Origin: Sinorhizobium arboris LMG 14919
Lineage (GTDB): Bacteria; Pseudomonadota; Alphaproteobacteria; Rhizobiales; Rhizobiaceae
DNA length: 64,000 nt
Direction of reading: 5' to 3'
NCBI RefSeq assembly: GCF_000427465.1
Contig: NZ_KE386497.1
Coordinates: forward strand, 727,318 to 791,317
Position 1 is the first letter of the stretch. Each line of letters begins with the position of its first letter. The notes below the pieces were generated by a model. It saw nothing but the letters and a program-made list of their open reading frames with translations. It did no database searches and was not told the DNA's origin. Of this stretch, positions 1-64,000 are shown one piece after another. The position numbers and the translations under genes were made by a program.

Positions 1-455
1 TGAACGACCGTCCCTGCAGCGCTTCCCGGAGCGATGAGATGCTTGGGCGAGGCGTGACGCAGATCAACCACGCGCTTGCCCAATGCGACACGCCGCGAGG
101 GACCATCGGTTAGATAGGTGCTCTTTGCCGGAACTTGCGTCGAAAGACCGAGCGCGTTTGCTGCACGCGCACCCGTAATCTGTACGTGGGATCCAGTCTC
201 ACGCGCTAATGCCTGCGCGACATCATCGGGGGCTGGCGAAAGGGGACCAAGTTGCGGATGGACTTTCGGGAAGTCGTAGAGGCCTCGCGCCAAACGCCGG
301 AGCTTGCCACCCTTGACCAGACGGGAAAGCGCCTGGTCGACTGCCGCTCGTGCGGCGATGTCCAGGAAATCACTGGGCGTGAAAACGCCACCGCGGCCGC
401 CAGCGCGGGCGCGCCCCATGATCCGATCCGGTACCGACGTCACAGAGTTGCTCAT
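1..455 (-). CDS. AbiEi-like/DUF6088 antitoxin-type transcriptional regulator, 3' end outside window
   Basis: The reading frame starts at the ATG at 455-453 and stays open to the left edge, so at least 151 residues are present and the C-terminus is missing. The N-terminal part (about residues 15-60) reads as a winged helix-turn-helix, with a FTPSDFLDIA turn and a LRRLARGLYDFP wing, as in DUF6088/AbiEi-type antitoxins. A later segment (VQITGARAANALGLSTQVP) fits the same family. Such proteins usually repress their own promoter and pair with a downstream AbiEii-type nucleotidyltransferase, which would lie beyond position 1. The family call is inference from motif shape; the reading frame itself is clear. 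Confidence 0.75.
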   Translation of the reverse strand, partial: MSNSVTSVPDRIMGRARAGGRGGVFTPSDFLDIAARAAVDQALSRLVKGGKLRRLARGLYDFPKVHPQLGPLSPAPDDVAQALARETGSHVQITGARAANALGLSTQVPAKSTYLTDGPSRRVALGKRVVDLRHASPKHLIAPGSAAGTVV

Positions 456-457
456 GC

Positions 458-485
458 GTCAGAAAATAGTGCATATTTTTCTGAC
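458..485. promoter_or_regulatory. Perfect inverted repeat in front of the AbiEi-like gene, probable autoregulatory operator
   Basis: A perfect 9-bp inverted repeat, GTCAGAAAA (458-466) and TTTTCTGAC (477-485), has a 10-nt AT-rich spacer. It ends 2 nt before the start codon of the leftward regulator gene, so a bound dimer would block transcription or translation initiation. AbiEi-type antitoxins are known to bind inverted repeats in their own promoters. Confidence 0.55.
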
Positions 486-1002
486 ATTCAAGGCGGGGGA
501 AATGCTCGACGAGAGGCTTCTACTATACCTCTATGCTGGCGGCGCCAGTTTGGTGGACTCGCGCCGGTCTGTCTCTATCCGTTATGTTATACAATTACAT
601 TGTGGCATAATATGTATTATGGAACTGCGCCACTGTTATTTTGCGCTTCCAGAGAAGACGCCCGCAAGTACACCATTGTCTACAAGACGGCGCAGAGGTC
701 CGCAAGGTTGTGGCTCAGATTCCCGACTCAAGCTTACCAAAGTGTTAGATGAACATTATCTCAACCACCCCATTTCTCGCTTCGACCGTCGATACGATGG
801 CCCCCGCCGTCTCGAAGAACTGGACCCGGAGCTTGATCTAGAGGGCGACTTCGAGCACTGGGACGTTGCGTCGGAAGATCACCCATTTTAAGCAGTGAAA
901 TCCCGGCAGGAGCGTAGCATCGCCACAAGCTCCAGCTGGGAAAGCCTGCAACCCAATGGATGGCCCGGCGGAACTGAGCTGCGGCGTCAGCGAGCTTTTC
1001 GA
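486..1002. other. Stretch without a convincing gene
   Basis: An AT-rich segment (about 570-660) is followed by ordinary DNA. A rightward frame from the ATG at 619 to 891 would encode about 90 residues with an acidic tail (ELDPELDLEGDFEHWD). Short acidic proteins of this kind occur in rhizobia, but I see no ribosome-binding site or domain, so it is not called. Confidence 0.3.
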
Positions 1003-1413
1003 TCACGATCGCGTCTGACGGCCATAAATGCTATCGTGATCATGCGCGGAATAGACCTCGATTTTCGCATTGCCGTGCAACAGGATTTTGATCACGGCAT
1101 TAATGTCATTTTCTTCGGTCGTAATGATGACTTTGTTGCCGTCCTGCTTTGCGTTGAACTCATAGATAAGCTGTTCAGGGTCTGTGTAACCCAGTGACAG
1201 CTGGGTTCGACGGTAAAGATCCATCATTGCATCGGAAAACTCCCTCTTCTGCGCCGCATTGTTGTATTTTCCGGAATCGTAATCGCTCTGGGCCACCTTT
1301 ATCGCTTCATTAAAAAGGGCAAGATTGTCGCGTGCTGCAGATGCGTCGGCGAATTTCCCGATGATTACGAGATTGGCAGAATGCTCACTGCCGTAACCGT
1401 TCCAAATTTTCAT
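1003..1413 (-). CDS. DUF6375-like small protein coupled to a radical SAM enzyme
   Basis: A protein of 136 residues beginning MKIWNGYGSEHSANLVIIG, an opening I associate with DUF6375. It lacks a signal peptide and membrane segments and looks like a compact alpha/beta cytoplasmic protein. Its start codon overlaps the TAA of the upstream radical SAM gene by one base (TAATG), so the two are translationally coupled and probably act together. The biochemical role is unknown. The family assignment is from memory of the N-terminal motif. Confidence 0.7.
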   Translation of the reverse strand: MKIWNGYGSEHSANLVIIGKFADASAARDNLALFNEAIKVAQSDYDSGKYNNAAQKREFSDAMMDLYRRTQLSLGYTDPEQLIYEFNAKQDGNKVIITTEENDINAVIKILLHGNAKIEVYSAHDHDSIYGRQTRS

Positions 1414-2336
1414 TAAGCGTACTCCTCCATTTGACTTTGTTTGCTACGTGTTTCTTGGATCGCAGCCACAATCGATGTGCCAACCGTGAGGCTGATCCCC
1501 TCGCCCGCAAAGGCCGAAATCTTGAGAGTGCCCGTCGCATCGACGTGCATGAAATCATAGGTCTGATATTCAGGCTTGCTGGTCATCAGCATCGGGGCAT
1601 CGATCTCCTCACCTCCATGCGCCGAAGTTGCAAGACGACAGCGCTCGTAGTTATCGCTGACCCAGTTCTTGAGGCGCCGCAATGTCTCCGGTGCCATCGC
1701 GAGCTTGCCATCTGTTCCGGTTTGGGGAAGCAGCAGGAATTCCTCCGCCCCCTCACCAAAGACAAGAGCAGCCGCTTCCGGCAGGTCCTCAATAGTCTCG
1801 TCGTTGACAACAAAGTTGACGCCAAAGCGCGCCGTTGACCTGACCAGCGCAAGCTTTTCCAGGAAAGAAGGAAAGGAACGGCCTCTTAAGCGCTCATACG
1901 TTTCTCCAACGCCATCCATCGATAGGCGGATAAAGTTTACGTGGCCGCTGAGTTTGTCTGAGAGTTCGTCACTGAACCGGTGTCCGTGCGTCGTCATGGT
2001 GACGGCGAGATTCGTTTCCAGGGCAACGTCCCGACAGAGTTCGGCAAACCTCGGATACAGCGTTGGCTCGCCGCCGCCAAACCCGACACCAAAACATCCT
2101 GCCGCATCAAGGTCCTTGGCCCAACGCAGGATATCCTCGAACCGTTGTCGAGCCGGAATCTTAGACGCGTAGCAATAGGGGCAGGCAAGCTCACAGGCAT
2201 TGGTGAGCGCAAACGACATGTAACGCGGCGCTAGAGACCATTGAGATGGGTCGACATGTACCTCATCAAGGAGAATATTGAGCCCCGTTTGGCGGTCAAA
2301 CCCATGAATGCCTGCATATCCATATCGTGTTTTCAT
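1413..2336 (-). CDS. Radical SAM domain protein
   Basis: A 307-residue protein with the radical SAM cluster motif CxxxCxxC at C48, C52 and C55 (NACELACPYC) and the SAM-binding GGGEP loop at 87-91. This is the core TIM-barrel fold that binds a 4Fe-4S cluster and cleaves S-adenosylmethionine to a radical. No C-terminal SPASM cysteine cluster is visible, so it probably carries one cluster. The substrate is unknown. It is the first gene of a two-gene operon with the DUF6375-like gene and is divergent, across 286 bp, from the 329-residue gene at 2623. Confidence 0.85.
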   Translation of the reverse strand: MKTRYGYAGIHGFDRQTGLNILLDEVHVDPSQWSLAPRYMSFALTNACELACPYCYASKIPARQRFEDILRWAKDLDAAGCFGVGFGGGEPTLYPRFAELCRDVALETNLAVTMTTHGHRFSDELSDKLSGHVNFIRLSMDGVGETYERLRGRSFPSFLEKLALVRSTARFGVNFVVNDETIEDLPEAAALVFGEGAEEFLLLPQTGTDGKLAMAPETLRRLKNWVSDNYERCRLATSAHGGEEIDAPMLMTSKPEYQTYDFMHVDATGTLKISAFAGEGISLTVGTSIVAAIQETRSKQSQMEEYA

Positions 2337-2622
2337 GGGTTTACCTTAGCGAACAAACTCAACCCTTGCTAGTATGTGGCAATCTGGAAAAGCACCGAAC
2401 TTAGACAGAGGACTCTCCACAACGCCAAAAAGTGTCAACGAATCTGCCGATATCATCCGCGAAGAACGCGACGAGAAGAGACACAGCGCCGTTGGCTAGT
2501 TTGCCATCATGCTGATGACGATTTTGTCACCGACTGCCAGATGCAGGTAACTTCAGCCACAAACGCCTTGACGCTGTCCCACGACATGCGAATGTACGAC
2601 CTAGAGTCGCGCGGAGGGTGTA

Positions 2623-3612
2623 ATGCAGTTCAGAGACGTACCTTGGAAGAGAAATCTCAGGAAAGTGCCTGAGGAAATAATTTCAAAGATTCAGCAGCTT
2701 ACTACCGATGCCTTCATAGTTGGTACGGTAAAGACACTTTCAGCCGCGGATGTAGCCGGCCGGTTCAGCCATCTAGCTCCACCTAGCGAATTGGATGAAC
2801 CATCGGAGCTACTGCCTCCCAGAGATATGGGAATGTATTCCACGCGCAATGTTGATGGCTGGGAGGTAAAGCGCACCGACCTCCCGAAGATCAAGAAGAC
2901 ATTTTACTGGGAAACACCGAACTTCGGCGACGCAGCCACGTACGGGACGCATCTGCATTTTCATGAGAGGGAAGTTTATCGTCGCGAATTCCACGAGCCT
3001 CGATTTTATACGATTTCGACCAAGCTCCTGAAGATGGCGACCGGCGCTGGCGGCGGCGGGATTTACCAGCTCGCGATCAACCAGCCTCTTCTTCGCACCC
3101 AGAACGGCTATGAAGAAGAACTCTTCTTCATGCTAAATCTCCTCCAGGAGAATTGTGAGTCTGTGGGAATATACAGTGCGGATGCCTCACCCGAAGAGAT
3201 TATTTCGACCCTATCGCTGGATTGGGAGATTTTCCCGCCCGGCTCTAACGATGAAATCGTTCGCCGACTGACCGCAGGGCGCAAACAAGATGCCCGCAAG
3301 ACTGGCGTGGTCGCAGAGAGGGTCAAGCTCTTCTCTCTCCTTAAGCCCAATGCCTTCCTGCGTGGAAACGGTGCCTTCGGCAGCTACATTGGCGCCCGCT
3401 ACGCTGATGATCTCGTTGTCTTTGAGAACATGGAATACGGAAACGCCCTCTATGTCCTCTATGATAATTGGCAGGAGGTTTCTAAAAGGTCGCGCCTGGA
3501 CCTTATCCGGGGCACTGACGCTGAATACGACCGGCTACCTCATACGTATGGGTGGGAACAGGCTTTCGGCAAGATTATGCGCCGGGAGAAGAAAAAGCGC
3601 GGGCTGGTTTAA
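2623..3612 (+). CDS. Protein of unknown function, divergent from the radical SAM pair
   Basis: A soluble protein of 329 residues. The ATG at 2623 is preceded by a good Shine-Dalgarno (GGAGGG, 2612-2617). I recognise no domain. Visible features are a His-rich segment THLHFHEREVY near the middle of the N-terminal half, a GAGGGGIY glycine run, a segment YIGARYADDLVVFENMEYGN in the C-terminal third that looks like a conserved core, and a basic tail (RREKKKRGLV). Its position opposite the radical SAM/DUF6375 pair suggests one cassette, but this is inference only. Confidence 0.75.
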   Translation: MQFRDVPWKRNLRKVPEEIISKIQQLTTDAFIVGTVKTLSAADVAGRFSHLAPPSELDEPSELLPPRDMGMYSTRNVDGWEVKRTDLPKIKKTFYWETPNFGDAATYGTHLHFHEREVYRREFHEPRFYTISTKLLKMATGAGGGGIYQLAINQPLLRTQNGYEEELFFMLNLLQENCESVGIYSADASPEEIISTLSLDWEIFPPGSNDEIVRRLTAGRKQDARKTGVVAERVKLFSLLKPNAFLRGNGAFGSYIGARYADDLVVFENMEYGNALYVLYDNWQEVSKRSRLDLIRGTDAEYDRLPHTYGWEQAFGKIMRREKKKRGLV

Positions 3613-3700
3613 GCAGCCCTCGTGTGAATGCCGTGAACGTTGGGCGTACCCGTCTATACACACCTCAATCACATTGCACCATTTCGAGGGGAATCGTTTT

Positions 3701-4186
3701 ATGCGTGCATTGCTGTGCCTTATGCTCATCCCTCTGGCCCTGACCTCCTGCGCCGGAGTGCAGGTCAAGCGCGTTACATCCCACAATCAGCAAGGCATCC
3801 GGTATTGGCGGCCTGCACCCTACCTAGCTCTTGTCGAAACCAGGACGGAAAAGACTGTCACATGCGATGTGAGGCCATTCTATCTGCCCGACAAAACAGA
3901 GGAATATGCCATAACGATTTCTGCCGGTATGGGCGCAGTCAAGGCAACACCCACCCTCAATGATGGCTGGAACCTCACCAGCCTCAGCACCGATGTAGAC
4001 AGCAAAGCCAATGAGAACATCACAGCGATCACAGGCTTGCTAAAGGAAACCTTGGCAGCCACGCGCGGATTTACCAGCGACAATGGGGCTCCAGCGCCCA
4101 TGAAGTGCCAAGGCGTCTTCAAGGTCGAATATGACCCATCAGGCAACTTCGCAGGCTTTAGGAAAGTAAACTTGGCCATCAACTGA
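3701..4186 (+). CDS. Small exported lipoprotein of unknown function
   Basis: A 161-residue protein. The start at 3701 is supported by a GAGGGGA Shine-Dalgarno at 3686-3692. Residues 1-17 form a lipoprotein signal peptide (MRALLCLMLIPLALTSC) with the lipobox LTSC, so Cys17 would be lipidated. A longer upstream frame exists but lies inside the preceding gene. The mature part has no family I recognise. It lies 88 nt downstream of the 329-residue gene and could be co-transcribed. Confidence 0.75.
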   Translation: MRALLCLMLIPLALTSCAGVQVKRVTSHNQQGIRYWRPAPYLALVETRTEKTVTCDVRPFYLPDKTEEYAITISAGMGAVKATPTLNDGWNLTSLSTDVDSKANENITAITGLLKETLAATRGFTSDNGAPAPMKCQGVFKVEYDPSGNFAGFRKVNLAIN

Positions 4187-4212
4187 CGGTAGGCTGCGTC
4201 TAAGATGGCATT

Positions 4213-4584
4213 TCAGAGCGGCATCCTATAGCTTGGGACCTCGGCAAAGCGGGTGCCAGCCGCATTCGCTTTGTCGAAAATGGGAAGCAGCTCACCGCTG
4301 CTCAGATCAACAATCCGGTAGGCACCATTGGAGTTGATGTAGATGTGGTGCCCAATCAGCCGAAGAGCCGTGCCTCCGTCTCCATAGGGACGGGAGCTGG
4401 AAGCATTCAACGCAGGAATCGTCCAGGACGTTCCGGAGCTATCGACAGCGTCCACCTGCTGCAGGACATCCGAGATGGTGTCCCAGGCTTCTTGTTGGGA
4501 TCTCGCGGGAGCACTCTGCTGCAGACTATGCAATACACGCTCCAACTGTCCTTGCCTTTGTTTTGGTTGTTTCATATCCCCCAT
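4213..4584 (-). CDS. Hypothetical protein
   Basis: A 123-residue protein with a Gln-rich N-terminus (MKQPKQRQGQLERVLHSLQQ). The second Met (residue 4) may be the real start. A C-terminal part (LRLIGHHIYINSNGAYRIVDL) looks like a short beta-rich domain. No signal peptide or membrane segment is present. It lies 68 nt downstream of the 223-residue membrane protein gene on the same strand and may share its transcript. Function unknown. Confidence 0.5.
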   Translation of the reverse strand: MGDMKQPKQRQGQLERVLHSLQQSAPARSQQEAWDTISDVLQQVDAVDSSGTSWTIPALNASSSRPYGDGGTALRLIGHHIYINSNGAYRIVDLSSGELLPIFDKANAAGTRFAEVPSYRMPL

Positions 4585-4652
4585 CTCAACTCTGCCGCGT
4601 TCGTAAACGGCAAAAACTCGGCTGCTGCCACTTTAAGATGGCCGTAACTCGG

Positions 4653-5324
4653 CTAAGAGAGGGGGCCAAACCACACCTCGAAATGATTCGGACGGATGCG
4701 AGTTGAGTTCTGGTAGGTCGCGCTAAGGTTCTTGAGCGCTGCGGGCACCTTGTTCGTTTTGAGGAATTCTAGCAGTCTGTTGCCCAGGAGATCACATTCT
4801 TCTTTCTTAAAGCAACGCACTTCAGTTTGTGGTTTCGGTGCGTCGATAAACTGGATTCCGGGAACAATAACTGGTTGTGAACTGAACGAAGGCCCCGAGT
4901 CCTCCAGGAGTGTCTCGATTTCCTTTGCTTTGGCCCGGTCGACTTCTCGGCTAATGTGGAAATACACACGGATGGGCAGAGCGTCGAGAGCCTGCGTAAC
5001 CTGCTTTGCAACTGCCTCATTTCTTTGTGCAAGAGAATCGGCACCCACATTTGCGGTTTCGCGGAGATTGGCATTGTTGCCGACATTTGCTGAAGCAACA
5101 ATCGAAGCGTAAAGCTCCGGCGGGATACGCTCCAACTCGGCATACTTGCCCGCCAGGACAACACCAGCCGTGGCAGTACGAGGTTCGCTGGCAAATGCCA
5201 GCTCGACGACTAGCTTCACATCCTCATTTTGTTGCTTAAACGCACTAAACTGGTAGCTGACATAAGCAGCAATCGCAGCAAGGGCGAGCTTGAAAAGAAC
5301 ATCGGCGCCAGAAACGATACCCAT
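4653..5324 (-). CDS. Membrane-anchored protein of unknown function, coupled to the holin-lysozyme gene
   Basis: A 223-residue protein with one N-terminal membrane segment (about residues 8-27, ADVLFKLALAAIAAYVSYQF) and a soluble remainder. The remainder contains a coiled-coil-prone stretch (about 80-115) and two close cysteines (VRCFKKEEC). Its ATG follows the stop codon of the upstream gene directly, with no intervening base, so translation is probably coupled. This placement after a holin-lysozyme fusion suggests a partner in cell-wall or membrane disruption, perhaps spanin-like or an antiholin. No sequence motif proves this. Confidence 0.65.
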   Translation of the reverse strand: MGIVSGADVLFKLALAAIAAYVSYQFSAFKQQNEDVKLVVELAFASEPRTATAGVVLAGKYAELERIPPELYASIVASANVGNNANLRETANVGADSLAQRNEAVAKQVTQALDALPIRVYFHISREVDRAKAKEIETLLEDSGPSFSSQPVIVPGIQFIDAPKPQTEVRCFKKEECDLLGNRLLEFLKTNKVPAALKNLSATYQNSTRIRPNHFEVWFGPLS

Positions 5325-6497
5325 TTACGCCCCCCGGTAGGCTTTCATCGCCCGTTTTGCCCAAATCAGACGATTGGACAGATGAGGAACACCGGGCCGC
5401 TCAAAACTTTCCATGAAAATCTTTGTTGCCTCTTCCAAGCTGCCAGCCTTCTTGAGAGAAACCAGAGCGTTCTTCTCGGAAGAGTTCAGCTCATGAGCCA
5501 AGAAGCCGTAGTTGGCTTCGTCTGAGTCGAAAGCAAATTTTCGCTCTGATGCCCATGCTTCAAATGCCCTGCGACGCGGCCCTGTCCACTGGCACCAGCC
5601 CCAACCACCGTTTGGCGCCGGTACTCCGATTTCCTGAAAATGGCGAAAACCATCGCATTCGTGGCCGACGTTACCCAACACTCCGCAAGCCTGAAAATCC
5701 GTCATCGCAAAATCCGCCATAAGCTCCTCGATGATGCCTGCAGCCTTACGATCGAAGAGCTCACCCAGACCTGAAGCGGTTGCAGCACCTCTTTCCCCGG
5801 CCCTCGCTGCAGTTCCTCGTGCATGACCCCCTTCGGCCGATCCAGACGGACCTCGGCCTTCTTCCCTCTGAACCGCTCGCTCAGCCAGGATTGCTGTATT
5901 CACGTCCTTTTGTTTCGATCCCGCAGATGAACCGAAATGAAAACCGATCACAGTGGCAAAGGCCGTGGAAAGTGCGCCGAGGGCAATGTTGAAGACTTGG
6001 TTGTCCTTTGTCTCAGCGGGAGGGCTGAACAGCAGCAGATATACGATCGCCAGGAAACCAAATGTGATTACAACCGAAAGCGCCGGATTGACCCAAGCAA
6101 CGGCGCTACCCGAACGCGCGATGTCACTATAGAAGGCCCTGGCAGCCTGGATGCTCTGCATTTCCTCCCGAAAACGCGCCATGGAGTCTTCTCGCTCGCG
6201 TGCTGCTTCGGAAAACTTTTCCTTCAAGGTCTCAAGCTCGATACCGCGCTTCGCTTCCTCGGCTCGGTTCTGTTCCTTAGTCTCATTCAACGCAATGTCG
6301 GCAAGCTCCTTCTGGAGTTGCGCCTTCAACGCGGGATCAGCATCAACTTTAGCCTGCGCCGCCTTGTCATCGCTGGTCGCGGTCACCGTTTTGACGGCAT
6401 TGGTTACCTTCTCGGAAAACGCCCCGGCTTTGTCTCCAGCAAGCAATCTGACGAGGTCAGGAACCAATGCAATCGCAATTCCAAGCAAGGGATTCAT
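5325..6497 (-). CDS. Holin-like membrane region fused to a phage tail lysozyme domain
   Basis: A 390-residue protein. Residues 1-20 are hydrophobic (MNPLLGIAIALVPDLVRLLA). A charged coiled coil (about 60-130) precedes two membrane segments (about 135-205, WVNPALSVVITFGFLAIVYL and a second), the layout of the three-TM holins known from gene transfer agents. A flexible Gly/Arg/Ala linker (about 210-250) leads to a C-terminal domain (about 265-390) with GVLGNVGHECDGF and GGWGWCQWTG, the core of the phage tail lysozyme family that cuts peptidoglycan. A holin-endolysin fusion in one chain is unusual. No phage structural genes lie nearby, so it is a cargo or remnant cassette. Confidence 0.75.
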   Translation of the reverse strand: MNPLLGIAIALVPDLVRLLAGDKAGAFSEKVTNAVKTVTATSDDKAAQAKVDADPALKAQLQKELADIALNETKEQNRAEEAKRGIELETLKEKFSEAAREREDSMARFREEMQSIQAARAFYSDIARSGSAVAWVNPALSVVITFGFLAIVYLLLFSPPAETKDNQVFNIALGALSTAFATVIGFHFGSSAGSKQKDVNTAILAERAVQREEGRGPSGSAEGGHARGTAARAGERGAATASGLGELFDRKAAGIIEELMADFAMTDFQACGVLGNVGHECDGFRHFQEIGVPAPNGGWGWCQWTGPRRRAFEAWASERKFAFDSDEANYGFLAHELNSSEKNALVSLKKAGSLEEATKIFMESFERPGVPHLSNRLIWAKRAMKAYRGA

Positions 6498-6685
6498 TCA
6501 AACGCCCTCAAAAAACCCCCGAAACTTAGGGCATATGTGCATTAAAACAATAAGTTGTCAAATGGGATGTACGCGTCTTTTGCGGGAAGCGAAACGTTGA
6601 AGGAGACAACGACGGCACGGCTCGTCTCGCGTGACGGTGAAATAGACCTTTGTTAAAGTGGCGGAAGAGGATGGGTTGCAAAAAA

Positions 6686-7126
6686 TCACCCTAAGTTCAG
6701 CCATTTGGGCATCCGCGATATCGTGCTCTCGCTTACTCCAAAAGCCGTTGCAATTTGCGAACATGGCTCACCGAGCGCCCGGCGGCCAGCAATCTCTTCC
6801 CTTTCACGCGGTCCAAGTTTGGGCTTCCGTCCGAATTTCACCCCGCGTTGACGCGCCAGCTCACGGCCATGCGCCGTGTTCTCTAGTATTCTCTTGCGAT
6901 GCCACCGGGCCGCCCAGCCGACGATGAACAGAATCAGGTCGGACATTTCAGACGTGGTGTCGATGAACGGCTCGTCCAGAAGCCTCATGCCGGCACCGGA
7001 TGCCTTCACCGCATCGAGAATATTCAGCAGGTCCAACGGATCGCGGGCAACTCGGTCGGTCGTCGTCGCCAGCACAACATCGCCAGGCTTCAAACTATCC
7101 AGCATCCGGCGTAATTCCACCGACAT
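6686..7126 (-). pseudogene. Serine recombinase (Tn3-type resolvase), N-terminal catalytic part missing
   Basis: The 146-residue frame matches the resolvase family from the motif LRRMLDSLKPGDVV onward, through DLLNILDAV, the hinge and the C-terminal helix-turn-helix (GRKPKLGPREREEI...VSESTISRM). A complete resolvase begins about 55 residues earlier with YARVS and carries the nucleophilic serine there. That part is absent, and upstream DNA instead contains the start of an unrelated gene in another frame. The fragment cannot catalyse recombination. It marks a rearrangement point. Confidence 0.8.
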
Positions 7127-7601
7127 GGAAGATTTCGTGGGTGGGAGCCTTAGGTGTGTTGGTATTCGCCATTGGTGTTTTCCTCTGCGGCCGGTCGCCG
7201 AATGTCAGGGCTGATCACCACGGGGCGCGGGCAATGGCGTTCTCGGGAAACCGCTTGCGGCGGAAGGTCCATTGAGCGCGGCACGGATTAGCCCAGTTTG
7301 GCGACCAATCCGGCCAGCAGGGGTACGGGTATCGACCAGGGCGGGAAACACGGCGAGACCCATCCTAAGCTCCAGAACAAATTCCATGACGGGTAAGAAC
7401 AAGCCTTCGATCGACGATCGAGTGAGCCGCCGGCGACCGGCGGATTTCTCGGCAATTCGCCTTCCCCTCAGGCAAGCCGTGTTCTGCGTCAGGAAGCACA
7501 GGAGAGAGGCGGAATACCGGCCAAGGCAGTTGGCAGGACCTGTTCCTGCGGCACGCCATAAAGAAGTAGGCAACCGTTCCGCGACGATGGTAAGGTGAGT
7601 C
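7127..7601. other. Rearranged stretch, no intact gene
   Basis: A leftward ATG at 7172-7170 opens a frame beginning MANTNTPKAPTHEIFHVG, which looks like the first residues of a conjugation-region small protein. It runs into resolvase sequence out of frame and stops after about 25 residues. The remainder to 7601 holds only frames I judge non-coding. The segment is probably the scar of a deletion. Confidence 0.4.
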
Positions 7602-7811
7602 ATGAAAAAAGATTTGAAAACAGCCCGCTCGGCCGTGACAGGCAAGTTCGTGACGCAGCCCATTGGCGGCAAGAAGGCCGCGAAATTCGCCCAGGTCGAA
7701 GGCTTGAAGATGAATGCCGCGTCAAAGGCGCTTTCGGAGAAGCTGACCGCGAGCGGCCTCAAGGGTGACGCCTACCGTAGCGAGATCGTCAAGGCCTTTA
7801 AGAAGGGCTGA
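7602..7811 (+). CDS. Small basic protein preceding fic, putative antitoxin
   Basis: A 69-residue Lys-rich protein (MKKDLKTARSAVTGKFVTQP...). It ends 3 nt before the GTG start of the Fic gene, so the two form an operon. By position it is the expected antitoxin of a class I Fic toxin, but the inhibitory motif (S/T)xxxE(G/N) of VbhA-type antitoxins is not visible. Inhibition by another mode, or a different role such as DNA binding, is possible. The TARSAVTGKFV opening recurs in short rhizobial proteins. Confidence 0.65.
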   Translation: MKKDLKTARSAVTGKFVTQPIGGKKAAKFAQVEGLKMNAASKALSEKLTASGLKGDAYRSEIVKAFKKG

Positions 7812-7814
7812 CGG

Positions 7815-8393
7815 GTGGTCCGTTACAATGCCGTCGAAGATCCGCTGTGCTATCCCGGCACCCATGTGCTGCGCAACAGGGCGGATATTCAGGATCAGAA
7901 CGAGCTGGATGAGTTCGAGCAACTAATGTTCGATTCCCGTGCGCGGGAAGCGCTTCCGGACGGCAATCTGGATTTCGCCCACTATCGCGCGTTACACCGA
8001 CACTTCTTCCAGGACGTTTATGAATGGGCCGGGCAAACACGGACTATCCGCACCGGCAAGGGTGAGAACTGGTTTTGCTATCCGGAATATATTGAAGGGG
8101 AAGCCAATCGCCTATTTGCCGAACTGGCCGCTCGCGACCACCTTGCCAGGACGGAAAGCAAGGATGCCTTCGCCGAAGGCGCAAGCTGGTTTCTCGCGGA
8201 GATCAACGCGATTCATCCATTTCGCGAAGGCAACGGCCGCATCCAACTGGTCTTCCTGACGATGCTCACCCGCAATGCGGGGTACGAGCTCGACGAGAGC
8301 AAGCTGGAGCCGAAGCGGTTTCTGGACGCCATGATCCGGAGCTTCAGCGGCGACCTGGCGCCGTTGGGCGCCGAAATCAGGCGGATGATTTAG
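7815..8393 (+). CDS. Fic domain protein with altered catalytic loop
   Basis: A 192-residue protein with the Fic fold. An N-terminal flap region (CYPGTHVLRNRADI) precedes helices ending in the active-site loop HPFREGNGR at 134-142. Fic enzymes usually transfer AMP from ATP to a target hydroxyl, with the His as base. The canonical motif continues xxR, and that arginine contacts the ATP phosphates; here the residues are I-Q-L, so the second arginine is Leu145. AMP transfer may be weakened or donor specificity changed. The start is a GTG 3 nt after the upstream small gene. The 3' end overlaps the converging gene by 17 nt. Confidence 0.85.
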   Translation: MVRYNAVEDPLCYPGTHVLRNRADIQDQNELDEFEQLMFDSRAREALPDGNLDFAHYRALHRHFFQDVYEWAGQTRTIRTGKGENWFCYPEYIEGEANRLFAELAARDHLARTESKDAFAEGASWFLAEINAIHPFREGNGRIQLVFLTMLTRNAGYELDESKLEPKRFLDAMIRSFSGDLAPLGAEIRRMI

Positions 8394-8862
8394 CGGCTTC
8401 ACCCTCGTCGGATTTTTGCCAGAGCACCCGCTTCGTCGGACCCTCCCCGATGACGATCTGCCACTTCGTGAACCCCGCGCCAAGATCTCCGGCCGATGCC
8501 AGCTCGTCGTGAAGCGTAACGGCGGATGATCCGCCGAGGGAATGCTCGCTCTTTACCCGTATGGCAAGACGCGTACCGGTTCGGATAGCCGCGCCCAAGG
8601 GAGCCGAGGTTTGGCCCGGATCGAAGACACTGGTCTCGTCCACCTCTACACGGACACCCGGAATAATAAGGCCTCGCCAACTGTCGTTTGCCGTACTCGG
8701 AAAGTATCGGAAAGCAAACTCTCCTGAAAGAAAGACAGCCGCAGGCGCTTTGTCGACATGGCCGACCAGCATGGTCGCCTCGTATTTCGTTCGTGGCAGG
8801 ATAAGGCTGAGAGGCGCGGCGCTCCCCAGCGTGCCGATCGTGAATTCATTCGGTGACAGCAT
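8377..8862 (-). CDS. Protein of unknown function downstream of a TIR gene
   Basis: A 161-residue protein starting at the ATG at 8862, which is 10 nt after the TIR gene stop, so the two form an operon. It has no signal peptide and appears rich in beta strands (IIPGVRVEVDETSVF, GTRLAIRVKSEH). I recognise no family. Two-gene operons of a TIR protein and a small partner occur among bacterial immunity genes, where the partner senses the trigger or restrains the TIR enzyme. That role is inferred from context only. Confidence 0.65.
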   Translation of the reverse strand: MLSPNEFTIGTLGSAAPLSLILPRTKYEATMLVGHVDKAPAAVFLSGEFAFRYFPSTANDSWRGLIIPGVRVEVDETSVFDPGQTSAPLGAAIRTGTRLAIRVKSEHSLGGSSAVTLHDELASAGDLGAGFTKWQIVIGEGPTKRVLWQKSDEGEAAKSSA

Positions 8863-8872
8863 ATGCTTTCCC

Positions 8873-9844
8873 TTAATAGCGCGTCCCCTGAAGAGGGGCG
8901 ATAAGGATCGCCCATAGCAGTTCGGCGGCCCCTTCTTGTGAAAGTTTCTGATCGCGATCCCGCCCAAACGACGCCATGCCCATACTTGTCAAGTAGAGCG
9001 TCTGATCGTCGGCCTCGACGTTCAGGGACTCATTCGAGCTATTGCTGCTGGTCGTCTCACCGTGAACGTAATTGATGCCTCGTCCCCACGTCTCCCCACC
9101 CAGATAGACGGTGCCCCGTGCCACATCCTTGCCGTCGCGGTAGATGGTGGCGAAGAACCTGTTCGCGTCAACCCGTCGGAAAACGCCCTCGAAACCGGCG
9201 TTTCGCTCGCCAAGCTCCTTAAGGGAGTTCTCGAAAAAACGGGCAATGTATTCGAACGTGTCGTGTTTGAACTGGTCCTTGTCCCTTTGAGTGAAGCTCT
9301 TCGCGAGCCGCAGATTGCTCGACCGCGGGCCGAGGGATTGAGGAGCTGGCGACGCCGCAGGCGTAGCAGCCGCAGCGGCCCGTGCAGGCGGAGCCGAGAC
9401 CGTTCGGGTTACCCGCCCAGCTGCTTCGCGCACGGCCTTGGCGACTTGCAGGAAGGCCTCGTCGATATCGGGCCATTGTGTGATCGGTTTGCCGTCCCGA
9501 GGAACCGCATTCAGCTTTCCAAACGGCGCGTGGTGCCAGTCGCATGCCCGAAGAATGACGGGAATGACAATGGCTTCACCGCTGTGGTGGCGCTCCATCG
9601 CACGCTGCATTTCGATGTCGTAACAGTAATCCGAGGCTATGAAGTCGGCGCTGACGAGCAGCAGGATGATGTCGTCCGTATTGATGTGATCGTCAATCGC
9701 ACGATGGATATCTTCGCCGGCGCCGATGCGGCGGTCGTGCCAGGTCTCAATCACGCCCTGTCGTTTGAGCATGGACAACTGCTTTTCGAGTTGATCCCTC
9801 AGCCCCTCATCTGCGTGCGAATATGAAAAAAAGACGGTCGGCAT
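8873..9844 (-). CDS. TIR-domain protein
   Basis: A 323-residue protein. The ATG at 9844 is chosen because it has a strong GGGGGAG Shine-Dalgarno and begins directly at the TIR strand MPTVFFSYSHADE. The TIR domain spans about residues 1-140, with the box 1 SYSH motif, the WHDRRIGAGEDI loop and Glu78 (SDYCYDIE) as the likely catalytic glutamate of NAD-cleaving TIR enzymes. An Ala/Pro-rich linker (about 150-175) leads to a C-terminal domain of about 145 residues that I cannot name. TIR proteins of this layout often act in anti-phage immunity by depleting NAD. The small gene at 8377 is its operon partner. Confidence 0.85.
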   Translation of the reverse strand: MPTVFFSYSHADEGLRDQLEKQLSMLKRQGVIETWHDRRIGAGEDIHRAIDDHINTDDIILLLVSADFIASDYCYDIEMQRAMERHHSGEAIVIPVILRACDWHHAPFGKLNAVPRDGKPITQWPDIDEAFLQVAKAVREAAGRVTRTVSAPPARAAAAATPAASPAPQSLGPRSSNLRLAKSFTQRDKDQFKHDTFEYIARFFENSLKELGERNAGFEGVFRRVDANRFFATIYRDGKDVARGTVYLGGETWGRGINYVHGETTSSNSSNESLNVEADDQTLYLTSMGMASFGRDRDQKLSQEGAAELLWAILIAPLQGTRY

Positions 9845-10190
9845 GTCTCCCCCTTTGCTGCGCGGACTATGGGACGCTTCGCATCTGCATGACAAGATCT
9901 CTGTTTGTGTTTTTCCCGCTCCCCGTTCGGTCGCTTCAACACGCATTTACAGCTGACGCCTCCGGTTTCGGAGGCTGTGACCGGTTTGCGTCAGCCGTGG
10001 ATACGGCTGTCGTCTTGTTCATGCCCACCGCGCGTGTTCACGCGTGAGCGGTGTTCATGGCAGCCTCGATGCATGGCGGTTCCGCCCTTATGCATTTGGC
10101 TGCCTTGCGGTAGCGTTCACCGCCTGTGCGTTGAAATCCCGTTGATTTTCTAGGTTGCTATTCTCGCCATAGTTGAGCTGGGGCAAGAGT
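9845..10190. other. Intergenic stretch between TIR and mobilization genes
   Basis: No gene is supported here. It contains a hairpin GCCTCCG-GTTT-CGGAGGC at 9958-9975 and presumably the divergent promoters of the TIR operon and the coupling-protein gene. Confidence 0.4.
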
Positions 10191-10529
10191 GTGACTAATA
10201 AGTTTGATCCGTTCGGTGATCTCGAACGCGATTTCTCAAGCGCGCTAAAATGGGGACAATGGGGTCTCAAGGCGGGACGACACCTGATGGCCCGCTCGGC
10301 GAGGAGTCGGGCCGAGAAACTCTACGGTCCCGAGGTCGCCGATGCCGTCGAAGCGGCAGTCCGTGCCGGCCGCGATCCACGACCCATTATCGAGCGGACC
10401 AAGCGTGATCTTGCCGACCGCCGGGAGCGCGAGCGCCAGCTTATAGATCCGCCGCCGCTTTACGGCTCGGCCAAATGGCCGTCTTCGTCGGATCTCCAGC
10501 CATACCTTCGGAACAGGGATGCATTTTGA
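10191..10529 (+). pseudogene. Type IV coupling protein (VirD4/TraG type), N-terminal part cut off by a frameshift
   Basis: The GTG at 10191 opens a 112-residue frame (VTNKFDPFGDLERDF...) ending LQPYLRNRDAF-stop. The next frame continues with FDSPRSLLLGTF, and the two read as one coupling protein if a single T is removed from the TTTT at about 10525-10528. The ATG of the second frame lies in the same place, so the downstream part can still be translated alone. I interpret this as a +1 frameshift in a homopolymer, but natural overlapping genes cannot be excluded. Confidence 0.6.
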
Positions 10530-11769
10530 CAGTCCACGGTCCCTCCTGCTTGGAACGTTCAGCGACGACGCCGAGGCCACCCCAGCCGGCTTTGTCCATT
10601 GGGATGGTGACGGTCATCTCCTGACCATCGCCCCGACACGATCGGGAAAGGGCAAAACCACGATCATACCCAACCTGCTGCGCTATCAGGGCAGCTGCGT
10701 TGTGTTGGACCCCAAGGGAGAGCTGTTCGAGGCCACCTCGCAACGGCGGAGCAGGTTGGGGCCGGTGTACTGGATCGCTCCCCTGGACGAAGGTTCAGGC
10801 AAGCCCGTCCATCGCTTTGATCCCGTCAGTCGGGTGCGCCGGGAGGCAGATGCGCGCTCCATCGCGCAGCAAATGTTCCCGCGTGATCCGAAGTCGCCGT
10901 CGTTTTTTGCCGAAGACGCGGTCGGCTTCATGACGGCGGTCATCATGTTCGTACGCTACAAGGCGCCGCGGCACCGCCGGACACTGGCAACTGTCTGCCA
11001 AATGGCATCCCTGAAGGGTGCCAATCTTTCCCTGAAGGGTGCCAATCTTCTTAAAATCGCGAGGGAGATGGAAGCCTTTCCGCCATCTGCCGACGCGGCG
11101 CGCGCCATCCTTGAGAAGGATGCGCAGCGTGGACTGAAGGTCCTGCAGGAGACCCTGAGCAGCAAGCTGTATGAATGGAAGGCCTATGCTATCGGCGCTC
11201 ATGCCAACAGCGCCCTTGTCGTGATCGGCCAGCCACTGATCGATTCCCTGAGTGAGGCCGAAGTGAATGCGATTATCGGCCACGAATTGGGGCATATCGC
11301 CAACAATGATATGCGCCGCATGGGATTGGCCCGATCATTCCAGAGCTCGCTGGTCTGGTATCTTGGCTTCTCCAATACCCTTCAGCGTTGGGGTCGTTGG
11401 ACCCTAACCTGGCTGTCGGAACTCTTCGTGCTGCGCCTCTCGCGCAAACGCGAATACTGGGCCGACGCCATCGGCGCTACCCTTAGGAGTAAGGAACTCA
11501 TGATCGCCGCACTGGAAAGACGGCATAACGGCCCGGAAATGAGCGCCTTCGAACGTCAACACGCTCGCCTCATGTTCCGTGGCCGAGCCTCCGGCTCGCT
11601 CTTTTCTACGCATCCGACGCTGGAGGAGCGACGGTCGGCTCTCGAAGCGGAGACCTATCTCAAACGCATTCCGCTGCTACCGAGGCGGGACGACGTGCCC
11701 TTAGGGCGAACGATGGTGCAGCCGAAGGCAGGCGACATTGCGTACGCTACGAAAGATATCCGGCTCTGA
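10519..11769 (+). CDS. Chimera: coupling-protein ATPase fragment fused to an M48 metallopeptidase domain
   Basis: A 416-residue frame. Residues 1 to about 220 are the nucleotide-binding part of a VirD4/TraG coupling protein, with Walker A APTRSGKGKT at 38-47 and CVVLDPKGEL at 60-69. From about residue 221 it becomes an M48 zinc peptidase: HELGH at 255-259 supplies the zinc histidines and catalytic Glu, and REYWAD near 311-316 supplies the third ligand. The M48 part lacks the usual N-terminal membrane segments, and the coupling protein lacks its C-terminal half including Walker B. This is an in-frame recombination product, near nt 11179. Whether it is expressed is unknown. Confidence 0.75.
   Translation: MHFDSPRSLLLGTFSDDAEATPAGFVHWDGDGHLLTIAPTRSGKGKTTIIPNLLRYQGSCVVLDPKGELFEATSQRRSRLGPVYWIAPLDEGSGKPVHRFDPVSRVRREADARSIAQQMFPRDPKSPSFFAEDAVGFMTAVIMFVRYKAPRHRRTLATVCQMASLKGANLSLKGANLLKIAREMEAFPPSADAARAILEKDAQRGLKVLQETLSSKLYEWKAYAIGAHANSALVVIGQPLIDSLSEAEVNAIIGHELGHIANNDMRRMGLARSFQSSLVWYLGFSNTLQRWGRWTLTWLSELFVLRLSRKREYWADAIGATLRSKELMIAALERRHNGPEMSAFERQHARLMFRGRASGSLFSTHPTLEERRSALEAETYLKRIPLLPRRDDVPLGRTMVQPKAGDIAYATKDIRL
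11008..11049 (+). repeat. Two perfect 21-bp tandem copies inside the chimeric gene
   Basis: The unit at 11008-11028 (TCCCTGAAGGGTGCCAATCT plus T) is repeated exactly at 11029-11049. It duplicates seven residues, SLKGANL, in frame within the coupling-protein part. A recent slippage duplication is likely because no differences have accumulated. Confidence 0.9.
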
Positions 11770-12255
11770 GCAAAGCTTCGTGGCTCTAACGCTTCCACCA
11801 ATCAAGATAGTCTTCCGGTCCCGGTCTTCGCGGTGCATTTCCGTTAGCATCCGCTCTTCACCTTCATAATGGTGGTGACGATCGCCCTGATCCTGCTCCT
11901 GAGGTGTGTCCGGTGCATCAAGGATCGGCCGCAGCCAGTCGAGATGATCCTCCCGAGCCGATGGCACGTCCGTCTGCCAGGCCTGCACGGCTTGGCGCTC
12001 TGCATCACGCTCGTCTTGCTCCCGAATACGGTTCTCAAGGTCTGCGATCTGCGCTTCCAGCTTGCCGAGGTCGTACATAAACCCGGACTGGCGATTTTGC
12101 CTCTCGCGCAGGAAGGACATGGCTTGGCCGGTGTCGGTTGTGCCGGCTGCGACGGTATGGACCGTTCGCTCGATTTCATAATCGAGGTCTTTGATGGCTT
12201 CCTCCAGGGACAGCGCTCGATCGTAAAGGAGCGCAAACTTTTCCTTGTCATCCAT
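11701..12255 (-). CDS. Coiled-coil protein of the mobilization region
   Basis: Using the ATG at 12255 (MDDKEKFALLYDRAL) gives 184 residues. The N-terminal 100 residues are a strongly charged coiled coil (LEAQIADLENRIREQDERDAE). The motif EDHLDWLRPILD resembles ENHLDWLELDQ near the end of the relaxase remnant, so the two genes share a short module. The last 30-40 residues overlap the opposite chimeric gene and lie across the right boundary of the M48 insert, so the native C-terminus may have been replaced. Function unknown; an accessory role in mobilization is possible. Confidence 0.5.
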   Translation of the reverse strand: MDDKEKFALLYDRALSLEEAIKDLDYEIERTVHTVAAGTTDTGQAMSFLRERQNRQSGFMYDLGKLEAQIADLENRIREQDERDAERQAVQAWQTDVPSAREDHLDWLRPILDAPDTPQEQDQGDRHHHYEGEERMLTEMHREDRDRKTILIGGSVRATKLCSEPDIFRSVRNVACLRLHHRSP

Positions 12256-12278
12256 GGCGGACTCCGGCGTAGCCACTC

Positions 12279-12566
12279 TCAGTGGGCGTGGTGATATGCG
12301 GGCAGGTGCTCCGGTTGGTCCTGGAGCTCGGCAACGAGATAGGCGCGCAAGCGCTCCCCTGAATTCACCAGGTCCTGGGCACGGGCATGAAAGTGAAATG
12401 CGCTCTGCCGCAATTCCTCACGGATACCGGGCATGGTTTCGGCCTGAGCCTTGCGCTGGCGAACAAGATCCGTTTCAAGCCAGACCAGTTCCTCGCGTGT
12501 GGCGGCGCGTTGCTCTTCCGTCAGTTCGCGGATTCCGAATACAGAGCCTGTGTAAACCTTTGTCAT
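12279..12566 (-). CDS. Small hypothetical protein of the mobilization region
   Basis: A 95-residue protein, mostly helical (LTEEQRAATREELVWLETDLVRQRK), ending His-rich (PAYHHAH). It sits between the relaxase remnant and the coiled-coil gene on the same strand, 38 nt after the first and 23 nt before the second, so it looks like part of one operon. No known family was recognised. Confidence 0.5.
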   Translation of the reverse strand: MTKVYTGSVFGIRELTEEQRAATREELVWLETDLVRQRKAQAETMPGIREELRQSAFHFHARAQDLVNSGERLRAYLVAELQDQPEHLPAYHHAH

Positions 12567-12604
12567 GGAAGCATGATGGGACGGGGGAGACGATCCTGCA
12601 AGTG

Positions 12605-13687
12605 CTACTTGCGGCTGCGCTCGGGCTCGTGCCAGACGCCGTCCTCCGCAGGTGACGCGGGCTGGCGCTGATCAAGCTCCAGCCAGTCGAGGTGATTTTC
12701 CCAGCGTTCGAGAACCTTCAGATCAGCCGCATCGTCCGGCATCGCCGACGCGCCTAGCCAGTCGAGCATATGTTCCGGCGCCAGGCGGTAGGCGGCCGCC
12801 TCATCTTCACTCATCTCCCGAGTGTTTTGGCGCTCGACCGTCGCACGCGCGAGCTCAGGGTTGCCGTCCTGACTGCCTTGAACGACTTGCACATGGCGAT
12901 GCATTTCATCCTGCATCCGTGCTTCCGCTACTTCCAATTCGCGCGGATGAATCGGAGAACCATCAGGATCAGGATCAGGATCAGGAACGGGCAGGTCACT
13001 GTCAGAGTCTCCGGGTCTCATCTGCTCTCTCTCCTTGCGTGCGCGGACACGACGCATCCGCCGTTCCTCCGGGTTCGGTCCGCGATGCCGACTCGGCGTC
13101 CGATCCAAATTGCGTTTGGCATAGCTGCGACTCGATGCTGACGGAAACCCCCGCCTTTCTCAGCGCCTCGTTGGCACACGCTCCCAAAGACTCCGCGCAT
13201 CCGCCACGAACTGACGCCCATCCGCACTGCGGATCTTCGGCCCAAATCCATCAGCCGTGATCACACGCGTCGTCATGAGAAGGTGAACATGCGGATTATG
13301 CCGGGTGCCGTCCTCGTGAATTGCCAGATCGACAGCAAACTCTTGAGCTGCATAGGCATCGGCCATGATGCGAGCGACAGTCAACCATGCGGAAGGTGGC
13401 AATTCGACCGGGAGCGCGAACTTCACCTCTTTGGCTAGACGCGCGTCCTTGCGTATTTCGGCGGTCTCGACCGCGTTCCAGAGCTGCGCGCGATCGGCCA
13501 TCCAGCGCGGCGCATTTTCGGGAAGCCGGATTTCGTTGGCGACAACGTCACGCCTCCCGCCGAATTCCGAACGGCGTTCTTCGGCTTCGTTCGGCAGCGT
13601 CTCTCCCGCCCGGTAGGCTGCCGCCGCGACGATCGAGCGTCCATCGCCCCGGCTGATGTTCTTCACATTCAGGTGGTAGATAGCCAC
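12605..13687 (-). pseudogene. MobA/MobL-family relaxase, broken by two frameshifts
   Basis: The GTG at 13687 follows a GAGGAG Shine-Dalgarno and opens VAIYHLNVKNISRGDG, the typical MobA/MobL start. Conserved AAAAYRAGE and the metal-binding HNPHVHLL segment follow, then LWER just before the first frameshift near 13183. The next frame gives CANEALRKAGVSVSIES to a second frameshift near 13135. The third frame runs YAKRNLDRTPSRHRGPNPEER to the stop at 12605. Relaxases nick oriT and pilot the strand during mobilization. This copy would make only a truncated nicking domain. The C-terminus also contains an Asp-Pro run (VPDPDPDPDG). Confidence 0.8.
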
Positions 13688-13801
13688 CAGCCACTCCTCG
13701 GCACGGACGGGGTCCAGGGGTTTCCCCTGGCGCACTTGCCGGCTTTCTCCGGACGCTGTGCGGACGGTTAGAAAGCCGTGCAACGCATCGCCTCTCTAGC
13801 C

Positions 13802-13844
13802 AATGCGTACACATTGGGCGATGCGTAGGTGCGCTGTACGCATT
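13802..13844. repeat. 10-bp inverted repeat upstream of the relaxase remnant, oriT or operator candidate
   Basis: AATGCGTACA at 13802-13811 is perfectly mirrored by TGTACGCATT at 13835-13844 with a 23-nt spacer. It lies about 115 nt upstream of the relaxase start, where mobilizable elements often keep oriT. No nick-site consensus was recognised, so a regulator-binding site is equally possible. Confidence 0.4.
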
Positions 13845-13976
13845 CATACACTCTGGCGTTGACTCTTTTCAAGATGACTACACCCACAGGCGTCACAGCG
13901 CGCTACAGGCTTTGTCACCTAACCGCGTGAATATGGTTGAGAATACTGGCTCTCTTTGCTAGCAGAGGGAAACCAC

Positions 13977-14266
13977 GCGGACGTGGTGGAATTGGTAGAC
14001 ACAAGGGACTTAGACGCAATTTGAGTGCACCGGCGGAAACGCTGGCTGTAGAACTGCTCAAAGTCGGGGAAACCTGTCAGATGGCGATCCCGAGCCAAGC
14101 CTCGTCAGGGGAAGGTGTAGAGACTAGACGGGCAGCACCTAAGGCGAAAGCTAAGGTGAAGGTATAGTCCAGACCACAAACGCCGGAAGGCGGCGGCGAA
14201 AGCCGTAGCTGGTAAGAAAATCCCTCGCCCTTGGCTGTGCGGGTTCGAGTCCCGCCGTCCGCACCA
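13977..14266 (+). tRNA. tRNA-Leu(UAA), interrupted by a group I intron
   Basis: The 5' exon is 13977-14011 and the 3' exon 14217-14266, including encoded CCA. Joined, they form an 85-nt class II tRNA with acceptor GCGGACG/CGTCCGC, T arm GCGGGTTCGAGTCCCGC and anticodon arm GGGA-CTTAAAA-TCCC, anticodon UAA for leucine. The interruption falls between U34 and A35, the same site as in cyanobacterial tRNA-Leu(UAA). The tRNA points toward a decayed integrase gene, and tRNA 3' ends are usual integration sites. Confidence 0.93.
14012..14216 (+). ncRNA. Group I intron (IC3-like) in the tRNA-Leu anticodon loop
   Basis: The intron is 205 nt and encodes no protein. Its 5' end contains GAGT at 14023-14026, which pairs with exon ACTT to form P1 with the diagnostic U-G wobble at the 5' splice site (U14011 with G14023). 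Conserved core segments are present: GTGTAGAGACTAGA at 14115-14128 matches the R element and AAGGTATAGTCC at 14159-14170 the S element; AATCCCGAGCC-like sequence before them fits P4/Q. The final base is the expected G at 14216. Introns of this class self-splice using guanosine. All segments a small ribozyme needs appear intact. Confidence 0.9.
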
Positions 14267-14321
14267 CTATCAAAAGGGATGCTTAGAAGGCCTATTCGGG
14301 GCACAGGTGATTGTGCTGCGG

Positions 14322-14953
14322 CTACGCTTGACCGTAGGGAGGGTCTACCATGGCACCGTCGAACTTATCCGCAAGGCCCCAGAAACGGGAGCATGCGGTG
14401 GCGTAGCGGACGACATCGTCAGGCTCCAATAGCAGCTTCTCACTTTCATCCCCGTTCGGGGGAAGGAGGTCTACGTAGCGTGACTGCTCGTAAATCCAGA
14501 GCTCGGGTGACTGTTCGCGCAAATCAGCCACTGACGGCCCGTCGCCGTGACGGAACACGTTCCCCACCAGAAACATTTCAACCAGGGTCCGGCCAACGCG
14601 TCTGTGTCAAGATCCACGTCAAATCCTCGGGCACAATCTGTGACGAGGCTCCGGAATTTCTCCTTACTCGCCTTCTCGCGCAGCGGGGCGCTGCTACTTC
14701 TCGCCCATATCCGTAATTGCCGCTCGAACAGTCCAGCCAACACCAGCGTGTAGGCCTTCGCGCCCTCGCTGGCGGTGTAGTTGTCGACCTGAGCCTCGGC
14801 TTTCATCAGGAGGTCATTCATCGATGAAGCTTCCTCAGCGCACAGTTCGGTAGGGACTGGGAGCGCGTGCAGCCCAGGCAGGATCACGCGCTGAAAGAGA
14901 CGGTCGATGTTGGCTTGGAAAATCCGCGGAAGGTAGTCGGGCGTTGTCATCAC
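14322..14953 (-). pseudogene. Hypothetical protein gene with one frameshift
   Basis: The ATG at 14953 opens MMTTPDYLPRIFQANIDRLF and runs to about 14580. The coding signal then moves to another frame ([21 protein letters not shown]) and ends at 14322. Joined, the product would be about 210 residues, soluble, with no domain I recognise. A single base lost near 14575-14585 would explain the break. It lies between the tRNA and the integrase remnant and was probably cargo of the integrated element. Confidence 0.6.
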
Positions 14954-14959
14954 TTCCCC

Positions 14960-15785
14960 TCAGACTAACTCGCTTGACTGCCGGTGCGCATTCCGCTTGG
15001 CGTGTTCGATAATCTGCTTCTTGGATTTGGCTTTGCGTCTCACATTCACCGCCGCAGCACTGATGCTGGTCGAGATATGCGACGCATAGTACTTCTCGAT
15101 CATCTCCACGCTCGTCCGGCAATTCTTGGCGATCTGGTAGATATCCGCGCCTTCCATGAGCCGGAGGCATATGTAGGTGTGGCGTAGGCTATAAGCCGTA
15201 CGGCGACTGCCCTCTCGATCAAATTTCAGACCTTCTTCCTCCAAAATCTTGTTGAACATCATCATGTGATTGTCAGCGAAAATCGGGTCATCCGGCTTCG
15301 GCTCATTCCGCTTGAGAAGCCGCTCGAAGGGAAAAACGGCGTTGGTCGTGCTCTTGCAATAACCCACACCACGTTTGCCGCGCACCTGGATGAGGAGGAT
15401 GGTTTCACCCGTTTCCTCATCCTCGACGATTTCGACGTCCCGATACTGGAGCCGTTTAGCTTCATCGGGACGTAGGCCAGTGTTGGTCATAAAGAGAACG
15501 TAGTCGTGCAGCTGTTCAGAATGCCAGGCGAACCGCTTGGTATTCCTCTAAATACCGTTTGGCCGCCTCCTTGAAGGTCTTCTCGTCCTTCAGTCCGCCG
15601 CCTTTCTCCTTTGCCTTCATCCGGGAAAACCAGTCCTCCGCGAATTCCTTCGCGAGGGCGAGACTTTCCTCGCCCGTGCTCGTCCGCCAATTCTTGCCGT
15701 TGATACGGGTCGAGCACTGCCACTTTTTACTGTTCTCGCGGCGATAGACGAGGACCTTGCCTCCCAAAATCTCATGACTGGCCAT
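14960..15785 (-). pseudogene. Tyrosine recombinase (phage-type integrase) with internal deletion
   Basis: The N-terminal part starts at the ATG at 15785 (MASHEILGGKVLVYRRENSK), the arm-binding region. It ends near 15530, where the frame shifts into the catalytic domain starting QLHDYVLFMTNTGLRPDEAKRL. The catalytic domain keeps Arg (TGLRPDEA), the SLRHTY box and the nucleophilic Tyr (MIEKYYASH). Most of the core-binding domain between them, about 100 or more residues, is deleted and the halves are out of frame. The gene faces the tRNA-Leu, the expected arrangement for an element integrated at that tRNA. It cannot make a working integrase. Confidence 0.8.
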
Positions 15786-15996
15786 TCTTTTAAACCCACC
15801 CTTGCGTTCCGAAAGCGGCGCCAGACTGTGTATGAGATGTGTACGCCGAAATGGCGGAGAAATTACGGCATTAAAAAAGTAACTATTTGTTTTCACATCA
15901 GAAAAATTCTAGAAAGCTACCGTACAGCCTAAGCCAGAGGGATTTAAAGCCTACAACCGGGTAACTCAGTGAGCCCAAATGCGCTCGTGGCCGGAC

Positions 15997-16182
15997 TCAG
16001 CGGTTTTTGGGGACGTCTGTGATCTGTGGTGTGTAGACCGCTGTGTCGGTGTTATTCTCCGACCAAGCCCCGCCGATTGCCAAGTAGGCGAGAATGACGG
16101 CCATGGAGAGTAAGATGACGCCGATCGGGAAAGCCGTTGAGGCGTTCCGTTCTGGCGGGTCATGATAATCCCGGAGATTCAT
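15997..16182 (-). CDS. Small single-pass membrane protein
   Basis: A 61-residue protein starting at the ATG at 16182 behind a GGGAG Shine-Dalgarno. Residues 1-15 are polar (MNLRDYHDPPERNAS), about 17-38 form one membrane segment (PIGVILLSMAVILAYLAIGG), and the rest is a short external tail. Upstream in-frame starts exist but lack a ribosome-binding site. Function unknown. Confidence 0.65.
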   Translation of the reverse strand: MNLRDYHDPPERNASTAFPIGVILLSMAVILAYLAIGGAWSENNTDTAVYTPQITDVPKNR

Positions 16183-16232
16183 TTTCGCACTCCCGTGAGA
16201 TGTTGAGGAGAGCGAGCGGTTCGGCGACCTAC

Positions 16233-16499
16233 CTACCACCAATAATATCCGAAGACCGGTCGAGCATGGCGCTTACACTTGATCTCTTCCTTATACTCGT
16301 CATCGTCCCACTTGCGCTCGATCTTGCAGCGGCCGCGACGGTATTCTTCTTTGTAGGCTCTGCGCTCGTATCGGGGTTCATCATAGTAGTAGCGGTAAGA
16401 ATGCCAGCGCCCATGGCCGCTTTCGTCCTTCCAAGGATCGGCCACTGCATTCCCGGCGAGAACCGCGATCCGCGTCGGCTTCCCGATCTGGAACCGCAA
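16233..16499 (-). CDS. Small, probably exported protein rich in charged and aromatic residues
   Basis: An 88-residue frame. The first 22 residues could be a weak signal peptide (MRFQIGKPTRIAVLAGNAVA) cleaved before DPWKDESG. The mature part is dominated by Tyr, Arg, Glu and Lys (YRYYYDEPRYERRAYKEEY), has two cysteines (RCKIERKWDDDEYKEEIKC) and ends YYWW. Similar short proteins with the KIERKW core occur in the envelope of rhizobia. The N-terminus is uncertain because the signal is poor and the neighbouring membrane gene overlaps it in another frame. Confidence 0.5.
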   Translation of the reverse strand: MRFQIGKPTRIAVLAGNAVADPWKDESGHGRWHSYRYYYDEPRYERRAYKEEYRRGRCKIERKWDDDEYKEEIKCKRHARPVFGYYWW

Positions 16500-16749
16500 T
16501 CTTCATCGGCGCAGGGCGCCGCCGTGGTCGGTGTCTTCGCATCTTCTCCGAGGGATCGATGAACAGCACCAACACAACCGCTGCCGCCACAAGTATGTAT
16601 CCCGGAATGCCTGTCTTTGCGCTCGCGAAAGCGGCAATCAACATGGCGGCTGCTATGTAGATTGCCGTTGACCCGGGACCGGATGTGACGCCCCAAACGA
16701 GATCGGAAATTCGATTTTTCCATCTACTTTCCAACATCGCCATAACCAA
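16381..16749 (-). CDS. Possible small two-TM membrane protein
   Basis: A 122-residue frame whose N-terminal 70 residues contain two plausible membrane segments (AIYIAAAMLIAAFASA and ILVAAAVVLVLFI). The C-terminal 50 residues overlap the gene at 16233 in another frame and look like noise, so the native product may end near residue 75 and the gene may be frameshifted. Weakly supported. Confidence 0.35.
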   Translation of the reverse strand: MVMAMLESRWKNRISDLVWGVTSGPGSTAIYIAAAMLIAAFASAKTGIPGYILVAAAVVLVLFIDPSEKMRRHRPRRRPAPMKIAVPDREADADRGSRRECSGRSLEGRKRPWALAFLPLLL

Positions 16750-17126
16750 TAACCCCGATAGAACTGGCTTGGACTGGTGAGAAGCAACAGTCCGTCCGTG
16801 TTTTCGATTACCTCCGATTGTGTGTCGGAAAAGCTATTTTGCAACCGGCTTCAGACCTTTGGCACCGGGCGCGGGACTAAGGTCCTAACGCCCAATAAGG
16901 CTCTGCGGGTGGAACTACCCTCAATCGACGGTTGCTTGCCAATGGCGCTGCCGTCACGGGAAGATGCCTATGCTTCACCCTCCAAGATAGGAGTTGGTGC
17001 GATGAGCCCTTCCCGCGACGATTGGTCCAAAATAGTCTCCCGGGGACTCTAGAGCGTCGCGTCAAGAGGTGGGGGCGAGACCATTAGAGCAGAGATCGGC
17101 CCAGATCGTGGCGCGAAATCATGGCT
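16750..17126. other. Intergenic stretch upstream of groESL
   Basis: No gene is supported. It holds a short palindromic block GGAC-TAAG-GTCC at about 16874-16885 and the promoter side of groESL, whose CIRCE operator follows directly. Confidence 0.4.
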
Positions 17127-17153
17127 TTAGCACTCCATGTGGTGGAGTGCTAA
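17127..17153. promoter_or_regulatory. CIRCE element (HrcA operator) of groESL
   Basis: The exact consensus TTAGCACTC-N9-GAGTGCTAA spans 17127-17153, about 150 nt before groES. HrcA binds this element and represses the operon until heat stress. A conserved CIRCE means this groESL copy is heat-inducible through HrcA. Confidence 0.97.
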
Positions 17154-17300
17154 AAAATTTCGTCGCCCTCTTGAAACTCGAAAAGCCAGAAACCAGATCG
17201 ATTGGCGCGATGCCAAAACATCGTGCGTCCCGCGTCGGATTCGCATCGGATGCGGCGCCGAGGATCCTCTAAAAATGTGTTTGTCAACGAGGAGAGCAAC

Positions 17301-19299
<1,999 letters not shown>

Positions 19300-19311
19300 C
19301 CGAAGCAACCG

Positions 19312-19336
19312 GGGTCCGCGCCGACGGCGCGGACCC
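19312..19336 (+). terminator. Hairpin after groEL
   Basis: A perfect 11-bp stem GGGTCCGCGCC/GGCGCGGACCC with a 3-nt loop begins 12 nt after the groEL stop. No T tract follows, so it may act as an mRNA-stabilising hairpin or a weak terminator. Confidence 0.6.
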
Positions 19337-19555
19337 GCCTGGTAGAGTTGTGAACTGATGCCTCGCCCCTTGCTGGGAAGGCATTCGACATCGATTTGGA
19401 GCAGGTTGGCAGGTGCCCGAGACGTGGCTTCGACGAGCCTGAGGCCGCCAGTCCGCTCCGAAGGAGGATCTGAAGAAATCGGGGCCAAAAATGACCACGC
19501 GTCGTCGAAATATGTTGGCGTATTCGCGCACTCGTCCATTCCGGGCTAACCCGGG

Positions 19556-19770
19556 TCAGTAACCGAGTTCGAGGTCGATCCTGTTGGACAAAGGCTGGCC
19601 TCTTGCGACTTGACCGCAGAGATTGGCGACCTAGTCGATCCCAGAATCCACCGAGAAACTCGCGACATGAGGTGTGATGGTCACCTTGAGATAATTCCAC
19701 AGCGGCGACGAGGCCTCCAGCGGTTCACGCTGGAACACGTCCGTAATCGCCGGCGTCGACGCGAAGGCGG
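19556..19770 (-). pseudogene. C-terminal fragment of a D-2-hydroxyacid dehydrogenase
   Basis: The frame reads [19 protein letters not shown], then VTITPHVAS with the conserved active-site His, an in-frame TAG after SVDSGID, and the rest of the C-terminus VANLCGQVARGQPLSNRIDL to a stop at 19556. This is the typical end of glyoxylate/hydroxypyruvate reductase-type enzymes. The NAD-binding and N-terminal parts are missing. It is a decayed fragment. Confidence 0.75.
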
Positions 19771-20159
19771 CTCTTTGCCTCCGTCGCCGTGGCGAATGCG
19801 GTAGCTTTGACAACGTTGGTTGGATCGCGCTGACGACCCGAAAAGATCAATTCGCCGCCATCCGTCCGGTCGCGAACCCCTATTCCGAGCCGTTTTTTAC
19901 CGAGGTCGACGTACCTTCCCACTGAGCGCAGATAGGCCACAATCTCCAACTTGAGGAAATCACGATCGCCGTAGACATCCTCGATATCGCCAAGCCTGTG
20001 TTTTATTTTCTCATAGGCAGCCGGCGAGAGGTCCGCGTCTCCAATAACGTATTTGTCGTGCCCGACCGCGCGGATATCACAGCCAGTTTCAAGGATTTCA
20101 TCGACGAAGGCGGGAATTTCGCTCGCCTTCATCAACCTTCGTTTAGTACTCTGCGCCAT
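19725..20159 (-). CDS. Hypothetical protein
   Basis: A 144-residue frame from the ATG at 20159 ([21 protein letters not shown]). The N-terminal 90 residues look like a compact helical domain ([21 protein letters not shown]). The C-terminal part after [10 protein letters not shown] is less convincing and overlaps the dehydrogenase remnant in another frame, so the native C-terminus may have been lost at this junction. No family recognised. Confidence 0.5.
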
Positions 20160-20711
20160 TGAAGAAGCGCTACCTCCGTAAATTGCAAAAGTGCAAACCC
20201 CGATCGCCCCGTTTCGTTCCCGGACGCTGCCCCTTTTCGCCGACCTCCTTGCGACGGCCGCATGAACACGGTGGACCAGCATCACCGAAGCTGGCATCCG
20301 CTCGGTAGCGCGTGGCTATGGTGGTTCGCGGATATCGACCCAGACAGGGGGCACTTTCCTCGAACTGACAAATCCAAGAATGGCTTCCCCTACGGACCTG
20401 CCTTCCGAGCCGATTGCGACGACATCGGCTTCGAGACTCAGCTGGGCGAGAAACTCGCTCGCCGTGTGCCGCCAGCTGCCCTCCGGCTTATAAGGTGGTC
20501 AGCTACTACCAGCCAACGTCTCGCCGCGATCACGGCGTCGCGCGCATGGGCATGCGGCTTCGAGCCAATCACAATGTGCTTGAGCAGACTGCCAGAGTAC
20601 CTGGCTTCGCCAGCTTCCATTTGCAATGGACTCTGCAGGCATTGAGCCGAACCGCTTCGTCGACGAAGCTGATGAGCCTATTCAACGCCGTTTGAGCGAA
20701 GGAGTAGATTC
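20160..20711. other. Degenerate stretch, possible remnant on the minus strand
   Basis: No intact gene. On the minus strand, about 20325-20480, a frame reads FLAQLSLEADVVAIGSEGRS and continues to VWVDIREPP-stop, which looks like the end of a decayed protein gene, perhaps nucleotide-binding. Another frame at 20438-20626 (LLKHIVIGSKPHAHARDAV) may belong to the same remnant. Identity unknown. Confidence 0.3.
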
Positions 20712-21065
20712 GTGGGGTATTCGATTGCCTTCATTGGTCCCGGACTTGGCGGAATGCTGAGCCACGGGGTCAACCAGTCGGCCGCGTTGCTATTTGGCTT
20801 CGGATTCCCTACGGAACGCTGAATGTGAATATCGTCGGTTCAGTGGTCATGGGAGTCTTGGCCGAATATTTCGCATTCCACGGCGGCTTCGCGCAGGACA
20901 CTCGATTATTTCTCCCGACTGGTATCTCGGGGGCTTCACCACCTTCTCTACCTTTCCCCTCGACACAGTCAGCCTCTGGCAGCGGGGCCAGTGGTCGGCC
21001 GCGGCCGCCTATGTTGTGTTCGTGAAGGCGGCAGCTCGCTCAACGGGATGGCCGCAGCTTGCGTC
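20712..21065 (+). pseudogene. crcB: Fluoride channel CrcB, frameshifted
   Basis: A GTG at 20712 behind AAGGAG opens YSIAFIGPGLGGMLSHGVNQ, a CrcB N-terminus. After GFGF the coding signal shifts frame to PYGTLNVNIVGSVVMGVLAEYF with the conserved N-x-x-G-S of the pore. It shifts again at TGI to reach GGFTTFSTFPLDTVSLWQRGQW. At least two frameshifts are needed, and the last membrane helix has diverged. CrcB (Fluc) exports fluoride as a dual-topology dimer. This copy is inactive. Confidence 0.85.
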
Positions 21066-21233
21066 TCACGCACTCCCCTCCGTCTCGCTACCCTCGTCCA
21101 ACTCATGGAAAGGCAGAAAGCCGTACTGCTCCAGCCATTCGCGAATGATGAGGCGGATTAGCTCTTGTCGCTTCATCTCAAGTTCTTCACCGGCGCGAGC
21201 GAGCGCCATCTCAACGTCGTCGTCGAAGGTCAT
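21066..21233 (-). CDS. Small acidic protein, possible antitoxin-like or DNA-binding protein
   Basis: A 55-residue protein (MTFDDDVEMALARAGEELEM...) starting at the ATG at 21233. It has a helical core (KRQELIRLIIREWLEQYGFLP) and an acidic tail (HELDEGSETEGSA). Short proteins with this helix-then-acidic-tail layout occur in rhizobial plasmids. Whether it binds DNA is not shown. Its stop abuts the decayed crcB on the other strand. Confidence 0.55.
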   Translation of the reverse strand: MTFDDDVEMALARAGEELEMKRQELIRLIIREWLEQYGFLPFHELDEGSETEGSA

Positions 21234-21246
21234 CGGAGCTTGACTC

Positions 21247-21480
21247 TCAGCGTGTTAGTGGCCGTTCCCGTGGGCCACTACTCGAGATGACACCCTTGCT
21301 TACGAGCCACGCCTCGAAGCTTCCCGGGCACCCCTCGTGAGTCCACATCCCGCGATACGAGAAACCAAGACTATGGAGGCCGAGCCCAATGGCGTTGAAG
21401 CCTTCCTCGGTAACGGACGCGGTTCCATTTGGTGTTTGGACGCTTCCGGGATACTTCTTCTTCGCCCTTCTGATTTTCAT
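21247..21480 (-). CDS. Small basic hypothetical protein
   Basis: From the ATG at 21480 it encodes 77 residues starting MKIRRAKKKYPGSVQTPNG. The middle reads FNAIGLGLHSLGFSYRGMW and the C-terminus is polar. There are no membrane segments. Its stop lies 14 nt before the start of the small acidic gene at 21233 on the same strand, so the two could be co-transcribed. Function unknown. Confidence 0.45.
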   Translation of the reverse strand: MKIRRAKKKYPGSVQTPNGTASVTEEGFNAIGLGLHSLGFSYRGMWTHEGCPGSFEAWLVSKGVISSSGPRERPLTR

Positions 21481-21596
21481 TGCCTGCCTCCTACGCACTA
21501 CAACCGAGAGGTCTTAGGGTCGCACAGCGCAAGTTGCAGTCAAGAATTAGGGGCGCCGCCCGAATGGGCTACGGACGCCGTCTGCTTGGAGGTCGA

Positions 21597-21767
21597 TCAT
21601 TCCTTCCCTGCTTTCTCCACATACTGTAACCGCTGGAGGAGAACCCTTATTTTCTTGGGCAGTTTTGGCAGGACTTTGGATAATACTGGAAGGGATCGGA
21701 GGAAATCGACATTGTAATCAGTTGCCATTTCCCGCCGGATTCGCAGGTCCCTGTAGGGCTTCTTCAT
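21597..21767 (-). CDS. Small basic hypothetical protein
   Basis: A 56-residue protein (MKKPYRDLRIRREMATDYNV...) starting at the ATG at 21767 behind GGAGCGGCGAC, an acceptable ribosome-binding site. It is strongly basic (VLPKLPKKIRVLLQRLQYVEK). The longer upstream frame has no ribosome-binding site. Unknown function. Confidence 0.5.
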   Translation of the reverse strand: MKKPYRDLRIRREMATDYNVDFLRSLPVLSKVLPKLPKKIRVLLQRLQYVEKAGKE

Positions 21768-22127
21768 GTCGCCGCTCCTAGTGAGAAAACACCGCGGCTG
21801 AGAGAATGTTCCGCATTTGCGATCGCGCCACTCGCAGGGCGGGGTGAACTGCTCAAACAGATTGAGCCTTCTAAGCCAGCCCCGAGCGAAGCCGCTGCGG
21901 AATGCGCCATCACGCGGGCGATCAATCAAAGTCCAGCGTCTTTCAGGCTGACCTGATCGCCGGGCTCGACTAGCTTGGACCTTGCGGCGACGGAAACGGT
22001 TCCGGGTCCGCGCAGCCCCCGCCGTCGCTGCGGCCTGCGGCGGTCACTGTCACCGCCGCTGCGGTCACGATTGTCGTCGCCGCGGCGGATGACGCGATTC
22101 GGATTTAGGTCCCTGGAGCCCGCGAGA
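21768..22127. other. Stretch without a gene
   Basis: GC-rich sequence (notably 21990-22090, repeats of CCGCxGCGGT type) between the small gene at 21597 and the kup remnant. No supported coding region. Confidence 0.4.
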
Positions 22128-24016
22128 CTAAACGATGACTTGCTCGCCCAACTCGACGACTCGGTTTGCGGGGAGATGGAAGTAGTCGGTTGGATCGATC
22201 GCCGAGTCCGCCATCGCGATGAATAGCTTGTCCTGCCAGTGCGGCATGCCCGACAGCGGGTCTGCGACCAGCTTGCGGCGGCCGAGATAGAACGACGTCG
22301 TCATAATTTCGAACTTGAAGCCCTCCTTGCGACAACGAGCGAGCGCCCGCGAGACGTTCTGGTCGTCCATGAAGCCGAAGCGCAGTTCAAGTTTGCTGAA
22401 CCGGTCGGAGAGTTTTGTCAGCGTGTAGCGGTCCTGCTCCTGGACAAAAGGTATCCTGGCGGTCTTGATCGTCAGGATGACGTTGTGCTCGTGCAATACG
22501 TGATTGTGCTTGATGTTGTGCAACAGAACGGCCGGGGTCATATCGGGAAGATTGCGGTTCCCGGTACCACGACGGGAGCGTGTTCGGACTTTCGCTCGAC
22601 CGCGGCAATGAACGTGTCGAGCGGAACATCCTGGCGGGCCGTCTTTTCACGCAGGATCCGAACGCCTTTGCGCCAGGTCCACATCAGCGTCATCACAAGG
22701 CCGGCGAAGAGGATGGGCACGTAGCCGCCGTCATGGATCTTGAAGAGGTTGGCACCGAGAAAGGTAAGCTCCAGCAGGAACAGGGGCAGCAGGACCGCAG
22801 TCGCGATCCATATGGGCCAGTTCCACTGATGGCGGACGAATTCGAAGGCGAGAATGGTCGTCACGACCATGGCGCCAGTGACCGAGACACCATAGGCGGT
22901 AGCAAGAGACTCGGAACTGCCGAACACGAACATGAGAGCGAGCACGCCGATCAACAGCGCGGTGTTGACCAAAGGCAGGTAAATCTGTCCCGTCTGCGTT
23001 TCCGAAGTGTAGCAGATCTCAAACCTCGGCAGGAATCCGAGGTGAATCGCTTGCCGCACCAGTGAAAACGCTCCGGTGATCACTGCCTGGCTGGCGATGA
23101 TAGTTGCTGCGGTTGCCAGAATCACGATCGGCAACAGAGCCCAGCTTGGAAACATCAGAAAAAATGGATCAGAGATCGCTTCGGGATGCGACAGCACCAG
23201 GGCGCCTTGTCCGACATAATTCAAGGCCAGTGCCGGAAACACGATCGCAAACCAAGCCGCCTGGATTGGCTGGCGACCGAAGTGTCCAAGATCGGCATAG
23301 AGCGCCTCGGCTCCTGTCACCGTTAGGAAGACGGCGCCGAGGACGATGAAGCCGACGAGACCGCCGTTCCATAGAAAGGTCACAGCGTGAACGGGATTGA
23401 CGGCCGCCAGAATCCCTAAATCGTCGCCGATGTGGGCAATGCCGGCCGCCCCCATGGCGAGAAACCAAACGAGCGTGATCGGTCCGAACAGGTTCGACAC
23501 GGCTCCCGTGCCGCGGGACTGGATGGCAAACAACAGCACTATGATCGCCACAGCGAGCGGTAGCACGTAATCCTGAAACGCTGGCGTGACGAGCTTGAGC
23601 CCCTCCACCGCCGAAAGGACGGAAAGCGCCGGCGTGATCATCGCATCGCCGATAAAGAGGGCGGCACCCAAGATTCCAGCCATAAGCATGATCGTCGTCT
23701 GGCGGGGTGCCTTCTTCATCAACAGGGCCAGCAGCGCCAGCATCCCACCCTCACCGTCGTTGTCGGCGCGCAGCAGAAACAGCACGTATTTGCAGGTCAC
23801 GATGATCGTCAGCGCCCAGAGCATCAGCGAAATGAGGCCGATGACCTCGCCGCGCTCGACCCCTCCTGCGGCAAAGGGACGGAGTGCCTCGCGGAAGGCA
23901 TACAGTGGGCTCGTCCCAATATCGCCGTAGACGACGCCAACCGAGCCAAGGGTGAGCACCAAAAATTGGCGCAGGTTGTTTGCCTGCGCGGGCGTATGGT
24001 TCATGGACGCTGTCAT
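22128..24016 (-). pseudogene. kup: Low-affinity potassium transporter Kup, split by a frameshift
   Basis: The ATG at 24016 ([14 protein letters not shown], with GGAGAG upstream) opens a standard Kup: [20 protein letters not shown] in the first helix region and about 12 membrane segments to about residue 460. The frame ends at 22538 with [15 protein letters not shown]. The C-terminal cytoplasmic domain continues in another frame ([20 protein letters not shown]) to 22128. The family has about five extra residues between AIF and DMTP, so a deletion of 3n+1 bases (13 fits) is likely near 22545. All membrane helices remain intact, so a truncated protein could still insert. Kup symports K+ and H+. 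Confidence 0.88.
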
Positions 24017-24446
24017 CGGCTCTCCGAAAATGCCTCGCTCTGCGATTATCCGCAAAGCCCGATTGCGAGGCGGTCAGGATCTTGTGCCAGCATCGCTGTA
24101 CCGAATGGGCCTTATATGCGTTTGCAGACGGCTTTGCGTCTACCTTACGTCCGTACGAGGTCTGGATTCGATTGGGGATTTCGGTTGCGCGCGTAAAGAT
24201 TTCATAAAGAGCGAGCCCTTTCCTTCCAGAAACACGAGCTCAGAAAGGGCCGATAAGGATGGTACCGTCACGCGCTAACCCGACGCGGCGGGCGGTGCTC
24301 GTCCAGTCCCTGCAGCCCTATCTCATGACGGCTCGACGTCCTCGCCGGGCGGGCGCCCCTCGAGGCCGCCACGCGCGACCGTTGGTCGTCCTGGCGGCCG
24401 CAACAGGTCACCGTTGATGGGAAGGCAAGATGCTGACGATACCCGC
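24017..24446. other. Stretch between kup and arsH without a gene
   Basis: Contains the presumed kup promoter region (24056-24260) and, after arsH, GC-rich sequence. No gene or clear regulatory RNA is supported. Confidence 0.4.
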
Positions 24447-25220
24447 TCAAATCGACTTGAGCTTGACCCGCTGATCTAGCTTCTCTGCCTCTTGCTTGCG
24501 TTCGCTGTATCGGTCGACGAGATAGGCCGACGCGTCGCGAGTGAGCAGCGTGAACTTCACGAGTTCCTCGCAGACATCGACCACCCGGTCGTAATAGGGC
24601 GACGGCTTCATGCGTCCGTTCGCATCGAACTCCTGGTACGCCTTGGCGACCGAGGACTGGTTCGGAATCGTGATCATGCGCATCCAGCGGCCGAGCAGGC
24701 GGAGCGTGTTGACCGCGTTGAAGGATTGCGACCCGCCCGACACCTGCATGACGGCGAGAGTCTTGCCCTGCGTTGGGCGGATCGACCCGATTGACAGCGG
24801 TACCCAGTCGATCTGCGCCTTCATGATGCCGGTGATCGCTCCATGCCGCTCCGGGCTCACCCAGACCTGGCCTTCGGACCACTCGGAGAGTTCCCGGAGT
24901 TCCTGCACCTTCGGGTGGCTGGCGGGCGCATCGTCCGGAAGCGGCAGCCCCGAAGGATTAAAGAAGCGAACCTCGGCCCCGAAGTGCTCCAGCAGCCGGC
25001 CGGCCTCTTCGGCAAGCAGCCGGGAATAGGAGACCTGCCGCAGCGATCCGTAGAGAATGAGAATGCGCGGCGGATGGGTCGAGAACGGCGGCCGAAGCGC
25101 CTCGGTATCAGGCTTGCGGAGGTGGCGCGGATCGGCGGCTGGCAGATCAGACAAGACGGCGACCCTTCTCGTCCAGAACTGCTTCCCCGTCTTCCTTGAC
25201 GAAAGGCCCCTTGAAGGCAT
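24447..25220 (-). CDS. arsH: NADPH-dependent FMN reductase-like ArsH
   Basis: ArsH-type flavoprotein. The FMN phosphate loop reads [20 protein letters not shown], followed by [13 protein letters not shown] upstream and [19 protein letters not shown] and [21 protein letters not shown] as family cores. The frame gives up to 257 residues from 25220, overlapping arsC by about 70 nt. A start near 25151 (TTG, overlapping the arsC stop) would give about 233 residues and fits the family better. ArsH enzymes oxidise trivalent organoarsenicals or reduce flavin and dyes with NADPH. Last gene of the ars operon. Confidence 0.93.
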
Positions 25221-25578
25221 CGGCGGGGAGGATGTCGAGAACGGCCTCGGATGGCCGCGCCAAGCGTGTGCCGATCGAGGTGATCACGAACGGCCTATTG
25301 ATGAGGATCGGATGCTCGAGCATTGCTCTCAGAAGCTGGTCGTCGGACATTGCCGGATCGTCGAGACCGAGCTCCGCATAGGGCGTTCCTTTTTCACGGA
25401 TTGCCTCGCGAACCGAGAGGCCGGCGTCGCGGATCATTTGGGGAAGCTCCTCCCGGCTTGGCGGCGTCTTGAGATATTCAATCACCGTCGGTTCGATGCC
25501 GGCGTGGCGGATCAGCGCCAATGTATTGCGCGAAGTGCCGCACGAGGGATTGTGATAGATGGTAACGTCCATGGTCAT
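25147..25578 (-). CDS. arsC: Arsenate reductase, glutaredoxin-coupled (ArsC/Spx fold)
   Basis: A 143-residue protein with the catalytic cysteine in [10 protein letters not shown] (Cys14 from the first Met) and the arginines of [15 protein letters not shown] and [10 protein letters not shown] that bind arsenate. This is the R773-type ArsC, which reduces As(V) to As(III) using glutathione and glutaredoxin. The start overlaps the aqpS stop by four bases, so the genes are translationally coupled. A second, unrelated arsenate reductase is encoded upstream in the same operon. Confidence 0.95.
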
Positions 25579-26273
25579 TCGATTTCCTTGACGCTTAATC
25601 GCGAAGCTGAGGTGTTTCGTTCGGCGAGCATCCAGCCAACGACGGCAGTGGCGATGAGCGCCCCGGTGACCTCCGCGACGATGAATGCCGGCACATCCGT
25701 CGGGCGGATGCCCGCGAAGGTGTTGGAGAAGGCACGGGCGACGGCGACGGCAGGATTCGCGAACGACGTCGAGGCCGTGAACCAATAAGCGGCCGTGATG
25801 TAGAGGCCGACGAGCCATGGAATTGCCTCGCCGCGGAAGCGCAATCCGGCAAGGATCGTGAGGACGAGCCCGAAGGTGGCGACCGCCTCGGCGACCCACT
25901 GACCCGTGCCCGTCCGGACCGTTTCGGAGACCTGGAACAGCGGCAGGTCGAACATCGCATGTGCGATCAGCGTTCCGGCGATGCCGCCCGCGACCTGCGC
26001 AAGGACATAGAGCGCTGCCGCGAATGCTTCGATCTCTCGTCGGGCCGCGAACACCATGGTGACCGCAGGATTGAAGTGCGCGCCGGATATCGGCCCGAGA
26101 ATGCTGATCAGGACGACGAGGATCGCCCCTGTCGGTATCGTGTTGCCGAGCAGCGAGACCGCTACGTCGTCGGAGAGGCGGTCAGCCATGATCCCGGAAC
26201 CGACGACGGTGGCAACCAGGATGGCGGTGCCCATCGCCTCCGCGGCGAGGCGGCGCGTTAAGTCGAAGGCCAT
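25575..26273 (-). CDS. aqpS: Aquaglyceroporin AqpS
   Basis: A 232-residue MIP-family channel with six membrane segments and both NPA boxes, GAHFNPAVTMV and TSFANPAVAVARAF. The arginine after the second NPA box is the selectivity-filter Arg. In Sinorhizobium meliloti an aquaglyceroporin inside the ars operon lets As(III), made by ArsC, leave the cell down its gradient, in place of an ArsB pump. This operon has the same logic; no arsB or acr3 is present. Confidence 0.95.
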   Translation of the reverse strand: MAFDLTRRLAAEAMGTAILVATVVGSGIMADRLSDDVAVSLLGNTIPTGAILVVLISILGPISGAHFNPAVTMVFAARREIEAFAAALYVLAQVAGGIAGTLIAHAMFDLPLFQVSETVRTGTGQWVAEAVATFGLVLTILAGLRFRGEAIPWLVGLYITAAYWFTASTSFANPAVAVARAFSNTFAGIRPTDVPAFIVAEVTGALIATAVVGWMLAERNTSASRLSVKEIE

Positions 26274-26349
26274 GCTTCAGCCCGCTTGGTCTTGGGTGTT
26301 CTGCGACGTGCCACTGTCCATGTGGCGGATATCGAGTGGAGCGCCGTTG

Positions 26350-26874
26350 TCATGCGAAGTCGGATCCGATCGACGTGGTCCCTTCCATCCGACCGATCTC
26401 GTGGAGCTTCGACGTCAGGCTCATCCGCTCGAGGCTCTCGACAGGCAGGGCCGCAAAGGCTGCGATGCGGAGCTTCATGTAGCGGAGCGTCGTTGCGAAG
26501 GCGACCCGCTTCTCGGCGTCCGTCCCCTCGACGGCGGCCGGGTCCTCGACGCCCCAGTGCGCCGTCATCGGGTGGCCGGGCCATACCGGGCAGGCTTCAC
26601 CGGCTGCGCTGTCGCAGACGGTGAAGATGAAATCCATCTCGGGCGCATCGCGGCCTGCGAACTCCTCCCAGCTCTTCGAGCGCAGATCCTCGACCGGGTA
26701 GTGATGGCCGGCGAGGGTCTCGATCGCGAGGGGGTTCACCTCCCCCTTTGGCTGACTTCCGGCGGAATAGGCGTTGAACTTGCCGCCGCCATCCTTTCTC
26801 AGGACGCTCTCGGCAATGATCGAGCGGGCCGAGTTTCCCGTACACAGGAACATCACGTTAAATTTTCTGGTCAC
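26350..26874 (-). CDS. arsC: Arsenate reductase of the low-molecular-weight phosphatase family
   Basis: A 174-residue protein starting at a GTG that overlaps the arsR stop (GTGA). The P-loop MFLCTGNSARS holds the catalytic Cys11 and Arg17 of the CX5R motif. VCDSAAGEACPVWPGHP supplies the redox cysteines of thioredoxin- or mycothiol-type arsenate reductases. This fold is unrelated to the second arsC at 25147, so the operon has two independent routes from As(V) to As(III). Confidence 0.93.
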   Translation of the reverse strand: MTRKFNVMFLCTGNSARSIIAESVLRKDGGGKFNAYSAGSQPKGEVNPLAIETLAGHHYPVEDLRSKSWEEFAGRDAPEMDFIFTVCDSAAGEACPVWPGHPMTAHWGVEDPAAVEGTDAEKRVAFATTLRYMKLRIAAFAALPVESLERMSLTSKLHEIGRMEGTTSIGSDFA

Positions 26875-27224
26875 CGAGAGACCTCCTCCTTTGCACAACA
26901 GGGTTCGAGCTCCTCGATCAGCGGCGCACAGAGGCTGGCGTTCCCGCCGCAGCAATCCTTGAGGAGAAACAGGGTCAGCTCCCGCAAGCGCGGCATTTCC
27001 GCTCGATAGACGATGAGGCGGCTGCGCCGTTCGGACGAAACCAGGCGAGCGCGGGCAAGAATGTTCAGATGCGTCGACATCGTGTTGTGGGGTATCGCCA
27101 GCGCGCGGGCGATGTCGCCTGCCGGCAGCCCCTCGGGCTCATGCCGGACAAGCAACCGGAAGGTTTCCAGGCGGGTCGACTGGGCGAGTGCCGCGAGGGC
27201 CAGGATGGCTTCTTCTTGTTCCAT
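26871..27224 (-). CDS. arsR: ArsR-family repressor
   Basis: A 117-residue winged-helix repressor with recognition helix HNTMSTHLNIL. The classical metal box ELCVCDL in the DNA-binding helix is missing: the equivalent reads EGLPAGDIARAL. Cysteines instead cluster at the C-terminus (C91, C92, C99, C109, C110; KDCCGGNASLC and EPCC), as in ArsR variants that bind As(III) there. First gene of the operon. A probable operator with ATGTC...GACAT ends lies at 27223-27252, overlapping the start codon. Confidence 0.92.
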   Translation of the reverse strand: MEQEEAILALAALAQSTRLETFRLLVRHEPEGLPAGDIARALAIPHNTMSTHLNILARARLVSSERRSRLIVYRAEMPRLRELTLFLLKDCCGGNASLCAPLIEELEPCCAKEEVSR

Positions 27225-27409
27225 ATGTCGAGAATACCGGAAATATAGACATAGTCAATCCGCGCTGGCTCCCCCCGCTAGAGGTCCCTCGAAACACACC
27301 TCCTATGGGTGTATAGTTGCATTACGATCAAATCTCGCGTTGTATCGTGGGAAGTGGATTTCCTATCTGCCCTTTCAATTGGGCGCATGCCCTGTGGGAG
27401 GAAGCACCT

Positions 27410-29548
27410 ATGATGAAGCCCGCCGCCGTGACTGGGTCGCTCATTCTCGCCGGAGGGAGTTATCGGGATGCATCGAGAGTCGCCCGCAAACTCCGCGAAA
27501 ATGGGTATTCGTGCGTTTGCTCTCCAGACTACCGGACGTTCGAGCAACATACGCGATGGCTAAAGCCGGACCTCCTATTGCTGGACATCGGCATCTACGA
27601 GGAGTTCTTTGGTGATGCAAAGCGTCGTGAACAGGTCCAATCTATTCCGGCAATTCATCTCGTCTCGACAGCCGCTGACAGAACACGCGCGTTTGCTGCG
27701 GGCGCGGTGGACTACATTATCAAACCAGTGCTGACCGAAGAGTTGCTGTTGCGGGTGAGAGCCCAAATCGAGCTGCTGCAGACGCAGAAACAGCTTGCTC
27801 AGCGGAATATGCAGTTCGCCACGACACTGGAAAACATCGGCCAGGGTGTCTGCTTCTTCGATTCGGACCAGCGGCTCATACTATCCAATCGGCGTTATGC
27901 GGAAGTATATGGGCTGCCTCCGGAGTTGGTCCGGCCCGGCATGACTTTAAGTGAGATTACCCAGCTGCGTTATTCCGTCGGCGCTTGTCCAGTCGTGGCG
28001 CACGATGAATATCTGGCCTGGTGCGACTCGATCAACTCCAAGTCTTCGCCGCAAGACTGGACGATGGAGCTGAAGTCGGGCAAGGTCGTTCGCGTGCACC
28101 ACGAGAGAACAGCCAATGGCGGATGGGTTTCGACGCACGAGGACGTCACCGAGCACCGAAACGCCGAACGGCAAATAGCCCATCTCGCATTGCATGATCC
28201 ACTCACCGATCTACCCAACCGCGCCGCACTGAAGCAGAAACTCGAGGCACTGCTCGAGCAGCACCGCACGCAAGGATCACAGTTTGCGGTGCTGTGCCTC
28301 GACCTGGACCGGTTCAAGGAGGTCAACGATCTCTTCGGTCATAGTGTTGGGGATATGGTTCTGGGCCTGGCCGCCAAACGTCTGTGCGCGGCTGCGGTGG
28401 GTGCATTCGTCGCCCGCCTCGGCGGTGACGAGTTCATGGTTTTGGCAGAAGCCGATGCCAGCTCTGCGGCGCAGCTCGCCGACCTGACTATCACCGTTTT
28501 AAGTGAGGACGCAGAGATCGACGGCACCCGGATCCGAATGGGTACGAGCATCGGCGTAGCAATCTTTCCCGCGGACGGGGACAATGCCGCTGAACTTACC
28601 AGCAATGCCGATGCGGCTCTCTATCGCGCCAAGGCCGACGGGCGTGGTACGGCTCGGTTTTTCGAACCTCAAATGGATAAGTGGTTGCGGGAGCGGCGAG
28701 CGTTACAACGTGATTTGCAAGCTGCGATCTCCGAACAGCAGCTGTCTATTGTCTATCAGCCACAGGCTAATATCGGTGGGGATGTCACTGGCTTTGAGGC
28801 CTTGCTGCGGTGGAACCACCCGACGCGCGGCAATGTCCCTCCGACCGTATTTATTCCGATTGCCGAGGAGAGCAGTCTGATAATCGAGATCGGAGAGTGG
28901 GTATTGCGGGAGGCTTGTCGGGAGGCAGCCTCTTGGTCGCGGAAACTGTCAGTAGCCGTAAACCTCTCTCCCGTGCAATTCAAGCATGGGGATCTTTCCG
29001 GGCTCGTCAAGTCAGCCCTGATCGAAACGGGACTGGAGCCTGCACGCCTAGAGCTCGAAATCACGGAAGGCGTTTTGATCGATAATCTTGAACGTGCCAT
29101 CTCGACGTTGGGGCACCTAAAGGCGCTTGGCGTCCGGATCGCTATGGACGATTTCGGGACCGGCTATTCCTCCCTGTCGTATCTGCAGTCTTTCCCTTTC
29201 GACAAGATCAAGATTGATCAGTCGTTCGTCCGCAATATCGGGCTTGCACAGTCTTCAGCGATCATTCGCGCCGTGATTGGACTTGGACGCGGACTCGATC
29301 TGCCCATCATCGCTGAAGGTGTGGAATCGACGGACCAGCTTGCATTTTTGACTCGGGAGTCATGCGATCAAGTGCAAGGCTATCTCGTGGGCCGGCCACG
29401 TCCTATCTCGCACTATGCCAAATACGTTGGCCGGGCGGAGGAAAACGAGCAGCTCGAGCGCGGCCGATCGGCCGTCGCTGTCCGGCCAGAGCAAAGCCAT
29501 GTTGCCAATCCACGGCGAAACAGTGGGAATGCGGAGGCCACCAGCTAG
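27410..29548 (+). CDS. Cyclic-di-GMP signalling protein: receiver-like, PAS, GGDEF and EAL domains
   Basis: A 712-residue cytoplasmic protein starting at the ATG at 27410 behind GGGAGG. Residues about 8-125 form a response-regulator-like domain (PDLLLLDIGIYEEF with a candidate phospho-Asp, then VDYIIKPVLTEELLLRV with the conserved Lys). A PAS-like segment follows (about 140-255). The GGDEF domain has an intact LGGDEF at about 337-342, and the EAL domain has intact FEALLRW near 462-468, NLSPVQF and DDFGTGYSSL. Both active sites look competent, so the protein could make and degrade c-di-GMP. There is no cognate kinase next to it. Confidence 0.93.
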   Translation: MMKPAAVTGSLILAGGSYRDASRVARKLRENGYSCVCSPDYRTFEQHTRWLKPDLLLLDIGIYEEFFGDAKRREQVQSIPAIHLVSTAADRTRAFAAGAVDYIIKPVLTEELLLRVRAQIELLQTQKQLAQRNMQFATTLENIGQGVCFFDSDQRLILSNRRYAEVYGLPPELVRPGMTLSEITQLRYSVGACPVVAHDEYLAWCDSINSKSSPQDWTMELKSGKVVRVHHERTANGGWVSTHEDVTEHRNAERQIAHLALHDPLTDLPNRAALKQKLEALLEQHRTQGSQFAVLCLDLDRFKEVNDLFGHSVGDMVLGLAAKRLCAAAVGAFVARLGGDEFMVLAEADASSAAQLADLTITVLSEDAEIDGTRIRMGTSIGVAIFPADGDNAAELTSNADAALYRAKADGRGTARFFEPQMDKWLRERRALQRDLQAAISEQQLSIVYQPQANIGGDVTGFEALLRWNHPTRGNVPPTVFIPIAEESSLIIEIGEWVLREACREAASWSRKLSVAVNLSPVQFKHGDLSGLVKSALIETGLEPARLELEITEGVLIDNLERAISTLGHLKALGVRIAMDDFGTGYSSLSYLQSFPFDKIKIDQSFVRNIGLAQSSAIIRAVIGLGRGLDLPIIAEGVESTDQLAFLTRESCDQVQGYLVGRPRPISHYAKYVGRAEENEQLERGRSAVAVRPEQSHVANPRRNSGNAEATS

Positions 29549-29607
29549 TGGTCTCAATGCCGTACTCGGCCGACGAAGCTGATGAAGTTCGAAGAAAATC
29601 AGTGTGA

Positions 29608-30262
29608 TCACCGGCCGCCGACTATCGCGAGCACAGTTTCTTGCTGCTGCCAAAGCATGGCGGCTCCGCTCAGCGCCATGAACCCGACCACAATTGTGCG
29701 GAACTTCGTCTCACTCATATCCCTGAGCAGACGCTTTGCGACCCAAGTGGACACCAGCGCGCCAGCTCCCGCGGCAAGCCCAAGCAGCCAGAGATGTCCA
29801 GCCATGGCGCCGAGTGTGGTGTAGGTGCCGATCTTCACCAGGTGCGTCGGCAGCGACACTGCGGTCTTGGTGCCGATCATGCGCTCCTTGGTGATGCCGG
29901 CGTTCAGATACAGCGTGTTCAATGAATAGGCTTTAATATAGTCGATCTTCATTTCTGATCCGTCGACAAGTCCGTCGCTCGGCGTGCCGGCCATCCCTCC
30001 GACCGCAAGGTTCACGAGCATGTACATTGGATCGTGCATGAACGAGGGGGTGTCCGCGCGTGCAATCGCGGCGTCATCGAAGTACCAGACGATCGCGTCT
30101 TCCGTCCAAAGCACGCCGTATTTGTGGAACCCGCTTGTATCGCCAACCTTCACCCCGTCTTGGCTCATGGTGTGCGATCCGGTTGCATTGGAATGATTAT
30201 GCTGTGGAACTGCCGCTGTGATAAAGCGGCTGGCCCAGGGCGTTCATGACAGTTCTGCTCAT
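29608..30262 (-). pseudogene. Remnant chimera: glycoside hydrolase family 16 end joined to a TauE/SafE-like membrane protein end
   Basis: The ATG at 30262 starts MSRTVMNALGQPLYHSGSST, then the frame breaks. From about 30210 another frame gives HNHSNATGSHTM, then GFHKYGVLWTEDAIVWYFDD and YMLVNLAVGG, the C-terminal half of a GH16 glucanase of the ExoK/ExsH kind. The catalytic ExDxE motif lies in the deleted part. After IDYIKAYSLN the protein switches to TGTKTAVSLPTHLVKIG-type membrane sequence with two or three helices, the end of a TauE/SafE exporter. Two deletions therefore joined pieces of two genes. It is non-functional as a hydrolase. Confidence 0.7.
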
Positions 30263-30561
30263 CGAGAAGTCTCCCTGCTAATTGCTTGCCCCTTCCCGAT
30301 GAGCACCCCCAGCATTCGGAAACCGTGACCTGTCGCACACACCCGGCACTCTGGAGCTCGGGCGCGCGCTCGCGAACCAAACGCCCCGGCTTCGAGATGT
30401 CTCCCCACGGCTCTGATCACCGGGAGGAGCCCTTCATTTTTTAAACGCTCCTGCAGATCCGCGCAGAAAGGCGTATGCTGTTTCACCGTTGGCCTGCCGC
30501 AGGGGCGCGGCCATGACGGGGAGATGGATTTGCTCTCGTCCCCAAGCGAAGGAATGGCGTC

Positions 30562-30765
30562 ATGGAGCGCCGCGACTACCAATCCAAGTCGATAAGTCCT
30601 GACGAAGTTGAGATGCTCAGCAACGTCTTCGAGCAGTTGTTGCACGACTATCAGATTCCGCGAGATGGGCAGGAAGCTGAAGACCTCGCAGCGAGGTTGG
30701 TGGCGGTCTATCAGTCCGGAGTTCGCGACGTTGAAATGCTCAAGAAGTTATCTTTGCGCGCGTGA
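30562..30765 (+). CDS. Small protein, member of a three-copy family in this window
   Basis: A 67-residue acidic protein (MERRDYQSKSISPDEVEML...). It shares the layout L--VFE-LL-----I-----EAE-LA-RL-A-Y-SGVRD with the genes at 33057 and 42014. Predicted all-helical and cytoplasmic. The LY-SGVRD block is the best conserved part. Function unknown. It lies 95 nt before a DUF2934 gene and may be co-expressed with it. Confidence 0.7.
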   Translation: MERRDYQSKSISPDEVEMLSNVFEQLLHDYQIPRDGQEAEDLAARLVAVYQSGVRDVEMLKKLSLRA

Positions 30766-30859
30766 GGGTGGTCCCCTGCCTCGGCTCATTGCTGCCGAGT
30801 AGCGCACGCTCAGGAGGATGGCGAAGGGTCGGAACGGGCGAACAAGGGAGTGCACTCAA

Positions 30860-31123
30860 ATGGATGGCCATGAACACAACAGAGAGGAGCGGGTCCGCGA
30901 GGGTGCCTATGAGATCTGGGAGCGCGAAGGCCGCAAGCATGGCGACCACGAGCGCCATTGGGAGGAGGCTGAAGCGGAACTGAAAAACGAAGAATCCGGA
31001 ACAGATTCCCCCAGGCGCTCATCTGGTCCGAGCGACGGCCGAGAAACCGCAGAAAACATGAGCGAACCCGTCTCTCCTTCAGGAGCCGGCAAGCAAAAAT
31101 CAAATAATAAGAATGCAGCTTAG
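30860..31123 (+). CDS. DUF2934 protein
   Basis: An 87-residue protein from the ATG at 30860. It contains the DUF2934 core VREGAYEIWEREGRKHGDHE followed by RHWEEAEAEL, and then a polar, probably disordered tail. DUF2934 proteins are common in rhizobia and are often part of the general stress response, but their activity is unknown. A second copy with the same core lies at 40629. An 11-bp hairpin follows the gene. Confidence 0.85.
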   Translation: MDGHEHNREERVREGAYEIWEREGRKHGDHERHWEEAEAELKNEESGTDSPRRSSGPSDGRETAENMSEPVSPSGAGKQKSNNKNAA

Positions 31124-31153
31124 CCGATCCCATTTGATTGGGGTCGGTCGACT

Positions 31154-31182
31154 GCCCTTGCCGGCCCTTATCCGGCAAGGGC
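31154..31182 (+). terminator. Hairpin after the DUF2934 gene
   Basis: GCCCTTGCCGG (31154-31164) pairs perfectly with CCGGCAAGGGC (31172-31182) around a 7-nt loop. No T tract follows. It separates the DUF2934 gene from the DUF982 remnant. Confidence 0.6.
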
Positions 31183-31200
31183 GCAACTCGTGGAGGGGCC

Positions 31201-31427
31201 ATGCAGGATATTCTCTGGGAGCAGCCAGTGAAGCCTGACTATGCCGGAGGCAGCGAGCGCTGCGTTAACGGACCCCGAGAGGCGCCCAGTGCCTTTCGGA
31301 GTGGCCGAGCGGCGGTGGCTGGTTCTACGAACGGGCTAAGATACGCTGCCACGCTGCATTGGAAGCGAACGGTGATCTCGCGTTTTCTCGCCAGGCGTTT
31401 ATTGCCGCCTCAATCGAGTGTGACTGA
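31201..31427 (+). pseudogene. DUF982 protein gene with one frameshift
   Basis: The ATG at 31201 opens MQDILWEQPVKPDYAGGSER with the DUF982 start. After GPREA the coding signal shifts frame to QCLSEWPSGGGWFYERAKIR, then ALEANGDLAFSRQAFIAASI and the stop at 31425-31427. One base missing at about 31287 explains the break. Together it would be about 75 residues. Intact and further decayed copies of the same family are at 39971 and 34342. Confidence 0.8.
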
Positions 31428-31555
31428 GTCAACCTCCCGAGATACCGAGGTCGCTCATACGACCATGCAGCAGATTGGGCATAAGCAGAATTCGACGGCC
31501 AAGGTTCGACGCACCAGGCCCTCTTCTCGACGACGGATGACGAGGGCGACATTTC

Positions 31556-31789
31556 TCAGGTGCTGCCTGCAACCCTGTTTCTTTCTCTGATCAGGCGGTC
31601 GCGCTCGCGAATATGCGACGCGAGGCTCAGCTCAAAAGTGACCAATAATTTGCGAGCCGTTGTGGCGTCTCGGTCGGCCCTCTCGAGCTTGGCAACGAGT
31701 TCGCGTTGAACGGTTGCGCGCCTGGTAGCATCTTCCACGTCGCGCTCCGCCGCTGCCAGATACTTCTCAATCAGAGACAGTTCATTCAT
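31556..31789 (-). CDS. Small helical hypothetical protein
   Basis: A 77-residue protein from the second Met (MNELSLIEKYLAAAERDVED). It is entirely helical and charged (RELVAKLERADRDATTARKL), resembling short coiled-coil proteins found in multiple copies in rhizobia. No signal or membrane segment. Function unknown. Confidence 0.55.
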   Translation of the reverse strand: MNELSLIEKYLAAAERDVEDATRRATVQRELVAKLERADRDATTARKLLVTFELSLASHIRERDRLIRERNRVAGST

Positions 31790-31837
31790 GCCAGAGAATA
31801 GCACGGATCCTCGATCTTGCAGCCGTTAACGCACGGC

Positions 31838-31948
31838 CGCGTTCGCGATTGGGAACAGGGCCGATCCAATATCGACGCGCCGTCCCGTATCCTTCTCATG
31901 TTCGAGAAGGAGCCGGAAGCGGTGCAGCGGGCGTTCTCGCAGCCTAAA
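31838..31948 (+). pseudogene. C-terminal fragment of a HigA-type antitoxin
   Basis: The frame VRDWEQGRSNIDAPSRILL followed by MFEKEPEAVQRAF matches the recognition helix and C-terminus of XRE-family antitoxins of the HigA/RelB-partner type (usual form RNWEQGRRxPxGPAxxLLxVI). The N-terminal half of the domain and any partner toxin are missing. Confidence 0.6.
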
Positions 31949-32042
31949 ATGCGCGGCTATGACAATCGCCTGAAGATGAGGCGCCAAGCCGAACCCCATC
32001 TGATCATTAGGTTCGGCGCGTCATATCGGTTTGGAGAGCGTG

Positions 32043-32420
32043 CTATTTTGCAGCGGTCGGTATGAACCACCATGTGATCGAGACGGCAGCCAGGGCCCAC
32101 AGCGCGACTATGAAAATTGCGCCACCCCGATTGAAGGGCTTTTTTGGGGCGGCGGCAGCAGTCGCCCGATGCTCCGCCATGATCTCTGCCGGCACCAACC
32201 GAATTGCTAGCAAAATTGCCAGAGGCAGGAGGATCACCTCGTCGAGATATCCGAGGACGGGAATAAAGTCGGCAATCAGATCGATGGGCGAGAGCGCATA
32301 GGCAGCTATGGCGAAGGCGAACGCCTTCGCATACCAGGGCATACGAGGATCGCGGGCCGCGAGCCACAGAGCATGCACGTCCCGTTTGATTGCCCTCGCC
32401 CAGTCTTTGAGCCGCATCAT
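32043..32420 (-). CDS. YkvA-like DUF1232 membrane protein
   Basis: A 125-residue protein with the DUF1232 signature WYAKAFAFAIAAYALSPIDL followed by IADFIPVLGYLDEVIL. Two or three membrane segments are visible: about 35-55, about 65-80 and about 100-118. These proteins sit in the inner membrane and their role is unknown. It lies 3 nt downstream of the cold-shock gene on the same strand, so the two are probably co-transcribed. Confidence 0.88.
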   Translation of the reverse strand: MMRLKDWARAIKRDVHALWLAARDPRMPWYAKAFAFAIAAYALSPIDLIADFIPVLGYLDEVILLPLAILLAIRLVPAEIMAEHRATAAAAPKKPFNRGGAIFIVALWALAAVSITWWFIPTAAK

Positions 32421-32423
32421 CGA

Positions 32424-32633
32424 TCAGAGTGCGCGAAGATTGTCCGCGGAAGTCTTGCCCGAGCGACGATCCTGGGTAACTTCGAAGCTTACTTTTTGAC
32501 CCTCCTTGAGAGTGGAGAGCCCAGCACGCTCTACTGCCGAAATATGCACGAAGACATCCGCCGAGCCGTCGTCGGGCTGAATGAAGCCGAAGCCTTTGGT
32601 GCTGTTGAACCACTTTACCGTTCCTGAAGCCAC
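32424..32633 (-). CDS. Cold-shock protein (CspA family)
   Basis: A 69-residue single-stranded nucleic-acid-binding beta barrel. The start is a GTG at 32633 ([20 protein letters not shown]), the position that aligns with the family; the upstream frame is not coding. RNP1 (KGFGFI) and RNP2 (VFVHIS) are intact. CspA proteins act as RNA chaperones. It is followed after 3 nt by the DUF1232 gene. Confidence 0.95.
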
Positions 32634-32736
32634 GAGTGTGCCCCTTTCATCGTGAGAGAGTTTGGCGATTGCGAAACGAATCTTGTCAGGACGTCGTGAC
32701 ACGCGCAACCGCAGAACCATCTATCGTCGCTGAACC

Positions 32737-32997
32737 TTAGATGAGGATCGCCTCCTCGTCCCGTTCAAGCGGCTGCAGCATCATAGCATCCGAAGGGAAT
32801 GGCCTCTGCAGTTCCTTGGCTTCCTTCCACTCCGCGGTGAGCCACAGCTCGATTTCCGCGGGCTCTGTCAGAATGACAGGCATGGCCTTCGGGTGGATCG
32901 GCCTCACAATCTCATTGGCCTCGCAAGTCAGGGGCTCATGATCAGCGGCGCGCCTACTGGACAACTTCCGCCGTTCTGTCACGATGAGGATAGCCAC
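32737..32997 (-). pseudogene. C-terminal fragment of a SRAP (YedK/HMCES-type) protein
   Basis: The frame contains LTCEANEIVRPIHPKAMPVI and ELWLTAEWKEAKELQRPFP, the end of SOS-response-associated peptidases that crosslink abasic sites. The His of IHPKAMP is present. The N-terminal catalytic Cys2 and most of the domain are absent. Only about 65 of some 220-250 residues remain. Confidence 0.75.
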
Positions 32998-33056
32998 ATT
33001 ATGGCCTTAAACTGAGCCCGCCCTACTGTCCCCCTCCGAGCAGGCTTTCTTTTGCC

Positions 33057-33260
33057 CTAGTGAATTTGGATCATATCAATCAGGTTAACCGGGTCTCTGA
33101 TGCCTTCTTGGTATAGCGCGATCAGCCGCTTTGCGAGTGCCTCAGCTTCCGGCGTATCGATGTTCAGCTTCGTCCTCGCGAGCTCGTTCTCGAACACCCG
33201 TTGTAGGAGATTGATGTCGTCCGGGCGGATGACGCAGTCGGAATCGCGGAAAGGATACAT
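33057..33260 (-). CDS. Small protein, member of a three-copy family in this window
   Basis: A 67-residue protein (MYPFRDSDCVIRPDDINLLQ...) with the same core as the genes at 30562 and 42014: LLQRVFENEL, then PEAEALAKRLIALYQEGIRD. Helical and cytoplasmic. A GGGAGG Shine-Dalgarno precedes the ATG. Function unknown. Confidence 0.7.
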   Translation of the reverse strand: MYPFRDSDCVIRPDDINLLQRVFENELARTKLNIDTPEAEALAKRLIALYQEGIRDPVNLIDMIQIH

Positions 33261-33725
33261 AACGCGGCCTCCCTAGTTAGGGCGAAAGCATAAGTATCGG
33301 CCAGCGGCGCCCTTGCCCATAGCCGCTGATGGCAGGAAGAATGCGCCTGAAATGAGGTATTTGAAAGGGCGCTCAGTGGAAGGCTGTTCACCTCCGGTTC
33401 GGGCTTCGAGCTATATCCATTTCCACCAACTTCTCGCGGATCACCGCGTCTCGTTGCCGGCCCAGCCGCTGGAATGGCTAATCGCACCAATTCCGAGTAG
33501 ATGGTGAACGTTGCGCAAGCGTTGCACTGCTTTTCGCCTCAACGTTCATGGGAATGCATCAATTTCGCTGTGAGGCTCAGGCCGGGGTGCCGCCGCGTTG
33601 TGAGCTAGCCTGACGGATGTTCACGATTTAAGGAGAATAAGTTGCGTCATCGGTCCGCTCTCGGATGCCCTTAAACGAAGGGTGACGGAGTTTTCCGTCT
33701 TCCGTCCAGGCGCGATATTCAACGT
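33261..33725. other. Stretch without a gene
   Basis: No reading frame here carries a ribosome-binding site or a protein I recognise. It separates the small gene at 33057 from the MgtC-like gene. Confidence 0.4.
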
Positions 33726-34184
33726 TTATGGATGCGAACCATCATGGTCTTCGTGACCGTGTACCCCGAGCGTGCTCAGCAGCCATAACCCAAGGAGGTT
33801 GGTCAAGCTGAGGACGATTGCAATGTTTGCGCGACCGAGTCCCACCGCCACCCCGATGGCGCCGGCATTCCAGATGCTGGCGGCGGTCACCAATCCTTTG
33901 ACGGTGCTACCTTGCTTGACGATGGCACCGCCGCCAATGAAGCCAATTCCGGTGATGACACCTTGGAGAACACGGGCCCTAGCTTCATTGGTGGTCGGCG
34001 AGCTCGTGTCGATAATCAGGGCAAAGCCGCATGCCGCCATTGCCACTATCGGAAGCGTTCGAAAGCCTATGCTGCGCCTACCATGCCTGCGCTCCCAACC
34101 AATTGGCAGCGCTAGGGCAAATGCCAACAGAACCCTCGCTATTTCGCTAAGGATCGTTTGGAAGTCGAAGCCGAGATCAGGCAT
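33726..34184 (-). CDS. MgtC/SapB-family membrane protein
   Basis: A 152-residue protein starting at the ATG at 34184 (MPDLGFDFQTILSEIARVLL) with four membrane segments. MgtC/SapB family cores are ALALPIGWERRHGRR, IGFRTLPIVAMAACG, VLQGVITGIGFIGGGAIVKQ and LVTAASIWNAGAIGVAVGLG. MgtC proteins help bacteria survive low magnesium and host environments, partly by modulating ATP synthase. The soluble C-terminal domain of long MgtC forms is absent, as in SapB types. Confidence 0.93.
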   Translation of the reverse strand: MPDLGFDFQTILSEIARVLLAFALALPIGWERRHGRRSIGFRTLPIVAMAACGFALIIDTSSPTTNEARARVLQGVITGIGFIGGGAIVKQGSTVKGLVTAASIWNAGAIGVAVGLGRANIAIVLSLTNLLGLWLLSTLGVHGHEDHDGSHP

Positions 34185-34341
34185 GGTCCTTTCCGTCCAT
34201 GATAGTGATTGAGGGCCGGACCACAGGCCTCGCCGCATTACGGTCATTTCCGGCACGTTGCTGCCACGTCGTGCCAGCGATCACCTGTGGGGACATCCGA
34301 CGTTATACAGATCGGCGGCACAGGCGAAGCAGGAATTTAAA

Positions 34342-34484
34342 CTAGGGCTTCGATGAAACCTCACCGCCTTGATGATGCTGGGCCATTCGGGAGCTGCGCG
34401 ACAGGCCCGCATGGCCATGGCTCGGCCATTTCATGCCGTTTGCAGCGTCATTGAAAGTGGAACGCGCCATGGCATTTCTTTCAT
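34342..34484 (-). pseudogene. DUF982 remnant with internal deletion
   Basis: A GGAGG Shine-Dalgarno and ATG at 34484 remain, reading MKEMPWRVPLSMTLQTA-stop, nearly the same opening as the intact DUF982 protein at 39971 (MKEALWRVPVSVTLQNG). The neighbouring frame continues with KWPSHGHAGLSRSSRM, corresponding to the EWPSHGKWHHRAIRD region. About 15-20 codons are lost and the frame is broken. Confidence 0.65.
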
Positions 34485-34860
34485 ATTCGGGCCTCCTGAA
34501 AGGTCGTATGTTGAACCGCCAACCCATCTGCTTCGTTCCCACGATAAAATGTTTCTGAGTTCTTGGTCACACTTGCTGAAGGATGCCTTCAGAGTAGACG
34601 ACCGTTGTCGTGCGGTCGCGGCCATCGCAGATCGAACGGGACGGCTTGCGAGGCCTTTGGGCTGTCTTACATTAGAAAAATGGTGCCGAGATGCGGCTCC
34701 GAGAAAATCGGCGCCCGCTCGGCCGCGAATTTCGGCTTGTCATGCACCTCGCTGTAACCGACGCGCATCATCTTTGCAGTGCGTCACCCGCGATCGACTC
34801 GACCGGATTGAAAAGCCGATCGGGAGTAACCGGCAGCGATCTGATACGGAGAGCAAAGTC
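34485..34860. other. Leader region of cbpA
   Basis: A long rightward frame continuous with cbpA covers this stretch, but it has no similarity, poor codon character and no ribosome-binding site, so the cbpA start is placed at 34861. No other gene is seen. Confidence 0.4.
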
Positions 34861-35781
34861 GTGAGTGAGGATCCTTATGACATTCTAGGGATAAAGCGCG
34901 ATGCGGCCCAAGGCGAGGTCCAAAATGCGTTCCGCAAGCTTGCCAAGAAGCTGCACCCGGATCTCCATCCAGGTGACAAGAGCGCTGAAGACCGTTTCAA
35001 GCAGATTTCGGCGGCCTACCAGCTTTTGAGCGACGAAGAGAAACGGGCGCGTTTCGACCGAGGCGAAATCGACATGGCCGGAGCCGAGCAGGCTCCACGC
35101 GATTTTTATCGGCAATATGCATCAGCCGGCGGCCCAAACGATCCATATCATAGCGGCGCAGGTTTCGCGGACTTCGGGGAAGCGGATGATTTGTTCTCAC
35201 GCTTTTTTTCGCAACGGAGCGCGAGGGGAGCATTCCGGTCCCGCGGCGCAGATCGCCGTTTCACAATGGACATCGATTTTCTTCTGGCAGTGAATGGCGG
35301 CAAAAGCCACGTCCGTTTACCGGATGGGAGCTCGCTGGAAGTAACCGTGCCACCTGGAGCACATGACGGTCAGATGCTGCGATTGCGTGGGAAGGGCGAA
35401 CCTGGATATGGCGGCGGCGCGCCCGGGGATGCACTGATCGAGGTACACATCAGGCCGCATCCGTTCTTCATTAGAGATAATGACGATATTCACATAGATC
35501 TGCCGATTTCTCTGAGCGAAGCCGTACTCGGCGGGAAGGTTCGCGTGCCGACGCCATCGGGCGCCGTACAACTGACCATTCCGCCCAATTTGAGCAGCGG
35601 CAAGAGATTGCGCATCAAGGGTAAAGGCGTGCCGAAGCGCAGTGGCGGCGCCGGCGACATTTACGTCACGCTGAAAATCGTCCTGCCTGAGGTTGCCGAC
35701 CCGGATCTTACCGCATTCGTGAAGGGTTGGAAGGCGGGCCAGGCGCAAAATCCGCGCAGGCATCTGGAGGGCGAACAATGA
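34861..35781 (+). CDS. cbpA: DnaJ-class co-chaperone CbpA
   Basis: A 306-residue protein starting at the GTG at 34861 behind GGAGAG. The J domain (residues 3-67) keeps the HPD motif at 32-34, which triggers DnaK ATP hydrolysis. A Gly/Phe-type linker with FADFGEADDLFSRFF follows, then two beta-barrel substrate-binding domains. There is no zinc-finger Cys region, which distinguishes CbpA from DnaJ. Its stop overlaps the cbpM start (ATGA). Confidence 0.95.
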   Translation: MSEDPYDILGIKRDAAQGEVQNAFRKLAKKLHPDLHPGDKSAEDRFKQISAAYQLLSDEEKRARFDRGEIDMAGAEQAPRDFYRQYASAGGPNDPYHSGAGFADFGEADDLFSRFFSQRSARGAFRSRGADRRFTMDIDFLLAVNGGKSHVRLPDGSSLEVTVPPGAHDGQMLRLRGKGEPGYGGGAPGDALIEVHIRPHPFFIRDNDDIHIDLPISLSEAVLGGKVRVPTPSGAVQLTIPPNLSSGKRLRIKGKGVPKRSGGAGDIYVTLKIVLPEVADPDLTAFVKGWKAGQAQNPRRHLEGEQ

Positions 35782-36101
35782 ACGATCTGGAGTTTTGCAA
35801 TTGCTTGAAGATCGACACCGTAGTTCTCAGCGAGTGGATCGAAGAAGGCTGGATTGCGCCCGCATATGTGGACGGCAGGCCGGAATTTCGCGACGCCGAT
35901 ATTGCCCGGGCGAATTTAATTCTCGATCTGATGGATGCTTTCGGCGTCAATGCCGCAGGGATTGACATAGCCATGGACCTGATCGACCAGGTTCACGGGC
36001 TGCGGGCCATTCTACGAGACCTGATGACGGCAATTGAACATCAGGATCGCGAAATCCAAACCGACATCCTGCGTGAGTTGGACAGGATCGCTTCTTCTTA
36101 A
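35778..36101 (+). CDS. cbpM: Chaperone modulator CbpM
   Basis: A 107-residue protein (MNDLEFCNCLKIDTVVLSEW...) whose ATG overlaps the cbpA stop by four bases. CbpM binds the J domain of CbpA and limits its activity and DNA binding. The MerR-like N-terminal helix region (LSEWIEEGWIAPAYVDGRPE) and the C-terminal helices (MDLIDQVHGLRAIL) fit the family. The pair forms a tightly coupled operon. Confidence 0.9.
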   Translation: MNDLEFCNCLKIDTVVLSEWIEEGWIAPAYVDGRPEFRDADIARANLILDLMDAFGVNAAGIDIAMDLIDQVHGLRAILRDLMTAIEHQDREIQTDILRELDRIASS

Positions 36102-36548
36102 GACGCATCGAGCTGCCGAGCGTTGGAATAAACGGCGCTTACCTTCAATAGTCCTCGCCGCAATCAGGCGCCTGGCAGTATGCGTGCTGCCCTTTCTGGC
36201 AGGCAGGCGGCGGAGGCCGGAAGCGTCGGTTTTTTTCGTGGAACAATTCCGCGTCCACGGGGTTCTGGTCGCGCCGCTGCACTATCGGTCTCCTCCTTGG
36301 TGGCAACAAAGCAGCGTCCGCTATTGGTCGGGCGCTGTTTTACCCCCATCTGACGGAGATCTGGTGAGTGATCGAGACGTCCGTTGTTCGGCTTCGATCG
36401 ACTCGGGCCGACAACGAGCGGCACGTTTCGCGATCTGTCCGTAGACGGCATTGTGACCGCAAGCCTGCGCGAGCGGGCAGCCGTTCCCTCACCACACGGC
36501 CCTCTCCCTGCATGGCACTGCGAACCGTCCAACAAAGGGAGTTCCATC
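36102..36548. other. Stretch without a gene, upstream of hsp20
   Basis: No supported coding region. It should contain the hsp20 promoter. No ROSE-type thermometer or CIRCE was recognised. Confidence 0.4.
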
Positions 36549-37079
36549 ATGGCCCAAGCTGCTCGAAAACAACCCGTAAAGGTCGAAACGTCTGCTCCTG
36601 AACGGCGCGAGCCGCTTTCGCTGTTCGAAAGCCTCCGCCGCGAAATCGATCAACTGTTCGATGATATCAATCCGCTGGGCTGGCGGTCCTTCCCGGCACG
36701 TATGCGTGAACGCGATCGGCCGTGGTCCGAAAAAGGAACGTGGCGAATGTCTCCGGTGGTCGACTGCGTGGACGCGGAGCAGGAATACAAGATCACCGCT
36801 GAAATGCCCGGTATGGATGCGAACGAGGTCGAGGTGAAGGTCGCAAACGGCATGCTCACGATCAGCGGGGAAAAGAAGGAGGAAAAGGAAGAGCGCGAAA
36901 AAGACCGCTTCCTGTCCGAACGGCGCTATGGTGCCTTCCAGCGCAGCTTCCGGCTGCCGCCCGGTGTCGATGCCGATAAGATCGACGCAGTCTTTGCGAA
37001 GGGTGTGTTAACGGTGCGGCTGCCGAAGACGGACGAAGCCCTGAGTAGCGAAAAGAAGATCGCGATCAAAGCGGCATAA
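36549..37079 (+). CDS. Small heat-shock protein, Hsp20/alpha-crystallin family
   Basis: A 176-residue protein; the ATG at 36549 follows AAAGGGAG. The N-terminal arm contains a SLFESLRREIDQLFDDINPL amphipathic helix. The alpha-crystallin domain (about 70-160) includes YKITAEMPGMDANEVEVKVA, GMLTISGEKKEEKEE and FRLPPGVDADKIDAVFAKGV with the GVLTVRLPK strand. The C-terminal IAI is the IxI anchor for oligomers. It holds unfolding proteins for DnaK and partners, here next to cbpA-cbpM. Confidence 0.95.
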   Translation: MAQAARKQPVKVETSAPERREPLSLFESLRREIDQLFDDINPLGWRSFPARMRERDRPWSEKGTWRMSPVVDCVDAEQEYKITAEMPGMDANEVEVKVANGMLTISGEKKEEKEEREKDRFLSERRYGAFQRSFRLPPGVDADKIDAVFAKGVLTVRLPKTDEALSSEKKIAIKAA

Positions 37080-37524
37080 GCTTTAACCGGCGCCTGAATG
37101 ACGGCGTGCGGAGGAATCATGCGGATCAACGGACTGACGCCCGCACGGCCGAAGGTGCCCCGCGTAGCTCCGAGCGATCGCGTGAGGATCGTTGGGGGCG
37201 GGAGTGATCGTTTGCTCTCCACGCGCCCTGCGATGCAGGATGCGGCTTTCCGCCGTCGCCCGCGTGCCCCGATCGCAACGTGCTCTTCCATGGCGACCGT
37301 CCATATGACGAAGGGCGCATGAACCATCAACTAGAAAAAGAAGATAGGCATTTAGTTGCCTCGTTTTGCGAGTTTGCCATTGCCGGAACGCGCGGCGCGG
37401 TTGTCCAGTTCCTCGGGCGAATCCATCCGGCTGAGACGTGACCTAAACGAGAGGGTAGCCAGTCTGCGGCACGGAGAATTGATGACTCGGCCGTCTTGCT
37501 ACAGGCGAGGTCCTGAATCGGATA
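37080..37524. other. Stretch without a gene
   Basis: No convincing coding region between hsp20 and the c-type peroxidase remnant. Frames of about 70 codons on both strands have neither ribosome-binding sites nor recognisable domains. Confidence 0.4.
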
Positions 37525-37656
37525 ATGCGATTTGAAACTAAGCTGTTGCGATTGTTAAGAAAAAGTCGCAGATCAGAGCGTTACGGCCGCCACCTCGATC
37601 TTAAGCTCACCGATCACGAAAAGGGTGAGCTGATCGAGTATCTCAAATCAATCTGA
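37525..37656 (+). pseudogene. C-terminal scrap of a di-haem cytochrome c peroxidase-like protein
   Basis: A 43-codon frame ends HLDLKLTDHEKGELIEYLKS and a stop, the characteristic C-terminus of MauG/cytochrome c peroxidase-like proteins (LTxxEKxxLVEYLKSL). No haem-binding CXXCH motif remains. It is a leftover of a deleted gene. Confidence 0.5.
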
Positions 37657-37748
37657 CGCAGGTCGGAAGTAAGGACGAGCGCCACTCGCGGGGAAGACGG
37701 TAAAGCCAGTTCTCAATTGCCCATAAAGCATCTAGAGGCAGCTGAGCA

Positions 37749-39284
37749 CTAGGCCCGGCGTGAATGTTCGGGCGATCGTTTCACAGCCAATGCACCGAAT
37801 AGCGCCACGAACGCCGCGAGCCCGACCCAGCCGATGATTTGGCGCGTGCGGTCGTGGTTTTCCGGCATCTCGAGGCGCTCCACTTTCGGCCACATGACGT
37901 GGATGTAGCCATCCGGTTCGGCGGCCAAGCTCTTGTCTTCGGCGGCGATCTCCAGCATCACGCCCTGCATCGGCCCGTCGGTGAGGACCATGACATGGGC
38001 GGGTGCCGCTCGCGCGATCACCTCGCCGTTGCGACTTATTTCCGCCCAGCCCCAAAGCGCGATCTTCGGCCGCATCCGCGGCAGCTTGTTGGTGCCTATG
38101 CCCGTGTCGCCATGCATCTCATGCTCGAGCACGGCGCCCGACCATGTTGTGTAGAGCCCGAGCGGATGTCGCGGCATCGGCCTGTCGATCTTGACATCAT
38201 AGGTGGCCTCGCCGCCCGTGAATCGGGCGGTGACCGTCATCGCATCGGTGTTTTGCACGTGCGACCAGCGATTTCCCATCTCCACCGCCTGGATAGTGAT
38301 CGTGCCGGTCACCGGTTGGGTGCTGTTCATGTTCATCGGATCTGCCCCCACCACCCGGACACCCGCGCCCGAAGCACGCGCCGAAGCCGCCAGGCCATCG
38401 CTGCCTCTGCCCTGCGCGTACAGCGGGTCGGCGGGCAGGCTCATCATGATTCCCGCGACGACGACGCTTGAGACAGGGATCATCCGCCGGTTCTTCATGG
38501 CCCATCCGCCGACCCACCAGCCGATCACCGCGGAGACGAAGCCACCCGGGAACGAGTACCACCACAGGTCCCAATAGCCGGAATAATAGGGCTGCTCAAA
38601 CGGTAGCCCGCGCGGCCCGAGGTACATGCTATAGGTCGTCCAGACGAGCGCGAGCATCAGCGCCCCCAAAGCCACACCGGTGCGCCCGGCGCCGGCATAT
38701 GCCGTCCAGACGCAAACGAAAACGAAACTGATCAGCAGGCGTTGGACGAAGAAGGTGATGCCGGGGAAGTCCTGCAGAAGCAGAAGTTGGGTAAAGATTC
38801 CGTCGGTGGCCACAATGATTACGGACGTGACCAGCCCATAGACGACGAAACGCCATGTCTCACCCCGCTCAGCCTCGAGCACCGGATGATTGCGGCGCCA
38901 CAGCCAGAGCGCCAATGCGTATCCGCCAAGGATGGCAAGGAAATGCACCGGCAGGCCGGTGACCCAGAGGTGATTGAAGTCAAGCCATTCCGGTTCCTGC
39001 GGCAAGCCGACCGGCGCCAGCCACTGATAGTAGATTTCGAGGATCAGCGTATGCACCGCCGTCAGGACCAGGCCGGGCACGATGCCTATTCCGATGAACG
39101 CAGTGCCGAACAGGAATACCGTGGTGATCAGGAAGGTTTTGGTCACCCAATAGGTCCAGTAGGGATCGTTCTCCCATAGTAGTCCGTGGGCGATGGAGGC
39201 ATCGACGAAGATCGCCGCAAGTCCGACAAGAATGCTGAACTTGATTGTGTCTTTTGCGACCAGAAACATGAGCCGCTCCCGCAT
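37749..39284 (-). CDS. Polytopic membrane protein with a periplasmic beta-rich domain, unknown function
   Basis: A 511-residue protein; the second Met (MFLVAKDTIKF) may be the start. Residues about 10-270 hold seven or eight membrane helices with many Trp and Tyr residues (WENDPYWTYW, YYSGYWDLWWYSFPGG). A possible secretion-type segment (VAGIMMSLPADPLYA) begins a soluble part, about 305-470, rich in beta strands (GTITIQAVEMGNRWSHVQ, EHEMHGDTGIGTNKLPRM). A last helix at about 480-500 and a basic tail end it. The topology resembles membrane oxidases or copper proteins, but no ligand motif proves a function. Confidence 0.85.
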   Translation of the reverse strand: MRERLMFLVAKDTIKFSILVGLAAIFVDASIAHGLLWENDPYWTYWVTKTFLITTVFLFGTAFIGIGIVPGLVLTAVHTLILEIYYQWLAPVGLPQEPEWLDFNHLWVTGLPVHFLAILGGYALALWLWRRNHPVLEAERGETWRFVVYGLVTSVIIVATDGIFTQLLLLQDFPGITFFVQRLLISFVFVCVWTAYAGAGRTGVALGALMLALVWTTYSMYLGPRGLPFEQPYYSGYWDLWWYSFPGGFVSAVIGWWVGGWAMKNRRMIPVSSVVVAGIMMSLPADPLYAQGRGSDGLAASARASGAGVRVVGADPMNMNSTQPVTGTITIQAVEMGNRWSHVQNTDAMTVTARFTGGEATYDVKIDRPMPRHPLGLYTTWSGAVLEHEMHGDTGIGTNKLPRMRPKIALWGWAEISRNGEVIARAAPAHVMVLTDGPMQGVMLEIAAEDKSLAAEPDGYIHVMWPKVERLEMPENHDRTRQIIGWVGLAAFVALFGALAVKRSPEHSRRA

Positions 39285-39375
39285 AACGCGATTCTTGCAT
39301 CAAATCGCGAAATTCCGGGAATGTTCCTCCATCGTCGCGAGACCACAATCTCGGCGCGGTATGGCGTCAGTTCGC

Positions 39376-39882
39376 TTAGTGTTTCGCCGTCAGCCCTTGC
39401 TGATCGCGCTCGAGGAACTTGCGCGTGATCGCGGCGGCGTGTTCGTCGAGCCATTGCGCCATCGCGACTTCCTGCTGCAGGATGGTTTCGCAGACGCGCT
39501 TGGTTTCCTGGTCGCCCACATACTCGGCCGCAGCAATCAAGATCTTATAGCTGGCGATCTCCATCTGCTCAAATGTATAACTCGCGAGCGAGCCCTTCAC
39601 GACCTCGTCGTCGACGAAGAGGCCACTTAGCCCCTGACCGAACGCCACCATCTTTGCAGCAATGTCTTTGATACCGGAGGTGCCGCCGCTGACCCGTTCC
39701 AGGCAGCGCTCCAACATTGCCGCCTGATCGCGGGTCTCCTGGAGGTGCTTATCGATCTGCGTCTTCAGTTCCGGGTAATTTTCCAAGCGCGCCGATTGGC
39801 TCGTCAGCATGGTGATCGCCTGCTCTTCCATCGCATGCGCATCCCTGAGCCATGCATGGAGATGCTCCCTGGGATCAGACAT
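39376..39882 (-). CDS. Ferritin-like DUF892 (YciF-type) protein
   Basis: A 168-residue four-helix protein with metal-ligand-type Glu and His residues (HLHAWLRDAHAMEEQAI, HLQETRDQAAMLERCL, YTFEQMEIASYKIL, ILQQEVAMAQWLDEH). DUF892 proteins are stress-induced ferritin-like proteins of uncertain activity. A GGAGAAC ribosome-binding site precedes the ATG. It sits within the run of small stress genes. Confidence 0.9.
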   Translation of the reverse strand: MSDPREHLHAWLRDAHAMEEQAITMLTSQSARLENYPELKTQIDKHLQETRDQAAMLERCLERVSGGTSGIKDIAAKMVAFGQGLSGLFVDDEVVKGSLASYTFEQMEIASYKILIAAAEYVGDQETKRVCETILQQEVAMAQWLDEHAAAITRKFLERDQQGLTAKH

Positions 39883-39970
39883 AGTGTTCTCCTTTCTTCA
39901 CATTGGCTGAGTGCCAGGGTCCCGGACCTCCGCCTTAAACCCGTTTGTCAGGCCCGATCCGCGGCCTCGC

Positions 39971-40270
39971 TCAATGCTGCCGCTTGGCAGCCGGCTTTGC
40001 AGACGTGTCGGAAACGCCGGCGGCGTGTGCGTCGCTAAGCGACAAAGACGCCTCGGCGCAAGCCGCGGCAAACGATGCTCTTGCAACCTCGGCGGCGACG
40101 ATCCCCGAAAGGGCGGCGCGGCAGTCGCGAATAGCGCGGTGGTGCCACTTGCCGTGGCTCGGCCACTCGTATTCGAGGAAATCGAGAGCGTCGTAAGGTC
40201 CGCGGAATAGGCGAGGCATGCCGTTCTGAAGAGTTACCGAAACGGGTACGCGCCAGAGAGCTTCCTTCAT
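39971..40270 (-). CDS. DUF982 protein
   Basis: A 99-residue protein from the ATG at 40270 behind GGGAGG (MKEALWRVPVSVTLQNGMPR). The DUF982 pattern is complete: WRVPVSV, GPYDALDFLEYEWPSHGKWH, and RDCRAALSGIVAAEVARASF. These small proteins are numerous in rhizobia and their function is unknown. An EcfG-type promoter sits upstream. It is the intact relative of two decayed copies at 31201 and 34342. Confidence 0.88.
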   Translation of the reverse strand: MKEALWRVPVSVTLQNGMPRLFRGPYDALDFLEYEWPSHGKWHHRAIRDCRAALSGIVAAEVARASFAAACAEASLSLSDAHAAGVSDTSAKPAAKRQH

Positions 40271-40300
40271 TGGGACCTCCCGAATCTTTCCAATCGGAAT

Positions 40301-40326
40301 AACCCGCCGGAAGCTCAACTCGTTCC
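40301..40326 (-). promoter_or_regulatory. EcfG/RpoE2-type promoter of the DUF982 gene
   Basis: On the minus strand GGAAC (40326-40322), a 17-nt spacer and GGTT (40304-40301) match the -35 GGAAC and -10 (C)GTT signature of the alphaproteobacterial general stress sigma factor. It lies 31 nt upstream of the start codon. Confidence 0.6.
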
Positions 40327-40628
40327 ATTGCGAAAACCTTGGAAGGGTGATTTCCTGCCCTCTGTAGCGACGGCCGGGTTTGAGGCGAACTTACCGTCAG
40401 CGACGCCGTTTCGGACGCGTTCACAGGACCGGCTTGCCTGGTCTGGACCCCGCTGTGGCGGCAAATATTGACTGATGCCAAGGAGCCCGCCTGAGTTCTT
40501 CGTTGAAATCGGAGGGACGGCAGCCTGGAGCACTGCTATTCTGCCGCCGAGAGCTCCTGAGTCTGACGGAGCACTGTCGTACCCGCCTTTTTCCTGCTCG
40601 ACCGTATCAATCTACAAAGGAGGAAATG

Positions 40629-40901
40629 ATGCCTGATCGCAAAAAACGGAACGAAGATCCGGTCGAGGGCTCCAGGGAGACGATTGAACGCGAACTGGAG
40701 AGGCCCAACCAGACTGGCACCGAGCCGTCGGATAAAAGCACCGACGAAAAGCAAGAGCGCATTCGGAGGCGCGCCTACGAAATCTGGGAGCGCGAGGGAC
40801 GACCTGACGGAGGGCATGAGCGCCACTGGCACGAAGCGGAAAAGCAGCTCGACGAAGAAGAAGGACGCACGTCTGGCCACGGCGAGAGCGCGGGCCGATA
40901 A
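40629..40901 (+). CDS. DUF2934 protein, second copy
   Basis: A 90-residue protein starting at 40629 (an ATG immediately before it is possible) behind AAAGGAGG. A charged, Pro- and Thr-containing N-terminus leads to the DUF2934 core RIRRRAYEIWEREGRPDGGH followed by ERHWHEAEKQL. Compared with the copy at 30860 the core is almost identical, while the tails are swapped: there the disordered part is C-terminal. Function unknown. Confidence 0.87.
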   Translation: MPDRKKRNEDPVEGSRETIERELERPNQTGTEPSDKSTDEKQERIRRRAYEIWEREGRPDGGHERHWHEAEKQLDEEEGRTSGHGESAGR

Positions 40902-41086
40902 CGTGCGTCTCGCGCGGCCGTGCAGAATGGCCGCTTGAACGGCGGGGCTTCTGCGGCACGAGCTTAAGCGCCCGCGGATTTATGCTGACGGTGTTTGCAA
41001 GCCTTCGCCAGCCTGAACGCCGGCGCGAGATCTCGCGCTGTTACGTCCCTGCCGGCCTCGCGCGATTGCGTTACCCGCGCCTAAGG

Positions 41087-41111
41087 GGAACCTACGATGC
41101 GCGATGCCGTT
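41087..41111 (+). promoter_or_regulatory. EcfG/RpoE2-type promoter of the DUF3606 gene
   Basis: GGAAC (41087-41091), a 16-nt spacer and CGTT (41108-41111) match the EcfG consensus. The element ends 30 nt before the ATG at 41142, which argues for that start rather than the upstream ATG at 41097 inside the promoter. Confidence 0.7.
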
Positions 41112-41141
41112 TTTGATGCGTCCACAAAATGGAGGACGCAG

Positions 41142-41327
41142 ATGCCCGATGCTAAGAAGTCCGTCGGCCGCGATCGCCGACGCGTTGCCGCCGAGCAGGC
41201 CTATGAGCTGAGCTATTTCAAGCGAAAGCACAAACTCACAGAGGAGCAGGCTCGCAAGATCATCAAGGAAGCGGGGAACTCCCGCGAAAAGGCGAACGCC
41301 TTGGCGGAGAAGGTGAAGAAGGCTTAA
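41142..41327 (+). CDS. DUF3606 protein
   Basis: A 61-residue protein from the ATG at 41142, behind GGAGG. It shows the DUF3606 core AYELSYFKRKHKLTEEQARK followed by IIKEAGNSREKANALA. These are short helical proteins, common in rhizobia and frequently stress-induced. The EcfG-type promoter directly upstream supports that regulation. Molecular role unknown. Confidence 0.9.
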   Translation: MPDAKKSVGRDRRRVAAEQAYELSYFKRKHKLTEEQARKIIKEAGNSREKANALAEKVKKA

Positions 41328-41468
41328 CCGCTCTTGGCGCCGGTATTGAGGGTGGAGCCGTTTGGCAAGAGATGCGCCCCTGCAGGACCATCGCTAAAGC
41401 TGTGGTTTAAGGGCGCGATCGCGGAGTCTCGCTTTGGAGATTGAAGCACTTGGCGGAAGGCCAGGGAA

Positions 41469-41828
41469 ATGCGCAAGGAACTGACGGCAGCCGCCGTCCT
41501 TATTCCCCTAATGGAAATCGATCCGGCGATGCGTCAGAACCTCCTGGGCAGCCAAGAGCGAGAATTCGCCACCGCGATGGCAATCCATGTCTACCTGCGG
41601 CTGCGACGGCATTTCCGTTTCTGTCGCTATGGGGTTGAAGCTTCCCTGAAGGAGGTCGTTGAGCAAATCGGCGATACAATCTGGACAGCTCCCGACCAAA
41701 TCATCACGGCCTTTGCGTCCACGGACGCCGCAGATTCCGCAGCCGCGTCTAATTATCTCGCCCAAGAAATCCTCAGATCCATTTCCGTCATCTTTGAGAC
41801 CATCAAAGTGAGCCAAGATTATGGGTGA
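41469..41828 (+). CDS. Hypothetical protein
   Basis: A 119-residue helical protein (MRKELTAAAVLIPLMEIDPA...). It has one long helical region with QIGDTIWTAPDQIITAFAST and ends in another helix (LAQEILRSISVIFETIKVSQ). No membrane segment or known family. A weak purine-rich stretch precedes the start. Function unknown. Confidence 0.55.
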   Translation: MRKELTAAAVLIPLMEIDPAMRQNLLGSQEREFATAMAIHVYLRLRRHFRFCRYGVEASLKEVVEQIGDTIWTAPDQIITAFASTDAADSAAASNYLAQEILRSISVIFETIKVSQDYG

Positions 41829-42013
41829 TGCACCGCCAGGCATACGACACCCTGATGATCGGCTCTCGTGCCCCATCTTTCGCTCGTCATGAGATCACCT
41901 GCGGCATACGTCCAAACCGGGAGTATTTGCCTCTATCAGTGGTTGGTTGCCAGCACGTGCCGATGACGGGAAGATGATTTTTCGCTTCGCTCTCCAATAG
42001 AGGAGGTACCGTG

Positions 42014-42226
42014 ATGGACGCCCACCATCGCTGTCTGCCGATCTCCCCCGAAGAGCTCAATGATCTACAGGCCATCCTCGAGGACGTTCTGCGAGAACTA
42101 AAGCTATCTCGGGAGAGTGAAGAAGCCGAAGCAGTCGCGAGGAGGCTAATTCAGCTCTACGAAAGCGGCGTGCGCGACGCCGCCTCGCTCCACATCGCCT
42201 TAAATACGCCGGACGGTCAGACATGA
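42014..42226 (+). CDS. Small protein, member of a three-copy family in this window
   Basis: A 70-residue protein from the ATG at 42014 behind GAGGAGG. It carries the family core LQAILEDVLREL, then EEAEAVARRLIQLYESGVRD, as in the genes at 30562 and 33057. Three paralogues within 12 kb indicate local duplication or repeated acquisition. Function unknown. Confidence 0.72.
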   Translation: MDAHHRCLPISPEELNDLQAILEDVLRELKLSRESEEAEAVARRLIQLYESGVRDAASLHIALNTPDGQT

Positions 42227-42735
42227 TCAGTTCCGACTAGGAGTGCCGACGTGCAGATTCTGCTGTCATAGCTCGACGGTATTAGTTGGCTTCGTTTTGT
42301 TCTCGAACCGTTTTGCCGCCGTTCATGCTTATTTCAGCCATTTATTCACGGCCCTTGCATTTGGCGTTCAGGATCGATCCCGAAACTAAGCCGTTGCAGT
42401 CGTCCAGCGAAATTTCTCGCGGAGCGGCTTCGGCTCCTCTCCACTCATTGAAAGCGCTCGACGCGCACGAGACGCCCGCGCGGTGAGCCCTCCTTCAGGG
42501 TCGCGCAACATTTGCAAATTCATCTCCTCAGGCGCGGCGATCATCGCCACGCTCAGCGATGATCAAGAAAGGGGGTGCCGTCTGGAACTCGCTCCCTCTT
42601 GGTTGGCAGACCGATTACCAACTCGATTACACCTAGCTGATTTGGTCTTGATTCAGGTCAAGGTCCCACGCGACGCAGTATCTCATCCTTCGAGCACGGA
42701 AGACGACTGAAAGAGGACCGAAAGGACCGGAGTGT
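42227..42735. other. Stretch without a gene
   Basis: No supported coding region. It contains nothing I can assign beyond the presumed promoter of the haemerythrin-type remnant that follows. Confidence 0.4.
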
Positions 42736-43229
42736 ATGATCGCGCGGGTCAAGCTTGCGCCCTCACAGGACCGGCCACCAGCCGTAGCCGCCGCCGATCG
42801 GCTGGCTCTGATGGCAGGGTCTCACCATAATCAACTGACACTTTGTGACCATCTCGAGGCCATTGCGGACAGCCTTCCGCACGGAGTCGACCGTGGTATG
42901 TGCGCTTACGCCGCAAAGATGCTTGGGCCGCTCCTACGGGATCTTCACGTGAGGGAAGAAGGCGTTGTTTTCGCATGGACCGAGGAGAGGTTCGGGGACG
43001 ATCCATTAGTGCTAACTACACTGGAATTGCTCAAGAATGAACATTTCGAAGACGAATGCTTCGCCGACGAATTGGCGGAGATGCTGGGTCAGCTGGGACG
43101 GCAGATGCTACTGTGAACCCGGAGACAGCGGGCTACATGCTCCGCGGGTTCTTCACCAATCTGCGTTGGCATGTGCGCTTCGAACAGCAGTGCTTACGCA
43201 GCCTAGCCGCCGATCACTCAGGCTGCTGA
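42736..43229 (+). pseudogene. Haemerythrin-like HHE protein gene with a late frameshift
   Basis: The frame from 42736 reads SHHNQLTLCDHLEAIADSLP and LLRDLHVREEGVVFAWTEER, two of the HHE metal-binding helices, to a stop at 43116. The coding signal continues in another frame as NPETAGYMLRGFFTNLRWHV then RFEQQCLRSLAADHSGC and a stop at 43229. A frameshift near 43100 therefore removes the last helix. The full protein would be about 163 residues with an iron-binding role. Confidence 0.7.
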
Positions 43230-43361
43230 CAAGAGATGGGGCGCGACTGGTCACGTGCAGAAAATCTCGCTCGATGTCGACACCGTCGGAGCCGGCAGCC
43301 GACCGAGAGGGACGGACTGCCCTTAGTCTCCTTGGCCGTGTTAGCCGAGCGCTGCGCTGGC

Positions 43362-43649
43362 TCACGTACCTCTTGGGCAATGACGGCAAGCCCTTACCAG
43401 CCTCCCCGGCGCGAGCGCTGCCCTCCGGTCGTCATTGAGGATGCGAGGTGGCACCGCCGCGATGACATGGAGAGTCTGCACTCTCTCTTCTTGTCCATCA
43501 GCAAGCCGCACGAACAGTTCAACACCGTCTTCGGTGAGACGCATGTCAGTGACTTCGGCGCCGCAGCGAAGCCGTCGTTCCGCGACAGCATAACCGCGTC
43601 GGAACAACAGGAGGGGCCTCGCCAAACGGCTGGGTTCTGACGGCAGCAC
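43362..43649 (-). pseudogene. Fragment of a flavin-dependent amine oxidase
   Basis: The frame contains VTDMRLTEDGVELFVRLADG and QTLHVIAAVPPRIL, the FAD-domain segment of flavin monoamine oxidases (an exposed beta hairpin, then the DxVIxAVPPxxL strand). The dinucleotide-binding N-terminus and the aromatic cage are missing. About 70 residues of a protein normally over 400 remain. Confidence 0.6.
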
Positions 43650-43880
43650 AGTCGCTCGGTGGCGTCAGTTCTCCGATCATCGTCTCGCCCGGCGGCCTCG
43701 TCGGCCAGCAACTGGCCTTCGATCCCGCCGCCGCAATCTTGCCGGTCAGTATGCTCAATCTGGCCTCACCCTTGGAACATTGCCGGCTGCGGTCATCATG
43801 CGGCGGTTCGGCCTACGCTCGGGCTATCTTCTGGGCACCACGACCGGCATGACAGCAGGTCTAGTCGCGACGCGCGGCCT
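43640..43880 (+). pseudogene. N-terminal fragment of a major facilitator transporter
   Basis: One frame reads LAFDPAAAILPVSMLNLA. After one shift the next gives TLGTLPAAVIMRRFGLRSGY then LLGTTTGMTAGLVATRG, which has the RRFGxRxGY loop between helices 2 and 3 of MFS transporters. The rest of the transporter is absent and the frame is broken, so this is a fragment. Confidence 0.6.
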
Positions 43881-43992
43881 ACAACGGTCTCCAAATCTCC
43901 TCGCCCGTGCTTCCTGGAAAGGATCACATCAGCTCCGTCAGGCCCGGTTTTGCCTAGGGTATCAAATCCGCACTAGCCGACTAACCCTGCCA

Positions 43993-44892
43993 TCAGACCG
44001 CAGGCGAGCCTCCAATTTCGCTTGCAAGCTTCAGGAAACCGTCGATGTAGGAGATCGCCTCTTCGCCGCGACGCACGCCGAGATTGATGCTCTTCTGGAT
44101 GCCCGCATCACCGAGACGCAGGGCCCGGATCGGCAGACCAGCGGCATCCTCATTGAGCAGCCAGTCCGGAAGCACGGTCACCCCCCTGCCCGCGCAGACG
44201 AGCTGCAGCATGAGATCGATGGTTTCGGCGGTGCGATGCTCACGCGGCCGGCAATGCGCGGGAACGAGAAACCGCGTGTAGATGTCCAGCCGCTCCAGAG
44301 TTACTGGCACGGTGATCAGTTCCTCGTCGATCAGATCCTGGGGCTGCACGATCGCGCGCCTAGCGAGAGGGTGAGCTTCATGCACCATCAGAACAAGTTC
44401 GTAATCGAAGGCAGGCGTGAAGATGAGGTCCGGCGCGTCGATCGGATCTGGTGTGATGAGCAGGTCGATTTCATAGCCCAGAAGCGCTCCGACGCCGTCG
44501 AAGCGGAAGGCAGTCCGGACATCGAAGTCGACGTCGGGCCACCGGTTCAAATAGGGTGTGACAATGCGCGTCAGCCAACGTTGACAGGGATGGCATTCCA
44601 TGCCGACGCGCAACGTTCCCCGCCGACCGACCGCGAAGTCGTTCAGCACCCGCTCCGCGTGCTCCATCTGTGGCAATACCCGTTCGGCAACACTGAGCAG
44701 GTACTCGCCAGTCTGCGTCAGTCGCAGGCCGCGGCCAGTTTTCATCCAGATCTTGATGCCATGCCGTTCCTCGAACTTGGCAACCATATGGCTTAGAGCG
44801 GACTGCGTGACGTTCAGTTTCTCGGCGGCCGCGGTGACGCTGCCGCGCCGGCTGACTTCCCTCAGGATTGCCAGATGCTGTCTGTCGATCAT
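43993..44892 (-). CDS. LysR-family transcriptional regulator (MetR-like)
   Basis: An intact 299-residue LysR protein. The N-terminal helix-turn-helix is LREVSRRGSVTAAAEKLNVT followed by QSALSHMVAKFEER. The effector-binding domain (about 90-290) has the family segments GTLRVGMECHPCQRWL and VCAGRGVTVLPDWLL. The close resemblance to MetR around MECHPC suggests homocysteine-responsive control of sulfur amino acid genes. The divergent neighbour is a truncated cystathionine beta-lyase-like gene, which fits a lost target. Confidence 0.93.
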   Translation of the reverse strand: MIDRQHLAILREVSRRGSVTAAAEKLNVTQSALSHMVAKFEERHGIKIWMKTGRGLRLTQTGEYLLSVAERVLPQMEHAERVLNDFAVGRRGTLRVGMECHPCQRWLTRIVTPYLNRWPDVDFDVRTAFRFDGVGALLGYEIDLLITPDPIDAPDLIFTPAFDYELVLMVHEAHPLARRAIVQPQDLIDEELITVPVTLERLDIYTRFLVPAHCRPREHRTAETIDLMLQLVCAGRGVTVLPDWLLNEDAAGLPIRALRLGDAGIQKSINLGVRRGEEAISYIDGFLKLASEIGGSPAV

Positions 44893-45043
44893 TATGACGG
44901 CTTCTCATGATTAGGTGAAATCCGCTCATAAATGAGCACGGCTAAGCTTTTCGTCAATTGGTGTCCAATCGAAGTCTCGGATCGAAGAGAGGAAATTGCC
45001 GTGGCGACGCTGGCGAGGTCGTCGACCGCAAGAACAGCACTCC

Positions 45044-45190
45044 ATGAAATGTGCCTATGCAGAAAAACTGTTGGCACTCGACGAAGCGGCCGCCGATCCG
45101 CTGCCGATGTGGGTCGCCGAGACCGATTGCAAGAAGCCGCAGGCCGTTATCGATGCGCTTCATTCGGCAGTCGACCATGGAAATGGCTGA
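45044..45190 (+). pseudogene. N-terminal scrap of a PatB/MalY-type cystathionine beta-lyase
   Basis: From the ATG at 45044 the frame reads MKCAYAEKLLALDEAAADPL, then PMWVAETDCKKPQAVIDALHSAVDHG, and stops. It matches the start of PatB-type aminotransferase-fold lyases (LPLWVADMDF...AVDHGVFGY). Everything after residue about 48, including the PLP lysine, is lost. It is divergent from the LysR gene, a common arrangement for a regulator and its target. Confidence 0.65.
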
Positions 45191-45219
45191 CCAGTTTGAG
45201 AAAGGCGCTGTCCGTCGGG

Positions 45220-45702
45220 TTACGGACCAAACAGGCGACGGTTCCAGTAAACCGGTTGATGCAGGCTCGCCGCGAGATGCGGGAATTGCGGATGCGCAGG
45301 ATTGATCAGAATATTGTTTTCTGGTCTCGCGACGACGCTTGGCACGAGCAGGATGGTACTGCGCCTTTGCAGGCACCATTCCTCGCCAAAAGCCTTGCTG
45401 ACGGTCGCGGGCATCGAATCCCAGCCCGGCAATGCCGGTTGCGGCAGCACCTCATAGCTCGTTCCGCTTGGGATCGTGATTTCCACGTAATGCTGGTTCG
45501 GCGGCAGCCGTCCGCTGCCGTGGACCAGCTTTTCGAGCAGCGCGGTCGAGTAATGCTCCGATGTGTAGATCAGCGGACTGCCGGGCGTATTCCATCGCCC
45601 CGGCGCAATTGTTGACCCCGTCGCATCGAAGATCGGATACGTTCCCGCTGGATCCCCTATTCGATAGCACGTCAGCGTTCGATCGAGAATCTGCGCCGTC
45701 AC
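45220..45702 (-). CDS. RES-domain toxin
   Basis: A 160-residue protein with the RES fold: YRIGDP, then GRWNTPGSPLIYTSEHYSTA with the conserved Arg and Tyr, ALLEKLVHG with the conserved Glu, and a C-terminal AARPENNILINPAHPQF-type block ending RRLFGP. RES toxins degrade NAD+ and stop growth. Its start overlaps the antitoxin stop (ATGA), typical for a Xre-RES operon. All core residues I can place are present, so it should be active. Confidence 0.9.
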   Translation of the reverse strand: MTAQILDRTLTCYRIGDPAGTYPIFDATGSTIAPGRWNTPGSPLIYTSEHYSTALLEKLVHGSGRLPPNQHYVEITIPSGTSYEVLPQPALPGWDSMPATVSKAFGEEWCLQRRSTILLVPSVVARPENNILINPAHPQFPHLAASLHQPVYWNRRLFGP

Positions 45703-46127
45703 GCAGCGCTGCCGTATTTGAGGGCGCTCAGAATATCGAGCACCATTTCGGCGCCAAACTCGCTTTGAATGACGACGTCGATCGGCCGCCTATCCTCGAT
45801 CATCGGATGAGCGTGAAACAGGAAATCGCGCGCTTCGTTGGGATCTCGCCAAACCTCCAGCGCCAAGCTCCAGACACGGGCAATGCGTGCAAGCCGGGTC
45901 CCCTCCTCCGGCGACAATATCTTTGCGCTCTTGCGCCGCTCATAGGTCGCCCGCGGCACCAAGCGATACTTGAATTGCGTGTCAGACGGCGCGACGAGAT
46001 TGGACATTCGCTCGACAGTGCCAATCGGCAATCCCTGCTCGATTTGGGTAATCAAGCCGATCGGCGATTGGGGCACAGCCTTTGAGGGAAGACCAAGCAC
46101 CTCGGCAACGCTGGAAAAAGCTAGCAT
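45699..46127 (-). CDS. Xre/MbcA/ParS-type antitoxin of the RES toxin
   Basis: A 142-residue protein; the ATG at 46127 has an AGGAG Shine-Dalgarno (GTG at 46133 is an alternative). The N-terminal part (AEVLGLPSKAVPQSPIGLIT, LPIGTVERMSNLV) is the DNA-binding region. The C-terminal domain has IARVWSLALEVWRDPNEARD and FLFHAHPMIEDRRPIDV, the MbcA/ParS (DUF2384) signature that blocks the RES active site. It precedes the toxin, as usual. The promoter lies at 46128-46200. Confidence 0.9.
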   Translation of the reverse strand: MLAFSSVAEVLGLPSKAVPQSPIGLITQIEQGLPIGTVERMSNLVAPSDTQFKYRLVPRATYERRKSAKILSPEEGTRLARIARVWSLALEVWRDPNEARDFLFHAHPMIEDRRPIDVVIQSEFGAEMVLDILSALKYGSAA

Positions 46128-46199
46128 GAACACTCCTGTTCACTTGAGACAAAATGTAGTATCAACTGAGGCGAACGTCAAGTCAGCGAAGGCGGGGGG

Positions 46200-46420
46200 T
46201 TATGACAATATTGCCGTGACGATACGGCCCGTTGCACCTGAGGATTGGAAAGCCGGCATTGGCGACAAGACATCAAGCCTTCCCCAGCTTTCGATCGCCT
46301 TGCTCACCGGGCGTTCGCCTAGGCTCTCATCGGACAGTTCGCCCATGACCAGCGCAACATCCGTCCCGCCCTTTCTTACCTGACGCGTAAGCTGCTCCAA
46401 AGCGTCTGCCGACTTGGGCT
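46200..46420 (-). pseudogene. Fragment of a short-chain dehydrogenase
   Basis: The frame reads [20 protein letters not shown], then [20 protein letters not shown] and GRLDVLSPMPAFQ, the middle of an SDR in which NNAAFQ has decayed to PMPAFQ. The Rossmann glycines and the Ser-Tyr-Lys catalytic part are missing. It is joined to the etfA fragment. Confidence 0.6.
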
Positions 46421-46830
46421 TCGAAGAGATCCATGACGAGGCCGCAGTCGGCAAGCTGGAAGATCAGTGCCTCCTCGTCCTTGTTGATCGATACGATGAC
46501 CTTCGAGTCCTTCATGACGGCAAGGTGCTGGATGGCGCCCGAAATGCCACAGGCGATGTAGAGGTCGGGGGCGACCACCTTTCCGGTCTGGCCGACCTGC
46601 CAGTTGTTCGGCGCATGGCCGGCGTCGACGGCAGCGCGCGAGGCGCCGACGGCGGCGCCGAGCTTATGGGCGACCGGCAGGATGACCTCCTTGAACTTCT
46701 CCGAAGAGCCTAGCGCGCGGCCGCGGGAGATAATGATCTTCGCCGAGGTCAGTTCCGGACGGTCGGAGGACGAGAGCTTGTCCTTGATGAATGTAGACAA
46801 AGAAAAAGTGGCCGCCGCCGGGACCTGTTC
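46421..46830 (-). pseudogene. etfA: C-terminal fragment of electron transfer flavoprotein alpha subunit
   Basis: The frame contains [60 protein letters not shown] and [20 protein letters not shown], the FAD-binding C-terminal domain of EtfA. The N-terminal half is missing and the sequence degenerates at the 3' end, where it meets the SDR fragment. Nonfunctional. Confidence 0.8.
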
Positions 46831-47040
46831 GACGGCAGCCGAGTTGCTGCCCTGGGAGGCAGACGGGAAGACTGTAGTTCGCGCGGTGATGACCCGCTTT
46901 GGCTCGCTTACCTCGGATTGGATTCCCAACCGCCGACCGCGAGGAAGTAGGTTTCAGCCCAATGGCAGAAAGAATGCTTCCTATCCAGTGCTGCGCGATG
47001 GGAAGGGCGATCACCAGCCGCCCTCCCCCTTAGACCCATC

Positions 47041-48366
47041 TTAGATGTCGGTAGTCATCGTTGGCAGTGGCCGCGTCAGGACACGGGTCTTCCCCAGAAG
47101 ATAAACCAATCCTAACCCAAGCCAGCCGAATCCCAATCCGATGGCCACACGATCAAGGCTGAGAAAGAGGCTGGCGCAGAACAAAGCTCCCGCAACAGAA
47201 ACCAGCATCAGCAGAGCGCGGCCGCTTCGCTCTTCCGGTTGTTTCAAAAGGTAGCCAATGACGCAGATATTGACGGCGAAGAACGCTGTGAACGCGCCAA
47301 AGTTGATGAAGGAGGTCGATGTCGTGATATCGAACTTGATTGCGCCGAGCATCACCACACCGACCAGGATGATGTTCACAACAGGCGTCTTCAGACGAGG
47401 ATTGATGTAGCCAAACGGGGCGCTGGGAATAACGTTATCGCGGCCCATCACCAGGAGGAGCCGAGATGCGCTCGCATGCGCGCACAGTCCGGCGGCGAAG
47501 AAGGCAATGGCGACCACCAGCGTAAAGATGGTCTTGAACGTTTCGCCGCCCACTTGACCGACGATCTCGTAGGCCGCGGTATCGACGCTGTCGAACGTCA
47601 ACGACGGATGCACCACCATCATCAGGTAGGTGGCGACGATGAAGATCCCGCCGCCAAAAACTGTCGCGATCATGATCGCGCGCGGAATCGACTGACGCGG
47701 ATTGACCGTCTCCTCGGAAAGGGTCGAAATCGCGTCAAAGCCGAGGAACGAGTAGCATGCGACCGCGGCGCCAGCCATGATCATCGACCAGTTGGTCTGA
47801 TCGTTGGTGAAGGGCTTTGCCGAGAACAACTCACCGTCAGGAAGGTGGCTGACGGCCACGACGCACAGATATGCCAGCATCGCTACCATCAGGAGTTGGG
47901 TGGCCATGATGATCAGATTGATACGGTCTGTAAGCTTGATGCCAAGGGTGTTGACTATCGTCGACAATACCGCGACGCCAACGACCCAAAAAGGGAACGG
48001 CACCGCGGGGGCGAGCGTAGACAGACTGGTCGCCGTCAAGAGGCATATGACCATCGGAATAAAGAAATAGTCCAGGAGAAGCACCCATCCGACGATAAAG
48101 CCGGAAATTGGCCCAAATACTTTCGAGGTGTAGGTGTAAGCCGAGCCCGCAACAGGGTTGCGTGAAGCCATGAAGCCGTAGCTGGCCGCGGTTGCGAGCA
48201 TTGCCAGGGTTGCTACGACGTAGGCAGTGGCAACAGCTCCGCCGGTCTTGACTGCGATAGCGCCGAAGGTCGCGATAACGACGAGCGGCGACATGTAGGA
48301 AAGGCCAAACATCGCGGCCGATGTTGTGCTGAGCCTCCTGTCGAGTTTTACGTGTTCATTTGACAC
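47041..48366 (-). CDS. APC-family amino acid/amine permease
   Basis: A 441-residue inner-membrane transporter with 12 membrane segments. It starts at GTG 48366 behind GGAGAA. The first helix has the unwound motif GLSYMSPLVVIATFGAIAVK, and the family segments NPVAGSAYTYTSKVFGPISG and FLGFDAISTLSEETVNPRQS are present. It is the last gene of the leftward operon, 58 nt after the amidohydrolase gene, and presumably imports the amine or amino acid degraded by the cluster. The sequence resembles PuuP/YeeF-type permeases, but the substrate cannot be read. Confidence 0.92.
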   Translation of the reverse strand: MSNEHVKLDRRLSTTSAAMFGLSYMSPLVVIATFGAIAVKTGGAVATAYVVATLAMLATAASYGFMASRNPVAGSAYTYTSKVFGPISGFIVGWVLLLDYFFIPMVICLLTATSLSTLAPAVPFPFWVVGVAVLSTIVNTLGIKLTDRINLIIMATQLLMVAMLAYLCVVAVSHLPDGELFSAKPFTNDQTNWSMIMAGAAVACYSFLGFDAISTLSEETVNPRQSIPRAIMIATVFGGGIFIVATYLMMVVHPSLTFDSVDTAAYEIVGQVGGETFKTIFTLVVAIAFFAAGLCAHASASRLLLVMGRDNVIPSAPFGYINPRLKTPVVNIILVGVVMLGAIKFDITTSTSFINFGAFTAFFAVNICVIGYLLKQPEERSGRALLMLVSVAGALFCASLFLSLDRVAIGLGFGWLGLGLVYLLGKTRVLTRPLPTMTTDI

Positions 48367-48424
48367 TGTTATGTTCTCCTCTGTGGTTCTGGGCTAACCA
48401 CCGGACATCAGCCGGAGGTTTTCA

Positions 48425-49186
48425 CTACTGCTTCTTTGGGGTCAGCATTCCTTTCAAGATGCGATGAAAACGGTCTGCCCAACCCGTTTCACCCTCTTTG
48501 TCGGAGATGAGATCGTTCCGGATCTCGATCATGGCGCCCGCGAAACCGAACGGGGCAGTGTGTCGCTCGATCGTGTGATACACACCATCGGTTGGCGCAT
48601 ATGGTTCGTTGTCGCCTACGACCAGATCGGGGTCCTGTCTCAGAGCGCTGAGAAGTTGTTGGGAAAGCCTGGTATCGTCGTTGTGAAGGATGCCCACATG
48701 CCAAGGTCTTTTGGCACCCTTGTAGACTGGGGTGTAGCTGTGGATCGAAATGAGCCATGGTGAACGCTGGTTGCGCCCATCAATGATCCGATCAACCGCG
48801 GCATGGAACGGCTCGTAGACCTCGGCGCAGCGGGTCGATCGCTCGACATCCGACAAGGCGGCGTTTCCGGGAATCTCCGTCGTCTCGCTCAGCTTGATGA
48901 TTGATCCCGGATGGTCGGGCTCCCGATTGATATCGAGCACCAATCTCGACACGTTCGCATAAACGAGTGGCGCGTCGAGAAGGTCAGAAAGCTTCTCGGC
49001 AACGCCGAGCGCACCGGGATCCCAAGCGATATGTTCTGTGAGTTTCTCCGGCGGAAGTCCCAACCCATCAAGATGGGGCGGGACGTAGTTGGACGCGTGC
49101 TCGCAGATCAAAACGATCTGCGAGTTGCCATCCTCATTCCGGACACTGACGGGCGTCCGATCAGCGAGGAATGGTTCGACCCCCAT
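48425..49186 (-). CDS. N-formylglutamate amidohydrolase-family enzyme
   Basis: A 253-residue protein of the N-formylglutamate deformylase family: VLICEHASNYVPPHLDGLGL with the metal-binding Glu-His, HIAWDPGALGVAEKLSDLL, VSRLVLDINREPDHPGSI and LISIHSYTPVY. The family cleaves N-formyl or related N-acyl glutamates. The ATG lies 2 nt after the aminotransferase stop, so the two are tightly coupled. In this cluster it could release glutamate from a glutamyl conjugate rather than work in histidine degradation, as no hut genes are near. Confidence 0.9.
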   Translation of the reverse strand: MGVEPFLADRTPVSVRNEDGNSQIVLICEHASNYVPPHLDGLGLPPEKLTEHIAWDPGALGVAEKLSDLLDAPLVYANVSRLVLDINREPDHPGSIIKLSETTEIPGNAALSDVERSTRCAEVYEPFHAAVDRIIDGRNQRSPWLISIHSYTPVYKGAKRPWHVGILHNDDTRLSQQLLSALRQDPDLVVGDNEPYAPTDGVYHTIERHTAPFGFAGAMIEIRNDLISDKEGETGWADRFHRILKGMLTPKKQ

Positions 49187-49188
49187 GG

Positions 49189-50565
49189 TTACGCCACCTC
49201 GCCCTTCACCGTGCCGTAAACGACGTCGAGAACTTCCTTGAGCACGGCGAGAAGTTCCTCGATCTGACCGTGTGTGGAGATGAAAGGCGGAGCAAGAACG
49301 ACCGATGAACCCAATGGACGGATGATAAATCCCCGATCGCGGGCTTCTTTCGAAATCCGCTCGCCGATGCGCAAATCACCGGAGAACGATTGCTTCGTCT
49401 TCTTATCAGCAACCGTCTCGAGCGCGCCCATCAGGCCCATTCCCCGCGCTTCTCCGATCATCGGATGATCCGCCAGCGCGCGGAGGCCGGATTGGAACGT
49501 CTCGCTCACGGATTTCACATTCTCGAAAACGCCCTCTTCAGTGATGATCCGAATTGCCTCAAGCGAAATCGCACATCCAACCGGATGGCCGCCGGTGGTG
49601 AACCCATGCGGAAACTCTTCCCAAACCTCACTTGCTGCTGTCGCCCGCTTGTCGATGTCAGCCGAGAGCATGACGGCGCCCATCGGGAAGTAACCGGCAG
49701 ACATACTCTTCGAAGCAACGATGATGTCCGGCTGTTGTCCGACTGCCAGCGTCCCCCAGAGGCTGCCGGTGCGGCCAAAGCCGCAGATCACTTCGTCTGC
49801 GATCAACGGAATGCCATACCTTTGGAGGACCGGCTGGATCTTCGCAAAGTAGGTCGCCGGCGGAACAATGACGCCACCTGCGCCCATCACTGGCTCGGCG
49901 AACATGCCGGCGATCGTCTCGGGGCCTTCCTGAAGGATTCGTGTCTCCAGGTTGGCAGCAAGACGAGCAGCGAATTCATCGTCGCCCTCGCCGGGCAGTG
50001 CGAAACGCCAAGCGTGGGGGCAATCGAGTGTGACGATTTCCGGGCCCGGAAGCCCGAAGGCCTTAACGTAGTCCTTGCCGGTCAGCGCCGAGGCCATGAC
50101 CGTGGCGCCATGATATGCATTCTTGCGAGTCAGAAGTTTGCGGCGCTCAGGCCTGCCTTCGGCAGCCCACATCATCCAGAGCAGCTTGACAATGGATTCG
50201 TTGGCTTCCGATCCGGAGTTGGTGAAGAACACGCGGCTCATCGGCGCAGGTGCGAGCTTGAGCATCCGTTCCGCCAGTTCAACGGTCGGCTTCGAGTTGC
50301 GGCCGAAGAACGTGTGATAGCCGGGGAACTCCTGATACTGCTTGAGTGCTGCATCGCTAAGGCGCCGCTCGGAGAAGCCGAGCGTCATGTTCCACAGACC
50401 GGAATTCCCTTCAAAGTACCGGCGGCCGACAGTGTCAATGATATAGGGACCTTCTCCGTGATCAATGATTACGGGGCCATCCGTTTTTAGCGAAGGAAGA
50501 TCAGTGAACGTGTGGAAGAAGCTAGTCGCTTCGCGGCGCTCCCAAGACTGGGCTGCAATATTCAT
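49189..50565 (-). CDS. Class III (omega) aminotransferase
   Basis: A 458-residue PLP enzyme. Family motifs are FFTNSGSEANESIVKLLWMM (cofactor phosphate), LIADEVICGFGRTGSLWG (the Asp that binds the pyridine) and PDIIVASKSMSAGYFPMGAV with the catalytic Lys. The length is normal. A GGAGGAG ribosome-binding site precedes the ATG. Enzymes of this subgroup transaminate primary amines or omega-amino acids with pyruvate or 2-oxoglutarate. It is the first gene of the leftward operon, downstream of the shared operator. Confidence 0.93.
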   Translation of the reverse strand: MNIAAQSWERREATSFFHTFTDLPSLKTDGPVIIDHGEGPYIIDTVGRRYFEGNSGLWNMTLGFSERRLSDAALKQYQEFPGYHTFFGRNSKPTVELAERMLKLAPAPMSRVFFTNSGSEANESIVKLLWMMWAAEGRPERRKLLTRKNAYHGATVMASALTGKDYVKAFGLPGPEIVTLDCPHAWRFALPGEGDDEFAARLAANLETRILQEGPETIAGMFAEPVMGAGGVIVPPATYFAKIQPVLQRYGIPLIADEVICGFGRTGSLWGTLAVGQQPDIIVASKSMSAGYFPMGAVMLSADIDKRATAASEVWEEFPHGFTTGGHPVGCAISLEAIRIITEEGVFENVKSVSETFQSGLRALADHPMIGEARGMGLMGALETVADKKTKQSFSGDLRIGERISKEARDRGFIIRPLGSSVVLAPPFISTHGQIEELLAVLKEVLDVVYGTVKGEVA

Positions 50566-50609
50566 GAGGTCTCCTCCGATTAGGGACGACAGATTCTGTT
50601 CTTGGCATT

Positions 50610-50636
50610 AATTGCGTTTTGATGAGGCAAAACACT
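50610..50636. promoter_or_regulatory. Shared 27-nt motif in the divergent promoter region, candidate GntR operator
   Basis: AATTGCGTTTT, then 8 nt, then AAAACACT at 50610-50636, with an inverted GTTTT-N8-AAAAC core. The same motif, with the same spacing and orientation, occurs at 58843-58869 before the GntR gene. It lies in the 375-nt region between the two operons (50566-50940), which otherwise holds no gene, 45 nt before the aminotransferase start. Confidence 0.65.
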
Positions 50637-50940
50637 AAGCGTGATCGAACACCATCTTGCGGATTTTGTCAATTCATGTTCAAAGTGCTTTTTGCGAGAC
50701 AGGGGCAAACGAGCCGCGTCTCGGCCGGAGGACATCGCAAAATGGCGCTTCTACGGGATGTTTTCCGCATCCGAATCTATTTGCCGGTGTTTTCAAAGGC
50801 CGAGAAATCTCGGGAGCTCGGCTAAAGGTGTGCCAGATGCGCGGGTGACGGAGTGTGCGCTTAGCCTGCGTAAGATGCAATTGACGTTTTTTTGGTGGCT
50901 GACCCAGCTGTAGGGCCGGCCTGCTTCGGAGGAGAAGAGA

Positions 50941-52386
50941 TTGAACTACGAGTTTTTTCCACGCCGCGACGCGGTTCGTTCGACCGAGATCGACGGCACC
51001 TTGGGACTGAGAAGGGAGTCACCCGCGGGTCGGTTGACGCTCGACGAGTTGAGGGATGCGGTTTCCAAGGGGGAAATTGACACCGTCATTGTTGCTATGA
51101 CCGACATGCAGGGCCGTCTCATCGGCAAACGCCTCACCGCCCGCTTTTTCCTTGAAACGAATGTGTCGCCGCAGCTTTTCTGCGACTATTTCCTTGCTAC
51201 CGATATGGAGATGACGCTCGTTCCCGGATACGAGTCATCCTCCTGGGCAAAAGGTTACGGTGACTTCGCTTTGGTCCCGGATATCTCGACGTTGCGGGCG
51301 ATACCATGGTTGCCGAAAACCGCCCTTGTTCTATCGGATGTCACGACATCTGGCGGTGTGCCCTTGAACCATTCTCCGCGCCAGGTCCTTCGGCGACAGC
51401 TCGATCGACTGGCAAAGTGCGGTTTTGCCGCGGACATGGCAGCAGAGCTCGAGTTCTATCTCTTCAATCAAACGTTCGAGGAGGCCCGTTCGGGGAAATA
51501 CGACAATCTGAAGTTCTCAAGCTGGTATCCTGAAGACGGCCACATTTTCCAAACTTCCAAAGACGAGCCCTACATTCGCTCGATCCGCAACCTGATGGAG
51601 CTCGCGGATATCCCTATCGAAGGTTCAAAAGCCGAGTGCAGCCCGGGCCAGCAGGAAATCAACCTCCAATACGCCGAGGCTCTGGAAACCTGCGATCGTC
51701 TCGTCCTCTACAAGAACGGGTGCAAGGAAATTGCCTATCAGATGGGTAAGTCAGTGAGCTTTATGGCAAAGCTGAGCGAAACCCTTTCCGGTAATTCGTG
51801 CCACATCCACCTTTCACTTCGCAATCTGGAAACGGGAGCATCCGGCTTCTTCGATCCATCGCGCGAAGACGGTATGTCCGACGTTTTCAAGCAGTTTCTG
51901 GCCGGCGCAATCAAACACGCGCCGGCTGCCACTTACTTTTATGCTCCGAACATCAACTCCTATAAGCGCTTCACCGCTGGGACTTTTGCGCCGACGCGGC
52001 TGGCTTGGTCGGTTGACAACCGAACCACCGCCTATCGCGTCCTGGGCCAAGGTAAGTCCTTGCGGTTCGAATGCCGCGTTCCAGGCGCCGATGCCAACCC
52101 ATACTTGGCATTCGCGGCACTGATCGCCAGCGGCTTGCAGGGAATTGAGGAGGAGTTGGTACTCCAGGATGCGTTCGCTGGCGACGCTTACGAAGCAGAC
52201 AATGTGCCTCGGATACCTGGCGCGCTGTATCGATCTCTTGATCAACTCGAAGCTTCTTGCGCGTTTGAGAAAGCGCTCGGAGAAGACGTCGTCAGACATT
52301 ACCTCCATTGCGGCCGTTGGGAACTCGGCGCTTTCGAAGGCGCTGTGACGGACTGGGAAAAGCTCCGGCTGTTCGAGCGTTGCTGA
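50941..52386 (+). CDS. Glutamine synthetase-family ligase (gamma-glutamylamide synthetase type)
   Basis: A 481-residue protein starting at a TTG behind GGAGGAGAAG. It has the GS fold: N-terminal beta-grasp with MTDMQGRLIGKRLTARFFLE, then the catalytic barrel with the metal-ligand AAELEFYLF, AECSPGQQEINLQYAEAL, GNSCHIHLSLRN and RCxVPGADANPYLAFAALIA segments. It lacks the adenylylation site of housekeeping GlnA and resembles PuuA-type enzymes that ligate glutamate to amines or polyamines. It is the first gene of the rightward operon. Confidence 0.9.
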   Translation: MNYEFFPRRDAVRSTEIDGTLGLRRESPAGRLTLDELRDAVSKGEIDTVIVAMTDMQGRLIGKRLTARFFLETNVSPQLFCDYFLATDMEMTLVPGYESSSWAKGYGDFALVPDISTLRAIPWLPKTALVLSDVTTSGGVPLNHSPRQVLRRQLDRLAKCGFAADMAAELEFYLFNQTFEEARSGKYDNLKFSSWYPEDGHIFQTSKDEPYIRSIRNLMELADIPIEGSKAECSPGQQEINLQYAEALETCDRLVLYKNGCKEIAYQMGKSVSFMAKLSETLSGNSCHIHLSLRNLETGASGFFDPSREDGMSDVFKQFLAGAIKHAPAATYFYAPNINSYKRFTAGTFAPTRLAWSVDNRTTAYRVLGQGKSLRFECRVPGADANPYLAFAALIASGLQGIEEELVLQDAFAGDAYEADNVPRIPGALYRSLDQLEASCAFEKALGEDVVRHYLHCGRWELGAFEGAVTDWEKLRLFERC

Positions 52387-52411
52387 TCTGGGAACATAAG
52401 AGGTCTATAAA

Positions 52412-53800
52412 ATGGCATCGTTTGAAACGATAACCCCGGTTGACGGTTCCGTATTGCTGGTGCGGGAACGCCCCACGGCTCGGGAGGTGGACGCAGCGCT
52501 TTCCAGGGCAGCTAACGGCTTTAGAGCATGGCGTGACTGGTCGCTGGAACGCCGAATTGAGCTTCTCGAACGCGCGGTTGCGGCATTCGTAGGCGATAAG
52601 GAAGCCATTGCCGAAGAAATCACGAGGCAAATCGGCCGTCCAATCGCCTACAGCGGCGGCGAGGTGAACGGGTTTGAGGCGCGCGCTCGGACTATGCTGC
52701 GGCTGGCTCCAGAAGCACTCTCCCCTCATGTTCCGCCCGCGATCGACGGCTTCGAGCGCGATATTCAGCGCGCTCCGCTCGGGATAGTCGCTGTTCTGGC
52801 TCCGTGGAACTATCCGTTTCTTGCCGCCGTCAACGCGGTAATGCCTGCACTTGCAGCCGGAAACGTGGTCGTCTTGAAGCACTCCGACCAGACACCCCTG
52901 GCGGCAGAGCGGATGGATCAGGCATTCCGCTACGCCGGCTTGCCCGACGGTGTTTTCCAGTATCTCCACATTGACCATGACCAGGTCGCTGAGATGATCG
53001 CTGATCCCCGTGTTGCCTATGTTTGCTTCACCGGATCCGTGACCGGAGGCCATGCCGTTCAGCGTGCTCTCGCGAGATCCTTCACTTCCGCGGGACTCGA
53101 GTTAGGCGGCAAAGATCCGGCTTATGTTCGCGAAGACGCCAACATCGATTACGCTATCGCGAACATAGCGGAGGGAATCTTCTTCAACTCGGGGCAAAGC
53201 TGCTGCGGCATCGAACGCGTTTACGTGCATGAGCGGCATTTCAATACTGTGGTTGATGGGCTCGTCGCCTACGCGGAGCAGCTGAAGCTCGGCGATCCGA
53301 GAGACCACAGCACGACCCTCGGTCCCATGGTGAAAACCTCAGCGGCGAACTCTGTCCGCGACCAAATCAACAAAGCTTTAGCTCAAGGGGCGCGTTCCCT
53401 CGTTGATGCGAGGAAATTTGCTGCAGATACTGGCCGCACAGCCTATCTTGCACCGCAGATTATTATCAACTGCGATCATTCGATGTCGATCATGAGCGAA
53501 GAAACGTTTGGTCCGGTGGCAGGCGTGATGGCTGTCAGATCCGACCGGGAGGCGGTGCGCCTTATGAACGACAGCCGCTACGGGCTCACCGCATCGATCT
53601 GGACTTCGGATCGTGACGCAGCGCGCGCAATTGGTGATCAGCTTGAAACCGGCACTGTGTTCATGAACCGCTGCGATTACCTCGATCCCGAGCTTGCCTG
53701 GACCGGCGTAAAGGATTCAGGTCGAGGAGCGACATTGTCGCGGCTGGGCTTCGACTATCTCACACGCCCAAAGTCCTACCATTTCAAGCTGAGCGTTTGA
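52412..53800 (+). CDS. NAD(P)-dependent aldehyde dehydrogenase
   Basis: A 462-residue ALDH. The NAD-binding FTGSVTGGHAVQRALA segment, the ELGGKDP loop with the general-base Glu, and the nucleophile in FNSGQSCCGIERVYVHE are intact. The C-terminal EETFGPVAGVMAVRSDREAV segment is also normal. It starts 25 nt after the ligase gene. It would oxidise the aldehyde produced by transamination or amine oxidation to an acid. The protein is somewhat short for an ALDH, but the core is complete. Confidence 0.93.
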   Translation: MASFETITPVDGSVLLVRERPTAREVDAALSRAANGFRAWRDWSLERRIELLERAVAAFVGDKEAIAEEITRQIGRPIAYSGGEVNGFEARARTMLRLAPEALSPHVPPAIDGFERDIQRAPLGIVAVLAPWNYPFLAAVNAVMPALAAGNVVVLKHSDQTPLAAERMDQAFRYAGLPDGVFQYLHIDHDQVAEMIADPRVAYVCFTGSVTGGHAVQRALARSFTSAGLELGGKDPAYVREDANIDYAIANIAEGIFFNSGQSCCGIERVYVHERHFNTVVDGLVAYAEQLKLGDPRDHSTTLGPMVKTSAANSVRDQINKALAQGARSLVDARKFAADTGRTAYLAPQIIINCDHSMSIMSEETFGPVAGVMAVRSDREAVRLMNDSRYGLTASIWTSDRDAARAIGDQLETGTVFMNRCDYLDPELAWTGVKDSGRGATLSRLGFDYLTRPKSYHFKLSV

Positions 53801-53809
53801 GGTGCCGAC

Positions 53810-54148
53810 ATGTCGAGATACTCGCTTCAAGAGGAAGACAAGCAATACATCGACGAGTTTATGAAAAAACCGATCGGCTATCACAGCCCGGGACTCCAGC
53901 GCGTGCTGAACGTCATGCGCGGCGGAGATGTCAATGGGAAATACGTCTTAGTCATCCTCGAGCCGTATCGCAGATGGGCGCTCGGTCGGCTTCCTGCTCG
54001 CCGTGGCGAGCCAATCTCGCTGGTGGAGGGTGTGGAATATACCTGCCAACTGCAAGCTGAACGCGACGTGTTCATTCGCCGGTGGAGGGATCTGACCGGC
54101 GAAGACATCAGCGATGCATTAAACAGGGAGGGTTCCGCAAATGCTTAA
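53810..54148 (+). CDS. N,N-dimethylformamidase-like small subunit
   Basis: A 112-residue basic protein directly before the large subunit, with an 8-bp overlap. It starts 9 nt after the aldehyde dehydrogenase stop. DMFase small subunits have this size (about 15 kDa) and position. Visible segments are YIDEFMKKPIGYHSPGLQRV and YVLVILEPYRRWALGRLPAR. The identification rests on size, order and coupling to the large subunit. Confidence 0.75.
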   Translation: MSRYSLQEEDKQYIDEFMKKPIGYHSPGLQRVLNVMRGGDVNGKYVLVILEPYRRWALGRLPARRGEPISLVEGVEYTCQLQAERDVFIRRWRDLTGEDISDALNREGSANA

Positions 54149-56360
54149 GATCACCGCATATTCGAGCAGGATCAGCTACCGACCAGGTGACGAGGTAGAT
54201 GTCAAGGTGAGCGCCGTCGGCATGAAATCTTTCAGTGCCGCTCTGAAGCGCATCGTTCAGGGCGACATCAACCCGGACGGCCCGGGTTACAGAGAAGACG
54301 CTGTACCCTGTGACATTGGTGGGCCATTCACGGCTCGGGAACAGAAGATTCTTACCGGATCATATGGCCGCGTGCAGACATCCGCTGGGTTTGCGGTAGC
54401 GGGCAGCGTAACGGTTGCAGCGTTGATCTGGCCGACCCTGCCGGGAGTTGCAAGGCAAGCGATCGTGTCGGTGGGCTCGGAGTCAGGCCTCCGTCTCGGT
54501 CTTGATGAGAAAGGTCGCGCAACTTTCGAGGCCGTAAGTGGTGGCCGGCGTGTTGGCCATGCAACCACCACAGCGGCCTGCCGCATGAAGGCATGGTATG
54601 CAATTATCGGAACATTCCGTCCCGAGACGAGTGAACTTGAAATCGAGCAGGTCCCGCTGCAGCGTTTTCGAGGTATAGAGGACAGCGGCTGCGCGAAAGC
54701 GACGATATCTGAATCCATCGATGTCGATTGGAGCGAAATCCTTTTCGCCGCCGAGCGCGGGTCCGATGGCGCTCCCGCTTCTTTTTATAACGGAAAGATT
54801 GAAGCTCCATTTATCTGTAGTGGACAGCCTGGCCCCGACGACGTCACTGACCATTTGAAAGGTGCGAAGAAACTCGAAGCCGTAATCGCTGATTGGGATT
54901 TCAGTCACGACATTGCACACGATACCTTCGCCGACTGCGGGCCGCATTCTTTGTGTGGCAAACTTTTCAATCTTCCCCACCGTGCCGTATCCGGTTTCGC
55001 ATGGGACGGGTCGACCTACAGGTGGGATGAACGGCCTGAGCACTACGGTGCCGTCCACTTCCACGATGATGACCTCTATGACGCGATGTGGGAAAATGAC
55101 TTCACCTTCCGCCTACCAGAGGGTTTGAAGAGTGGCGTCTATGCCGTTCATCTGACCTCGGATGACGAAGCAAGCGAATATTACGTCGTCTTCGGCGTGA
55201 AAGCCGCCAAGAATGCCAAGAAGAGCCCCGTCGTCTTCGTCATGCCGACGGCAAGCTATATCGCTTACGCCAACCATCGCCTTGGCCTCGATGTTTCCGA
55301 GACCGAAATCGGTGCTGGTCAGCTCCTGCAAATCGACAAGCACCATTCGTTCTTGCAGGAGAACCCGCAGTACGGCCTGTCTCTGTACGAGGTGCACTCA
55401 GACGGTTCCGGCGTTTTCTACTCCTCCCGTCTGCGTCCGGTCGTCGACATCCAGCCAAAGGTGCAAGGCTTTATTGGCGGTCTTGGTTCGAACATCTGGC
55501 AGTTCAATGCCGACACACATATCCTTGGTTTTTTCGAAGATCGCGGCCTGGACTACGACGTTCTGACAGACGAAGATCTTGAGGCCGATGGAGTTGAAGC
55601 CCTGGCCGACTATCAAGTCCTTGTCACCGGAAGTCACCCCGAGTACACGAGCACCCGCATGCTCGATGCGTACCGAGACTATTCTGAACGTGGCGGCCGG
55701 ATCATGTATCTGGGCGGGAACGGCTTCTACTGGCGGATCACCTACAACAGCAAATTGCCAGGCGTGATCGAGTGCCGGCGTTCAGAGAGCGGCATTCGCG
55801 GTTGGGAACCGGGGACCGGCAACTACTACCATCAGTTCACCGGTGAGCTGGGCGGACTGTGGAGGCGAATTGGTCGCGCGCCACAGCAGGTCTTCGGTGT
55901 CGGAATGACCGCCCAGGGTTTTGACCTGTCATCGCCATATGTCAAAACGGATCACGCGAAAGATCCAAGGGCAGCTTTCATTTTCGAAGGTGTGGCTGGC
56001 GACGTCATCGGCGATTTCGGTCTGAACGGCGGCGCCGCCGCGGGCAACGAGATCGACAGGGCGGACTTCGCGCTCGGCACACCACCGAATGCCCTCATCG
56101 TTGCCTCGTCGCGTGTCCATACGGATATCTACCTGATGACTCCGGAGGATCTCCTAGATCCGACGCCGACTTGGTCTGGCACCCAAAGCGACCTCATTCG
56201 GTCCGACATGACATTCTTCGAGACTTCCACAGGTGGGGCGGTCTTCTCGACCGGCTCAATCGCTTGGGCGGCCTCGATGGCCTGGAATAAATATGACAAC
56301 GAGGTGGCCAGAATCACCGAAAACGTCGTCAGGCGCTTCTCGAACCCAGCAAAGTTCTGA
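54141..56360 (+). CDS. N,N-dimethylformamidase-like large subunit
   Basis: A 739-residue protein similar in length to the DMFase beta chain (about 760). The N-terminal 200 residues look like a lectin-like beta domain (ITAYSSRISYRPGDEVDVKV, TGSYGRVQTSAGFAVAGSVT). The C-terminal part is the catalytic amidohydrolase fold with VFVMPTASYIAYANHRLGLD, the LVTGSHPEYTSTRMLDAYRD segment and YLGGNGFYWRITY. Known DMFases hydrolyse dimethylformamide using a mononuclear iron held by two Tyr and a Glu; I cannot place those residues with certainty. The context suggests a larger amide as substrate. Confidence 0.85.
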   Translation: MLKITAYSSRISYRPGDEVDVKVSAVGMKSFSAALKRIVQGDINPDGPGYREDAVPCDIGGPFTAREQKILTGSYGRVQTSAGFAVAGSVTVAALIWPTLPGVARQAIVSVGSESGLRLGLDEKGRATFEAVSGGRRVGHATTTAACRMKAWYAIIGTFRPETSELEIEQVPLQRFRGIEDSGCAKATISESIDVDWSEILFAAERGSDGAPASFYNGKIEAPFICSGQPGPDDVTDHLKGAKKLEAVIADWDFSHDIAHDTFADCGPHSLCGKLFNLPHRAVSGFAWDGSTYRWDERPEHYGAVHFHDDDLYDAMWENDFTFRLPEGLKSGVYAVHLTSDDEASEYYVVFGVKAAKNAKKSPVVFVMPTASYIAYANHRLGLDVSETEIGAGQLLQIDKHHSFLQENPQYGLSLYEVHSDGSGVFYSSRLRPVVDIQPKVQGFIGGLGSNIWQFNADTHILGFFEDRGLDYDVLTDEDLEADGVEALADYQVLVTGSHPEYTSTRMLDAYRDYSERGGRIMYLGGNGFYWRITYNSKLPGVIECRRSESGIRGWEPGTGNYYHQFTGELGGLWRRIGRAPQQVFGVGMTAQGFDLSSPYVKTDHAKDPRAAFIFEGVAGDVIGDFGLNGGAAAGNEIDRADFALGTPPNALIVASSRVHTDIYLMTPEDLLDPTPTWSGTQSDLIRSDMTFFETSTGGAVFSTGSIAWAASMAWNKYDNEVARITENVVRRFSNPAKF

Positions 56361-56362
56361 GG

Positions 56363-56396
56363 GCAAGAAGGCCGGCACGATCGCCGGCCTTCTTGC
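56363..56396. terminator. Bidirectional hairpin terminator
   Basis: A perfect 14-bp stem GCAAGAAGGCCGGC/GCCGGCCTTCTTGC with a 6-nt loop lies between the convergent dimethylformamidase and dehydrogenase genes, 3 nt after one stop and 12 nt after the other. Its placement suits termination of both operons. Confidence 0.8.
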
Positions 56397-56407
56397 TTGC
56401 GACGGTC

Positions 56408-57670
56408 TCAATTAGCCTGCAAAGAGCCGGCGACCGCCTCTCCCAACAGTTCGGCCGTCGCGCACGACAAGGTCCATCCCAGGTGCCCGTGACCTGTGTT
56501 GTAGAAGACGTGTGGCTGACGACCTTTCCCCACGCGCGGAAGCATGTTCGGCATCATGGGGCGCAGACCGCTCCAAGGGACTACCTGGCTCGTGTTCACC
56601 TGCGGGAAATGGTGACGAGTCCAGCGGACAAGAGGTGTGATCCGATCAGCGCGGATATCGTAGTTCACGCCGTTGATTTCCGCCGTGCCTGCCACACGGA
56701 AGCGGTCCCTGCCAAGACGGCTTGTGACGATCTTCGCCGCGTCATCGAGCAAGCTGACCCAGGGTGCCCCCTCCTGGCTGCGCTCATCATCCAGATGAAT
56801 CGTGATGGAGTATCCTTTCACCGGATAAATGTTGACGCGGTCACCAAGCATGCCAGCGAAGTGTCGGCTTGCCACGCCCGCGCAAATGACCAGGCCGTCG
56901 AACGCCTGCTCATTCGGCTGACCGCTAGCGATCTCTGCTGTCGCGTTGACAGGTTTCCATTGGACCGCCAGTCCGATTCGCTGCCGTTGAAAGCCTATGA
57001 CGTTGGCCTCCAGCTGAAAGCTCGCTCCTTTTCGGATGCACGCATCCGCAAGGCCTCGGGTAAATTTATGGATGTCGCCTGTCGCGTCGGACGGGGTGTA
57101 GAATCCGCCGTAGAAGTCCCCTGTGAGCGTCGGTTCGATGGTCCGGATTTCAGACGGCGTAACAGATCGGCGATCAAGCCCAGCGGCTTTAAGAAGCGCG
57201 TTTACCTCGCTCGCGTGTCGGTAGCTTTTTTCGTCGCGATAGAAATGCAGGATGCCTCGGCGTTCGAAATCGAATTCGATCCCTTCGCGCATCGCGATAT
57301 CGAACATGTACTGGCGTGCCTGAATTGCAAGTCTCGCGGTATTGACAGTATTGGCCTTGTAGTTGGGGATGGCCGTAACAAACTCAGCCAGCCAAGAGTA
57401 TTTGGACCAGGATGGTTTTGGATTGATGAGAAGGGGCGCGTCTTTCGTAAGCATCCATTTCACGCCTTTGAGGAGGGTCGACCAGTGGTTCCACACCTCC
57501 GCATTGCTCGCCGACAGCTGGCCGCCATTGGCAAATGACGTCTCCATCGCGGGATACGCGTGTCGATCGAAGACCGTGACTTTGTAGCCACGGCTAAGCA
57601 GCGAATAGGCCGTCGTAATTCCGGTAACACCGGCACCAATAATTGCGAGGTGGGGCATTTTGTTCTCCAA
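56408..57670 (-). CDS. FAD-dependent D-amino acid dehydrogenase family protein
   Basis: A 420-residue DadA-family oxidoreductase. The Rossmann motif IIGAGVTGITTAYSLLSRG binds FAD, followed by FANGGQLSASNAEVW, a substrate-domain segment, and the C-terminal GHGHLGWTLSCATAELLGE that closes the FAD site. Such enzymes oxidise D-amino acids, glycine or sarcosine. A tandem glycine riboswitch directly upstream suggests that glycine, or a compound releasing it, is linked to its substrate or product. It converges on the amidohydrolase operon. Confidence 0.88.
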   Translation of the reverse strand: MENKMPHLAIIGAGVTGITTAYSLLSRGYKVTVFDRHAYPAMETSFANGGQLSASNAEVWNHWSTLLKGVKWMLTKDAPLLINPKPSWSKYSWLAEFVTAIPNYKANTVNTARLAIQARQYMFDIAMREGIEFDFERRGILHFYRDEKSYRHASEVNALLKAAGLDRRSVTPSEIRTIEPTLTGDFYGGFYTPSDATGDIHKFTRGLADACIRKGASFQLEANVIGFQRQRIGLAVQWKPVNATAEIASGQPNEQAFDGLVICAGVASRHFAGMLGDRVNIYPVKGYSITIHLDDERSQEGAPWVSLLDDAAKIVTSRLGRDRFRVAGTAEINGVNYDIRADRITPLVRWTRHHFPQVNTSQVVPWSGLRPMMPNMLPRVGKGRQPHVFYNTGHGHLGWTLSCATAELLGEAVAGSLQAN

Positions 57671-57710
57671 AGGACAGTTGTACGAGGGTCACGCTGACCC
57701 GGCCAATTCC

Positions 57711-57869
57711 CCATCTGTCCTTGGTACCTGAGAGCTTCCCGCAGGTGCGGTATCCCCTTCGGTGGGCATTGCTGCCACTCTCCAGATTTTCCAGCTATGC
57801 GGTCCTTTTGCCTGAGAGATTCTGGGGAATTGCTCCATCGGCGTCGCTTGGCGATCTCTCCCGCACACC
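57711..57869 (-). promoter_or_regulatory. Tandem glycine riboswitch controlling the DadA-like gene
   Basis: Read on the minus strand, aptamer 1 runs from GCGGGAGAG through a GCCGATGGAGCAA stem to CTCTCAGGCAAAAGGACCG. Aptamer 2 follows as TCTGGAGAG, CACCGAAGGGG and CTCTCAGGTACCAAGGACAG. These are the conserved gcvT-type glycine aptamer segments. The following 40 nt contain CTGTCCTT just before the GGAG ribosome-binding site; it is perfectly complementary to the AAGGACAG that ends aptamer 2 (57722-57715 pairs with 57677-57670). This gives a switchable hairpin, so control is probably translational. Confidence 0.92.
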
Positions 57870-57885
57870 CTTTCGGAAACTCTAT

Positions 57886-58821
57886 TTATTGCGTCTTGCG
57901 CCCTCCACCGTCCTCGGCCTCATCTGTCTCGGAAAGCCGAACCTTGCCTCCTCGCAGGAGCTCGAGATCATGGTCCATGTGGGCGAACGTTTCGTCGCGG
58001 GATATCTGCAAGTGAATATGCATCAACGAGGCAGCCAACTGGCGGTTGCCTTCCAGCAGGGCAGCAATTATTCCTCTGTGCTCAATCATTGACTGGCGCA
58101 GACGTTCTATCCGGATGAATCCTATATATTCTGTGACTCGGCGAATGTTGTTTTGGCGCTCGATCGCACTCACCAGCTCTGCTGTCTGGGCGCCTTGCGC
58201 TACCACTTTGTGAAATCGAGCATCGAGATCGAACAGCCGCCGGCGATCCATGCGATGGACATTCTCTATTGCATCGGCATGATCTTCATCAAGATCTCGA
58301 AACGCCGCAGCGTCTACCTTGTAGCTATCGGCCAGAATGCCTGCTGGCTCGATGATTTGTCGAAACCGGTAGCTGTCTTCCATCGCGCGCGGACTGACAT
58401 CGGCAAAAATCCAACCGCGACCGGGTGAAGGCTCGACGAGATGATCTCGCGTCAGGCGCCGCAGCGTTGAAGCGAGAACGCCATTGGGAACCGAGTAACG
58501 CTGCATCAAGGCGCGTTCACTGAAAACAGTGTTGAGCTCGCCAATCGCCATGTCGCGCATCACGCGTTCGTCGAGCAACTCGTCGGTTTGATTGTCGCCA
58601 TTGAGCAGCGACGCTGGATCTTTGAGAATGAACCCGCGGCGCGGCTCGAAATCGAGTACACCTTCGGACTGCAGCTTTTGCAAGACCCGGCGAATTGGCG
58701 TCCGTGACACACCCAACTGATCGGCAACTTCCGCCTCGTTGATGCGATCACCGCACTGGAGGTCGTCGCTTAGCTGCAAGCGCAACTGTTCCAGGATGCG
58801 AGCTTGAAGTGGTGTCTGCAT
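57886..58821 (-). CDS. GntR-family regulator with two winged helices and an FCD domain
   Basis: A 311-residue protein. The first winged helix (about 5-65) has EAEVADQLGVSRTPIRRVLQ. A second one (about 85-145) reads ERALMQRYSVPNGVLASTLR, followed by the FCD ligand-binding helices (about 150-280) with ARFHKVVAQGAQTAELV and HRGIIAALLEGN. Two DNA-binding modules in one chain are unusual for this family. It lies upstream of the riboswitch on the same strand and has the shared operator 22-48 nt before its start, so it is likely autoregulated. Confidence 0.9.
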   Translation of the reverse strand: MQTPLQARILEQLRLQLSDDLQCGDRINEAEVADQLGVSRTPIRRVLQKLQSEGVLDFEPRRGFILKDPASLLNGDNQTDELLDERVMRDMAIGELNTVFSERALMQRYSVPNGVLASTLRRLTRDHLVEPSPGRGWIFADVSPRAMEDSYRFRQIIEPAGILADSYKVDAAAFRDLDEDHADAIENVHRMDRRRLFDLDARFHKVVAQGAQTAELVSAIERQNNIRRVTEYIGFIRIERLRQSMIEHRGIIAALLEGNRQLAASLMHIHLQISRDETFAHMDHDLELLRGGKVRLSETDEAEDGGGRKTQ

Positions 58822-58842
58822 TCTTGATCTCGATGTTGCCTA

Positions 58843-58869
58843 AATTGCGTTTTACCTACTCAAAACACT
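58843..58869. promoter_or_regulatory. Second copy of the 27-nt motif, candidate GntR operator
   Basis: AATTGCGTTTT, 8 nt, AAAACACT at 58843-58869, identical outside the 8-nt spacer to the motif at 50610-50636. It lies 22-48 nt before the gntR start codon, consistent with autoregulation. Confidence 0.65.
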
Positions 58870-58989
58870 TTTGTCCAGCATTATGAGTTCCGTTGGGGGT
58901 GCGCGCATTCACCTCTCGCCTCATTACCCTTCTTTGACCGGAATAGAACCCGCGATACCCACGTTGGCTACGCGTAACGAACCTGTAAC

Positions 58990-59334
58990 TCAACCGAAGC
59001 CTTCCAGCTGGCAGGATGTCTTCTTGGCGAACTCCGGCGAGTAGCCGTTCCGGACCATCCGCGAGACAAGATTGTACTTGAAGCGTGTCCGTGATTGAAG
59101 GTCGCCATGGATTTCGGAGCTGGTCCGCTTCGCCGCCCGTGAACCCCCACAGACAATCGCCACATTCATGGCCGACTCCTGAAACAGTGGCACGCCCAGC
59201 GACTCATCGGGGACCGCCTGCAATTCCGGTGTCGGGTACTCGACCTTCGCCTTGCCCTCGCGCCGCCGCAGACAGCGATGCACCATGTCGCCTTGGATCG
59301 GGCCGCCTGGTGCTTCAGGCGTTCGGGACGCCAT
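58990..59334 (-). pseudogene. dnaE2: Fragment of error-prone DNA polymerase DnaE2
   Basis: The frame reads GGPIQGDMVHRCLRRREGKA, VEYPTPELQAVPDESLGVPL, FQESAMNVAIVCGG and SRMVRNGYSPEFAKKTSCQL with LEGFG, the fingers region of DnaE2/ImuC. Decay between CGG and the following helix and a stop after LEGFG show it is broken. About 115 of roughly 1,080 residues remain. DnaE2 drives damage-induced mutagenesis. Confidence 0.85.
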
Positions 59335-59913
59335 CTCCCCTCAAGGGAAGCAAGTTCGTGGATGCCGTATCGCCACCCGAGCTGCATGGGAGCCGGTAGT
59401 GGTAGGCGGGTTCGTTTCGCGCTCGCTGAGCTCGATCGCTATCCGACAATTCTGTCGCCTTTGCCGATTTGGCGACATGAGCCTTGTTCAACCAGCTTGT
59501 TTGGATGTTTGATTAAGTAGCTGAAAAGAAGCATGAAGCTCATTCTTTAGCGCCTTCGTCCAATTGGCATGAAATTTGAAATCATCTGTTGAGAAACGGC
59601 TGGGCTGCTTGCCGGCAGACACGGCCAAACTCGATCTCGGCCAGCAATCGTTCCCTGGATCTGCGCGACCGAGAAGCATCCACAACCAGCGCGGACCAAA
59701 GGGGGAGATTTGGATGTCATTGGCACGGATGAGCAAGCGCGGCGTTGGCCGCTCCAGAGCTGAACCCTTTTGTGGAGCATGGGGCCAGGATCGCCGTTTT
59801 GGACATAGATACTGATGCCACCCCGGTCATATCGCCGCCAAGCTCATCAAATGTCTGGCTGCGCGCGGGCCTGAAGGTCACGAGGCAACTCAATCAACCA
59901 AGTAAGCTCAACC
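59335..59913. other. Stretch with a short-chain dehydrogenase remnant, no intact gene
   Basis: At 59762-59900 one frame reads NPFVEHGARIAVLDIDTDAT, the second beta strand of an SDR with its Asp, then degenerates to a stop just before the transporter gene. The rest of the stretch holds no supported gene. Confidence 0.4.
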
Positions 59914-60795
59914 ATGAACAATAAAGCGTCGGGCTATGTTTATGTCCTGTTGGCCGTGACACTTTTCGCTGCCCGGGATGGTTTTTCCAAGTTACTTGGT
60001 GAGAAGTATCCACCGGTCATGGTGACAATGCTGCGACTTTGGGCGTTTGCGCTGTTTGTGACGGTTCTTGCAGCATCCTCTCCAGTAGGGCTGCGTGGCG
60101 CCTTATTCACTCAACGTCCAATTCTGCAGACATTCCGAGGTTTTCTCCTGGTGAGCCAGATCGTTGTGGTCATCCTCGCCTTCACGACTGCTGGGCTGGC
60201 CATGAGTCAGGCGATACTTGGAGCAACACCTCTGGTGGTTACCATACTGTCGGTGCCAATACTCGGCGAAACGGTGGGTCGGCGTCGTGCCATTCCTGTG
60301 GTCATTGGCTTGCTTGGCGTTCTAGTGCTTCTAAACCCTGTTAACGCTCATTTCGATATGCGCCTGCTGTTTCCTATAGCTGCTAGTCTTATATATGCCA
60401 TGTATTCCATCGCCACCCGCGCGGTCAGTCGGGACGACTCCGCCGTGACAAGCGTCTTGTATGCAGGGGTCCCGGGAGCCGTGGCCATAACGTTCGTCGG
60501 GCCATTCTACTGGACACCTATACATATGGCCGATTGGCCCGCAATGACCGCGCTGTGTGTTTGCGGGGCGCTTAGCCAATATTTTCTCATCAAGGCGTAT
60601 GGACTGCTCAGTGCCGTTGAGGTTCAACCTCTCACATACGTCCACCTCGTTTTGAGCGGTGCTGTTGCGACGGTCTTTTTTGGTGAGACTGTGACGTGGA
60701 ACATGCTAGCCGGCGCGGTGATCGTGGTCGGCGCCGGTCTGTTTACCGTTTGGAGGGAATACTGGCTGGAAGTGCGACGAACGAAGTCGATTTGA
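59914..60795 (+). CDS. DMT-family (EamA) transporter
   Basis: A 293-residue protein with ten membrane segments in two EamA repeats: SGYVYVLLAVTLFAARDGFS and MTALCVCGALSQYFLIKAYG, and LSAVEVQPLTYVHLVLSGAV in the second repeat. Members export amino acids and metabolites. The nearest gene on the right is an NRPS read from the opposite strand; whether the two are linked is unclear. Flanking sequence carries dehydrogenase scraps. Confidence 0.92.
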   Translation: MNNKASGYVYVLLAVTLFAARDGFSKLLGEKYPPVMVTMLRLWAFALFVTVLAASSPVGLRGALFTQRPILQTFRGFLLVSQIVVVILAFTTAGLAMSQAILGATPLVVTILSVPILGETVGRRRAIPVVIGLLGVLVLLNPVNAHFDMRLLFPIAASLIYAMYSIATRAVSRDDSAVTSVLYAGVPGAVAITFVGPFYWTPIHMADWPAMTALCVCGALSQYFLIKAYGLLSAVEVQPLTYVHLVLSGAVATVFFGETVTWNMLAGAVIVVGAGLFTVWREYWLEVRRTKSI

Positions 60796-61357
60796 AGGAT
60801 GGCAAATTGTGCGCCTTCAATAACGCAGGTCTGAACCAGGTAACCTCTAAGCTCCATGCCTCCGCTAAGTGCATTCGGCAACAAGAAGGTTGGGCGGCAG
60901 TTTGAAATCTTCAGAACTCTATCGGCGCCGACCGGGCCCGATGTTCCGGCCAAGCCTCCATATGACCTTATATGAGACCTGCCCCCGGGTGAAAAATCCC
61001 TGGCGCAGCGTCTTTGCATTTGCCTTTAACGGCGTCCCAAGGGGACAGGGCGTCTCGCACACCAGCCATTATAGCCCGCTTTGCTCTCAGCAAGGCGGGT
61101 TTCGGAGTCCTGTTGCTGCTTCTGGAACTGGGCGCATTGGTTTCGTTCCGCGTTGCGGCCGGCTGTCAGATGGTTTCGGCGCTGTACGGAGCGCACGGGC
61201 GATTGCGGGCACCTTTCTTGTCTCTGTTATCCTCCTGGCCTTGCGCCTACACTGGCGGGCCTCGCGCTTTCCCAGCGAAAGCAAGGAAAGTTCCCGCTGG
61301 GAGACGCCGGCTCGACGCGCCGCGATCGCTTGCGATTCCCATCACGGCCAGCTAGCC
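60796..61357. other. Stretch with a second dehydrogenase scrap, no intact gene
   Basis: From about 60784 a frame reads DGKLCAFNNAGLNQVTSKLH, the CAFNNAG segment of an SDR, ending in a stop at 60905. No gene was recognised from 60906 to 61357. Confidence 0.4.
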
Positions 61358-64000
61358 TCATCGGGCCTGTTTACTTGCAATTGCAGGCGTTGTTGGTGAG
61401 CGGTTTAAGGCAGTTGATAGCCATCGGGCCAGAACTCGGCGATTTTCCGGAACACTCATCATCGTCATGTGGCCGCCTGGGATCGGAGTGGCATGAACAC
61501 GCTCCGCACCTACTATCTGTTCCCAACCCCGCATGGGCGAGCTTGCCTCTTGACCTTTCGCATTCTTTTCAGCTCGTGCACAGCGACTGACGACAGGCTC
61601 AGAGGCATAAAACTGATGTATTTCGATTGGCAGGGGTGGAATTTGATACGACTGCACCGCCCGTTGGAACCGTACGATTCTCTCATACATAGAAGCGTCG
61701 ACTTGGAGTGTCTCATCGTCCACGGCTTCGAGAGCTTCCTGCACCGCTTCTCGTGCCACTTGGGGGGACTGTGCGCCTGATTGATTTACAGGTAGCGTAA
61801 CATCAATGAAGCCCATGAATGACACGGTTTGATGGAGACTCAGGAGGCGCTCGGCAATTGCATAAGCCAGGATTGCGCCTGAAGAGTAACCAGCAAGGCG
61901 ATACGGTCCTTGCCGCTGGATTTCTTTGATCGCCAGGATTACCTCCGCGGCTATTTTTTCAAGTGCCGGTGCACCACCTTCATCAAAAAACGGCCATGGC
62001 AATGCATAGACGGGACAATCCACGTCCATGTCCATTACCAACTTAGCTACATAGGAACAGTCACCCAAACCCGTAGGAACAAAGAAGAGCGGCGGCTGCA
62101 ATCCCTTTGCGCGAACGCAGAGCGCCCCCAGCTTGTTGGCCTGTACCTCCAAATCAACCTTTGACGCCACATCCTTTAGAACAGGAGCTTGGAAGATATC
62201 GGCGGTGCTAAACTTCAGGCCAAGATGGAGCGCTTGACTGAGCAGCTGCACCACCAGCAGCGAATGGCCGCCGAGTTCGAAGAAGTTGTCGTGACGCCCG
62301 ACCCGCTCGATGCCGAGCAGCTCTTCCCAGATCGCCGCCAGCAGCGTCTCGACCGCGCCCTGCGGCGCCTCGTAGCCCCGACGCGCATAGGCATCGTCGT
62401 CGGGAACCGGCAGCGCCTTGCGATCGAGCTTGCCGTTCGGCGTCAGCGGCAGTGCGTCCAGCCGCACAAAGGCGGCCGGCACCATGTATTCCGGCAGCAG
62501 GCCACCGAGATGGGCGCGCAACGCCGCCGCAAGCTCGGCGCCATCGGCCTCGTCCGACCCGTCCGCCGTCTTCGCAACCACATAGGCGACAAGCCGCTTG
62601 CCGCCCGTCGCATCCGCGCGCGCCACGACGGCCGCATCGGCGACAAGCGCGTGCTCGCAGAGCCGGGCGGCGATCTCGCCCGGCTCGATGCGGAAGCCGC
62701 GGATCTTCACCTGCTCGTCGTTGCGGCCCAGAAACTCGAGATTGCCGTCCGGCAGATAGCGGGCCAGGTCGCCGGTGCGGTACATGCGACCATCCGCCTC
62801 GCCGCTGAACGGATCGGCCAGGAACCGCTCGGCCGTCAGCGCCTGGCGGTTGAGGTAGCCGCGCGCTACCCCTGCCCCGCCGATATAAAGCTCGCCCACC
62901 GCCCCGAACGGAACGGGTTGACCATGATCGTCGAGCAGGTACGCCCGCGTGTTCGATATCGGACGCCCGATCGGGACAATCGCCGCTTTAAACCCAGCGG
63001 GATGAATCCAAGATGTCGCGTCGATTGTTGCCTCGGTAGGCCCATAGAGGTTAACAAGTCCGCGTCCTGCGAGTTGCAGCCATTTATTGGCTAACTCGCT
63101 TGTTATGAGCTCTCCGCCACAGAACACGTATCGTAAATTCTCAATTCCTTTTTTCCCAACGTCAGTGGCCTCAAGCAATGCTGAAAGAAGCGACGGAACC
63201 ACTTGCAAAACCGTCACTCGGCGCCTGCTTAGTAGGCCCAGGATTGTTCGGATATCTAATTGCCCGTCGAGAAAAGGAAGAATTGAATGTGCGCCAATCG
63301 AAAAGGCGGTCCATAGCTCCCAACCGGCGGCATCAAAAGAGATGGAGGTTCGCTGCAAGAAAACGTCGTGGGCCGCAAGCTGGAAGTGATTCGCGTGCCA
63401 GATCGAATGGTTCACCAGACTTCGATGCTCGACCATGACGCCCTTAGGCGTTCCGGTGGAGCCGGAGGTGTAGATGACATAGGCGAGATGCCGGGAGTTC
63501 AGGCCGAGGGAATGCGGGTCGGGATCGTCAGCGGACTGGTCGGCCCAGGCGGGGGTGGCGGTGTCGAGATCGACCACGCTCAGGCTTGCGATGGCCTCGG
63601 CGCCCAGCGCCTCGCGGCCGGCGGCATCGCACAGCAGCAGCCGCGGTGCGGCATCGTCGAGCACCTGGTTGAGCCGCGCGCAGGGATAGGCCGGATCGAG
63701 CGGCAGATAGGCGCCGCCCGCTTTCAGGATCGCCAGCAGTCCCACCACCATCGCCGGGCTGCGCTCGAGGCAGATCGCCACCGGCTGGTCCGGCTTCACC
63801 CCAAGCGCGATCAGATGATGGGCCAGACGGTTGGCCTCGGCGTTGAGTTCGCCATAGCTCAGCTCTTCATCCTCATGCACCAGCGCCACCGCGGCGGGCG
63901 CCCGGCGCACCTGGGCCTCGAACAGTTCGTGGACGCAAAGCTCCGACGGATAGTCCGCTTCCGTGCGGTTCAGCTCCTCCAGCAAATAGCGGCGCTCGTC
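61358..64000 (-). CDS. Nonribosomal peptide synthetase, terminal A-T-TE part, 5' end outside window
   Basis: The frame stays open to the right edge, and upstream sequence ([18 protein letters not shown]) is the usual link from a condensation domain, so this is the last module of a larger NRPS. The A domain has core motifs [41 protein letters not shown] and [10 protein letters not shown]. Its specificity residues, aligned by hand, read D-A-W-Q-F-G-L-I-D-K, the code reported for glutamine. A carrier domain follows with [12 protein letters not shown] (Ser for phosphopantetheine). A thioesterase with GYSSG (nucleophile Ser) and a GGHMTMM C-terminus releases the product. Confidence 0.93.

Follow-up and report, generated by a model that had tools for sequence, protein, structure and literature searches.

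A decayed integrative element of Sinorhizobium arboris carries a spare tRNA-Leu(UAA) gene whose group I intron may shield it from the integrase

In cyanobacteria and plastids, tRNA-Leu(UAA) genes carry group I introns at the same insertion site as the intron described here, and we know of no settled answer as to why small group I introns persist in the anticodon loops of bacterial tRNA genes. According to the available part of a published report (PMC7717549), alphaproteobacterial tRNA-Arg(CCU) genes also contain introns, and that of Bartonella splices in vivo and in vitro. The cyanobacterial, plastid and tRNA-Arg(CCU) introns are likewise small group I introns of tRNA genes; as far as this source goes, they belong to resident host genes, whereas the one studied here is cargo of an integrase-encoding element. 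In archaea, tRNA introns have been proposed to act as a protection from integration (PMC3293823, available part). As in the model developed below, the archaeal proposal has an element-borne intron in a tRNA attachment site that could keep other elements out. However, according to the same excerpt, archaeal introns are removed by protein enzymes and are gained in the attachment site itself, whereas here a group I intron is carried by a separate cargo gene.

The crossover sites of tRNA-associated islands are located at three places of the gene, one of them being the anticodon loop, and Islander lists 2083 such islands (PMC4383910, available part). Tyrosine integrases typically cut at points 6-8 bp apart, and replacement tRNAs have been established experimentally in actinophages (Guerrero-Bustamante and Hatfull 2024, PMC10865867, available part). 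Three features distinguish the present case from this tRNA-dependent lysogeny: the element of the window and of an intact relative (G419, see below) has a relaxase and a coupling protein, related integrases with this arrangement are found in other phyla (see below), and the UAA cargo has a group I intron in the crossover loop. In prophages of Sinorhizobium meliloti, the host tRNA gene is also said to be replaced by a prophage-borne one (PMC11476347, PMC12429752, excerpts). In these excerpts, a Leu(UAG) tRNA is listed for the Lo5R7ANS-like prophages, unlike the UAA here, and the phiLM21-like prophages, some of which are integrated at tRNA-Leu(UAA), rebuild the gene, unlike here. The word 'intron' is absent from the available texts of both papers and appears in that of PMC10865867 only within a reference title. 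Tycheposons were considered as relatives and set aside, since the accessible text places their tRNAs at island borders and does not describe them as split and replaced (PMC10872708). Our literature search, with subscription papers and preprints mostly outside its range, did not turn up any published case in which a replacement tRNA carried by an integrative element contains an intron. Replacement tRNAs are already known, and the intron-bearing variant is apparently the new part.

The window, i.e. the whole stretch of 64,000 nucleotides of S. arboris LMG 14919 that was analysed, is located on contig C5 (0.8 Mb). The features of interest are listed below with reference to the islands of G419, a genome of the same family, and of the congener G015.

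7815..8390, + strand: Fic/Doc-family protein, common to the G015 and G419 islands
8876..9946, - strand: TIR-domain protein, whose G419 relative matches ThsB
10519..11766, + strand: truncated coupling protein (T4SS-DNA_transf) fused into an M48 peptidase, separate genes in G419
13163..13783, - strand: MobA/MobL relaxase fragment (Pfam PF03389, 4e-42), at the same position as in the G419 island
13977..14011, + strand: tRNA-Leu(UAA) 5' exon, last base U34 (direct reading, ARAGORN)
14012..14216, + strand: group I intron of 205 nt, last base G (Rfam, ARAGORN, alignment of 18 introns)
14217..14266, + strand: tRNA-Leu(UAA) 3' exon, CCA encoded (direct reading, ARAGORN)
14978..15538, - strand: integrase remnant, C-terminal part (residues 221-407 of the G419 integrase, 86.6% identical)
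15531..15785, - strand: same integrase remnant, N-terminal part (residues 1-85 of the G419 integrase, 95.3% identical)
15920..15951, - strand: attachment-site remnant (27/30 aligned bases identical to native tRNA-Leu(UAA))

Once joined, exons 13977-14011 and 14217-14266 fold according to ARAGORN as an 85-nt tRNA-Leu(UAA), as stated by the original prediction. The same program found zero tRNA in the window without introns and, with introns allowed, gave tRNA-Leu(taa) [13977,14266] with an intron of 205. A search of the window with the Rfam group I model, a check proposed by the prediction, yielded a match to RF00028 at 14002-14195 (50.5 bits, E 7e-10), barely above the cut-off of 50 bits; this is the sole RF00028 match genome-wide at E <= 0.001 (E 1.8e-11). 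The predicted group I nature of the insert is also borne out by an alignment of 18 related introns, in which 18 of the 56 predicted pairs display at least one two-sided compensatory change and a large part of the core does not vary. The exon sequence GACTT and the intron sequence TGAGTGC are common to 18/18 introns, the P1 U.G is present and the terminal G was read directly in the window. A model built from 18 introns (R1) scores the window intron, itself part of the training set, at 238.5 bits. The insertion between U34 and A35, predicted as well, follows from direct reading and ARAGORN, and 34/35 is the site in 39/39 Leu(UAA) introns resolved by a parser that required a terminal G. These data confirm that the tRNA-Leu(UAA) gene at 13977-14266 is interrupted at U34/A35 by a group I intron of 205 nt. 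In several intron-bearing Leu genes, the type assigned by ARAGORN is Ser, Phe, His or Stop, and three such 'Ser' types were corrected by eye.

The integrase remnant announced beside this tRNA is real, but it consists of two pieces of a tyrosine integrase, residues 86-220 (about 400 bp) being gone between them. Moreover, the relaxase and the coupling protein are shorter in the window than in G419. The match of the attachment-site remnant runs from CTTAAAA into the variable and T arm of native tRNA-Leu(UAA), with no tRNA 5' half beside 15920-15951. Its score was equalled by 0/1933 random 100-mers of the window, a draw from which the cargo's own 3' exon, which ranks second, had been left out. From 15865 to 7121, the window is collinear with the G419 island in five blocks of 72-86% identity. 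Since the integrase is in pieces, the relaxase and coupling protein are shortened and the attachment site is a remnant, we conclude that the window holds a decayed integrative element with an intact-looking tRNA. The suggestion of the original prediction that the neighbouring integrase may have used the intron-bearing tRNA itself as its attachment site (attB) had to be abandoned: the attachment remnant is located elsewhere, on the other side of the integrase, and in G419 it is another tRNA-Leu(UAA), devoid of an intron, that is split, the intron copy being cargo inside the element. Near the element, groES- and groEL-like genes were recognized by eye from translations at 17202-19299, and a glycine riboswitch is present at 57790-57873 (63.8 bits).

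In G419, the halves of the native tRNA-Leu(UAA) are 38 kb apart, between ilvA and cinA, the split point is the anticodon loop and the intron-bearing tRNA is the sole complete copy found. Next to the 5' half, the island encodes a 407-aa tyrosine integrase (its Phage_integrase match is below the Pfam cut-off, E 1e-4), which is followed by the intron tRNA and the genes for a MobA/MobL relaxase, a coupling protein and TIR and Fic proteins; another integrase is encoded close to the opposite end. Neither attL nor attR alone gives a tRNA, whereas the two halves, once joined, fold as tRNA-Leu(UAA). The target tRNA of G419 was therefore split without being rebuilt; the window itself shows only a remnant. 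In Edaphobacter lichenicola M8US30, the gene is split by about 33 kb and the joined halves are, letter for letter, the intact gene of strain M8UP30 (empty site). As a side observation, the TIR protein of the G419 island (L148:15143-16102) matches ThsB of the Thoeris defence system (PADLOC 1.5e-145).

The host of the window has 46 tRNAs above the Rfam cut-off, all off C5 (45 on C4 and one on C2), and five tRNA-Leu genes on C4 include an intronless UAA. The intron-bearing copy is not the resident gene of the host and, since another intact Leu(UAA) is present, it is not needed by this host, in which the element is broken. At the C4 locus (L087:7989-9447), the 5' and 3' halves of the native tRNA-Leu(UAA), which fold as tRNA-Leu(UAA) when joined, are 1.4 kb apart. 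They enclose a further tRNA-Leu(UAA), which has no intron and points the other way; in its anticodon stem, one base pair is changed on both sides. It seems that the gene on C4 was replaced by an intronless one and that C5 harbors a second, intron-bearing spare. An integrase-like short frame was noticed by eye inside the 1.4-kb remnant (no Pfam match), and the locus of G019 (L104) looks alike.

A query made of exons and intron matched the intron in 2 of 32 congeners, G015 (95% identity) and G010 (3' part, broken), and an uninterrupted tRNA-Leu(UAA) was found in 10/10 congeners given to the pattern search. Among 15 congener loci around tRNA-Leu(UAA), cinA lies within the stretch in all 15 and ilvA in 11. 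In G015, the 3' half of the native tRNA is near ilvA, a search for the native 5' half was negative, and the intron copy, ~5 kb off in opposite orientation, is the single tRNA-Leu(UAA) detected in complete form. The intron gene is opposite to the native halves in both G015 and G419, a within-genome comparison possible only in these two and for a 33-nt fragment in G249. Replacement was not read from the orientation of the intron gene relative to cinA/ilvA, the native halves of G419 being themselves reversed relative to congeners. At the same chromosomal tRNA-Leu(UAA), G008 (L108) carries a 9.6-kb island in the classic arrangement, in which the tRNA is rebuilt and the old 3' half displaced.

The original prediction had raised the question of vertical descent or transfer. 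The distribution among congeners just described favours acquisition of the intron copy by transfer with the element. Three genomes, G034, G160 and G380, do have an intron-bearing Leu(UAA) near cinA, with no other copy in G034 or G160 by pattern search (G380 was outside this search). They could suggest that the window gene is an ordinary chromosomal tRNA-Leu(UAA) whose intron was inherited vertically and which was copied to the second replicon as a passenger. This is most improbable: apart from the intronless gene in all ten congeners given to the pattern search, the window copy is collinear with an integrative island, which would otherwise require a coincidence, and the nearest introns by path are those of G419 and G015, in both of which the native gene is broken.

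We propose the following mechanism. In intact relatives, a tyrosine integrase would insert the element by recombination at the anticodon loop of a tRNA-Leu gene of the host, which is split and not rebuilt. For this reason, the element would bring along a complete tRNA-Leu with a matching anticodon, in most cases encoded shortly downstream of the integrase. For a UAA target, this cargo would be interrupted by a group I intron at U34/A35, within the very loop at which the target is split. We infer that the intron splices from the transcript, giving a working tRNA that the host needs, and that it plays a shielding role: the cargo DNA would lack an uninterrupted crossover site, so that neither the element itself nor a relative should integrate there. 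We consider this mechanism probable; in the decayed element of the window, the intron would shield the spare tRNA-Leu(UAA) from the integrase.

The split targets, cargo, anticodon matching and intron position can be read directly from related loci. The G419 integrase was searched against GTDB contigs, and the best 80 of 192 confirmed loci were used. A tRNA-Leu(UAA) 5' half ending in the anticodon loop is found shortly upstream of the integrase in 36 of these best 80 loci (33 by script and 3 by eye, one being cut by the contig start); 29 others split tRNA-Leu(CAA) and 15 have neither a UAA nor a CAA half. Intron-bearing tRNA-Leu(UAA) cargo is present in 32/36 UAA-split loci, and no intronless UAA cargo was seen among the 36. 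The intron-bearing cargo mostly shares the strand of the integrase gene and begins 1.2-1.35 kb from the start of that gene; in L176-L178, it is reversed and at a distance of 3.5-6.5 kb. Among the four loci without cargo, L179 and L216 end early and L233 and L238 have none over 10 kb. Both exons are readable in 27 of the 32 cargos; L192, L193, L196 and L215 end inside the cargo gene and L210 has Ns. Locus L196 reaches ~7 nt into the intron, which is present in its near-identical relative L200.

The 29 CAA-split loci include 12 with an intronless tRNA-Leu(CAA) cargo, one (L221) with an intron-bearing Leu(CAA), one (L255) with a degenerate copy and 14 in which no cargo was found (13 of these from Acidobacteria). 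The group I intron of L221 (L221:11429-11662) is located at 33/34 of tRNA-Leu(CAA), one base off the usual site. Locus L250 splits Leu(CAA) yet carries a UAA-type 5' exon with intron, the 3' exon lying past the contig end. The anticodons of target and cargo agree in 40/40 fully readable pairs (27 UAA and 13 CAA), and L250, cut off by the contig end, appears to be the one disagreeing pair. This agreement would be left unexplained if the extra tRNA were a decoy or supplement against tRNA-cutting nucleases, or served codon usage. Such roles have been proposed for phage tRNAs (PMC10865867, available part); we consider them extremely unlikely here.

The other 15 loci are heterogeneous: two have Leu(UAG) with a UAG-type core, three Leu(CAA) beside attP-like cores, one (L205) a Leu(UAA) cargo that has no intron and adjoins an attP-like core and one (L200, which begins at a contig end) a UAA intron cargo; another six lack a Leu cargo, and an intact Met, Arg, Phe or Thr tRNA lies immediately upstream, and L229 and L184 have a Met half and an Arg-like half. 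Attachment types were assigned by eye for L227, L254, L233, L197, L206, L211, L212, L236, L205, L229 and L184. This layout is shared by related integrases of Pseudomonadota, Acidobacteriota and one Binatota bin. Among 50,697 phage records, none contains a relative of the integrase that covers 80% of the query. Annotation covered the window and G419, both of which encode a relaxase and a coupling protein.

Some data speak against the model: the intronless Leu(UAA) cargo of L205, the lack of cargo in the UAA-split L233 and L238, the apparent mismatch in L250, the lack of intron in most CAA cargos, the dispensability of the window copy for its host and, as described below, the second Leu(UAA) gene of three UAA-split hosts, the small share of intron loci with this integrase nearby and the doubtful function of the Daredevil tRNA. 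Conversely, the exact 5-nt anticodon stem of the target is kept in 8/29 measured intron cargos versus 0/12 intronless ones, near relatives being counted singly and some of the eight being near relatives. These eight intron cargos would therefore resemble the target without their intron. Since native (unsplit) Leu(CAA) stems vary widely and shuffles of the CAA pairs reveal no excess of stem avoidance (0.34 identical stems expected versus 0 observed), this contrast is only suggestive of shielding. For the same reasons, the idea that intronless Leu(CAA) cargos were specially mutated to escape the integrase was not upheld.

Is the native tRNA really replaced? When 29 UAA-split hosts were searched with an uninterrupted Leu(UAA) pattern, which can miss genes, many hosts also being incomplete bins, eight matched. 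All eight were examined and correspond to four attachment junctions without a tRNA gene, one AT-rich organelle-like cluster and three real genes. Hence, a convincing second Leu(UAA) gene exists in 3/29 UAA-split hosts, including that of L238, which has no cargo. For 16 CAA-split hosts, there were 11 pattern matches, of which the two examined are both real genes. Moreover, in 13 of 15 family genomes with this intron in a tRNA-Leu (one copy broken, G010), the pattern search detected no further complete Leu(UAA). UUA codons are read only by the UAA anticodon, whereas UUG is also readable by it, which fits the frequent lack of cargo in CAA-split elements.

In the integrase tree, loci of the UAA/intron type are interleaved with those of the CAA/intronless type, with 16 changes of the UAA/intron label by a quick method, at least 8 of them forced by starred branches. 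Because of these forced changes, it would be difficult to account for the joint occurrence of target, cargo and intron by a single founder followed by simple descent, although the intron as such may have arisen once, long ago. The interleaving also argues against an explanation in which the replacement tRNA is real and the intron a passenger, the ancestral element having taken a Leu(UAA) that already bore it and kept it by descent, with no blocking role. The lack of intronless UAA cargo in all UAA-split loci and the same arrangement in a phage with a different integrase (Daredevil, see below) speak against it as well. It has in its favour that cargo introns are mixed with those of non-element tRNA-Leu genes in one intron tree, that group I introns in bacterial tRNA genes have long been known (PMC3984707, available part) and that intronless cargo exists in the 12 CAA-split loci. 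On balance, we hold this passenger scenario to be rather unlikely.

In the intron tree, the rows nearest to the window by path are the G419, G015 and Rhizobium pisi copies, and the cargo introns of L198, L209 and L223, which are acidobacterial, are placed among those of alphaproteobacteria; deep forks are weak in both this and the integrase tree, and the window is in no starred set up to half the intron-tree rows. A class-wide intron search matched 49/385 genomes. The best 30 loci of this survey were typed (likewise the best 30 in the family survey), and the integrase lies within about 1.5 kb in five of them (window included), all Leu(UAA). Many such introns are currently without a visible element and could be either relics of elements or their source. 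In L293, L299 and other class-survey loci, R1 matches inserts in genes that ARAGORN types as tRNA-Lys, Thr and others (putative types).

Furthermore, 1286 plasmid records match the intron-bearing tRNA. Three were examined, from Citrobacter, E. coli and Acinetobacter resistance plasmids (L062, L063, L064), and have a full-length match to the intron-bearing tRNA-Leu(UAA); in L062 and L064, the intron clusters with copies from the rhizobial family. All three copies lie no more than about 2.5 kb from aac(3)-IId and may thus have hitchhiked. A general spread of the gene on enterobacterial plasmids was therefore not retained, on the basis of these three of the 1286.

Gordonia phage Daredevil (NC_048021; L117:2883-3194) carries a tRNA-Lys(UUU) with a 238-nt insert at 34/35. 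This tRNA is 165 bp from a core matching its anticodon arm, and the integrase lies on the far side of that core. The insert has no Rfam match at E 0.001, a score of 153 bits with R1 and a blastn match of its core to the window intron (E 2e-16). It would be an independent parallel to an intron-bearing replacement tRNA near an integrase. Daredevil has been reported to form clear plaques and to be without its own tRNA (PMC10865867, available part). Its intron-bearing tRNA, whose T loop begins with A, may be defective or non-working, in keeping with the clear plaques. No cargo Lys tRNA was found near the integrase in three mycobacteriophage integrase regions. Other phage sequences gave observations of a different kind: in uncultured phage LR756511 (L116:2368-3154), a group I-like intron of 700 nt interrupts a tRNA-Leu(UAA), in LR756501 (L115), a tRNA-Leu(UAA) with an intron is surrounded by numerous tRNA genes, and the matches in HTVC120P and KM23-C739 were discarded, being between capsid-gene pieces and not in tRNAs.

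It is conceivable, although we put this forward tentatively, that anticodon-loop group I introns of bacteria persist and spread by shielding tRNA genes from tyrosine integrases with a crossover in this loop, that elements which destroy the tRNA-Leu(UAA) of their host carry intron-shielded substitutes and that the resident intron-bearing tRNA-Leu genes of rhizobia are partly such substitutes, left over from decayed elements. Cargo tRNAs are missed where annotation disallows introns, and Daredevil may be such a case. The proposed mechanism would provide a testable answer to the question of intron persistence: because of the intron, an essential tRNA gene could no longer serve for integration. 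Moreover, tRNA-dependent integration, so far described for phages, would also apply to an element with conjugation-type genes and to related integrases of other phyla. The case also illustrates how an integrative element may swap an essential tRNA of its host for a foreign one.
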